Shown here piece by piece: positions 1-38,126 of a DNA stretch of 38,126 nucleotides (the first letter of the stretch is position 1; each line of letters begins with the position of its first letter). Source of the DNA: a virus; IMG/VR virus record IMGVR_UViG_3300024518_001209, positions 1-38,126 of that record. The stretch is one strand, 5' to 3'. The position numbers and the translations under genes were made by a program. Under the pieces are notes generated by a model that had not been told where the DNA came from, ran no database searches, and saw only the letters and a list, made by a program, of their open reading frames with translations.

Positions 1-33
1 GGGGAGGTTAGAGAACAGTACACTACCAAATAA
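1..33 (+). CDS. Possible 3' end of an upstream gene (partial)
   Basis: Frame 1 reads ten sense codons (GEVREQYTTK) and then a TAA at 31-33, eleven bases before the next start. This would be the tail of a gene beginning outside the window. Frame 2 is also open from the window edge to a TAG at 77-79 and would overlap the next gene, so the frame of the upstream gene cannot be decided from so little sequence. Confidence 0.3.
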   Translation, partial: GEVREQYTTK

Positions 34-44
34 AACCAAAAACT

Positions 45-338
45 ATGACGTTTTTATACCGTACTCAATCGTGGAGTAGTACCCCACAACACCCTAATCA
101 AGATATGATTAACCTTTGGAACCATGTTGCTGATAAAGCCAACTGGAGAATAGTACAACTACCAAATGGATTTTACCAAACAGAATATAAAGATATAAAG
201 GATCAAGACACATGGATTGATGTTACAAGAAGAGAAACTATAGAAGGTGCAGAATCTGCTATAGATGGATCAGTGGAACATTATGCTAAAAAACTAGAAT
301 TCCTTAAGGGTCCAAAAATCGTAAAGACATTTAAGTAA
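45..338 (+). CDS. Small phage protein of unknown function (97 aa)
   Basis: A complete 97-residue soluble protein, with an in-frame TAG at 9-11 upstream of the chosen ATG. It has no signal peptide, membrane segment or catalytic motif that I can recognise. It is rich in aromatic residues (WRIVQLPNGFYQTEY, residues about 34-48), and its C-terminal half (TRRETIEGAESAIDGSVEHY) looks like one amphipathic helix. Such compact proteins recur in marine podovirus late regions, but I cannot name a family. It lies 26 bp upstream of the chaperonin genes and ends before an A/T-only spacer, so it may share their transcript. Gene reality is well supported by length, start and tight spacing; function is unknown. 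Confidence 0.8.
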   Translation: MTFLYRTQSWSSTPQHPNQDMINLWNHVADKANWRIVQLPNGFYQTEYKDIKDQDTWIDVTRRETIEGAESAIDGSVEHYAKKLEFLKGPKIVKTFK

Positions 339-343
339 AAACC

Positions 344-364
344 AATTTAATTTAATTTAATCCA
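344..364 (+). promoter_or_regulatory. A/T-only translation leader before groEL
   Basis: The 21 bases before the groEL ATG consist of three TTTAA-type repeats followed by tcca, with no Shine-Dalgarno sequence. Near-identical leaders ending in TTAATCAA or TTAAATCAA precede the ATGs at 8858 and 26336. A/U-rich unstructured leaders are the usual initiation context in Bacteroidota, so this is probably the ribosome entry region. A promoter role is not excluded. Confidence 0.45.
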
Positions 365-1906
365 ATGAATGAGACAATAGTAAAGCATCTTAGCTTCGGT
401 AAGGATGCAAAAAGTAAAATATACGAAGGTATAGAAAAACTCACTAGAGCCGTTAGTTCCACTTTAGGGGCTAGCGGTAAGTGTGTAATAATGGAAGACG
501 ACCGAGGAAATCCACAGATAACTAAGGACGGAGTAACAGTAGCTAATTCAGTTATATTGTTAGATCCAGTAGAGAACATGGGAGCTAAACTCCTAAAAGA
601 AGCAGCAAGGAAAACAGTGACAGAAGCAGGAGACGGAACGACGACTGCCACGGTTTTAGCGCATGCAATACTAGAAGAAGCTTATAAAGCGCAAAAATCG
701 GAATCGCCGCGGGAGCTAAAAGAAGGAATTAATTTGGCTGTTAACAAAGTGGTGCAATATCTTGAGAAAGTAGCCTTACCAGTACGAGGTGAAAAAATAA
801 AACAAGTAGCCACAATATCAGCCAATAACGATGCAGAACTAGGTCAATTGATAAGTGATGCATTTAAAGCTGTAGATGAGACCGGGATCGTTATGATGGA
901 AACAAACGATTCTCCGGATACAGTTATTGAAAAAATAGAAGGAGTACAATATGAAGCTGGATTTCAAAATTCACATTTTGTAACACATAAAGATAGAGAT
1001 ACAGCAGAATTAGATAATCCGGTCGTTTTAATATTAGATAATAAAATAGAGAATATTAGGAAAATACAAAGTGTATTAGAATATGTTATACAAGAAAAAG
1101 AATCTTTATTAATTATAGCTGATGTAGATCCCCAAGTAATGACTGCATTAGCAATGAACAAAGTAAAAGGTAATATTAAAGTAAATATTATAGATGCTCC
1201 TGTTCACGGAATTAACCGTAAAGAAATTTTAGATGATTTAGCAGCTCTAACTAATGCAACAATAATTAATGAAAATCTAGGAGATGACATTGATTTAATA
1301 AGTATTGATGCTTTGGGTAGGTGTAAGAAAGCTATTAGTAATAGAATAGAAACTATATTACAAGTAGAAGAAATGTCTGAAGAAGTAGATACACTAATAA
1401 CTAACTTACGCGATAAAATAGAATCAACATCTAATACTAATTTAAAGTTAAGATACGAAAAAAGATTGTCAAGATTAACTGGAAAAGTAGCTATTGTAAA
1501 AGTAGGTGCTAATTCTGAAGTTGAACTTAAAGAAAAGAAAGATAGAGTAGAAGATGCTATTTGTGCTACAAAAGCCGCGATTAAAGAAGGTATAGTACCA
1601 GGAGGTGGTATTGCTTTGCTAAATGCAGCAGATCATATAAAACCTAAATCTCCCGCAGAAAAGATTTTATTAGAAGCTATTAAAGCTCCTTATAAAATAA
1701 TTTTAAATAATGCTGGTATAATAAATTATGAACCTCCAATAGTAAAAGGAAAAGGATTAGATGTGGTTACAGGTAAAACGGTGAGTATGGTAAAGTCCGG
1801 AATAATAGATCCTTTACTAGTTACTAAAAGTGCTCTACGTAACGCGGCTTCAGTAGCTACTACTATTTTATCCACTGATTGTGTAATTAACAATGTGAGA
1901 GCATGA
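365..1906 (+). CDS. groEL: Phage-encoded chaperonin GroEL (Hsp60)
   Basis: ATP-dependent group I chaperonin of 513 residues, slightly short of the bacterial ~545. Visible signatures: ITKDG (52-56, Asp55 corresponds to E. coli Asp52), the nucleotide-binding GDGTTTATVL (89-98), ATISANND (149-156), RVEDAICATKAAIKEG (394-409, Asp397 at the ATPase Asp398 position), IVPGGG (410-415) and DPLLVTKSALRNAASVATT (482-500). All ATPase acidic residues are therefore present. The usual TLGPKGR is TLGASGK here, and the C-terminal GGM tail is missing, the protein ending at NNVRA. The stop overlaps the groES start (ATGA), so the two are coupled. Its role is probably folding of phage capsid or other large virion proteins; whether it cooperates with or replaces host GroEL is unknown. 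Identification is very secure. Confidence 0.97.
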   Translation: MNETIVKHLSFGKDAKSKIYEGIEKLTRAVSSTLGASGKCVIMEDDRGNPQITKDGVTVANSVILLDPVENMGAKLLKEAARKTVTEAGDGTTTATVLAHAILEEAYKAQKSESPRELKEGINLAVNKVVQYLEKVALPVRGEKIKQVATISANNDAELGQLISDAFKAVDETGIVMMETNDSPDTVIEKIEGVQYEAGFQNSHFVTHKDRDTAELDNPVVLILDNKIENIRKIQSVLEYVIQEKESLLIIADVDPQVMTALAMNKVKGNIKVNIIDAPVHGINRKEILDDLAALTNATIINENLGDDIDLISIDALGRCKKAISNRIETILQVEEMSEEVDTLITNLRDKIESTSNTNLKLRYEKRLSRLTGKVAIVKVGANSEVELKEKKDRVEDAICATKAAIKEGIVPGGGIALLNAADHIKPKSPAEKILLEAIKAPYKIILNNAGIINYEPPIVKGKGLDVVTGKTVSMVKSGIIDPLLVTKSALRNAASVATTILSTDCVINNVRA

Positions 1907-2163
1907 GAGCGGTTGGAAATTATTTAATCATAAAACCTATAGATCCAGCTACTGTAGAAACAACTGGAGGATTAATTTTAGGGAAAAATCAAAGAAACGA
2001 TATAAGATATCAAGAAGCTAACGTATTGAGTGTTGGAGCAGAAGTAAAAGGAATAAAAAAGAAAGATAAAATATACTTCGATATAGCTAGTGGTAACTTA
2101 ATAGAAATAAATAAAAAGATATATTCAGTTATAAGAGAGTCTGACGTGATCATAGTTTTATGA
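1903..2163 (+). CDS. groES: Phage co-chaperonin GroES (Hsp10)
   Basis: An 86-residue Cpn10-fold protein, expected to form the heptameric lid of the GroEL chamber. It starts in a 4-bp ATGA overlap with groEL. Family features are the N-terminal strand GNYLIIKPIDP (5-15), the mobile-loop region with TTGGLIL (20-26; bacterial GroES has GGIVL here), the central ANVLSVGAEVKGIKKKDKIYF, and the closing strand YSVIRESDVIIVL. It is about ten residues shorter than bacterial GroES, mainly around the roof loop. Direct coupling to groEL and the retained mobile loop indicate a dedicated partner. It is distinct from the larger GroES-like protein at 9339-10022. Confidence 0.93.
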   Translation: MRAVGNYLIIKPIDPATVETTGGLILGKNQRNDIRYQEANVLSVGAEVKGIKKKDKIYFDIASGNLIEINKKIYSVIRESDVIIVL

Positions 2164-2606
2164 GAAAATTAACTCCTTCTGACTTAAAAAGTTTAAATTT
2201 ATTTAAACATTATAGGATTATACGTAAATGGGCCAGTAAAACATGTAATATTAAAGAGGCAGACCTTGAACTATTAATGTATTTAGATGCTTTAGATTTA
2301 TTTACCAAACAAGATTTTAAAGAAGGAGTGTATTCTTATAGTTGGGATAATAGAAGATGGAACAGATTATTAAAAGAAGATTGGATAGTTGTTTGGAGAA
2401 AGAGAAATAGAACAACCCAAAAATATCACATTTACAAAACATCTTTTAAATTTAAACAACTATTAAATAGAATATATAAAATAATTTTAGGGGAGGAAGA
2501 TATTCCTACTACACAAAAAAGTAATAAAATAATGAAGGGTGACAGCTACATGAATAAGGTTTTAAGTCATTCTATTTTAAACATAAACAAAGATAAAACT
2601 AGATAA
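2160..2606 (+). CDS. Putative winged-helix protein (148 aa)
   Basis: A 148-residue basic protein starting in an ATGA overlap with groES, so it is translationally coupled to the chaperonins. Residues about 32-100 resemble a winged helix-turn-helix: helices around DLELLMYLDALDLF and NRRWNRLLKEDWI, then a basic beta-hairpin wing (VVWRKRNRTTQKYHIYKTS). The pattern is MarR-like, but this is a secondary-structure reading, not a motif identification. No membrane segment or catalytic residues are visible. It could be a late-gene regulator or a DNA-binding packaging or virion component. The last ~30 residues are Lys/Asn-rich and probably disordered. Confidence 0.75.
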   Translation: MRKLTPSDLKSLNLFKHYRIIRKWASKTCNIKEADLELLMYLDALDLFTKQDFKEGVYSYSWDNRRWNRLLKEDWIVVWRKRNRTTQKYHIYKTSFKFKQLLNRIYKIILGEEDIPTTQKSNKIMKGDSYMNKVLSHSILNINKDKTR

Positions 2607-2607
2607 C

Positions 2608-3150
2608 ATGGCTTACATGAAAGACAGATCACTTAAACAAATAGCTACAAACATTATTCCTCAAGGAAATGTTCCAACTGTTCCACAACAGTTTCAAACA
2701 GGAAGTTATTATCCACAAGGAACTACTAATACTCCACCACCTATGGGAGATGCATTTGTAGCAGGACCACAAGGTCCCCAAATATATAATAATCAAATGG
2801 GGATGGGTGCTCAAATGGGTACTGCACCTATTGCTCAAACAGCTGCTGATAGTACAGGTACTACTATGGCTGGAATGGGAGAAGGTCAGTTTGCAAATCC
2901 TTATTGGAAACAAGTTGCTACTAAATCAGATTCAACTTTTAAATCTAAAGGAATAAATCCAGCAGGTGTTACTTTTCCTAAGTCAATTCAAAAATCATTA
3001 ATGACTGAGGGATCTACTTCAATCCATAAAATTTATGGAGCAAAAGGTGAATTAGAACAACAATACGGGATTTCCAAAGAAGCCTCAGAAAAACATATGC
3101 AAAAAGTAGATTCTACTTTAAATGCACAAGGAATAAATTTATTCGATTAA
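2608..3150 (+). CDS. Pro/Gly/Gln-rich protein of unknown function (180 aa)
   Basis: This gene begins one base after the previous stop. Residues 18-95 are low-complexity, rich in Pro, Gly, Gln, Met and Thr, and probably disordered. Residues 96-180 are more ordered, with a helical, charged C-terminal half (GAKGELEQQYGISKEASEKH). There is no signal peptide, membrane segment or known motif. Its position between the chaperonins and the lysis genes and its composition suit a small virion or assembly protein, but no function can be assigned. Confidence 0.75.
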   Translation: MAYMKDRSLKQIATNIIPQGNVPTVPQQFQTGSYYPQGTTNTPPPMGDAFVAGPQGPQIYNNQMGMGAQMGTAPIAQTAADSTGTTMAGMGEGQFANPYWKQVATKSDSTFKSKGINPAGVTFPKSIQKSLMTEGSTSIHKIYGAKGELEQQYGISKEASEKHMQKVDSTLNAQGINLFD

Positions 3151-3162
3151 AAAAAAATAATT

Positions 3163-3336
3163 ATGCCAACAGGATATAAAAACAACCAAAGACCCGCCGG
3201 TGTGGCTAGGCCAATGCCAGGTGTGGACAACTCAACTAAAACAATGGCTGGAGATAAATCAACAACTGTCAAACCAGCTTTTAAGATTAAACCACAGGTT
3301 TACAAGGGTAACGCTGTACTTAGAGCCCAGAAGTAA
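3163..3336 (+). CDS. Small basic protein (57 aa), hypothetical
   Basis: A 57-codon ORF, ATG at 3163 and TAA at 3334-3336, filling what would otherwise be an empty interval. It starts 12 bp after the preceding stop, behind an A-rich leader. The product is Lys/Pro/Gly-rich (MPTGYKNNQRPAGVARPMPG at the N-terminus) with no hydrophobic segment. The stop overlaps the next start by one base, which fits the dense operon arrangement and supports a real gene. Function unknown; it may be a small virion component. Confidence 0.6.
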   Translation: MPTGYKNNQRPAGVARPMPGVDNSTKTMAGDKSTTVKPAFKIKPQVYKGNAVLRAQK

Positions 3337-3506
3337 TGGGCTTGGATGATCTAAAGTTATATTGTTTAAATATAACTTCGTTCACTATTGCAAGTTTCGA
3401 TTGGTTAGAACCCGTGTTAAAAATAACTTTACTTCTAGTAACTATTGGGTATACTGTACATAAGTGGTGGGTTATGAAGAAAGGAAAAAATGAGGCAAAT
3501 AAATAA
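3336..3506 (+). CDS. Candidate small holin, one membrane segment (56 aa)
   Basis: A 56-codon ORF whose ATG overlaps the preceding stop by one base. Its last 17 bases overlap the amidase gene. The product has a polar N-terminus (MGLDDLKLYCLNITSF), one hydrophobic segment at about residues 26-45 (PVLKITLLLVTIGYTVHKWW) and a basic tail (MKKGKNEANK). Size, single transmembrane helix, Lys-rich cytoplasmic tail and direct coupling to an endolysin are what is expected of a small class III-type holin or a pinholin. The holin role is inferred from topology and context. A second holin-like protein lies at 5945-6400, so this one could instead be an accessory or antiholin. Confidence 0.65.
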   Translation: MGLDDLKLYCLNITSFTIASFDWLEPVLKITLLLVTIGYTVHKWWVMKKGKNEANK

Positions 3507-3903
3507 AATAATTGTACATTGTTCAGCTACCAGGGAAGGTGAAAATATTCCTGTAGAAACCATTAAAAAATGGCATGTAGATGGAAGAGGATGGAGCGAT
3601 ATAGGTTATCATTTCTATATTGACATATATGGAGAAATACACAAAGGTAGAGATATAGCCAAAATCGGGGCTCACGTAAAAGGACATAATAGAAATTCAA
3701 TAGGAGTTTGCTATTGCGGAGGCGTAGAAGCAGATGGTAAGACCCCGAAAGATACTAGATATGATTGTCAAAAAGATAGTTTATTGGCAGTTTTAAGAAC
3801 ATTAAAAGCTATGTATCCAGAAGCTGTTATACACGGCCATCGAGATTTTTCAAACAAAGCATGTCCATCTTATGATGCGACAGAAGAATATAAACACTTA
3901 TAA
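3490..3903 (+). CDS. N-acetylmuramoyl-L-alanine amidase (endolysin, T7 lysozyme-like)
   Basis: A zinc amidase of the Amidase_2/PGRP fold that cuts between N-acetylmuramic acid and L-alanine in peptidoglycan. Its 137 residues are a bare catalytic domain, close to T7 lysozyme (151). All expected active-site positions are visible: zinc ligands His10 (IIVHCSAT), His117 (HGHRD) and Cys125 (KACPSYDA), plus Tyr40 (IGYHFYI) and Lys123, matching T7 His17, His122, Cys130, Tyr46 and Lys128. There is no signal peptide, so release to the periplasm would need a holin; the candidate immediately upstream overlaps this gene by 17 bp. There is no separate wall-binding domain, as is usual for endolysins of Gram-negative hosts. 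Whether it also inhibits an RNA polymerase, as in T7, cannot be told. Confidence 0.95.
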   Translation: MRQINKIIVHCSATREGENIPVETIKKWHVDGRGWSDIGYHFYIDIYGEIHKGRDIAKIGAHVKGHNRNSIGVCYCGGVEADGKTPKDTRYDCQKDSLLAVLRTLKAMYPEAVIHGHRDFSNKACPSYDATEEYKHL

Positions 3904-3913
3904 CATACACAAC

Positions 3914-4147
3914 ATGAATAGAGATGACAAAGACATGATGCATAATAGAGAATTAATTTATGATGCAAAAGGTCAATTGCATAAAGCTGACGAAAGATAT
4001 AAAAAAGGCGATAAAGGTGCAAAGAAAGAAATGATTCACGATAGAGAATTAATACACGATGCTAAAGGAGAAATCCATAGAATCGATGTTCAGAAACATG
4101 GTTTTGAAGCTTCTGCACATAAAATACATAAACATATGAGACATTAA
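3914..4147 (+). CDS. His/Asp/Lys-rich protein with an internal duplication (77 aa)
   Basis: The ATG at 3914 is chosen because it follows the amidase stop. The frame is also open back to an ATG at 3872 inside the amidase gene, which would add 14 residues. The protein is extremely charged and His-rich. It contains a 17-residue unit twice: HNRELIYDAKGQLHKAD (10-26) and HDRELIHDAKGEIHRID (42-58), 32 residues apart. Each unit is probably one amphipathic helix, so a two-helix hairpin is likely. The clustered histidines could bind a metal, but no known motif is present. Function unknown. Confidence 0.7.
   Translation: MNRDDKDMMHNRELIYDAKGQLHKADERYKKGDKGAKKEMIHDRELIHDAKGEIHRIDVQKHGFEASAHKIHKHMRH
3941..4087 (+). 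repeat. Internal coding duplication (two 17-codon units)
   Basis: Codons 10-26 (3941-3991) and 42-58 (4037-4087) of the small His-rich gene encode near-identical helices sharing RELI, DAKG, and flanking His and Asp. The spacing is 96 bp. The DNA has diverged more than the protein, so the duplication is not recent. Confidence 0.7.
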
Positions 4148-4149
4148 CC

Positions 4150-4377
4150 ATGGCATATAAAAGAATGAATTCTCCATTACAAAAAAGATTAACTACAAAA
4201 GAAAGAGACAATATGTCTTCAAGTACCTTTTGTGGACCAGATAGATCTTTTCCAGTTCCAGATTGTGACCATGTTACAGCAGCAAGGAGATTAGTTGGAA
4301 GATATAAAGGTGAAGGAAGTAAGGAAAGTATTTTAGCTTGTGTATCAAAAAAAGCTAAAAGTTTAGGTTGTAAATAA
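4150..4377 (+). CDS. Small four-cysteine phage protein (75 aa)
   Basis: Begins two bases after the previous stop. The conserved-looking core runs from residue 26 to the C-terminus: TFCGPDRSFPVPDCDHVTAA, then ARRLVGRYKG, then ILACVSKKAKSLGC. Cysteines are at 28, 39, 64 and 74, spaced 10, 24 and 9 residues apart, and could form a zinc site or pair. I recognise the pattern of FCGP-RSFPV-DC-HV-AARRL followed by CV-KA-LGC as a recurrent motif in phage proteins, including the ends of some prohead proteins, but cannot attach a demonstrated function. As a free-standing mini-protein it may be a virion or regulatory component. Confidence 0.75.
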   Translation: MAYKRMNSPLQKRLTTKERDNMSSSTFCGPDRSFPVPDCDHVTAARRLVGRYKGEGSKESILACVSKKAKSLGCK

Positions 4378-4388
4378 AAAACATTATT

Positions 4389-4550
4389 ATGGATAAAATT
4401 AAGAAAGTAGTTATGTCTCCTTTGTTTGCGAGTGGATCATCCGCTCTTATAGGAGTAGCGTTAATAGCAGAAGCACATCCATTATATGCTGGTATAGCAT
4501 TTGGATTTGGAATAGCAAAATTTCTACAAGCTTTTAAATCTAGCGTGTGA
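4389..4550 (+). CDS. Small membrane protein (53 aa), hypothetical
   Basis: A 53-codon ORF starting 11 bp after the previous stop. A Lys-rich N-terminus (MDKIKKVV) is followed by a mostly hydrophobic stretch at about 17-46 (ALIGVALIAEAHPLYAGIAF, then GFGIAKFLQAF), probably two short membrane helices with a turn at HPLY. The stop lies inside a GTGA overlap with the next gene. Its place among lysis genes makes a role at the membrane (holin accessory, antiholin or superinfection factor) possible, but nothing in the sequence decides this. Confidence 0.6.
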   Translation: MDKIKKVVMSPLFASGSSALIGVALIAEAHPLYAGIAFGFGIAKFLQAFKSSV

Positions 4551-4717
4551 GAAATCTTGGTGACAAAGTACATAAAGTAATGAGAGTAAGTGGGGTTCAC
4601 CAGATAACAGAAGCTATTATGAATAAAGCAGGTAAAGATTGTGGTTGTAAAAAAAGACAAGAAGACTTAAATAGATTCAGTAACAAAATTGTAGATAAAT
4701 TAACTAGTAATAAATGA
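4547..4717 (+). CDS. Small DCGC-motif phage protein with GTG start (56 aa)
   Basis: This gene starts with GTG at 4547, overlapping the previous TGA by 4 bp, and ends in an ATGA overlap with the zincin gene. Coupling at both ends is what justifies the non-ATG start. The product is helical and basic. Its core, GKDCGCKKRQEDLNRF (residues 29-44), is a pattern I recognise as recurrent in small phage proteins: two cysteines separated by Gly, then a charged helix. Upstream is an amphipathic helix (LGDKVHKVMRVSGVHQITEA). Metal binding by the CGC pair is possible. No function is established. Confidence 0.65.
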   Translation: MRNLGDKVHKVMRVSGVHQITEAIMNKAGKDCGCKKRQEDLNRFSNKIVDKLTSNK

Positions 4718-5049
4718 GTTTTAAACTTACCCCTCCTTATAAAATAGATTGGACCTCAATATTTAGATTGGGAGATGACGAAGGTGAAGGTATTAATGGT
4801 GTTACTACTAATTCAGGAAATATAATAATAAATAAAAATATTTGTGATTCTGATCAATTAAATAATACTATCAGTCATGAAGCTGTGCATGTTGACCAAA
4901 TTAAAAGAGGAGATATGCATTACGATGATAAGTATATTTATTGGAAAGGTAAGAAACATTTAAGAAGTAAATTACAAGAAGGTGATAAAAAGCTACCTTG
5001 GGAACAAGAAGCATACAAAAAAGAAAAACCTATAAAAAATAAAAAATGA
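4714..5049 (+). CDS. Small zincin-like metallopeptidase (111 aa)
   Basis: A 111-residue protein with an HExxH zinc-protease signature, HEAVH at 55-59, inside the helix NTISHEAVHVDQIKRGD. A conserved-looking downstream block, LPWEQEAYKKE (94-104), carries Glu97 and Glu99, either of which could be the third zinc ligand. The N-terminal half (PPYKIDWTSIFRLG, then GNIIINKNI) is probably the beta-sheet edge of a minimal zincin fold. There is no signal peptide or transmembrane segment. It overlaps both neighbours by ATGA. Position in the lysis cluster suggests wall-peptide cleavage or virion processing; the substrate is inferred from context only. Confidence 0.75.
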   Translation: MSFKLTPPYKIDWTSIFRLGDDEGEGINGVTTNSGNIIINKNICDSDQLNNTISHEAVHVDQIKRGDMHYDDKYIYWKGKKHLRSKLQEGDKKLPWEQEAYKKEKPIKNKK

Positions 5050-5738
5050 GCAAAATGAAAAGCCATGGTATGTTCCAAGATAGAAATACTATGGGAAAAA
5101 GAGCAGTGTCTCAAAAAATGGGGGAAATGTTTCCTCACAATTTACCTAATCCTGAAAATCAATTATATACAGATGGTAGAGTAATAGATGCAAATATGCA
5201 ATCCTCTCAATATAGAGAAGCTGATATGTCAAGTGCTGGAGTGCATCAAGACTATTCAACTGTAACCGAAGCTGTAGATAATCCAGATGCCCACAACAAA
5301 GTTGATTGGGGTGGATTAGGTGTTGAAGGAGTTAGTGATCAAACTAGTGCTATAAAATGGAGAGATGCTAATAAAGGTACAGAAGGATATGACAAAAATA
5401 ACCCAGTGCAAAGTGCTATTAATACTAGTTTATCTAAACCCACTTCTAAATCCACTACAACTCCACCAGTAAAAACAACTAAACAAGTAAAGAAAACTGC
5501 TAAGAAAAACTATCCATCTGGATGGGCTACTCAAGCAGTTAAAGACTCTCAATCCTTAACTGATCCAAGTAAAAAAATTAATTATTTAGCTGCCACTGGC
5601 AGATCTCATCATCTATCCGGTAATACAACAAATGCTATGTTAGTGAAAAAAGAAATTGGAAGCATACTGGAAGCTAATAAAGGAAAAGGAATATTTATTG
5701 AAGATCAAGGACAAAGAGCTTGGTATAGAAACCCGTAA
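5046..5738 (+). CDS. Protein of unknown function with Thr/Lys-rich linker (230 aa)
   Basis: Coupled to the zincin gene by an ATGA overlap. Residues 1-120 are Met/Asn/Asp-rich with little predicted order. Residues about 128-155 form a Ser/Thr/Pro/Lys-rich linker (STTTPPVKTTKQVKKTAKK). Residues 156-230 look like a small folded domain containing GRSHHLSGNTTNAMLVKKEI and ending in RAWYRNP. There is no membrane segment or catalytic motif. The layout (disordered region, linker, compact end) fits a minor virion protein. Function is not recognised. Confidence 0.75.
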   Translation: MSKMKSHGMFQDRNTMGKRAVSQKMGEMFPHNLPNPENQLYTDGRVIDANMQSSQYREADMSSAGVHQDYSTVTEAVDNPDAHNKVDWGGLGVEGVSDQTSAIKWRDANKGTEGYDKNNPVQSAINTSLSKPTSKSTTTPPVKTTKQVKKTAKKNYPSGWATQAVKDSQSLTDPSKKINYLAATGRSHHLSGNTTNAMLVKKEIGSILEANKGKGIFIEDQGQRAWYRNP

Positions 5739-5741
5739 ATA

Positions 5742-5948
5742 ATGAAAAAATCTAAACATGGATATAAAAGAAATTCTCCAGATGTTAACAATGAATTTAA
5801 CATTATAGAAGGATGTCGTATAACTATGAAAGATGTAGATTTTAAAGTTTTGGGTATAGATAATAATGGTTACGCAAAAGTAATGTATCCAGGTCATGAT
5901 TATCATTTTCCAAATGCAAAATGGGTTAAAGAAACGCCTATAAAATGA
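5742..5948 (+). CDS. Small hypothetical phage protein (68 aa)
   Basis: A 68-residue soluble protein starting three bases after the previous stop and ending in an ATGA overlap with the holin-like gene. The N-terminus is basic (MKKSKHGYKR). The centre (ITMKDVDFKVLGIDNNGYAK) and the end (MYPGHDYHFPNAKWVKE) look like a small beta-barrel or an SH3-like fold. I believe similar ITM-DV-F-VLGID / MYPG-Y-FP proteins occur in Bacteroidota phages, but no function is known to me. Confidence 0.7.
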   Translation: MKKSKHGYKRNSPDVNNEFNIIEGCRITMKDVDFKVLGIDNNGYAKVMYPGHDYHFPNAKWVKETPIK

Positions 5949-6400
5949 AGGATAAAAAAAAGAAAAAGTTTAGAGATACTAAAGTAGGGATTTTCTTGAA
6001 AGATAAAGCCCCTACTATTTTAGATACTGTAGGTGAGTTTTTACCAGATCAAGGAGGATTAGGTATAGTAAAAAACCTTATATCAGGTGATAGTACTATT
6101 AATCCTAAAGATAAAGAAACCGCTTTAAAACTTTTAGACCAAGATATAGCAGAGATGGATAATATCTCTGATAGATGGAATAGTGATATGAAATCTGATT
6201 CATGGCTTAGTAAAAATACTAGACCAATGACACTCATTTATCTAACTTTATCCATGACAATATTTATAGTATTAGATTCTACAGTTATACTAGAAATAAA
6301 TACAGGTTGGGTTTCTTTATTAGAAGCTTTACTTATAACGGTTTATGTAGCGTACTTTGGATCTAGAGGCGCAGAAAAAATAACAAAAATTAAAAAATAA
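5945..6400 (+). CDS. Holin-like membrane protein (GTA/3TM holin type)
   Basis: A 151-residue protein with a Lys-rich N-terminus, a charged helical middle (residues 50-85, NPKDKETALKLLDQDIAEMD) and a membrane end. WLSKNTRPMTLIYLTLSM (87-104) starts the first transmembrane helix (about 94-111), and VSLLEALLITVYVAYFGS (123-140) is a second, followed by RGAEKITKIKK. The W-S-NTRP-T-L entry and the Y-FG-RG-EK exit match what I know of the gene-transfer-agent/3TM phage holin family. A charged helical region of this length before the membrane part is also usual there. It would place or trigger pores for the amidase. It is 2 kb from the amidase gene, so the lysis genes are interspersed with others. 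Confidence 0.75.
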   Translation: MKDKKKKKFRDTKVGIFLKDKAPTILDTVGEFLPDQGGLGIVKNLISGDSTINPKDKETALKLLDQDIAEMDNISDRWNSDMKSDSWLSKNTRPMTLIYLTLSMTIFIVLDSTVILEINTGWVSLLEALLITVYVAYFGSRGAEKITKIKK

Positions 6401-6404
6401 AATA

Positions 6405-6764
6405 ATGGCATCATTAGACCAAGAAAACATATATTCACCTAAAAGAACTATCAGTGGAAGTATTCCTGATAATGCTAGAATTATGGGCCATGCTTCAGTG
6501 GACATTAATACTTTAGGTTTAGGTAATCAAATCCCAGGTACAGGTAGTCCTAATAGAGGAGCTGCATTATACTGTGGACAAGCATATACAAGTATTGAAG
6601 TAATTTTAGAAGGAGATGTAGGAGAAGAATCGGCACCAGGCGTTCAAAAAACTACAACTTTAAATGGTATCGCCGCGGGATCTTTCTTACCTATATTAGC
6701 AGTTCAAGTTCAAGCAACAACTCCAGCTATTGGTAGCGTGGGGAACTTAGTAGCATTACTATAA
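6405..6764 (+). CDS. Spike-base-like virion protein (119 aa)
   Basis: A 119-residue beta-rich protein. The pattern GAALYCGQAYTSIEVILEGD (53-72), then TTTLNGIAAGSFLPILAVQV (83-102), then a terminal VGNLVALL, is what I know from small phage proteins often annotated as spike base or baseplate spike proteins. These have a Gly-Ala-Leu-Tyr opening, a middle strand with AGSFLP and an IVAL-type end. Its place immediately before two fibre genes supports a role in attaching receptor-binding spikes. No signal peptide or membrane segment. A head-decoration role is the main alternative. Confidence 0.65.
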   Translation: MASLDQENIYSPKRTISGSIPDNARIMGHASVDINTLGLGNQIPGTGSPNRGAALYCGQAYTSIEVILEGDVGEESAPGVQKTTTLNGIAAGSFLPILAVQVQATTPAIGSVGNLVALL

Positions 6765-6767
6765 GTT

Positions 6768-7028
6768 ATGTGGATAGGTATAGCTAATATAATACCAATA
6801 ATAAATAATCTACCTGGACAAGGTTCTTCTGGACCATCTCCCCCTACTATTTGTTATATTGAGTTAGAAACATCAGGTGGAACAGACTATGTAGAACTAG
6901 AACCAGTTGCGTCTACTGATGTAATGGTATTAGAACTGTGTGGAACTCCTCCTACTTCTAATGTAATAGGTCAAAATGGTACCGATAACTTAATAACACA
7001 AAACTCAGAACCAATAATAATACAATAA
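6768..7028 (+). CDS. Small structural-region protein (86 aa)
   Basis: An 86-residue protein starting three bases after the preceding stop and ending one base before the first fibre gene. The N-terminus MWIGIANIIPIINNLPGQG is hydrophobic but interrupted by Pro and Asn, so a cleavable signal or membrane anchor is doubtful. It is followed by PSPP and a beta-rich acidic segment with a repeated strand (CYIELETSGGTDYVELEPVA). The C-terminus ends NLITQNSEPIIIQ. It is probably a small fibre-module or adaptor protein; function unknown. Confidence 0.65.
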   Translation: MWIGIANIIPIINNLPGQGSSGPSPPTICYIELETSGGTDYVELEPVASTDVMVLELCGTPPTSNVIGQNGTDNLITQNSEPIIIQ

Positions 7029-7029
7029 C

Positions 7030-7821
7030 ATGGCAGATAAGAAATTCTCCGATTTTACAGTACAAACAGATTTAACAAACATTGATGGTTTTGTAGGATT
7101 TGATACTACGACTAATTATAGTATAACTCCAGCATTTCTAGAGGCTAGTTTAAATTTAGATAATTTTACTACAGGTAAACTAGCTATTGCACAGGGTGGA
7201 ACTAACTCTATTACAGCTCAAGCAGCTATTGATACATTAACAAATGTAGCAGGAGCTACAGCTGGTGATGTACTTACAGAAAGCGGTGGAAATGCCGTGT
7301 GGCAAGCGCCTGCAGCTGGTGGTACATTTAAATGGGGTGCTGATTTTTATTGTGACGATCAATTTGATACTGCCACTCCATCGGCAACTAAAGGACCAAC
7401 TTTTAAAGGTCTGTATTGGTCTGGAGCAGGAAGAGCAAACGCAAATTCAGGGGCTTTTTATTATCCTTATATAGTTCCATTTGATAGTACTATAGTTGGT
7501 GTTCAATGGTTTTTTCAATCTAACACTATACTAAATATAGCAGCACTAGAATCATGCGATTTAAGATTGTATAAATTTACTAATGGAATAGGAAGTGATC
7601 TTAACGATCAAAGTATTAATACTAACTGGACTGATCAAGGAAGTTTAGGTATAACTTTTACAGGTCCATATGCTGCTAGACCAGGTTTAGTAACTAGTGT
7701 GGTATCATATGCTATGACAGCTGGAGATATACTTTTGATAAGAATGGACGAACCAGTTGGTACTATTGACCCAACCACCTTCGATAGAACTTTTTGTCAA
7801 TTACTTTTTGAATCAACTTAA
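7030..7821 (+). CDS. Tail-fibre/receptor-binding protein, paralogue A (263 aa)
   Basis: A fibre-type protein. Residues 1-26 (KKFSDFTVQTDLTNIDGFVG) form an anchoring segment shared with the next gene. Residues 50-95 carry phage-fibre shaft repeats (GKLAIAQGGTNSITAQAAID, then TAGDVLTESGG). Residues about 98-263 form a beta-rich globular tip with many aromatic residues, ending FDRTFCQLLFEST. The N-terminal identity with the neighbour and the unrelated-looking tip indicate a duplicated fibre module in which the receptor-contacting part has diverged. It could bind a sugar or outer-membrane protein of the host. No catalytic residues are evident. Confidence 0.75.
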   Translation: MADKKFSDFTVQTDLTNIDGFVGFDTTTNYSITPAFLEASLNLDNFTTGKLAIAQGGTNSITAQAAIDTLTNVAGATAGDVLTESGGNAVWQAPAAGGTFKWGADFYCDDQFDTATPSATKGPTFKGLYWSGAGRANANSGAFYYPYIVPFDSTIVGVQWFFQSNTILNIAALESCDLRLYKFTNGIGSDLNDQSINTNWTDQGSLGITFTGPYAARPGLVTSVVSYAMTAGDILLIRMDEPVGTIDPTTFDRTFCQLLFEST

Positions 7822-7835
7822 TAAAATAAACAATA

Positions 7836-8831
7836 ATGGCAAACGAAAAATTTAGCGAATTTATAGTAAAAACAGATCTTACAGATTTTACAGGATTAGT
7901 AGGGTTTGAGACAAATACAGCTAATTACTATATAACTACATCTAATTTCTATAACGATTTAGAAGCCAATTTAGATTTAACAGATTTTACTACAATAACT
8001 GGTGGAGCAATTGGTGATGTATTAACAGTTGATGGAACAGGTGCAGCTTTAGAATGGTCAACTCCCGCGAGTGGTACCGTAACTTCGGTGGCAGCTAGTG
8101 GTGGAACTACAGGTATGACATGGAGTGGTTCTCCTATAACAAATTCAGGTACTTTAACTTTAGGTGGAACTCTAAGCGCTGGTCATGGAGGTACTGGATT
8201 TACTGGACCATCTAATATTGGAGATCTTATTGCGGCTAATACAGCTTCTACTTGGACATCTATTGCTGCAGGTACAATTGATTATGTATTAACTTCATTG
8301 GGACCAGGTATATTGCCAATATGGAAAGCAGCATCTGGCGGTGGTGGAACTAATAGATGGACAGTTCAAGGATCATTCCAAGGTTGGAGAGAGAATCAAC
8401 TTGCATTAGGAGTTCCTATGGCTCAATTTTTCACCGGTGGTGGTGGTGCTGGAGGTCTTGACGATTTAGGATTTTGGAGAGCACCATTTGCGGTTACTAT
8501 AGAAAACATCTATATGACTTGGGCTTATGAAGTTAATTATTCTGCCCCAAGTGGTGGAGCTGTAAGTGTAAGCTTATATAAAATAGCCGCAGCAGATTGG
8601 AACAACACTAACTATCCAGATGTAATTGGAGACTGGGGGCTTCCGTTAATGACAGGTACTATTCCAGGTACAAGTCTAGGAAATGATTATTGGGAAGATA
8701 CTTTTTCTCTCGGAGGTACAATAGCTTTATCACCTGGAGATTATGTAACTATAATGATGCACACTAATCCAGGTACTGGTGGAAGCGCTCCTGATGCCGC
8801 TATATCATTACAAATGGTAATTACAGAATAA
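7836..8831 (+). CDS. Tail-fibre/receptor-binding protein, paralogue B (331 aa)
   Basis: The N-terminus (EKFSEFIVKTDLTDFTGLVG) closely parallels the previous gene, and both have DFTT followed by a shaft. The shaft here is longer: GDVLTVDGTGAALEWSTP, then GTVTSVAASGGTTGMTW, SGTLTLGGTLSAGHGGTGFT and DYVLTSLGPG. These are typical phage-fibre trimeric repeats (V-T-S-V, GGTG). The C-terminal tip (about 180-331) is a beta-sandwich-like domain with APFAVTIENIYMTWAYEV and GDYVTIMMHTNPG. It probably assembles as a homotrimer. Adjacent paralogues with different tips suggest a widened or switchable host range. Which of the two is the primary adhesin is unknown. Confidence 0.8.
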   Translation: MANEKFSEFIVKTDLTDFTGLVGFETNTANYYITTSNFYNDLEANLDLTDFTTITGGAIGDVLTVDGTGAALEWSTPASGTVTSVAASGGTTGMTWSGSPITNSGTLTLGGTLSAGHGGTGFTGPSNIGDLIAANTASTWTSIAAGTIDYVLTSLGPGILPIWKAASGGGGTNRWTVQGSFQGWRENQLALGVPMAQFFTGGGGAGGLDDLGFWRAPFAVTIENIYMTWAYEVNYSAPSGGAVSVSLYKIAAADWNNTNYPDVIGDWGLPLMTGTIPGTSLGNDYWEDTFSLGGTIALSPGDYVTIMMHTNPGTGGSAPDAAISLQMVITE

Positions 8832-8840
8832 AACAAATAT

Positions 8841-8857
8841 AAATTAAATTTAATCAA
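8841..8857 (+). promoter_or_regulatory. A/T-rich leader (TTTAATCAA-ATG type)
   Basis: The bases before the ATG at 8858 (aaattaaatttaatcaa) closely match the groEL leader at 344-364 and the bases before 26336. No Shine-Dalgarno sequence is present. It is probably a ribosome-loading leader; a promoter function cannot be excluded. Confidence 0.4.
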
Positions 8858-9109
8858 ATGAAAATTAAAGAAGAACAATTAACTAAAATTAAATCACAAC
8901 AAGAACAATTAAACAATTTAATAAACCAAATTGGTATATTAGAAGCTAACAAACATGGGTTACTCCATGAAATGGCTGGAGTAAACCAAGATGTAGAAAA
9001 GTTTAAAAAAGAATTAGAAGAACAATACGGTGCTGTTAATATTAACTTAGAAGATGGTACTTATACTAATATTGAAGTAGACCAAGCAGAACCAGCATTA
9101 GCAGAGTAA
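8858..9109 (+). CDS. Small coiled-coil protein (83 aa)
   Basis: Residues 1-56 are a nearly uninterrupted amphipathic helix with Gln/Lys/Glu-rich heptads (EEQLTKIKSQQEQLNNLINQ, then EKFKKELEEQY), so a coiled-coil dimer or oligomer is expected. The remaining ~27 residues (GAVNINLEDGTYTNIEV) form a short acidic beta tail. Recurrent small coiled-coil proteins of this type occur next to fibre and packaging genes in marine phages; I know of no demonstrated role. It could be a fibre chaperone or assembly factor. It lies behind an A/T leader, two bases before the next gene. Confidence 0.75.
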   Translation: MKIKEEQLTKIKSQQEQLNNLINQIGILEANKHGLLHEMAGVNQDVEKFKKELEEQYGAVNINLEDGTYTNIEVDQAEPALAE

Positions 9110-9111
9110 TC

Positions 9112-9339
9112 ATGGATACCGTTATTAGAAAGATCAGTATTGGATCTGATTATAAAAACGAAGCTATGCATTATTCTTTAAGTCAACAAGTTTACGGAGG
9201 TCATATTATTTGTGATATATTATATGAAGAAGAAGATAGCTCATATAATATATTCATTAAGAAGAATGAAGAAGTTATTCCATGGAAGAAGTTTAATTCT
9301 AATATGGCTATTTCTGTAGAATACGACTTAGAATATTAA
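9112..9339 (+). CDS. Small hypothetical protein (75 aa)
   Basis: A 75-residue acidic, beta-rich protein (IRKISIGSDYKNEAMHYSLS, HIICDILYEEEDSSYNIFI, VIPWKKFNSNMAISVEYDLE). There are no membrane segments or catalytic motifs. Its stop overlaps the next start by one base. The compact alternating pattern suggests a small beta-barrel. I believe similar proteins occur beside the GroES-like gene in other marine phages, which would make it a partner of that protein, but this is recollection and not shown by the sequence. Confidence 0.7.
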   Translation: MDTVIRKISIGSDYKNEAMHYSLSQQVYGGHIICDILYEEEDSSYNIFIKKNEEVIPWKKFNSNMAISVEYDLEY

Positions 9340-10022
9340 TGCAAGCTTTATATAAATTCCTCGTTGAGCCTATTGGAGAAAGATATAACAACGTTATACA
9401 AGTAGGTGATAAACAACTTATTATCAACACTAAAATAGAAACGTTTAAAGCGGTAAATAAAGTAGCTAAGGTAACACAGATACCTAAAAACATTATTACT
9501 AATATAAACGTAGGAGATATAGTTATTATTCATCATAATGTCTTTAGAAAATTCTATGACATGAAAGGTCGAGAAAAGAATAGTAAGTTATATTTTAAGG
9601 ATAATAAATATTTTGTAGAATTAGATCAAATATATTTATATTACCAAAATAATAAATGGAATACTTTAGGAGATAGATGTTTTGTTAAACCCTTAGCGGA
9701 TCAAGTACAGAAAGGTATACTAAGATATAGTAACTCTCATTTAAAGTCCTTAGGAATAAAAGAAAATAACATTGTCTATTATAAACAGAGCAGAGAGTTT
9801 GAATTTGTAGTAGACAATGAATTATTATATTGTATGAAATCAAAAGATATATTAGTGAAAGATGAACGTCAAGGAAACGAAGAAGAGTATAATCCAAGCT
9901 GGGCAACTAGCGGTGAAAGAACTAATAAAGGTTGCTCAAGAACCGATTGTGGACACGGGCGAAGATGTGTCTGCGGATCGATTAAAGAATGCAGCTGCAA
10001 CAAAAAAGTTGGCAATATTTGA
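9339..10022 (+). CDS. Large GroES-like (double Cpn10-fold) protein with Cys-rich tail
   Basis: A 227-residue protein built from two GroES-like units. Unit 1 (about 4-100): YKFLVEPIGERYNNVIQVGD, then KVAKVTQIPK, NVGDIVIIHHNVFRKF and KYFVELDQIYLY. Unit 2 (about 110-174): LGDRCFVKPLADQVQKGILRY, then LKSLGIKENNIVYYKQ and YCMKSKDILVK. Both follow the Cpn10 order (entry strand with a PI/PL turn, loop, LK-x-GD/EN-strand, closing MxxxDIL-type strand). The C-terminal ~50 residues carry six cysteines (199, 204, 210, 212, 218, 220) in CSRTDCGHGRRCVCGSIKEC and may bind zinc; this tail is encoded in the region overlapping the next gene. Its position before the terminase suggests an assembly chaperone or a structural use of the fold. 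Fold assignment is by pattern only. Confidence 0.7.
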   Translation: MQALYKFLVEPIGERYNNVIQVGDKQLIINTKIETFKAVNKVAKVTQIPKNIITNINVGDIVIIHHNVFRKFYDMKGREKNSKLYFKDNKYFVELDQIYLYYQNNKWNTLGDRCFVKPLADQVQKGILRYSNSHLKSLGIKENNIVYYKQSREFEFVVDNELLYCMKSKDILVKDERQGNEEEYNPSWATSGERTNKGCSRTDCGHGRRCVCGSIKECSCNKKVGNI

Positions 10023-10140
10023 TGCATTTGAAATTCTTCATAGAATAGAAGAAGAAGAAAACTTATTAGAAGGTATAGTTAAAGAAGAAAAGAAAGAAGA
10101 AAGATCTTTTAAAGGTTTTGCCGAAGGGAGAAGTAAATGA
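9862..10140 (+). CDS. Small helical protein before TerL, possible small terminase (92 aa)
   Basis: A 92-residue helical protein whose first 161 bases overlap the GroES-like gene in another frame. Its stop overlaps the TerL start (ATGA). The strongest segment is VAQEPIVDTGEDVSADRLKN (23-42) followed by AAATKKLAIFDAFEILHRIE, then a Lys/Glu-rich tail (EEKKEERSFKGFAEGRSK). This helical layout directly before TerL makes it the best small-terminase candidate in the window, but no HTH DNA-binding motif is evident and it is smaller than most TerS proteins. The overlap start at 9862 is the only upstream ATG; a GTG at 9907 could shorten it by 15 residues. Confidence 0.7.
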   Translation: MNVKETKKSIIQAGQLAVKELIKVAQEPIVDTGEDVSADRLKNAAATKKLAIFDAFEILHRIEEEENLLEGIVKEEKKEERSFKGFAEGRSK

Positions 10141-12362
10141 GTAACGATCAAACACTTTGGAAAGAAGTAAAAGATGTTGTAAATCCTTCTATTTTAAAAA
10201 AAGAAAACCGTTTAAAAAGATGGAAGTACGGTTATAATGAAGATTATGATTTTATAGTAATATCTAAAACAGGTAAAATTGGACAAGTTATTGAGATTCA
10301 GAATCTTCGCATTGCATTACCAACAGCAGATGAATGCTTTAAACGAAGCGAAGACAAAGAGAAGCAATATTGGGAAAAACAAGAATATCCCAAAGAATTA
10401 GCTAGAATTAAAAGTAGATTTGACTGGGAGGAATATCCAAATGATTTTAAAGAAAACTGGTACGACTATATTGACAATGAATTCAAAAAACGAGACGAGG
10501 GTTATTGGTTCTATAATAATGGTAATCCTACTTATATTACTGGTACTCATTACATGTACTTGCAATGGTCAAAGATTGATGTCGGATCAGCTGATTATAG
10601 AGAAGCCAATAGATTGTTCTATATATTCTGGGAAGCATGTAAAGCTGACACCAGATGTTATGGAATGTGTTACCTTAAAAACAGACGGTCTGGTTTCTCC
10701 TTTATGTCATCGGCAGAACTTGTTAACCAAGCAACAATATCAAGTGATGCAAGATTTGGTATATTATCCAAAACAGGAGCTGATGCTAAAAAAATGTTTA
10801 CAGATAAAGTTGTTCCAATATCCGTTAATTATCCATTTTTCTTCAAGCCGATCCAAGATGGTATGGATCGCCCTAAAACTGAATTAGCTTATAGAGTACC
10901 TGCCTCAAAATTAACTAGAAGGAAATTAGATGATAATGTTAAATTAAAGGAATTAGCAGGACTTGATACAACAATTGATTGGAAAAACACGGGGGACAAC
11001 TCTTACGATGGTGAGAAATTAAAAATATTAGCACACGACGAATCAGGAAAATGGGAACGACCCGACAATATATTAAACAACTGGAGAGTTACAAAAACTA
11101 CATTAAGATTAGGCCGAAGAATAGTAGGCAAGTGTATGATGGGCTCAACTTCAAACGCGTTAGATAAAGGTGGAAACAACTTCAAAAAATTATACTATAA
11201 TTCAGACGTTACTCAAAGAAATAGAAATGGACAAACAAGTTCGGGACTCTACTCTCTTTTCATCCCTATGGAATGGAACTTCGAAGGATTCATGGATACT
11301 TTTGGATCACCTGTATTTTTTACACCAAAAAATAAAACAATCGGAATCGATGGTCTCCCAATTACAGTCGGAGTCATTGAGCACTGGGAAAATGAAGTAG
11401 ATGGATTAAAAGCTGATCCGGATAGTTTAAATGAATATTATCGTCAATTTCCTAGAACAGAGCAACATGCTTTTAGAGATGAAACTAAAGATAGTTTATT
11501 TAATTTAGTAAAAATTTATGAACAGATAGATTATAACGAAGATATAAATAATAGAACAAACATTACACAAGGTAGTTTCATGTGGAAGAATGGAGTCAAA
11601 GATACAGAAGTACAATTTGTTCCTACTAGAAATGGTAGATTTAAAATATCTTGGGTTCCACCTAAAAATCTCCAAAATCGAGTAATTATAAAAAATGGGG
11701 TTAAACATCCTGGCAACGAACACGTTGGGGCTTTTGGGTGCGATAGTTACGATATTAGTGGTACTGTTGATGGTCGCGGATCTAAAGGAGCACTTCATGG
11801 TTTAACTAAGTTTTCTATAGAAGATTCTCCTCCTAATCATTTTTTCCTAGAATATATTTCTAGACCTCCCACTGCAGATATATTTTTTGAAGATGTTTTA
11901 ATGGCTTGTGTTTTTTACGGAATGCCTTTATTGGCTGAAAATAATAAACCTAGATTACTTTACTATTTTAAACGAAGAGGATATAGAGGGTTTAGTATTA
12001 ATAGACCAGATAAGATTTGGAATAAATTATCTGTAACTGAAAGAGAGATTGGTGGAATACCTAACTCTAGTGAAGATATTAAACAAGCTCATGCAGCAGC
12101 AATAGAAGCATATATCAACGAATATGTAGGATTACTAAAGGATGGATATGGAGATATGTATCACCAAGCAACTTTAGAGGATTGGTTAAATTTTAATTTG
12201 AATAATAGAACAAAACATGATGCATCCATTAGTTCAGGGTTAGCAATTATGGCTTGTAATAAAAACAAATATAAACCCAATGCAGAAAGAATTATAACTC
12301 CTATGAATTTAGGTTTTAAAACCTATGATAACACAGGATACTTATCAAAAATTAATAGATAA
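10137..12362 (+). CDS. terL: Terminase large subunit (TerL)
   Basis: A packaging ATPase and nuclease of 741 residues that cuts concatemeric DNA and pumps it into the prohead through the portal. It is longer than the common ~450-600 because of an N-terminal extension (1-120). Visible blocks: YWFYNNGNPTYITGTHYMYL (123-142); Walker A-like YLKNRRSGFSFMSS (179-192); Walker B ILAHDES (297-303, Asp301/Glu302); coupling motif MMGSTSNALDKGG (334-346); RNase H-type nuclease with GAFGCDSYDISG (531-542, Asp536 and Asp539) and a late KHDAS (693-697, Asp695). The Walker A is the Arg-rich variant with Gly185-Phe-Ser. The NNG-PTYITG and KNRR-GFS motifs are what I associate with crAss-like and Bacteroidota podovirus terminases. 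It is coupled to the upstream small gene and followed by the portal gene three bases later. Confidence 0.95.
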   Translation: MSNDQTLWKEVKDVVNPSILKKENRLKRWKYGYNEDYDFIVISKTGKIGQVIEIQNLRIALPTADECFKRSEDKEKQYWEKQEYPKELARIKSRFDWEEYPNDFKENWYDYIDNEFKKRDEGYWFYNNGNPTYITGTHYMYLQWSKIDVGSADYREANRLFYIFWEACKADTRCYGMCYLKNRRSGFSFMSSAELVNQATISSDARFGILSKTGADAKKMFTDKVVPISVNYPFFFKPIQDGMDRPKTELAYRVPASKLTRRKLDDNVKLKELAGLDTTIDWKNTGDNSYDGEKLKILAHDESGKWERPDNILNNWRVTKTTLRLGRRIVGKCMMGSTSNALDKGGNNFKKLYYNSDVTQRNRNGQTSSGLYSLFIPMEWNFEGFMDTFGSPVFFTPKNKTIGIDGLPITVGVIEHWENEVDGLKADPDSLNEYYRQFPRTEQHAFRDETKDSLFNLVKIYEQIDYNEDINNRTNITQGSFMWKNGVKDTEVQFVPTRNGRFKISWVPPKNLQNRVIIKNGVKHPGNEHVGAFGCDSYDISGTVDGRGSKGALHGLTKFSIEDSPPNHFFLEYISRPPTADIFFEDVLMACVFYGMPLLAENNKPRLLYYFKRRGYRGFSINRPDKIWNKLSVTEREIGGIPNSSEDIKQAHAAAIEAYINEYVGLLKDGYGDMYHQATLEDWLNFNLNNRTKHDASISSGLAIMACNKNKYKPNAERIITPMNLGFKTYDNTGYLSKINR

Positions 12363-12365
12363 TAT

Positions 12366-14777
12366 ATGAAAATTTACACAAATAGTCATAGTGCATTTCC
12401 AGATCAGGTAGTACCAGACGGGGAAAAGGCTACGTGGGAATACGGATTAAGAGTAGGCCGCGCTATTGAAGGTGAATGGTTTTGGGCTGGACAAGGTAGA
12501 GATAAATTCTATCAAAATTATAATAATTTCCATCAATTAAGACTTTATGCAAGAGGAGAGCAATCTATACAAAAATATAAAGATGAATTAGCAATTGATG
12601 GAGATTTATCATATTTAAATTTAGACTGGAAACCTGTTCCAATATTACCAAAATTTGTAGACATTGTTGTTAATGGAATTTCTCAACGTACATTTGATAT
12701 AAATGCTTTTGCTCAGGATCCGGTTTGTGCTAGGCAAAGAACTGAATATGCTGAAGGTTTATTAACAGACATAAACGCAAAAAGCTTTTTAGAACAAGTT
12801 GAACAATCTCTAGGTGTTAATGCTTTTAATGCTGGCGATAGAGATAGTGCTCCTCAAGATGAAGAAGAACTAGCGGTTCATTTACAAATGGATTTTAAAC
12901 AAAGTGTAGAAGTTGCAGAAGAAGAAGTTATAAACCAAGTATTAGATAAGAATAAATATGAATTAACTAGAGCTAGAATTAACTATGATTTAGCAGTTTG
13001 TGGAATTGGAGCATTAAAAACTACTTGGAATGAATCAGAGGGGATAGTAGTAGATTATGTAGATCCTGCACATTTAGTTTGGTCCTATACAGAAGATCCT
13101 AATTTCCAAGACTTATGGTATGTTGGAGAAGTTAAAGGAATTAGCTTATCAGAACTAAAGAAAGAATTCCCTGCTTTAACAGCAGCGGAATTAGAAGAAA
13201 TACAAAAGTATCCCGGAAATCAAAATTATATAAGAAACTGGAATGGTAGACAAGATAATAATACGATTCAAGTATTATATTTTGAATATAAAACTTATAC
13301 TAATCAAGTTTTTAAATTAAAAGAAAACGCTTTTGGATTAGAAAAGATATTAGAAAAGCAAGATACTTTTGATCCACCAGCAGACGCTTTAGGTTATGGA
13401 AAATTAGAAAGATCTATTGAAACGTTATATTCAGGAGCTAAAATATTAGGACATCCTCAAATGTTGAGATGGGAATTAGCTAAAAATATGACTCGTCCTA
13501 TAGCTGATACAGTTAAAGTGAACATGAATTACGCAATTTGTGCTCCAAGAATGTATAAAGGTAGAATTAATTCATTAGTGAATAGAGTTACAGGATTCGC
13601 TGACATGATACAATTAACCCATCTTAAACTTCAACAAGTTTTAGCTAGAATAGTGCCCGATGGTGTATATTTAGATGTAGATGGTTTAGCAGAAGTAGAT
13701 TTAGGAAATGGAACAAATTATAATCCTAAAGAAGCGTTGAACATGTATTTCCAAACGGGTTCTGTTGTAGGTAGATCTTTAACACAAGATGGAGATGTTA
13801 ATAGAGGTAAAATACCTATACAAGAATTATCAAGTTCTAATGGTATGGCTAAAATGCAGTCATTGATCCAAACGTATAATTATTATTTACAAATGATAAG
13901 AGACGTAACAGGATTAAATGAAGCTAGAGATGCTAGTGTTCCTGATAAAGATTCTTTAGTAGGTTTACAAAAATTAGCCGCTGCTAATTCTAATACTGCT
14001 ACTAGACATATATTACAAGCTGGATTATTCTTAACACATAGAGCATGTGAAAATATATCCTTAAGAGTTGCAGATTCATTAATGTATCCTACAACTAGAC
14101 AGTCGTTACAAAATAGTTTATCTAATTATAATGTAGGAACATTAGACGAGTTAGCAGAATTAAATATTCATGATTTTGGAATATTTATAAATCTAGAACC
14201 AGATGAAGAGGAAAAAGCTCAATTAGAACAAAACATTCAAATCGCTTTAAAAGAAAATCAAATATACTTAGAAGACGCTATAGATATTAGAGAAGTTAAA
14301 AATTTAACATTAGCTAATCAATTTTTAAAGTATAGAAGAAAAAAGAAACAAGAACAAGATCAAGCTACGCAGAAAGAAATGATTCAAGCTCAAGCCCAAG
14401 CGAATGCAGAAGCTGCTGAAAAAGCTGCTATGGCCGAAGTACAGAAACAACAAGCATTAGCTGAAACTGAAGCTCAACTGAAAAAAGTTGATATGGAACT
14501 ATCATTACAAAAAATGCAAGTTGAATTAAATCATAAACTTAAAATGGCAGAAGTGCAACATGGTTATGATCTTCAATTAAAGCAAATGGATGTAAGTCAA
14601 GCTGGAGTTAAAGAAGATAAAATTGAACAAAGAAAAGATCAAAGAACAAGAATACAAGGAACACAACAAAGTCAAATGATAGCGCAAAGAACTAATGACA
14701 GCGCTCCGGTAGATTTTGAAAAAGGAGGTGGACCAGGTCAAATCCCACTAACATCAGAAGATTTTATGGCCCCTTAA
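12366..14777 (+). CDS. Portal protein with long C-terminal coiled coil
   Basis: An 803-residue dodecamer-forming portal, the DNA gate at one capsid vertex. Residues 1-120 form the wing or N-terminal part (YARGEQSIQKYKDEL; PILPKFVDIVVNGISQRTFD). The central part (200-600) contains NYDLAVCGIGALKTTWNES, DYVDPAHLVWSY, and stem/clip-type helices (VPDKDSLVGLQKLAAANSNT). Residues about 615-760 are a long Gln/Ala/Glu/Lys helix (KKKQEQDQATQKEMIQAQAQ), equivalent to the portal barrel that extends into the capsid. This length and layout are those of crAss-like and P22-type portals. Assignment rests on size, order after TerL and these segments. The polar tail ends PLTSEDFMAP. Confidence 0.9.
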   Translation: MKIYTNSHSAFPDQVVPDGEKATWEYGLRVGRAIEGEWFWAGQGRDKFYQNYNNFHQLRLYARGEQSIQKYKDELAIDGDLSYLNLDWKPVPILPKFVDIVVNGISQRTFDINAFAQDPVCARQRTEYAEGLLTDINAKSFLEQVEQSLGVNAFNAGDRDSAPQDEEELAVHLQMDFKQSVEVAEEEVINQVLDKNKYELTRARINYDLAVCGIGALKTTWNESEGIVVDYVDPAHLVWSYTEDPNFQDLWYVGEVKGISLSELKKEFPALTAAELEEIQKYPGNQNYIRNWNGRQDNNTIQVLYFEYKTYTNQVFKLKENAFGLEKILEKQDTFDPPADALGYGKLERSIETLYSGAKILGHPQMLRWELAKNMTRPIADTVKVNMNYAICAPRMYKGRINSLVNRVTGFADMIQLTHLKLQQVLARIVPDGVYLDVDGLAEVDLGNGTNYNPKEALNMYFQTGSVVGRSLTQDGDVNRGKIPIQELSSSNGMAKMQSLIQTYNYYLQMIRDVTGLNEARDASVPDKDSLVGLQKLAAANSNTATRHILQAGLFLTHRACENISLRVADSLMYPTTRQSLQNSLSNYNVGTLDELAELNIHDFGIFINLEPDEEEKAQLEQNIQIALKENQIYLEDAIDIREVKNLTLANQFLKYRRKKKQEQDQATQKEMIQAQAQANAEAAEKAAMAEVQKQQALAETEAQLKKVDMELSLQKMQVELNHKLKMAEVQHGYDLQLKQMDVSQAGVKEDKIEQRKDQRTRIQGTQQSQMIAQRTNDSAPVDFEKGGGPGQIPLTSEDFMAP

Positions 14778-14787
14778 ATTATTAATT

Positions 14788-14800
14788 ATTATATTATATT
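14788..14800 (+). promoter_or_regulatory. Repeated A/T leader before the scaffold gene
   Basis: The 16 bases attatattatattatg (14788-14803, including the ATG) are identical to 17600-17615 before the 254-residue gene. There is no Shine-Dalgarno sequence. An identical leader before two separate head-region genes suggests a translation-enhancing A/U leader, or part of a late promoter. Confidence 0.45.
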
Positions 14801-15979
14801 ATGTCAGAAGAAGTAAAACAAGAAGGTGAGTTCAAGGTGAAGAAAAAACCAGGACGACCTAAAAAATTAAATAAATCAAAAGAAGAAAATACTGTAAAAG
14901 TAAATCTTAATAAAAAAGAAGAAGATGCCATTCCTGAGTCAGAAACAACGAGGGTTGTGTTATCGCCTGATGGAGAGAGCAAAGAAGAAGGGAAAGAATC
15001 CGAAGTGGAATTGCAACCTATGGGAGAAACACACACCGAAAAACAAGAAACTCCCCAAGAGAGTAACGAAGAAGAAGTAATTGAAGAAATAGTAGAAGAA
15101 ACAAAAGAACCTATTAAAGAAGTTACACCACCAATAGTACAAGAAACTCAACCTGAACTTCCTGAGAATATAGAAAGTTTAGTAAAATTTATGAAAGACA
15201 CAGGTGGAACAGTGGAAGACTATGTTAATTTAAATAAGGACTACAGCAATGTAGATGATAATATAGCATTAAGAGAATATTACAATAAGACTAAACCTCA
15301 TCTTGATTCTGAAGAAATTGATTTTCTATTAGATGATAGATTTTCATGGAATGAAGAAGAGGAAACTGAGCGAGAAGTTAAAAAGAAAAAACTCGCTTAT
15401 AAAGAAGAAATTGCCAAAGCTAAGAATTTTCTTGAAGCTTCTAAAAGTGATTACTATAAAGATATCAAGTTGAAATCAAATAGTAATGTTACACAAGAAC
15501 AACAAGAAGCCTTAGACTTTATCAATACATACAAACAGAGCCAAGAACAAGCACAAAAGCTACATGGAACATTTAAACAAAAAACTCAAGAATTCTTTAA
15601 AGGAGATTTTAATGGATTTAATTTTAATGTTGGAGAAAAAGAGTTTAGATATAAATTAAATAATCCTAATGAAGCTGCTAATCGCCAATCAGATCTTAAA
15701 TCCGTTTTTAAGAAGTTCTTAAATGATGATGGGAGTGTTCATGATTACTCAGGTTATCACAAAGCTGTTTACGCTGCTGCTAATGCCGACAACTTAGTTA
15801 AACATTTTTATGAGCAAGGTAAAGCCGATGCTGCTAAAGATATTATAGCTAAATCTAAGAATATCCAAGATGGGAGACCACGATCAACCTCAACAGGGGA
15901 TGTGTTTATTAATGGATTAAAAGTTAAAGCCATAAGTGGTGCAGATGGTTCTAAGTTAAAAATAAAAAAAAGAACATAA
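14801..15979 (+). CDS. Probable capsid scaffolding protein
   Basis: A 392-residue, highly charged protein lying between portal and major capsid protein, the standard position of a scaffold. Residues 1-130 are Lys/Glu-rich and disordered, with a PGRPKK AT-hook-like motif (17-22) near the start. Residues 180-260 are helical and acidic/basic (EEEETEREVKKKKLAYKEEI). Residues about 270-350 form a more ordered domain (FNGFNFNVGEKEFRYKLNN, then YHKAVYAAANADNLVKHFYE). The last ~25 residues (VKAISGADGSKLKIKKRT) form the basic end that in scaffolds binds the capsid protein. No protease motif is visible. Role inferred from position and composition. It follows one copy of a repeated A/T leader. Confidence 0.75.
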   Translation: MSEEVKQEGEFKVKKKPGRPKKLNKSKEENTVKVNLNKKEEDAIPESETTRVVLSPDGESKEEGKESEVELQPMGETHTEKQETPQESNEEEVIEEIVEETKEPIKEVTPPIVQETQPELPENIESLVKFMKDTGGTVEDYVNLNKDYSNVDDNIALREYYNKTKPHLDSEEIDFLLDDRFSWNEEEETEREVKKKKLAYKEEIAKAKNFLEASKSDYYKDIKLKSNSNVTQEQQEALDFINTYKQSQEQAQKLHGTFKQKTQEFFKGDFNGFNFNVGEKEFRYKLNNPNEAANRQSDLKSVFKKFLNDDGSVHDYSGYHKAVYAAANADNLVKHFYEQGKADAAKDIIAKSKNIQDGRPRSTSTGDVFINGLKVKAISGADGSKLKIKKRT

Positions 15980-15996
15980 CTTAAAAATTTAAAATT

Positions 15997-17553
15997 ATGA
16001 GTTTAAATCCAGCGTTGGGTCCAAATTTGGAACCAGCTCAGAAGCGAATGGCGTTAGCCACTAACTATTTGTCTTTTACAGATGGGGATAACGATTTCGC
16101 ACAGCAATATTTACCTGAGCTCTATGAGCAAGAGGTAGAAAGATATGGTAATAGAACTATTGCCGGATTCTTAAGAATGGTTGGCGCTGAAATGCCAATG
16201 ACATCGGACCAAGTTGTTTGGTCTGAACAAAATAGATTACACGTAGCTTATGAAACGTGTGAAGTAATAGATGATACTACTATTAGAGTAAGCATTGATC
16301 CTGACGTTAGTGCCGCTGGCGGTGCTGTTGGAAGCAAAGAATGTGCTATTAAAATTAACAACACTTTAGTTGTTTATGGAAATGGGACAACTGGTGCTGG
16401 TCAAGGTAAGACTATGAAAGTATTAGTAACAGCTGCTCCTGGTAATTACCAAGGTGGTGGTGCTGGTGTAACTAGAACATGTGATGTAACTGTTGCTTGT
16501 TATGAAGCGAGTGGTTTAACCACAGGCGCTGCTACTCCAGGTGAATTTGATGGATCTGGATCTTCAGGTGGATTAAATTCTGCTGTTGCAGTATTCGTTT
16601 ATGGTTCTGAATGGGAAAAAGGGTCTAATACAGATGCTTTAGCTTCTATTGAGCCTGATTTCACACAGTTTAGTAATTCTCCAATAATCATAAGAGATAA
16701 GTTTGAGATCAATGGATCTGATACTGCTCAAATTGGTTGGGTTGAAGTTGCGACTGAAGACGGAACATCTGGTTTTCTATGGTATTTAAAATCTGAATCT
16801 GAAACAAGATTAAGATTTGAAGATTATATGGAAATGGCGATGGTTGAAGGTCAATTAGCCACTGCTGGTTTAGGTGCAGGTTCTGTAGGGAACATTGCTC
16901 TTGGGAATGCAGCTATGAGTGGTCAAAAAGGTACGCAAGGTTTATTTGCTGCTATTAAAGATAGAGGTCATGAATATCAAAACTTCGCTGGTACTGGCGG
17001 TGGTAATGATGCTTTAGATGATTTTGATTCTATTTTAGCTCAATTAGATTTTGAAGGTGCTATTGAAGAAAACATGATTTTCTGTAATAGATCTTTAGCT
17101 TTAGCAATTGACAATATGGTTGCTAATGTAAATGGATCAGCTCAAGATGGAGTTAATGGTGCATCTTATGGATTATTTGAAAATGATTCTAATATGGCAT
17201 TAAACTTCGGGTTTGATGGTTTTAGAAGAGGTTCTTATGACTTCTATAAAACTGACTGGAAATATCTTAATGATGCTTCTACTCGTGGTTTAGCGAAAGA
17301 TATCGAAGGTGTATTAGTACCTGCTGGTACTTCAACAGTGTACGATCAAATGTTAGGTTCTAATATTAGACGTCCATTCTTACACGTAAGATATAGAGCT
17401 TCAGAAGCTGATGACAGAAGACTTAAGTCTTGGGTTACAGGTTCTGTAGGTGGAGCTTATACATCATCTTTAGATGCTATGGAAGTACACTTCCTATCTG
17501 AAAGATGTTTAGTTACTCAAGCAGCTAATAACTTTATGTTATTCACTACTTGA
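15997..17553 (+). CDS. Major capsid protein (HK97 fold)
   Basis: A 518-residue protein of the size and place expected for the major capsid protein: after the scaffold, before the neck genes, with its own strong terminator. The N-terminal arm (LNPALGPNLEPAQKRMALAT) leads to an E-loop-like segment (EVERYGNRTIAGFLRMVG). An inserted Gly/Thr-rich beta domain lies at about 130-200. SPIIIRDKFEINGSDTAQIG (228-247), FLWYLKSESETRLRFEDYME and a C-terminal run (GSNIRRPFLHVRYRASEADD, LDAMEVHFLSERCLVTQAAN) are typical of Bacteroidota podovirus MCPs. No prohead protease gene is visible nearby, so maturation cleavage is uncertain. Codon choice is richer in GGT/GCT than in its neighbours, consistent with high expression. 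Confidence 0.88.
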   Translation: MSLNPALGPNLEPAQKRMALATNYLSFTDGDNDFAQQYLPELYEQEVERYGNRTIAGFLRMVGAEMPMTSDQVVWSEQNRLHVAYETCEVIDDTTIRVSIDPDVSAAGGAVGSKECAIKINNTLVVYGNGTTGAGQGKTMKVLVTAAPGNYQGGGAGVTRTCDVTVACYEASGLTTGAATPGEFDGSGSSGGLNSAVAVFVYGSEWEKGSNTDALASIEPDFTQFSNSPIIIRDKFEINGSDTAQIGWVEVATEDGTSGFLWYLKSESETRLRFEDYMEMAMVEGQLATAGLGAGSVGNIALGNAAMSGQKGTQGLFAAIKDRGHEYQNFAGTGGGNDALDDFDSILAQLDFEGAIEENMIFCNRSLALAIDNMVANVNGSAQDGVNGASYGLFENDSNMALNFGFDGFRRGSYDFYKTDWKYLNDASTRGLAKDIEGVLVPAGTSTVYDQMLGSNIRRPFLHVRYRASEADDRRLKSWVTGSVGGAYTSSLDAMEVHFLSERCLVTQAANNFMLFTT

Positions 17554-17566
17554 TAAATATCAAACT

Positions 17567-17595
17567 GCTAGGGTGCTTCGGCACTCTAGCTTTTA
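17567..17595 (+). terminator. Strong intrinsic terminator after the capsid gene
   Basis: Inverted repeat with 10-base arms, gctagggtgc (17567-17576) and gcactctagc (17581-17590), pairing with one G-U wobble around a TTCG tetraloop (17577-17580), followed by tttta. The UUCG loop closed by C-G is the extra-stable type. It lies 13 bases after the MCP stop and would end the scaffold/MCP transcript or strongly reduce read-through. Confidence 0.88.
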
Positions 17596-17599
17596 TTTA

Positions 17600-17612
17600 A
17601 TTATATTATATT
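17600..17612 (+). promoter_or_regulatory. Repeated A/T leader before the 254-aa gene
   Basis: Second exact copy of attatattatattatg (17600-17615 with the ATG), identical to 14788-14803. It starts five bases after the MCP terminator, so transcription of the following gene must either read through or begin in this very short A/T-rich interval. Confidence 0.45.
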
Positions 17613-18377
17613 ATGGCAACAAAAGAAAAAAGAAAAGAAGAAGATGGTTGGGAAATAAAAGATCGTCTTTATCATTTGGTAAATAAGAAACCTTTAACAT
17701 TAAGATTGAACTGTAAGCATAGTAGAAGATCTCCATTACTTTATTTTGATGAAGAAAATGGTGAACAAAAAGAATTGAGATATGCTACGAATATGTCCTC
17801 TCCTTTTGTGGATGAGCAGAAAGGAACAGCAACACTAGGACATATTGTTTTTAAATCAGGAAGGTTATATGTTCCTAAAGAATCACAAAATTTACAAAAA
17901 TTATTATCTCTATATCATCCTAGAAGAGATAAAGAATATAGAGAGTTTAAACCTCAAGTAAGAGCGGCCTCTGATATTGACTATTTAGAACTAGAAATTG
18001 ACGCTTTAAACGTAGCTAGAGATTTAGATATAGATCAAGGAGAAGCTATTCTTAGAGTAGAAGTTGGATCTCGAGTCAGTAAGATGAGTTCTAAAGAACT
18101 AAAAAGAGATTTATTAGTATTTGCTAAAAATAATCCTAAATTGTTCTTAGAATTAGTCTCTGATGAAAATATTCAATTAAGAAACATAGCTATTAAAGCT
18201 ATAGAAGGTCGTATATTGAAACTATCACAAGATAATAGAACAGTAAGTTGGGCATCTAATGGAAGAAAATTAATGACAGTTCCATTTGATGAAAACCCTT
18301 ACTCTGCTTTAGCGGTGTGGTTTCAGACCGATGAAGGTTTAGAAGTTTTTAAATCAATAGATAAAAAACTCTCTTAA
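17613..18377 (+). CDS. Head-region protein of unknown function (254 aa)
   Basis: A soluble 254-residue mixed alpha/beta protein in its own unit between two terminators. The N-terminal half is beta-rich and basic (KKPLTLRLNCKHSRRSPLLY, then GHIVFKSGRLYVPKESQNLQ). The C-terminal half is helical: SKMSSKELKRDLLVFAKNNP, then SDENIQLRNIAIKAIEGRIL. It ends with a strand-turn segment (RTVSWASNGRKLMTVPFDEN) and a short acidic helix. I recall such SKELKRD-L-FAKNNP / WASNGRKLMTVPFDENPY proteins in other phage structural regions, but not a function. The position just after MCP fits a head-completion, decoration or connector protein. No cysteine motif or membrane segment. Confidence 0.75.
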   Translation: MATKEKRKEEDGWEIKDRLYHLVNKKPLTLRLNCKHSRRSPLLYFDEENGEQKELRYATNMSSPFVDEQKGTATLGHIVFKSGRLYVPKESQNLQKLLSLYHPRRDKEYREFKPQVRAASDIDYLELEIDALNVARDLDIDQGEAILRVEVGSRVSKMSSKELKRDLLVFAKNNPKLFLELVSDENIQLRNIAIKAIEGRILKLSQDNRTVSWASNGRKLMTVPFDENPYSALAVWFQTDEGLEVFKSIDKKLS

Positions 18378-18392
18378 CATGTAATTATAATT

Positions 18393-18419
18393 AAGGCGGC
18401 CATAGCGCCGCTTTTTTTT
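18393..18419 (+). terminator. Intrinsic terminator before the neck genes
   Basis: Hairpin with arms aaggcggc (18393-18400) and gccgcttt (18407-18414), including one G-U pair, around a six-base loop (catagc), followed by a run of T (18412-18419). It lies 15 bases after the 254-residue gene and 12 bases before the next start. It is the second G/C-rich hairpin within 850 bases in an otherwise A/T-rich region. Confidence 0.82.
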
Positions 18420-18431
18420 AAAATATTCCTA

Positions 18432-19229
18432 ATGGCTATAAATGTAAACGACGTATATCAAACCGTCTTATTAATTCTAAATAAAGAACAAAGAGGGTAT
18501 ATGACTCCTTATGAATTTAATAAGATAGCTACACAAGTGCAAAGAGAAACTTTTGAACGTTATTTTGATGATTTAAATATCTATGCGCGCACACCTCAAA
18601 CAGAAGTAGAATATTCTGATCGATTAAAAAATACAGAAGAAAAATTAGAAACTTTTAGAACTTCTAATTATCCACTTTATTCTAATGGAGGTTTTGATAT
18701 ACCTAGTAATTTATATAGATTAGGTGGAGTAACTTTTAGGGATTTTCTTGAAATTCCAGGTTCTCCAGGAAACTATAACTTCAGCAGTTCCTATGTTGAA
18801 GTTCAACAATTAGATCGTCATGAATTTAATTTAGTAACTCGCTCTAAATTAACTGCCCCAACAAAATCATTCCCATGTTATTTATATGAGAATAATAAAC
18901 TATTTTTAAGTCCAAGTACTATAAACGTTGGATCGATATTAAGTCCTGACCAAGACGGATGTATTTTAATTGATTATATTAAAAAACCTAGTAATGTTGT
19001 GTGGGGATATAGTATTGGTAATGTTGGTCAATATATTTATGCTCCTCCAGGAACTAGTGGAGTAGTAATACCTAGTACAGGTTCAGTAGATTTTGAGTTG
19101 CATAATTCAGAACAAACCGAAGTTGTTATAAATATATTATTTTACGCTGGAGTAGTAATTAGAGATCCTCAAATAGTACAAGTTGCTACACAGAAAATAC
19201 AACAAGAAGAACAATTAGAAAAATCATAA
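18432..19229 (+). CDS. Neck/ring (head-tail connector) protein, 265 aa
   Basis: The N-terminal helical part, MAINVNDVYQTVLLILNKEQ then RGYMTPYEFNKIATQVQRET and FERYFDDLN, is characteristic of head-tail adaptor proteins encoded after the MCP in crAss-like and related podoviruses. The C-terminal part (from about residue 95) is beta-rich (LYRLGGVTFRDFLEIPG; DGCILIDYIKKPSNVVWGY) and ends in a helix (QIVQVATQKIQQEEQLEKS). It probably docks under the portal as a ring. Role inferred from position and general layout; the precise position in the neck is unknown. Confidence 0.75.
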   Translation: MAINVNDVYQTVLLILNKEQRGYMTPYEFNKIATQVQRETFERYFDDLNIYARTPQTEVEYSDRLKNTEEKLETFRTSNYPLYSNGGFDIPSNLYRLGGVTFRDFLEIPGSPGNYNFSSSYVEVQQLDRHEFNLVTRSKLTAPTKSFPCYLYENNKLFLSPSTINVGSILSPDQDGCILIDYIKKPSNVVWGYSIGNVGQYIYAPPGTSGVVIPSTGSVDFELHNSEQTEVVINILFYAGVVIRDPQIVQVATQKIQQEEQLEKS

Positions 19230-19232
19230 AAT

Positions 19233-20408
19233 ATGGGATTAATAACTGAAACAAACGCTCAATATTATTCTGGACAACAAATGTTCACTGTAGGAGCGAC
19301 TCCACAATATATTTTTGATGTTACATTTGATACTCCATTAGTGAGTGCTTATGATATTAATGGTACAGAAATAGCACCTACTTCTAACTATAATGTATTT
19401 GCAATTTTTGCAGGATTATCTCCTATTCAATTAGCTCAAAATACTTCTTATATCTCTGGACCTAATGGTTCACAAATAACTATTCCCGATTTGAATGATC
19501 CAGGTACTATAAATTACCAATTAATTATTCAATTGACCGAACCTACTATTGGAACAAATTATGGGAGTTATGAATATATAAGTTTAAATGATGTTGTAGA
19601 TAACTTTTTAGTTGGATATGTAGGTCCTGATAATATTATTCCTAGAGTAAGAAGAACAGATGTGTTATTTCATGCTAAAAGAGGTTTACAAGAGTTTTCT
19701 TATGACACATTGAAGAGTGTAAAAGAAATGGAATTAAATATTCCTCCAAGTTTATCTGTACCTTTACCACAAGATTATGTTAATTATGTTAAAGTGTCAT
19801 GGGTAGATGGTAGTGGAGTCGAGAGAATAATATATCCAACTACATTAACATCTTATCCAACTGAACTTCCTATTCAAGATGATAAGGGAATTCCCACTCA
19901 AGACTCTTTTGGAAATAATATAGAAGCTTCTCAAGCTATTATAACAGAAAGATGGAATTCTTTAAAAAATAATTGGACTACAAATTGGCAAAATTATCCT
20001 TATGGAGATTATTTTGGATATTATCCAACTTTAAATTGGTATGGACGTTTATATGGTTTAAATCCAGAAACAGCTCAACAAAATGGCTGGTTTGGTATTA
20101 ATGAAAGAACAGGTACTCTTTCTTTCAGTAGTGGATTAACAGATGCTTTAATTACTTTTTCTTATATTTCAGACGGTTTAGCTAGTGATGCTGATACTAA
20201 AATTCCTAAAATGGCTGAACAAGCAATGTATATGCATATTGCTTATAGCATATTATCTACACGGAGAAATATTCCAGAATATGTAGTTCAAAGATTTAAA
20301 AAAGACAGAAGTTCAGCTTTAAGAAATGCTAAAATAAGATTGCAAAATATTAAATTAGGTGAATTTACTCAAATTATGAGAGGTAAATCTAAGTGGATTA
20401 AACATTAA
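19233..20408 (+). CDS. Neck/tail-tube-like protein (T7 gp11-like), 391 aa
   Basis: A 391-residue protein directly before the nozzle gene, the location of the tail tubular A/neck adaptor. The N-terminal ~120 residues form a beta-rich extra domain (QQMFTVGATPQYIFDVTFD). The core begins at VRRTDVLFHAKRGLQEFSYD, followed by LKSVKEMELNIPPSLSVPLP and QDYVNYVKVSWVDGSGV, which are hallmarks of gp11/gp4-like helical-bundle connectors in podoviruses. It ends with a helical segment (YVVQRFKKDRSSALRNAKIR) and a basic tail. Many aromatic residues (NWTTNWQNYPYGDYFGYYPT) mark an insertion. It should bind the portal-ring complex on one side and the nozzle on the other. Confidence 0.78.
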   Translation: MGLITETNAQYYSGQQMFTVGATPQYIFDVTFDTPLVSAYDINGTEIAPTSNYNVFAIFAGLSPIQLAQNTSYISGPNGSQITIPDLNDPGTINYQLIIQLTEPTIGTNYGSYEYISLNDVVDNFLVGYVGPDNIIPRVRRTDVLFHAKRGLQEFSYDTLKSVKEMELNIPPSLSVPLPQDYVNYVKVSWVDGSGVERIIYPTTLTSYPTELPIQDDKGIPTQDSFGNNIEASQAIITERWNSLKNNWTTNWQNYPYGDYFGYYPTLNWYGRLYGLNPETAQQNGWFGINERTGTLSFSSGLTDALITFSYISDGLASDADTKIPKMAEQAMYMHIAYSILSTRRNIPEYVVQRFKKDRSSALRNAKIRLQNIKLGEFTQIMRGKSKWIKH

Positions 20409-20410
20409 TT

Positions 20411-23400
20411 ATGGCAGAAATTAAAAATACATTTATAAAGTCTAGAATGAATTCAGATCTAGATGCTCGTTTACTCTCTAATAATGAATATAGAACTGCT
20501 AGAAATATAGCAGTAAGTCAATCAGAAGGAGAAGGTGTAGGTAGTTTAGAAACTGTTTTAGGAAATGTATTATTAGAAGATTTTTTAGATAGTGAATGTA
20601 ATGCTAAGATTATTGGTCATTATTGTGATAATAATCAAAGTAATATATATGTATTTTTAACAGATTATATAGATAGTTCTCCATCAGGTATAGCACGTCA
20701 AACTCCTAGTACTGCAACTTGTCAAATTTGGGTAAAAAATATAAATACCTCTCAAAAAACAAAACTTGTAGAAGGTAGTTTTTTAAATTTTTCTTTAAAT
20801 AGTCCTATTACAGGGATAAATATAATAGAAGATTTACTCTTTTGGACCGATAATAGAAATCAACCTAGAAAAATTAATGTTAAACAGGCTAATGCTAATC
20901 AAACATCCACACCAACTTATTATACAAATGAAGATCAAATTTCTGTAGCTAAATACTATCCTTTAGATCCTATATTATTACATCAAGAATATTTAACAGG
21001 GTATAGTATTATTGATGATGGCTGTGATGGATGTACTGGTATTGATCCTTCTGTTTATAAACAATATGCTGTAGATGGTGATATTTTACCTACAACAACT
21101 AATGGAGATGGAACAGGGATGACAGTAGTTATTATTCAAACTACTGGATCGGGAGAGGTAGAGGTTATTAGAATAGAAAATACAGGCATGGGTTATACTG
21201 ATGGAGATAGAGTTTATATAGCGCCTAAAGCTGGAACTTTAGAAATTGAGTTAGAAATGCAAGTTCAATCCACTATGAAAGATACTTGTACTGAATTATT
21301 ACCTAACTCTACCACTATAGAAGCTGGAAATCCTGCTCCTGCTACTGAAACAGTGACTAGTGGATCGCCATTTGATGTTACTTCCAATATTCCTAGTTAT
21401 TACGTAGGATGTAAAGTAAAGTTGTTGCAAGGTGGAGTAGATGTCACCCCGGAATCTGGAGCTACTTTAACAGCAGTTGCTGTAACTCCAACAGCGACTG
21501 TTACGTGGGTAGGTGATCCAGCAACCCAAAACGTTGACGATGTTGTATTAGCCGTAAACCCTGATTATAATTCTAATTGGCCTGGTGATTGTGAATTTTT
21601 AAAAGATAAGTTTGTAAGATTTGCTTATAGATTTAAGTTTGATGATAATGAATATTCTTTAATATCTCCCTTTACTCAACCCTGTTTTATTCCTCAACAA
21701 AACGGATATTTTATTGACGAAAATGAAGATCAAGAAAATGCATATAATAATACAACTTTAGAATTTTTTCAAAACTTAGTAACTAATGTAGATTTAGTAA
21801 TTCCATGTCCTAAACTTTTATGGAACAACCTTAGTGATATCGACGATATATTTTCTAATTTGACAGAAAAAATGCATGTTACTGATATTGAAATAATTTA
21901 TAAAGATGATAATGAACTTACTTATAAAATTGTAGATTCAATTTCTACTAATGAATTTTCTCAAATAAGTGGATCTACTTTTATATATAGTTATCAATCA
22001 ACTCAACCTTATAGAGTTTTACCTGAATCTGAAACTACTAGAATTAGTGATTCAATTCCTATTAGAGCTTTAGCACAAGAAGTTACTGGTAATAGAATTA
22101 TATATGGAAATTATGTAGACAAACATAGTTCATTAGAATCTCTTGATTATGAAGTTGTAGCAACAGATAAAACTAACAGCAACCTTCAGCAAGAATATCA
22201 AAATCATACTTTAAAACAAAATAGAACTTATCAAGTGGGTGTAGTTTTTTCAGATAGATACGGGAGACAATCCGATGTAATACTGTCTAATCCTGCTAAT
22301 GAAAACACTATAGTTGGATATAGTAGAGATACAGTATCAAATGAGTATAAAGAAGGAGGATTTAGTAGTAGTTCTGATCTGATAAGTCCTACCACGCCTT
22401 ATGGATGGTTTGGTGATGTTCTTAAAATAGCATGGAATAATGTAGTTCCTTCAGTTAGTGACACCTCAGGTTATCCTGGTCTTTTTAACGGATATGTGTA
22501 TAATCCTATTCAAAATTTATACGGTGGAACTGGATATGCTTTAGGATCTTACACAGATATGGCAACTACAGGTGGAAGCGGTAGTGGACTTACAGTGGAT
22601 TATATAACTGATCAAAACACAAAAGGTGGTCCATCAGCAATTGGTCAAATTTTACAAGTATCTATAAGTGACGTAGGTGTTGGATATCAACAATATGATT
22701 TAATAACAATTAGTGGAGGAGGAGTAGATGCTACTTTTATATACAATCCTGAAATAACTTCTAATATATTAGGATGGTACGGATATAAAGTAGTTGTCAA
22801 ACAACAAGAACAAGAATATTATAATGTTTATTTACCTGGAATAGTAAATGGATTGTTAAGTACTGCTGGAGCAGGATCTTCAAATCAAGCTACAATTAGT
22901 TTATTTGGAGACAATATAAATAAAGTACCTAGAGATCAAACAGATTTAGTTCCAGGACAAAAAACTTATACTTCTACTACAGATTTAGTTTTAAGAGTAG
23001 ATAATGTTGTTAATAATAATGAGCAGTTCTATCCAGGAACATATGTTGAAAAAGTTGTAAATTTAGGGGAATTAAGTGATTTGGGTATACCTTTAGATAG
23101 GTATTCTCAACAATCTAGAGCAGCAACTGCACTAAACGCTTATTTAGAATTAGAAGGATATAATGAAGATATTCAACCAGGAATGGCTGTTACTAGCGTT
23201 TCCGATACAGGTGTGCCTAAAATAGTACCTAGTGATGGATTATATGTACAAGCTTCTTATATTGATGCTGCTTCTCCAGGCGATGGTAAAATTACTTTAA
23301 ATGACGTAGTACCCCTTAGTGGAACTGTAGTTGCTACAGATGTTATAATTTTTTCCCCACCCGGTATTATTTACAACTCTGGATCAAATCCTTTAATTGG

Positions 23401-24655
23401 AGTATTAGCGACTAATACAACTATAGGGGTAGAACCTGATAGTAATTTTACTGTTAATCTATCTGTAGCAGAAACGGATCCTGTGAAATCTAATTTAAAT
23501 ATTTATTGGGAAACATCTACAGCTGGATTAATTAATGGATTAAATTCAAATATTGTTGAAAACGCGGATGTAGATAGTTTTGCAAATATAAGTAATATTG
23601 ATATAAACTTCTCAGAAGCCACTCCAAGTGGAACTGTTATATCTAATTCATTTTCCGGATTAGATTATAGTAACCAACCTTTGATAGATCCTAATGCTAC
23701 ATGTCAATTATTAAGTGTTACAGATCAATCTCTTCAGCAAGTACTCAGAACTAGTGATTTTATTTTAACTGGATCTCTTGGGCAGTTTACCATTAAAACA
23801 GCTACAGATTTTTACTGTGGAAATGATACTGGCGCTTATACTTTTAATTTTGTAATAAAAATGACGATAAATGGAATAATTCACTATAAAATTGTCGTGG
23901 CTCAAGTAGGAAATGGAGATCCTTATTATACTGACTCTAGCGGGGTTCAATTACTAAATCCTCCATCTACTACTATTAACAACTTTATGCCAGCTGGGGG
24001 TTGGAGTAAAAATGGTTTAGTCGCAAGTTTCTGGAGTAAAAATGGAAGTATTTCTAATAGTTTAGATCAACAAGAATTAACATGGCGGATATCTAGTGCT
24101 ATAATAACTCAAATAGAAAATAATCCAGATCCTGAATTTCAAGGTGGTTCTAATAGCACTGATCCTGATGATTATTCTTTTGATGCATACGATCCATGCG
24201 TAAATTGTAGTGGCGGTTCTCTTCCTTGGCAACTTTGTGTAGGAAAAGATGTAACAGGTTGGTATAGATTATGGCCACTTAGTGGACCTGCACCTTCTCC
24301 TTCTACAATTTATGGCGGTACCGCTCAATTTGATCCATTCTTAAGTTCTGATAGTTTTACCTCTAACGGACTCATTAAAGGAGCTATGTTAGTAAGTAAT
24401 ATACATTCACCCTCCCAAGCAATAACATGGACACAAACTGATGGATTCGTAAGTGGCTATGGATTTTTTAACTTTTTTGATGATTACTTAATATGGGGAG
24501 AAGATCTTATTACTGCACCAACCGGAGAATCTTATGTATCATATCCTGAATTATGTATTGATTTACAAACTACAGTTCAAATAGAAGTTATAGATGGTGC
24601 TGGAGCAGTTTTAACAGGGTTAGAATATATTATTAATTATAAAAATACTTATTAA
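20411..24655 (+). CDS. Tail nozzle/muzzle protein (T7 gp12-like), large part, 1414 aa
   Basis: A very large tail protein starting two bases after the neck gene. The N-terminus, NTFIKSRMNSDLDARLLSNN then EYRTARNIAVSQSEGEGVGS, is the classic opening of podovirus nozzle (gp12-like) beta-propeller proteins, followed by GNVLLEDF and a WTDNRNQPRKINVKQA propeller blade. Later parts contain RFAYRFKFDDNEYSLISPFT, DSIPIRALAQEVTGNRIIYG and HTLKQNRTYQVGVVFSDRYG, which are nozzle core strands. Ig-like/Gly-rich insertions follow (GGGVDATFIYNPE; GSGSGLTVDYIT). Gly/Thr-rich decorations are probably knobs on the outer surface. It would form the hexameric tail tip. It stops two bases before the next gene, which looks like its continuation. 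Confidence 0.82.
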   Translation: MAEIKNTFIKSRMNSDLDARLLSNNEYRTARNIAVSQSEGEGVGSLETVLGNVLLEDFLDSECNAKIIGHYCDNNQSNIYVFLTDYIDSSPSGIARQTPSTATCQIWVKNINTSQKTKLVEGSFLNFSLNSPITGINIIEDLLFWTDNRNQPRKINVKQANANQTSTPTYYTNEDQISVAKYYPLDPILLHQEYLTGYSIIDDGCDGCTGIDPSVYKQYAVDGDILPTTTNGDGTGMTVVIIQTTGSGEVEVIRIENTGMGYTDGDRVYIAPKAGTLEIELEMQVQSTMKDTCTELLPNSTTIEAGNPAPATETVTSGSPFDVTSNIPSYYVGCKVKLLQGGVDVTPESGATLTAVAVTPTATVTWVGDPATQNVDDVVLAVNPDYNSNWPGDCEFLKDKFVRFAYRFKFDDNEYSLISPFTQPCFIPQQNGYFIDENEDQENAYNNTTLEFFQNLVTNVDLVIPCPKLLWNNLSDIDDIFSNLTEKMHVTDIEIIYKDDNELTYKIVDSISTNEFSQISGSTFIYSYQSTQPYRVLPESETTRISDSIPIRALAQEVTGNRIIYGNYVDKHSSLESLDYEVVATDKTNSNLQQEYQNHTLKQNRTYQVGVVFSDRYGRQSDVILSNPANENTIVGYSRDTVSNEYKEGGFSSSSDLISPTTPYGWFGDVLKIAWNNVVPSVSDTSGYPGLFNGYVYNPIQNLYGGTGYALGSYTDMATTGGSGSGLTVDYITDQNTKGGPSAIGQILQVSISDVGVGYQQYDLITISGGGVDATFIYNPEITSNILGWYGYKVVVKQQEQEYYNVYLPGIVNGLLSTAGAGSSNQATISLFGDNINKVPRDQTDLVPGQKTYTSTTDLVLRVDNVVNNNEQFYPGTYVEKVVNLGELSDLGIPLDRYSQQSRAATALNAYLELEGYNEDIQPGMAVTSVSDTGVPKIVPSDGLYVQASYIDAASPGDGKITLNDVVPLSGTVVATDVIIFSPPGIIYNSGSNPLIGVLATNTTIGVEPDSNFTVNLSVAETDPVKSNLNIYWETSTAGLINGLNSNIVENADVDSFANISNIDINFSEATPSGTVISNSFSGLDYSNQPLIDPNATCQLLSVTDQSLQQVLRTSDFILTGSLGQFTIKTATDFYCGNDTGAYTFNFVIKMTINGIIHYKIVVAQVGNGDPYYTDSSGVQLLNPPSTTINNFMPAGGWSKNGLVASFWSKNGSISNSLDQQELTWRISSAIITQIENNPDPEFQGGSNSTDPDDYSFDAYDPCVNCSGGSLPWQLCVGKDVTGWYRLWPLSGPAPSPSTIYGGTAQFDPFLSSDSFTSNGLIKGAMLVSNIHSPSQAITWTQTDGFVSGYGFFNFFDDYLIWGEDLITAPTGESYVSYPELCIDLQTTVQIEVIDGAGAVLTGLEYIINYKNTY

Positions 24656-24657
24656 AT

Positions 24658-26325
24658 ATGGCTTATACTGAAGAAGTAAAATACTTTAATTCGTTTTGGT
24701 TAAAAAAAGTAGAAGATGTCTCAGGTGATGCAGTGTGGCCAGGGGTACCTTATAATGACGCAGATCAAAGTGAATGGCCTGTATATCCTAACGCTGCTAC
24801 TATATCTTCTAATAATTGGTACATAGAAGAATGTAGAATTAAAGGTGGTTTTAATGAAAGTTTTTATAATCAAGGAGCAAGAGCTTATATAAATGAAGAA
24901 AATATTATACAACAAACTAGAGGTAGTTCATTAATTCATTCTGGCATTTACAATTCTCGAACTGGTATAAATCAAACTAACGTATTTTCATTAGCAAATC
25001 CTATTACAAAATCTTTAGATCCTCATAATGGTACAGTTCAAAAACTAATAGCAGAAGATACTAACTTATTAATATTTCAAGAAGATAAAGTTAGTCAAGC
25101 TTTAATAGATAAAGATGCTATATACTCAGCAGAAGGAAAACCTTTACAAACAACTTCCAATGTGGTTATAGGACAAATAGTACCATATTTAGGTAGATAT
25201 GGAGTAGGTAAATTTCCTTTTTCTGTAGCTAGATTTGGATTTAGAAAGTATTTTGTTGATCCTATAAGAGGTGTTGTGTGTAGATTATCTAGAGATGGTA
25301 TAACAGAAATATCTAATTACGGAATGAAAGATTTCTTTAGAGATCAACTTTCTTTAATTAATACTATTACACGTAATCATTATGAAAAATGGGAATTTTA
25401 TAGTGCTGACGTAAGTCCTGCAGTTAATTTAACAGAGTTTTATGTTCTTGGAGATATTTGTAAGATACCTATAGGTAGTAAAATAACTAATTTAACAGGT
25501 AATATTAATATAGAAACAAATTCTACTGTTATACAAGTAGAGGAAGCAGGATCTCCAAATATAATAAAAGTGACGGTAGATGTGCCTATAACACCTACTG
25601 CGGAAGGTAATTTTAAATATTCTTATAAACAACAAATAATAGGAGGATGGGATAATTGGAATAAATATTATACTACGAGTTTTCAGTCAGTTCCAGCGTG
25701 GTTAAATAATGATCCATACATCCGTGATTATAATACTTTATCTTTTGATGATAGTATTAAAGGATGGGTAAGTTTTTATGATTATAAACCTTTGTTTATA
25801 GATAGTATTAAAGGAATAAATATTACTTTTAACAATACAGAAGTTTGGCAACATTACAGAGGAAATGATGATAATTATGTTAACTTTTATGGATATACCA
25901 ATGGAGCTACAGTTACTTTTATTTTAAATAACAATCCATCAGTAAAAAAAGTATTTAAAACTATAAACTATGAGGGAGATAATGGATGGTATGTTCCTAT
26001 TATAGCAAGTAGTCCTACGCAAATGGATAACAGTCTTTCTTATATTGATTCAGCTAATGTTATACTAAGTTATGACGAAGGGATATACACTGATCCTGAC
26101 ACTGGAGTATCTCAAAGATGTGGTTTTGATAGAAAAGAAAACTTATATGTAAGTAACATAGTGAACGGTTCTCAAATTCGACCAAATGAAATTTTAGGTG
26201 GAGGAACTATGACTGGAATTAAAGGTTATTATACTACAGTTACTTTAGCTACGGATAATACTACTGATGTAGGAGGTAAGAAGATTTTATGGAGTGTAGG
26301 AAGTGAAATAGTACAATCATCTTAA
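24658..26325 (+). CDS. Nozzle/tail stabilisation protein, C-terminal part of the nozzle, 555 aa
   Basis: Begins two bases after the 1414-residue gene. Residues about 60-200 carry the propeller-closing pattern: GGFNESFYNQGARAYINEEN, LIAEDTNLLIFQEDKVSQAL, IVPYLGRYGVGKFPFSVARF and GFRKYFVDPIRGVVCRLSRD, then GITEISNYGMKDFFRDQ. In Bacteroidota podoviruses I know these as the late part of one large nozzle polypeptide (YG-K-P-SFA, RYF-D-RG-V-RLSRDG-TEIS-YGM-DFF). The rest (250-555) is beta-rich and Asn/Tyr-rich. So this appears to be the second half of a split nozzle, folding together with the upstream product. A separate stabilisation protein is the alternative. Confidence 0.75.
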   Translation: MAYTEEVKYFNSFWLKKVEDVSGDAVWPGVPYNDADQSEWPVYPNAATISSNNWYIEECRIKGGFNESFYNQGARAYINEENIIQQTRGSSLIHSGIYNSRTGINQTNVFSLANPITKSLDPHNGTVQKLIAEDTNLLIFQEDKVSQALIDKDAIYSAEGKPLQTTSNVVIGQIVPYLGRYGVGKFPFSVARFGFRKYFVDPIRGVVCRLSRDGITEISNYGMKDFFRDQLSLINTITRNHYEKWEFYSADVSPAVNLTEFYVLGDICKIPIGSKITNLTGNINIETNSTVIQVEEAGSPNIIKVTVDVPITPTAEGNFKYSYKQQIIGGWDNWNKYYTTSFQSVPAWLNNDPYIRDYNTLSFDDSIKGWVSFYDYKPLFIDSIKGINITFNNTEVWQHYRGNDDNYVNFYGYTNGATVTFILNNNPSVKKVFKTINYEGDNGWYVPIIASSPTQMDNSLSYIDSANVILSYDEGIYTDPDTGVSQRCGFDRKENLYVSNIVNGSQIRPNEILGGGTMTGIKGYYTTVTLATDNTTDVGGKKILWSVGSEIVQSS

Positions 26326-26335
26326 ATTAAATCAA

Positions 26336-26947
26336 ATGGAAAAAGAATTGCAAGAAATAAAAGAACAAGTATTGACTGCTCCATTAACTAAAGAAGAGTC
26401 TAAACAACAATTTATAGAACTTACTAAACAATGGGATATAAAGCATACATTCGACTTTGATGAAGCTTGGGAAATAGGTCAACAGTTAAGAAGAAGAAAA
26501 GATTTTAGGGAAAAAATTAAAGAAGTTGAAAAAGAATTAAGTGAAAATCCAATATCTATGACAAGTGAAGAAATGACGACTGCTAATCCAGTTAAACATT
26601 CTTTTGCAGAAGGATTATGCGTGAGAGAAATATATAATCCTGCTAATGAAATATTAATAACTGCAATACATGCTCAATCTCATCCTTTCTTTTTACTTAA
26701 AGGCGAAATGTCTATTTTAACACATGATGGAATAGAGCATATAGAAGCTCCACATTACGGAATAACTAAACCTGGAGTTAAACGTGTAATATATACACAT
26801 ACACCATGCAACTTTATTACAGTGCACGCTACTGAATTAACGGACCCAGATGAAATAGTTGAATCTGTAACAGCTAAAACATTTGAAGACCCAAGAATAA
26901 CTGAAGAAGATATGAAATTAATTAACCAATTAAAACTAACGATATGA
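26336..26947 (+). CDS. Cupin-fold protein (203 aa)
   Basis: Residues 1-75 are helical and charged. Residues about 85-168 form a single RmlC-like cupin barrel: EGLCVREIYNPANEILITAI, HAQSHPFFLLKGEMSILTHD, IEAPHYGITKPGVKRVIYTH and NFITVHATE. Candidate metal-site residues sit in the expected order: His112 and His116, Glu124 after KG, then the PG turn (146-147) and His155, with His164 on the last strand. Motif 2 is complete enough to suggest a bound metal, though the exact ligands are uncertain. The C-terminal tail is acidic. It could be a virion enzyme, a sugar-binding module or a structural barrel. It stands between the nozzle and internal-protein genes and is coupled to the next by ATGA. Confidence 0.75.
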   Translation: MEKELQEIKEQVLTAPLTKEESKQQFIELTKQWDIKHTFDFDEAWEIGQQLRRRKDFREKIKEVEKELSENPISMTSEEMTTANPVKHSFAEGLCVREIYNPANEILITAIHAQSHPFFLLKGEMSILTHDGIEHIEAPHYGITKPGVKRVIYTHTPCNFITVHATELTDPDEIVESVTAKTFEDPRITEEDMKLINQLKLTI

Positions 26948-27594
26948 GTATGTTAATGGTAGCTGCAATAGCAGCCCCACTAGTAATAGGAGGTATAAGT
27001 GCTATTTCTCAAAATAAAAAAGCAAAGGATATGGAGCAGGATGTTATCGATGCAGCTAATGATGTAGAACAACTTATAAATAATAGACAAGAAATATATG
27101 ATGCATCAGGTGATATTAGAGCTATGAAGGCTCAATTAACTAATGCTTATGCAAATATGGGAGTTGCCACTCAAGCAGCTGAAATGCAACAACAACAAAG
27201 TGATATAGCTTTATCTAATATGATGGAAGGAATGATGCAAACAGGAACTGCAGCAAACGCTACTGCATTAGCACAAGCTGCAGCTAAATCTAAACAAGGA
27301 ATATCAGCTAGTATAGAACAACAAGAGGTTCAAAATCAAAAATTAAGAGCACAAGGTGAACAGCAATTACAGCAGCAAAGAATGAGTATAGAGCAAGCGG
27401 CTATTGGAGCGGAACAACAAGCTTGGCAGTTAGCAGAAGGAAGAGAGGTATTTGATATTAATAGACAACAAGCAAATGCTGATTTTTTAAGAAATCAACA
27501 GCAGGCATATAGCGACGCGTCTCAAGCTGCTTGGATGCAAGGCGTGAGTGGTAGTACTAGTGTAGCTTCATCATACGCTGGGGGAAATCCATAA
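26944..27594 (+). CDS. Internal virion protein (T7 gp14-like), 216 aa
   Basis: Starts in an ATGA overlap with the cupin gene. The N-terminus is a hydrophobic helix (MLMVAAIAAPLVIGGISAIS, residues 3-22), followed by about 170 residues of Ala/Gln/Met-rich helix (EMQQQQSDIALSNMMEGMMQ; QQLQQQRMSIEQAAIGAEQQ) and a Ser/Gly-rich end. One short hydrophobic start and a long Gln-rich coiled-coil is the usual composition of gp14-type internal or ejection proteins that line the channel through the host envelope. The position before two further long internal-protein candidates agrees. The ORF ends in a G5 run, after which a coding-like frame continues (see the separate entry). Confidence 0.75.
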   Translation: MSMLMVAAIAAPLVIGGISAISQNKKAKDMEQDVIDAANDVEQLINNRQEIYDASGDIRAMKAQLTNAYANMGVATQAAEMQQQQSDIALSNMMEGMMQTGTAANATALAQAAAKSKQGISASIEQQEVQNQKLRAQGEQQLQQQRMSIEQAAIGAEQQAWQLAEGREVFDINRQQANADFLRNQQQAYSDASQAAWMQGVSGSTSVASSYAGGNP

Positions 27595-27716
27595 GCGGGG
27601 ACGCTTCTAATATCCCTAATTCTACTAACAATCCTTATTCTTATTACACTCCAGGTTTAAGTATTAATACTATAGATTACAATATTGACGATACCTCTTA
27701 TGGAGGTTGGACATAA
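27580..27716 (+). other. Possible frameshifted C-terminal extension of the internal virion protein
   Basis: The 134 bases between the gp14-like gene's stop (27592-27594) and the next start hold no ATG-initiated gene. In the -1 frame a 43-codon reading frame continues from the G5 run (27580-27584) to TAA at 27714-27716. It encodes a Tyr/Asn/Ser/Gly-rich end (NPYSYYTPGLSINTIDYNID, then GGWT). A -1 slip, or one missing G in the run, would join it to the virion protein, giving about 258 residues. It has no start codon of its own. Confidence 0.45.
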
Positions 27717-27728
27717 AAAAAACATAAC

Positions 27729-29414
27729 ATGGCAACACAACAACCTAATTTACCTAATTATCAATTAAGCAAAGCGCCAGAAACGCAACTAGCGATTCTT
27801 GGTCAAATGAATCAAAATCTAACTGCTTCAATGAATAATTTAGTAAAAAATCAAAAAGCTAAAAAAGCTCAAGAATTAGCACTTGATAAAGAAGCGAGAA
27901 CTGTTCAAAATCAGTTTCTTAGTGAATTTGGCAAAATTGACGGAAGTTTAGTAGGTCAAATGGATAAAGCTAATAGAATATGGGCTAGACAAACCGCTAG
28001 TACTTTAAACAAAATGTATACTAAAGCTTATGGATCTAATGGAACTGAAAAAGATAAAGACAACTATATGGATTTCCAATCTCAAGCCATGTATAATATA
28101 AAAGTAATAGGTACTAACGCTACTTTTGTAGCTAACAACCAAAAAGCTTTGTCAACTAACCAACAAGCAAAATCTAAAAAGAGTAAGAATTTTGGTTTGT
28201 TGAGTGATAATTATATGTATGAAGAAGGAGGTCAAGGATGGTATGAAGAAGGTATGAAATTTCAAAACGGCCAATATACTAGTTTTAGAATGAAAACACT
28301 TGACAACGGACAAGTTGAAATGGTTAAGATTGATAAAAACGGAGAAGAAGTAAATACTAACTTAAATGCGAGATATGAAACATATACTAAAAATGGTAAA
28401 GATTTAAGTTCCTATATAGTTGGTAAAGATGACTTATTATCTACATATAGTGATGGCCGTTATAAATCTAATATCAAAGCATTACTTGATGCAGATGTAA
28501 CGAAGCAGAAAATTATAGAATTTGATTCGGGGAAAAATCAATGGACAACTTCACAAACTATAACTTATCCTAGTTTGCAAGACTTAGAAGTAAACAATCC
28601 TCAATTAAGTAACCAAATAAACCAAGATTTAAACTCTGACCAAATGCCTAAATTTTGGGCTCAAATGAGACAAAATGAATTAGTAAATGGAGGAGTTAAA
28701 GGCACTGAAGCAGGTGAACTTCCTTGGCATTTTTTAAATAGTGTCAATGATGACAAGTTAAAAAAAATGATAGGAACTGCAAAAGAATATGCGGGTGTTG
28801 CGGATCCTACTGCAGATGATGGCTGGACAGAGTCAGATCTCCAAGTTGTAAGAGATGGCGTTAATGCAAAGCAGGACGATGCAGCTACACAAGCGTGGTT
28901 AGTAGAGTATCAAAAATACAGACCTGAAGGACAAAAAGTTCAGTTATCACAAACAAAAGATAGAGTTGTACGTGAAGGAGCAAATAACACCTATAGTACT
29001 CGTCAAAGGGAGAAATGGTCTCATAAAAAAGCAGAAAATTATCAAAATCTAGTTTTACCAAAGGTGGAGAAACTTATAGCAGATAAAGATTTAAACGCTC
29101 TTGCTGCAAAAATGCAAGATGCTGATAGGCGTAAAAAAGGTTTACTGTATAAAACCGGAATTGAGTTAAAAAATGACCCAACTTTTGGTCATTCTATTCA
29201 ACATTTGAATGATAATGAGATATACTCTTACACGTTAAAAGCAAACAACCTTGGAACAATGCCTAAAACAACTAATATAACACCAACTGATTTTGATGAA
29301 ATAGACTTAACAAAAAATAGAGCCGCTCAATCATTGTTTAATATAATGGGTTATGACCCAGATGATCAATATTTTTATACACAAGCAGGCCAAGACGAAC
29401 TAGGCACATTATAA
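27729..29414 (+). CDS. Probable internal (ejection) virion protein, 561 aa
   Basis: A 561-residue soluble, helical, Lys/Asn/Gln-rich protein with no signal peptide or clear transmembrane segment. The N-terminal region (ETQLAILGQMNQNLTASMNN, then LVKNQKAKKAQELALDKEAR) is a coiled-coil. The middle is beta-containing and aromatic (GGQGWYEEGMKFQNGQYTSF). The C-terminal third is again helical (REKWSHKKAENYQNLVLPKV). It lies between the gp14-like gene and the giant ORF, the position of the gp15-like internal core protein in T7-type gene orders. The final residues (GQDELGTL) precede the giant gene by five bases. I recognise no enzymatic motif. The internal-core role is inferred from order and composition. 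Confidence 0.7.
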   Translation: MATQQPNLPNYQLSKAPETQLAILGQMNQNLTASMNNLVKNQKAKKAQELALDKEARTVQNQFLSEFGKIDGSLVGQMDKANRIWARQTASTLNKMYTKAYGSNGTEKDKDNYMDFQSQAMYNIKVIGTNATFVANNQKALSTNQQAKSKKSKNFGLLSDNYMYEEGGQGWYEEGMKFQNGQYTSFRMKTLDNGQVEMVKIDKNGEEVNTNLNARYETYTKNGKDLSSYIVGKDDLLSTYSDGRYKSNIKALLDADVTKQKIIEFDSGKNQWTTSQTITYPSLQDLEVNNPQLSNQINQDLNSDQMPKFWAQMRQNELVNGGVKGTEAGELPWHFLNSVNDDKLKKMIGTAKEYAGVADPTADDGWTESDLQVVRDGVNAKQDDAATQAWLVEYQKYRPEGQKVQLSQTKDRVVREGANNTYSTRQREKWSHKKAENYQNLVLPKVEKLIADKDLNALAAKMQDADRRKKGLLYKTGIELKNDPTFGHSIQHLNDNEIYSYTLKANNLGTMPKTTNITPTDFDEIDLTKNRAAQSLFNIMGYDPDDQYFYTQAGQDELGTL

Positions 29415-29419
29415 TTTTT

Positions 29420-32400
29420 ATGGAAGAACTATTAAGAAAATTAAAGGCAAAAGGTTTAGTTGACGCTAATCTTACTTTAGCTCAATTTAAAAAAATGGGT
29501 GGAGGAAGTAATGCAAAAGCTTTTCATGATCAGTTATTAAAAGCAAGTGATCCCCTGGTAGAGAATCAATCTTTGTTATCTGATGAAATGAAAGATTTTG
29601 ACGCATATGTTAAAAGATATGATATAGATACTAGTTTTGAAGTAGATGATACTAAAATTGAGCCTCTTCAAAGTCCTTATCCTGAAGTAGATGCTTCAAG
29701 AATTCCTACGACCGACTTAAGTGTTAGTGAAGATGAACAAAATGAAGAAATAACTGAAGCGGGAGATACTTACGGTTTACAGAAATTAGAACAAAATTAT
29801 CTAAAAGCTAAAACTAAATTTGAAGATGAAAAATTATATGGATGGGAAAATAAGGTAAAACATTTAACGGCAGATTATAATAAAGAAAAAACTATATTAG
29901 AAACAGCTCATAATGAAAAACAAGGTTTAGTCAATTTGTCTCCTTATAAAGGTACTGAAACTTCAAATCCTACTCAATTAGTAAAAATACCTGAATATGA
30001 TAAAACGTTAGATCTTACGGCTCTAGCAATGGGGAAAGGACAAGTTCATAAAAAAATTGGTACTACTACAACTAAAGAAGGAATTCATTCATGGTTATTC
30101 CCTGAATTAACAACTAGTTATCTAGCGGGTATATTAGGAAAAGGGGATAATGATGTAAGAAATGCCAATGACTTATGGAAAAGAACCGGAGAATGGGACG
30201 CGGTAGATAAAGAAGAAAATTTATTAAAAAATTTAGTACAAGTTCAGTATCCGGGATATAAAATTAATAAAACAAAAAATCCCACTTTTGAAGAATTCAA
30301 AACCACTGACTTCAAATTTGAAAATCCTGAAATCAAAACTGACGCATCGGGATTTTGGTCTTCACGATGGATGAATATGAATGGGGAAAGAGTTAAAGTC
30401 CAAGGAGAAGAAGTAGAAGTTATAGCTCCTAATGGTGAAACGATGAATATATTCACGAAAGTTGGAGCTCATCAAAACTATGTAGGAAGTGGGACTATAA
30501 GTGATGAAGTTGAAAATGCTGCTATTAATGAATTTATTTTAAATCAAAAAATAAAATTAGCAGAATTTGTTAATGTTAATGGAGGCATAGATCTTACGAA
30601 AATAAAAGAAGGTAAAAGTAATCTATTAGCTCAAACAGGACAAATACTAAATACTCCTGTTAATGTTTCAGATCCTAGTAAAGGAGGAATAGCTCCTAAT
30701 TTAGAACAAGCAGAAGATTTGTTATCTGTTGGATCGTATGATGAAAAAGGAGAATTTATAGCTAATCCTGAAGCGTTTTCTAATTACAACACCTTAGTTG
30801 TTGACTATATTGTTCAAACTGACCCAGTTAATAAAGGGGGATTGACTCCAGAAATGATTGAAAATCCTAATACCCCTGAAGCCCGAAAGAAAATATTAGA
30901 ATGGGGACAGAACTTTAAAGATGATTATGATCCTGATCAAGATAAAATGATAACAGCTAAGCAAGACATGGGTTGGCTGACATGGGGTGGAAAGGACCGC
31001 TATGTTAAAAAAGGAGATCAATATCCACAATCAATAGATAAATTCGGAGTAGTTAGGAACAATCCATATAGAGGAGAAGAAACTCAATTACCAATGGTAA
31101 AAACCCGCGCATACAAACTGCATGAAGATCTAGTGACTAAAGGAAAAACAAGTGCTACTTGGAATGCCCAAACTCCAATTTATGAAGAAGGAATTACTAA
31201 TTTATCTGAAGCTTTATATGCTATCTCAGGTGCTTCCGGTGTAACTGGAGATGGAGAAGTTAATCCTTATAGAACTGGTCCTCAACAAGTTTATGGACCT
31301 GGAAGTATAGTATGGGATAAAACAGAAAAAACTTTACAAAAAGCTTATGAAGGAACAGGATTAACTGTGCCTCAAGATTTAATAAAATCTACTGTAGCTC
31401 AACAAGAGTATAATAAAATGTATGATGAAATTAGACATACAAATTTATCAGAATATTTATGGGGTTCTGATAATGATAATTATGCTCAACAATTAGGACA
31501 GTATTATAATGTAACTTTAAGAGATAAAAACACTACTGAATCTATGGCATTAATGGCTATAAATGAAGCAGATTTAATAGAGTTTAGTGGGGATAATCCT
31601 AATAATATACTTATAGATCTTTTTGAAGAAACATACAATGATCCTACTGGCGAATTTCCTGTTGAAGAGGGACAACAAGTAGTTCCGTTACGTAATGGTA
31701 AAAAAGTGAATAAAAATACTTATGACACTTACATTAAAGCAAGAACAACTAAAGAGAATCAATTAAAATCCATGCTGGAAACTAGAAGAAAGATATGGGG
31801 ATTACAAGATGAAAAAGAAGATTTTGATACAAACTTACATTTGTTAGGAAAAGAATATGACGCGTGGAACTCTAGTTTAGACGCGTTAGGGTTAGGATTT
31901 GCAGATATTGGAACAGGTGCTTTATATCTAGTTGGTAAAGCTATTAAGTACGCTTCTCCTATTGCCCCGTTTTACTATGCTGGTGCAGCAGGAGCTGCTA
32001 TAGATGGTGAAGATAATTTTATGTCAAATTTTTGGAATTCTTGGGATGATCTATGGGCAGATAAGTATGATGATTATGCTAAATGGAAAACCGAGGTCAA
32101 AGATCAATATGGAGAAGAAGGTACTTTTCGAGCTAATAAATATGGACAAGGTGGAGCTTTTACTAGTGCTACACATTTTGGTAGATTTGTTGGAATGGAA
32201 GTTTCTAAGCAAATACCTATTTTAGCTACAATGATAGCTTCAGGAGGAACTGCAGCTCCATGGGTTATTGGAGCATATTCAGCTGGTCAACATTGGGCAG
32301 AAGCAGATATACAAGATTTATTTGCTCAAAAACAAAGAAATGAATTTGTTCAAGGAATATCAGCAGTTGGATATGGTACTGCTGAAGGAGTTTTTGAAGC

Positions 32401-35400
32401 TTTAACTACGGTTCCTATACTTAAGCGTGGAGCAGCTTTAATGCAGCGTAGTGGAGCTAAAAGTATGTTGAGTTATAAAAACGCAATGAAACAATACTTT
32501 AAAGAAAATGCAAAACATATTGCATCGGATCCAATATTAGAAGCATCAGCTGAATTCATGACTAGTATAACTCAAAATGCTATAGATGGAAGACCGTTAA
32601 TGGAAAATGCTGATCACGCAGCTTTTGTTGGGGGAATGTTTGGTTTTGGAATGAGTACTGGACCTTTTCTAGCTGGAGCTGTTGCAAGACAATTTACAGA
32701 TTACAATTCATTTGCAGAATTTCAAAAGAAAGAAGAAGAAATAGAACATCAACAAAGAGCTTTAGATTATTTAGCAAAAGATGGGACGTTAAGTGAAGAA
32801 GCTTTAGCAGTACAAACAGAAGCATTAGAAGAATTAAAGGCAGATCAAATTCAATTTGTACAAAATAAATTTAATGCAATTCAAGAAACGATGGGTTCAC
32901 CTGCGTATAATAAATTTATGGAAACCACTCGTAAACAAGCTCTAGCAGCTAAAGCAGCAAATGAAATATTAGATGTAGGAAAAATTGATGGTTTAAATAA
33001 AAATGAAGTTAATAAATTATTAACAGGTTTAAAGAGTCAATTTGACGCGAATGGTTTTGCCGCAGATGTATATAAAAATAATGGAAACTTTTCTAATCAA
33101 TTTTCTTTATTAGAAACTACAGATAAAAGTAGATATGATCGATTATGGCAACAAGCTAGAAAGAAGTTATCTGATAAAAATAAAGGTAAAGTACGTGATG
33201 ATCAAATTCCACAAGTAGCAGAAGAATTATACATAGGAGAATTAGTAGATGAAAACTATGAAAAAGTAAGTAACGCACGGAAATCTAAAAAGAAAAAGTA
33301 TTTTAAATTTGATACTAATGGAGAAGCCTTAACATATATAGATGATGTTTTAGAGACTTCTAAGGAAAAAATATTATCTGACAACAGTTTAACTGAAGTT
33401 GAACAAAAGAAACAGATAGATGATTTAGAGAAATCTGTAAGAGGATTTAAAGATGGTATTCATTCAGGATCTGCCATGGGATTAATAGCTGGTGGAGGGT
33501 TAAGTGGATGGAATTTAATGTTTGACAAGAGAGGAGTATTAACTACTAATTCTGACGCTGTAGTAAGAAATGAAATACTAGGATTTAGAGAAAACGCTAT
33601 TAAAAATGGGGAAACTCAAATATTTACTCACGAAGCTAGTCATGCAGAGTTTGGAGAAATACTTGGTTACGATTCTGAAGCATTTACTCCTTTAGCAGAG
33701 GATATTACGAAATATTTAAAAGCAACGCATCCTGATATATGGGAAGCTATAGTTGTAAGACGTGGTGGGAATATAGCCGCAGATGAGGTGGTAATGAACT
33801 TCTTGGAATATGTAGGTAAGGGAGATATAGATTTAAATAATAAACCCGGAGGATTAATGGGTGGGGCTTTTGGTTTCAATTTAAATAGTATTTTTAAAAA
33901 GAATAAGAAATCTGGCGTTGAATTTGATGGCGCAAATGATACTATTAAATATTTATATAATCTTGGTAAAGCTGTATCCGAAGGAAGAGTAAATAGAAAA
34001 ATGATTAGTGAGTACAGAAAGAACGCTGTATTCAAAGGAATGAGAGATAATTACAATAAGGCTAAAAGACGAGCTGAAAAAGAAGCTAAAAAAGCTAAAG
34101 AAGCAAAAGGTATTAAAGATTTACAAAAATCTTTAAAAGACTTTAAATTCTCAGATACTAAAGAATATGACTCTGCTGCAGATATCCTTAAAGAATTAAA
34201 CGAATTAGTTGCATCTAACAAAATCAAACCGGTTAAAAACTATAAAAATAGAATAAAAAAATTAACAGAAAGATTCCAACAATTAAAAAAAGAATCTGGA
34301 GTTGTGGACAAAGTTCCAGAATTTAAAGGTAAGATTGAAGATGAATCTAACGATGCTAGAAAAGACAGAGTTAATCTCATAGAAAGATCATTTAGAGGGA
34401 GATTAGAAAGTTTTCAAGGTGGTAAACCTATACAAGAAATACTTAAAGCTTATGAACATAAAATAGAAACTTTATTTAAAAAAGGAGGATATTTTGCGAC
34501 AGATTCTTATCAAAGATTTGAAAGTTTTGGTGAAGCATTAAATGAGTTCACTGCTTTAGTTAATGTAGAATTGATGAAATCTATAAGAGCTTTTGATCCT
34601 GCTAAAAACGATGACTTCGACGCTTATATAATGAGTCCTACTATATTAACGAACAAAGTTAAGTTGGCTAATAAAAAAATAGGAGCCGAATCTAAAAATC
34701 AAGGATTTAATGTAGGATTAGAAGCCGCTAGTGGAGTAGCAGTTTCAGAAAATACTGCTATCCACGAGGTTGAATCTACTTTACGGGAACTGTTAGGGGT
34801 TAAGAAAACAGATCCATTTTATGGCGCAGCAATGATCGCTGTTCAAGATGTAATGCAAGAAGGTTTACCTAAATTTGAATATACTCAACGTAAGAAAAAT
34901 GGAAAAGGGGAAACTGTAACTTTAGCTCAAGTTAAAAAAACTATGGCATCAAACCCTACAGGAGAGGTTAAAAGACAAGCTGAAAGAGATTTAGCAGGAA
35001 TTTATCAAAATGTAAAATCTAATTTAGAAGGTAGATATCAAACAGCTTTAGACAAAGCTATTAAGAAAGAATTTTTAAATACTAAAAATTATGATTCATT
35101 CTTAAAGAATCACCGTGCTAAATTAATGAGAATGTTGGATATAAGTAATTTAGTTGCACTAGAGAGATTGGTAAAAGGAGATAAAATATTAACTAAAGTT
35201 GTTAAAAAAGATTTAAATCCTAAAGAAGTTTTAAAATACGAAGGAAGTGGTAATCTTAAAACTGCCACTACTACACAAGGTCCTACTTTATACAGTAGAT
35301 TAAATCCAAGTGAGAAAGCGTGGGTGGATTTTTTTAATGTAAGAGGAAGAAAAGATGCTTTAGCTAAAATTCTATCTGCTCATTTAGGTTTAGATGCAAC

Positions 35401-38126
35401 AATGCAAAACTTAACTAGTGAAAAAGTAGTTAATGATATAGCAGGGAAAAATCTTGAAATTAAAGAACAACTCGGAGAACAAGCTTTAAAAGATTTTGCA
35501 GCTGCTATAAAAAGAGGAACTTCTTTTAAATTCTCGTTAGCTGAAACAGCTGGTATGGAAGGAAAAATAGGAGAAGATTATAAAGCATTACAGTCAGCTC
35601 TTATTGATGCAATTATTAAAAATGGAGTAACAGATCGTACTTCAGTTAAACTAGCTGTTGATCAGGTGTTAGCAGATTCTAAGTTTAAACCTTATAGAAC
35701 CCGTGTTAAAAATGTATTTGAAAAATTATTAAAACCATATCGCAAAGCCATAAGCCAAGAAGGAAATGTTGAAATTGATTTATTAGATTATATACAAAGT
35801 GTAGAATTTAATTTAGAAACTGAAACAATTGCTAGAAAATGGAAAACTGATCCAGCGTCTACATTGTTTTCTAATGAGACTATAACTAACGCTCAAAAGA
35901 AAGCAATGAATAGAGTAGCTGATGTAATGTTAGAAATCAATAATGGAGACGTTTTGGAAACTGCAACTCAGTTTTTTAGACACCAAGCTATGTTTCAAAA
36001 TGGAACTAAAGTAAATACTCTTGATGCTAGAGGAATGCTATATGGAGATGTATCTCAAATGATAGATGAATTTTTTATGCCAAACTTTGGTATTGTAAAA
36101 TCAGAAACTGTAGGAAGAGGAAAAGATAGAATAAGAACATTTGAAATGATAAATGGGGATGTGTTTAGCCATCCAGATCCAGCTATGCCTGTACAGGAAG
36201 TTAAAACATTCATGATTGATGGTAGTATTTCAAAAAAAGAACTAGACTATAGAGAGGAAATGGCTAAAAAGGCTTGGGACTTTTCTGTTAATATTTATAA
36301 AGCTGCTAAAAGTTTATATGATCAAGGAGGTTTTTCCAATACTAACATGGCAATGCTTATGACTGGTATGGGAGCGGGTATGCAAGGACCTATTAGAGCA
36401 GCTGCTCCATTTAGATATTCTCCGGTAAATCTAGAAAACGCTTCACTTACTACTAGACTTGTAGAGGGAATTTATTCACATCCTTTAACAGAAGTAAGAA
36501 AAGGAACAGGAACTTTTAAAGATGGAGTATTTACTACTAAAGACGCTGCTTTAGCCAGAAGAATTGTAGATAGCATAGATATGAGATTTACAGATTCCTA
36601 TGTAGATGGAGTAAGTACAATAGATTTTACTAGAGATGCTTCTCGTACTACTAAAAATAGAGTAAGTAACCCGTGGAAAGAAGCTTCTGATTATAATAGA
36701 AAATCCATAAAAAAAATAATCAAAGAACAAACTAGTAAAAACTTTGAGTATGAGCATGGTATTCCCGCAAAGGCAATTAACTTAATGATAGTAGATGCGA
36801 TTTTCAATCCTGATTCTAAAATTGATTTGAAAAAACTACAAGAAAGTTATGCAGTAGGAGCCGTACCAGTAGACATGAATACTAACATGAGTACTTTCTT
36901 TGGTGAACGAATGCAATTTGGATATCAAATAGGAGACATTGCTCCTCAACGTTGGTTTAATAGATTTACTAGAGGTGGTGCTAATTACGCAATGAAAGAT
37001 ATGCGTGCAGGAGGAGAAATATATGGGCAAGCAGAAGCTAAGTTATGGTCGAGTATACAAGAAGCTAATAAATTAAATAAATTTTCTTTATCTAACAATG
37101 TTGTTGGAATGGAAGAATTAAATTTAAATGAAAATGAAGTATTAGATTATGCTAGAACTATAGATGAAGCATTACATGTAGCAAGAGATCCTAATGCTCC
37201 TGTTAAAAAAATTAGAGTATTTGACTTTGATGATACATTAGCTAGAACTAAAAGTAATGTATTATATACGCTACCAGATGGTACTAATGGAAAATTAACA
37301 GCTGAACAATTCGCGCAAGAAGGTAATACGTTAGAAGATTTGGGAGCTAAATTTGATTTTTCTGAATTCAATAAAGTAGTAGATGGAAAACCTGGGCCAT
37401 TACTGGATGTTGCAAAAAAGATACAAGATGCAAGAGGAACAGATGATGTATTTGTTTTAACAGCAAGAGCTATGGATGCTGCTCCCGCAATTAAAGAATT
37501 TTTAGATGCTATAGGATTAAATATACCAATAGATAATATTACTGGTTTAGGTAATAGCTCTCCTTTTGCTAAATCTAAATGGGTGATAGAAAAAGCTGCA
37601 GAAGGATATAATGATTTCTATTTTGCTGATGATCACACAAGTAATGTTAAAGCTGTTCAAGATGCATTAGATGTTATTGATGTAAAATCTAATGTCCAAC
37701 AAGCTAAATTTAAATTTTCTAATAATTTAAATGAAGATTTTAATAACATTATAGAACATGCTTTAGGAATAGAATCTTATAAAGAATTTTCTAAAGCCAA
37801 AGCTAAAGTAAGAGGTATAGAAAATCAACGTGTAAGAATTCATCCATTTTCAGCTGAAGATTTTAAAGGATTAATGTATCCACTTTTAGGTAAAGGGAAA
37901 AAAGGAGATGCAGCATATAAATGGTTTGATGATCATTTATTTAAACCATTCGCAAGAGCAATGTCAGATATGGCAAGTGCTAAAGTTAATATGATGAATG
38001 ATTTTAGGAAACTTAAAAAAGATTTGAACGTTCCTAAAACTTTAAAAAAGAAAAATCATACAGGATTTACTAATGAAAACGCAGTACGAACTTATATCTG
38101 GACAGCAATGGGTTATGATATACCAG
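29420..38126 (+). CDS. Giant multi-domain virion protein (partial, >2,900 aa; zincin and HAD-type domains)
   Basis: Open from ATG 29420 to the window end without a stop: 2,902 codons visible, C-terminus missing. N-terminal ~800 residues: acidic, Asn-rich, no motif. Residues about 820-1090 contain several hydrophobic Gly/Ala-rich segments (LGLGFADIGTGALYLVGKAI; ILATMIASGGTAAPWVIGAY; FVGGMFGFGMSTGPFLAGAV) that could insert into membrane. Residues about 1395-1460: zincin-like region, FTHEASHAEFGEIL with HEASH at 1404-1408 and a later ADEVVMNFLEY (Glu1456). Long charged helices follow. Residues about 2598-2750: HAD-type fold with FDFDDTL (Asp2602, Asp2604), VLTARA (Thr2681) and FADDHTSN (Asp2737/2738). 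FKFS recurs at 1575, 2036 and 2764, each before a helical stretch. It may be an internal ejection protein like T7 gp16 or crAss-like cargo proteins, or a polyvalent effector protein; the sequence does not decide. Confidence 0.9.
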   Translation, partial: MEELLRKLKAKGLVDANLTLAQFKKMGGGSNAKAFHDQLLKASDPLVENQSLLSDEMKDFDAYVKRYDIDTSFEVDDTKIEPLQSPYPEVDASRIPTTDLSVSEDEQNEEITEAGDTYGLQKLEQNYLKAKTKFEDEKLYGWENKVKHLTADYNKEKTILETAHNEKQGLVNLSPYKGTETSNPTQLVKIPEYDKTLDLTALAMGKGQVHKKIGTTTTKEGIHSWLFPELTTSYLAGILGKGDNDVRNANDLWKRTGEWDAVDKEENLLKNLVQVQYPGYKINKTKNPTFEEFKTTDFKFENPEIKTDASGFWSSRWMNMNGERVKVQGEEVEVIAPNGETMNIFTKVGAHQNYVGSGTISDEVENAAINEFILNQKIKLAEFVNVNGGIDLTKIKEGKSNLLAQTGQILNTPVNVSDPSKGGIAPNLEQAEDLLSVGSYDEKGEFIANPEAFSNYNTLVVDYIVQTDPVNKGGLTPEMIENPNTPEARKKILEWGQNFKDDYDPDQDKMITAKQDMGWLTWGGKDRYVKKGDQYPQSIDKFGVVRNNPYRGEETQLPMVKTRAYKLHEDLVTKGKTSATWNAQTPIYEEGITNLSEALYAISGASGVTGDGEVNPYRTGPQQVYGPGSIVWDKTEKTLQKAYEGTGLTVPQDLIKSTVAQQEYNKMYDEIRHTNLSEYLWGSDNDNYAQQLGQYYNVTLRDKNTTESMALMAINEADLIEFSGDNPNNILIDLFEETYNDPTGEFPVEEGQQVVPLRNGKKVNKNTYDTYIKARTTKENQLKSMLETRRKIWGLQDEKEDFDTNLHLLGKEYDAWNSSLDALGLGFADIGTGALYLVGKAIKYASPIAPFYYAGAAGAAIDGEDNFMSNFWNSWDDLWADKYDDYAKWKTEVKDQYGEEGTFRANKYGQGGAFTSATHFGRFVGMEVSKQIPILATMIASGGTAAPWVIGAYSAGQHWAEADIQDLFAQKQRNEFVQGISAVGYGTAEGVFEALTTVPILKRGAALMQRSGAKSMLSYKNAMKQYFKENAKHIASDPILEASAEFMTSITQNAIDGRPLMENADHAAFVGGMFGFGMSTGPFLAGAVARQFTDYNSFAEFQKKEEEIEHQQRALDYLAKDGTLSEEALAVQTEALEELKADQIQFVQNKFNAIQETMGSPAYNKFMETTRKQALAAKAANEILDVGKIDGLNKNEVNKLLTGLKSQFDANGFAADVYKNNGNFSNQFSLLETTDKSRYDRLWQQARKKLSDKNKGKVRDDQIPQVAEELYIGELVDENYEKVSNARKSKKKKYFKFDTNGEALTYIDDVLETSKEKILSDNSLTEVEQKKQIDDLEKSVRGFKDGIHSGSAMGLIAGGGLSGWNLMFDKRGVLTTNSDAVVRNEILGFRENAIKNGETQIFTHEASHAEFGEILGYDSEAFTPLAEDITKYLKATHPDIWEAIVVRRGGNIAADEVVMNFLEYVGKGDIDLNNKPGGLMGGAFGFNLNSIFKKNKKSGVEFDGANDTIKYLYNLGKAVSEGRVNRKMISEYRKNAVFKGMRDNYNKAKRRAEKEAKKAKEAKGIKDLQKSLKDFKFSDTKEYDSAADILKELNELVASNKIKPVKNYKNRIKKLTERFQQLKKESGVVDKVPEFKGKIEDESNDARKDRVNLIERSFRGRLESFQGGKPIQEILKAYEHKIETLFKKGGYFATDSYQRFESFGEALNEFTALVNVELMKSIRAFDPAKNDDFDAYIMSPTILTNKVKLANKKIGAESKNQGFNVGLEAASGVAVSENTAIHEVESTLRELLGVKKTDPFYGAAMIAVQDVMQEGLPKFEYTQRKKNGKGETVTLAQVKKTMASNPTGEVKRQAERDLAGIYQNVKSNLEGRYQTALDKAIKKEFLNTKNYDSFLKNHRAKLMRMLDISNLVALERLVKGDKILTKVVKKDLNPKEVLKYEGSGNLKTATTTQGPTLYSRLNPSEKAWVDFFNVRGRKDALAKILSAHLGLDATMQNLTSEKVVNDIAGKNLEIKEQLGEQALKDFAAAIKRGTSFKFSLAETAGMEGKIGEDYKALQSALIDAIIKNGVTDRTSVKLAVDQVLADSKFKPYRTRVKNVFEKLLKPYRKAISQEGNVEIDLLDYIQSVEFNLETETIARKWKTDPASTLFSNETITNAQKKAMNRVADVMLEINNGDVLETATQFFRHQAMFQNGTKVNTLDARGMLYGDVSQMIDEFFMPNFGIVKSETVGRGKDRIRTFEMINGDVFSHPDPAMPVQEVKTFMIDGSISKKELDYREEMAKKAWDFSVNIYKAAKSLYDQGGFSNTNMAMLMTGMGAGMQGPIRAAAPFRYSPVNLENASLTTRLVEGIYSHPLTEVRKGTGTFKDGVFTTKDAALARRIVDSIDMRFTDSYVDGVSTIDFTRDASRTTKNRVSNPWKEASDYNRKSIKKIIKEQTSKNFEYEHGIPAKAINLMIVDAIFNPDSKIDLKKLQESYAVGAVPVDMNTNMSTFFGERMQFGYQIGDIAPQRWFNRFTRGGANYAMKDMRAGGEIYGQAEAKLWSSIQEANKLNKFSLSNNVVGMEELNLNENEVLDYARTIDEALHVARDPNAPVKKIRVFDFDDTLARTKSNVLYTLPDGTNGKLTAEQFAQEGNTLEDLGAKFDFSEFNKVVDGKPGPLLDVAKKIQDARGTDDVFVLTARAMDAAPAIKEFLDAIGLNIPIDNITGLGNSSPFAKSKWVIEKAAEGYNDFYFADDHTSNVKAVQDALDVIDVKSNVQQAKFKFSNNLNEDFNNIIEHALGIESYKEFSKAKAKVRGIENQRVRIHPFSAEDFKGLMYPLLGKGKKGDAAYKWFDDHLFKPFARAMSDMASAKVNMMNDFRKLKKDLNVPKTLKKKNHTGFTNENAVRTYIWTAMGYDIP

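Follow-up and report, generated by a model that had tools for sequence, protein, structure and literature searches.

Near the start of a 38,126-base IMG/VR virus record, two overlapping genes encode a GroEL relative and a GroES relative. With somewhat better than even confidence, we read them as a working group I chaperonin that is adapted to the phage, comes with a lid similar to gp31 of phage T4, and folds phage proteins. The record as a whole, here called the window, is classed as linear, and linear records are often fragments. A first-pass annotation of the letters had already proposed a dedicated phage chaperonin and lid; conservation, purifying selection and the existence of a viral clade uphold that core, but the rarity attached to it does not hold and the nozzle as a client is doubtful.

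Both genes are real, as their products score above the curated Pfam cut-offs: the GroEL has 190.5 bits to Cpn60_TCP1 (PF00118, cut-off 34.3) over the full-length domain, and the GroES 42.6 bits to Cpn10 (PF00166, cut-off 21.1). The GroEL also passes NCBIfam PRK12849 (476.7 bits, cut-off 352) and matches phrog_5725 (E=4.9e-138). However, it falls under the threshold of the NCBI equivalog TIGR02348 (461.7 vs 582.1 bits), and the GroES falls under NCBI's GroES cut-offs, so that both are divergent; judged by its sequence, the window GroEL is a divergent relative, other than the standard bacterial protein. The AF2 model of the GroEL (pLDDT 80.3) aligns with E. coli GroEL 1mnf over 506 residues (VIA-align Z 39.4), and that of the GroES (pLDDT 93.8) with Thermus Cpn10 1wnr (Z 11.3) and with the gp31 entries 2cgt (Z 9.6) and 1g31 (Z 8.8).

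Table 1. Features of the window discussed in the text (E. coli numbering for GroEL residues).
Feature	Position	Strand	Basis or remark
GroEL-like group I chaperonin, 513 aa	365..1906	+	PF00118, phrog_5725, AF2 model
LGASGK replacing LGPKGR (E. coli P33 to A)	464..481	+	clade alignment
Shortened loop, E. coli 424-440, site of inter-ring E434	1634..1657	+	clade alignment
Shortened segment, E. coli 459-477, site of E461, S463, V464	1715..1756	+	alignment, AF2 model
GroES/Cpn10-like co-chaperonin, 86 aa	1903..2163	+	PF00166, AF2 model
Mobile loop of GroES, contact tripeptide in GGLIL	1945..2013	+	loop-length alignment
Site of missing GroES roof hairpin	2035..2067	+	hairpin-length alignment
148-aa ORF	2160..2606	+	phrog_17028 (E=1.7e-7); joined to groES by second ATGA (2160-2163)
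Second co-chaperonin-like protein, 227 aa	9339..10022	+	phrog_13932; upstream of terminase
Terminase large subunit	10137..12362	+	phrog_6681 (E=3.8e-163); context marker
Capsid candidate, a virion structural protein of 518 aa and 55.5 kDa	15997..17553	+	phrog_13704 (E=3.8e-81)

The comparisons below use the window and the 80 nearest IMG/VR loci among the matches listed, which are 63-85% identical to the window GroEL; these 81 loci were picked as nearest relatives and are not independent observations. The ATPase positions, described as kept on first reading, are indeed all present (D52, D87, T89-T91, D398, G414-G416 and D495 in E. coli numbering), and D52, D87, T89-T91, D398 and D495 are invariant in 81/81 clade members. 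The sole ATP-site residue changed is P33, the proline of LGPKGR that is lost in LGASGK: the column holds alanine in all 81 members and proline in the 80/80 bacteria having a residue there. The GGM tail is likewise absent, as claimed, from the last 30 residues in every clade member, and present in 74 of 79 bacteria. The groove that binds substrate and lid is altered throughout the clade (L234Q in 80/81, V264M in 81/81, V263A in 74/81).

The coupling of the two genes by ATGA, a four-base overlap at 1903-1906, was correctly noticed at the outset. In each of the 81 loci groES lies directly downstream of groEL with an overlap of 1-23 bases. The same order is found in viruses like MW202828 (69/69 with a GroES found, often with a gap between the genes) and, with overlap, in elemo-like loci (14/14 with a GroES found); bacteria have the opposite order, with groES first in all 73 cases where a GroES was found nearby. 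Against the nearest relative, L002, a Nei-Gojobori count gives dN/dS of ~0.10 for GroEL and ~0.13 for GroES, values that are rough because synonymous changes approach 1 per site; this count places both genes under purifying selection. Since the overlap occurs in all members and dN/dS is ~0.1, the pairing is not due to chance.

The 148-aa ORF that follows groES has homologues in 79/81 clade loci, with a four-base overlap in 65, and elemo-like and MW202828-like loci keep it too; on visual inspection its product looks like a winged-helix regulator. A AATTTAATC[AC]AATG-like stretch, a possible translation signal, lies across or just 5' of three gene starts (354-367, 8847-8860 and 26325-26338); with up to 2 mismatches, 8 such sites were counted, a number that exceeds chance only modestly, as 5 of 100 shuffled versions attain it.

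The lid was initially described as having a mobile loop but being shortened. Both points stand, and they can now be placed: the loop is intact and exceeds that of E. coli by 3 residues; the shortening is located in the roof hairpin, which goes from 17 residues to 8. The mobile loop has 23-24 residues in 81/81 members (E. coli 20, T4 gp31 23), with leucine at contact position 25 in all members and at position 27 in 78 of them. The GGLIL motif at the contact position is found in some bacteria too, and thus it is not diagnostic. Leucine 25 was also tried as a marker of single rings, GroES I25L being functional with GroEL-SR (PMC5575113); it occurs in 10/70 bacteria and was dropped as specific evidence. 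The roof hairpin has 8 residues throughout the clade, where E. coli has 17 and gp31 has 10. Short versions of 8-12 residues also occur in a few of the bacterial GroES compared, so this hairpin is not required by the GroES family. The window GroES is basic (pI 9.3) and the putative capsid protein acidic (pI 4.4).

The resemblance to gp31 is one of architecture, a likeness distinct from any claim of descent. Like the window lid, gp31 is missing the roof, has a longer mobile loop and lacks Tyr71; its chamber is 8% larger, and the loss of the roof loops together with the long mobile loops is held to enlarge it for the 56-kDa capsid protein gp23 (PMC6318259). Unlike the window lid, gp31 is encoded alone and works with the host GroEL, whereas here a phage GroEL adjoins.

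The most telling changes concern the regions where two GroEL rings meet, a loss that escaped the first-pass annotation. In E. coli, the inter-ring contacts are K105-E434 and R452-E461, with S463 and V464 (PMC5575113, PMC8292379). The loop of E434 shrinks from 15 residues to 8 in 80/81 clade members, while bacteria have 13-17. The segment that carries E461-V464 goes from 17 residues to 11-12 in 79/81 members, bacteria having 15-18; alignment columns 462-464 are gaps in the entire clade, and AF2 models no helix in the stretch between 449 and 463. The alignment near 461-471 is uncertain residue by residue, while the shortening itself is certain. With both of the regions that supply the salt bridges shortened, the canonical double-ring interface is predicted to be unable to form, and the phage chaperonin probably acts as single rings or forms ring pairs of a non-canonical kind. 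Such a ring need not be idle: human mHsp60, single-ring and without both inter-ring salt bridges, functions with its lid Hsp10 (PMC8292379), and GroEL-SR functions with weakened lids (PMC5575113). The parallel with mHsp60 has its limit, as mHsp60 lacks the salt-bridge residues, whereas the window GroEL has whole segments shortened.

Could the pair nevertheless run an ordinary double-ring GroEL/GroES cycle, with other contacts replacing the lost ones and the changes being sequence drift only? We regard this as unlikely, albeit the strongest of the competing explanations. The fold matches double-ring GroEL overall (Z ~39), and the chaperonin of phage EL, although strongly altered, still makes double rings, which separate with ATP and pair via a different interface (PMC7185714), with a 1:1 subunit register (PMC5934643); since EL forms another kind of double ring, a chaperonin that has lost the canonical contacts is not bound to be single-ringed. 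However, drift would have to account for salt-bridge regions that are short in 79-80 of the 81 members, keep their length in bacteria, and stay mostly nearer bacterial length in two related phage groups.

Besides the loss of the inter-ring elements, the first-pass annotation missed a second co-chaperonin-like gene, at some distance from the pair. Its product matches phrog_13932, 'co-chaperonin GroES' (E=2.1e-20), and its C-terminal domain aligns with the bacterial GroES profile at Prob 93.8, the mobile loop being absent. The N-terminal domain is strongly conserved and reaches only hhalign Prob 7 against bacterial GroES, too low to show in this half the second Cpn10 domain expected of a two-domain, Cpn20-like co-chaperonin; a search by sequence gave no PDB match to the protein. 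The orthologue in phi38:1 scores above the Pfam cut-off for PF00166 (E=2e-6), and a second match to this family, below the cut-off, is seen in 17/24 clade records. A homologue of the gene is present in 44/45 IMG/VR records with a clade GroEL, the exception being a 12.9-kb fragment. It lies within ~270 bases of the projected terminase start in 114/114 loci examined, and immediately upstream of the terminase in Panino, phi38:1 and elemo. Relatives of the protein share a conserved tail of the GNEEEYNPSWA type, and the window ORF adds ~36 Cys-rich residues beyond it, in an overlap with ORF 9862-10140, which is read in a different frame. Internal stops that appeared in the relatives were set aside, as the alignment had overrun their natural stops: most end near 201 aa, and the overrun region is that of the Cys-rich tail of the window.

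This second Cpn10-like protein may, tentatively, act as an alternative or mixed-in lid component. A full version of this idea, a self-contained single-ring chaperonin with two lids, one roofless with one domain and the other a two-domain Cpn10-like protein, is a rather doubtful proposition; here the roofless lid would be made with GroEL and the two-domain protein with the packaging genes. If true, the ring could take in a range of virion proteins by mixing its lids or alternating between them.

How would the favored phage-adapted chaperonin work? With the groES start lying within the 3' end of groEL, ribosomes that complete GroEL could go on to start GroES by translational coupling. The GroEL, with its group I fold and catalytic residues in place, would form seven-membered rings that bind and hydrolyze ATP, acting singly or pairing non-canonically. 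The lid would bind it by the mobile loop, in which the GGLIL motif is present, and the second Cpn10-like protein might join as a lid component. Without a roof and with a longer loop, the lid would leave the chamber larger and open at the top, which would suit a capsid protein close to the usual size limit. Taken together, a self-sufficient phage folding chamber is plausible.

The clients originally suggested were the 518-residue capsid protein and a 1,414-residue nozzle, with computed masses of 55.5 and 154 kDa. For a cage of the GroEL-GroES type the ~56-kDa gp23 is already slightly over the limit (PMC6318259); the nozzle, far above it, is a doubtful client, and size speaks against its encapsulation and in favor of the capsid protein, which is plausibly the better candidate, a guess from size only. 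Against the size argument, the EL chaperonin has been reported to fold beta-galactosidase (PMC5934643).

The two proteins might not form a closed system, and a mixed machine would place the phage lid on the host GroEL, or a host lid on the phage GroEL. There is the precedent of gp31 (PMC6318259), which the phage lid resembles in roof and loop length. Yet the overlap of groEL and groES is kept in every clade member and the apical groove of the GroEL is changed clade-wide (L234Q, V264M, V263A), two facts that point to a matched pair and make the mixed machine improbable. Lower still is the chance that the GroEL mainly holds one phage protein independently of any lid, as proposed for EL and endolysin. 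EL, OBP and AR9 are reported to be active without a co-chaperonin (PMC9598537) and the window does contain an amidase-type endolysin gene (3490-3903), but those systems are described as having no co-chaperonin, while the lid gene of the window is conserved, coupled to groEL and maintained by purifying selection. The endolysin gene and a holin-like gene (5945-6400) are both downstream of the chaperonin genes.

With regard to the origin of the matched pair, a quick tree with sampled bacterial GroELs sets the window clade on a long viral branch (99*) outside them, and the closest bacterial GroEL found is ~42% identical at most. The MW202828-like group joins the clade with support of 94, not starred. 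A placement of the clade as an early branch from the Bacteroidota is compatible with the AU test when two viral sequences nested in Bacteroidota are allowed in (p-AU 0.226); a p of 0.011 had arisen with these two forced out, and the claim against a deep Bacteroidota origin was therefore dropped. The terminase is closest to that of MW202828 (62.9% identity), followed by the Flavobacterium elemo phages (45%), and its further relatives are from phages of Cellulophaga, Tenacibaculum and Maribacter; these similarities suggest that the host is probably a member of the Flavobacteriia (marine) or of nearby Bacteroidota. The 38,126 bases of the window gave no tRNA and no Rfam matches.

The phylogeny thus gives a deep viral clade in place of a recent host clade with identical features, and the key residues are kept in the relatives; recent host transfer is rejected on identity and tree. 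That the genes were passively acquired from the host in recent times, with no phage-specific role, is next to negligible: the terminase relatives do infect Flavobacteriia and a deep origin near Bacteroidota fits the AU test, but the best bacterial identity is low, the viral branch is long and well supported, the deletions are clade-wide and the gene order is reversed.

The pair was at first thought to be uncommon, and this view has to be given up. GroEL relatives occur in 289 of 50,697 public phage records, and a scan of IMG/VR found at least 554. As for both genes together, they are annotated side by side in elemo phages and near each other in Calle_1, they have been reported for Maribacter phage Panino (PMC11590407), and PMC7185714 mentions some phages with both, citing Marine et al. 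2017. GroEL-GroES pairing in such phages is already known and is not rare. The crAss-like phage cr111_1 (L092) has a GroEL and, nearby, a separate gene annotated 'putative 10kDa chaperonin', in which no PF00166 match was found at E 0.01. Measured against the papers cited here, with the virioplankton chaperonin study of Marine et al. 2017 as the exception, the new points are the reversed order, the inter-ring shortening, the roofless lid with its longer mobile loop and the second co-chaperonin-like gene.

Among the known systems, elemo, Panino and Calle_1/phi38:1 come nearest, with both genes and the second co-chaperonin-like gene just upstream of the terminase; elemo also shares groEL followed directly by an overlapping groES. 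Their GroELs are, however, only 38-39% identical to that of the window, Calle_1 has cpn10 before groEL with one gene between, and elemo keeps a 17-residue 459-477 segment in 13/14 cases. E. coli GroEL-GroES has the group I fold, the catalytic residues and the mobile-loop contact motif in common with the window, which differs in its reversed order, missing GGM tail, short inter-ring regions and roofless lid. The chaperonins of EL, OBP and AR9 are GroEL relatives from phages too, and their rings pair in an altered manner (PMC7185714, PMC9598537), but they are far more distant (EL is 28% identical over 82% of the query).

The characterized phage chaperonins, EL, OBP and AR9, are reported to be lid-free, and the characterized phage lid, gp31, borrows the barrel of its host. 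A phage system that has both, with a barrel that has lost its inter-ring contact regions, would offer a natural test case for how single-ring chaperonins release lid and client, a question so far addressed with the engineered GroEL-SR and with mitochondrial Hsp60. IMG/VR contains many members of the clade, and with them a wide choice of natural variants.
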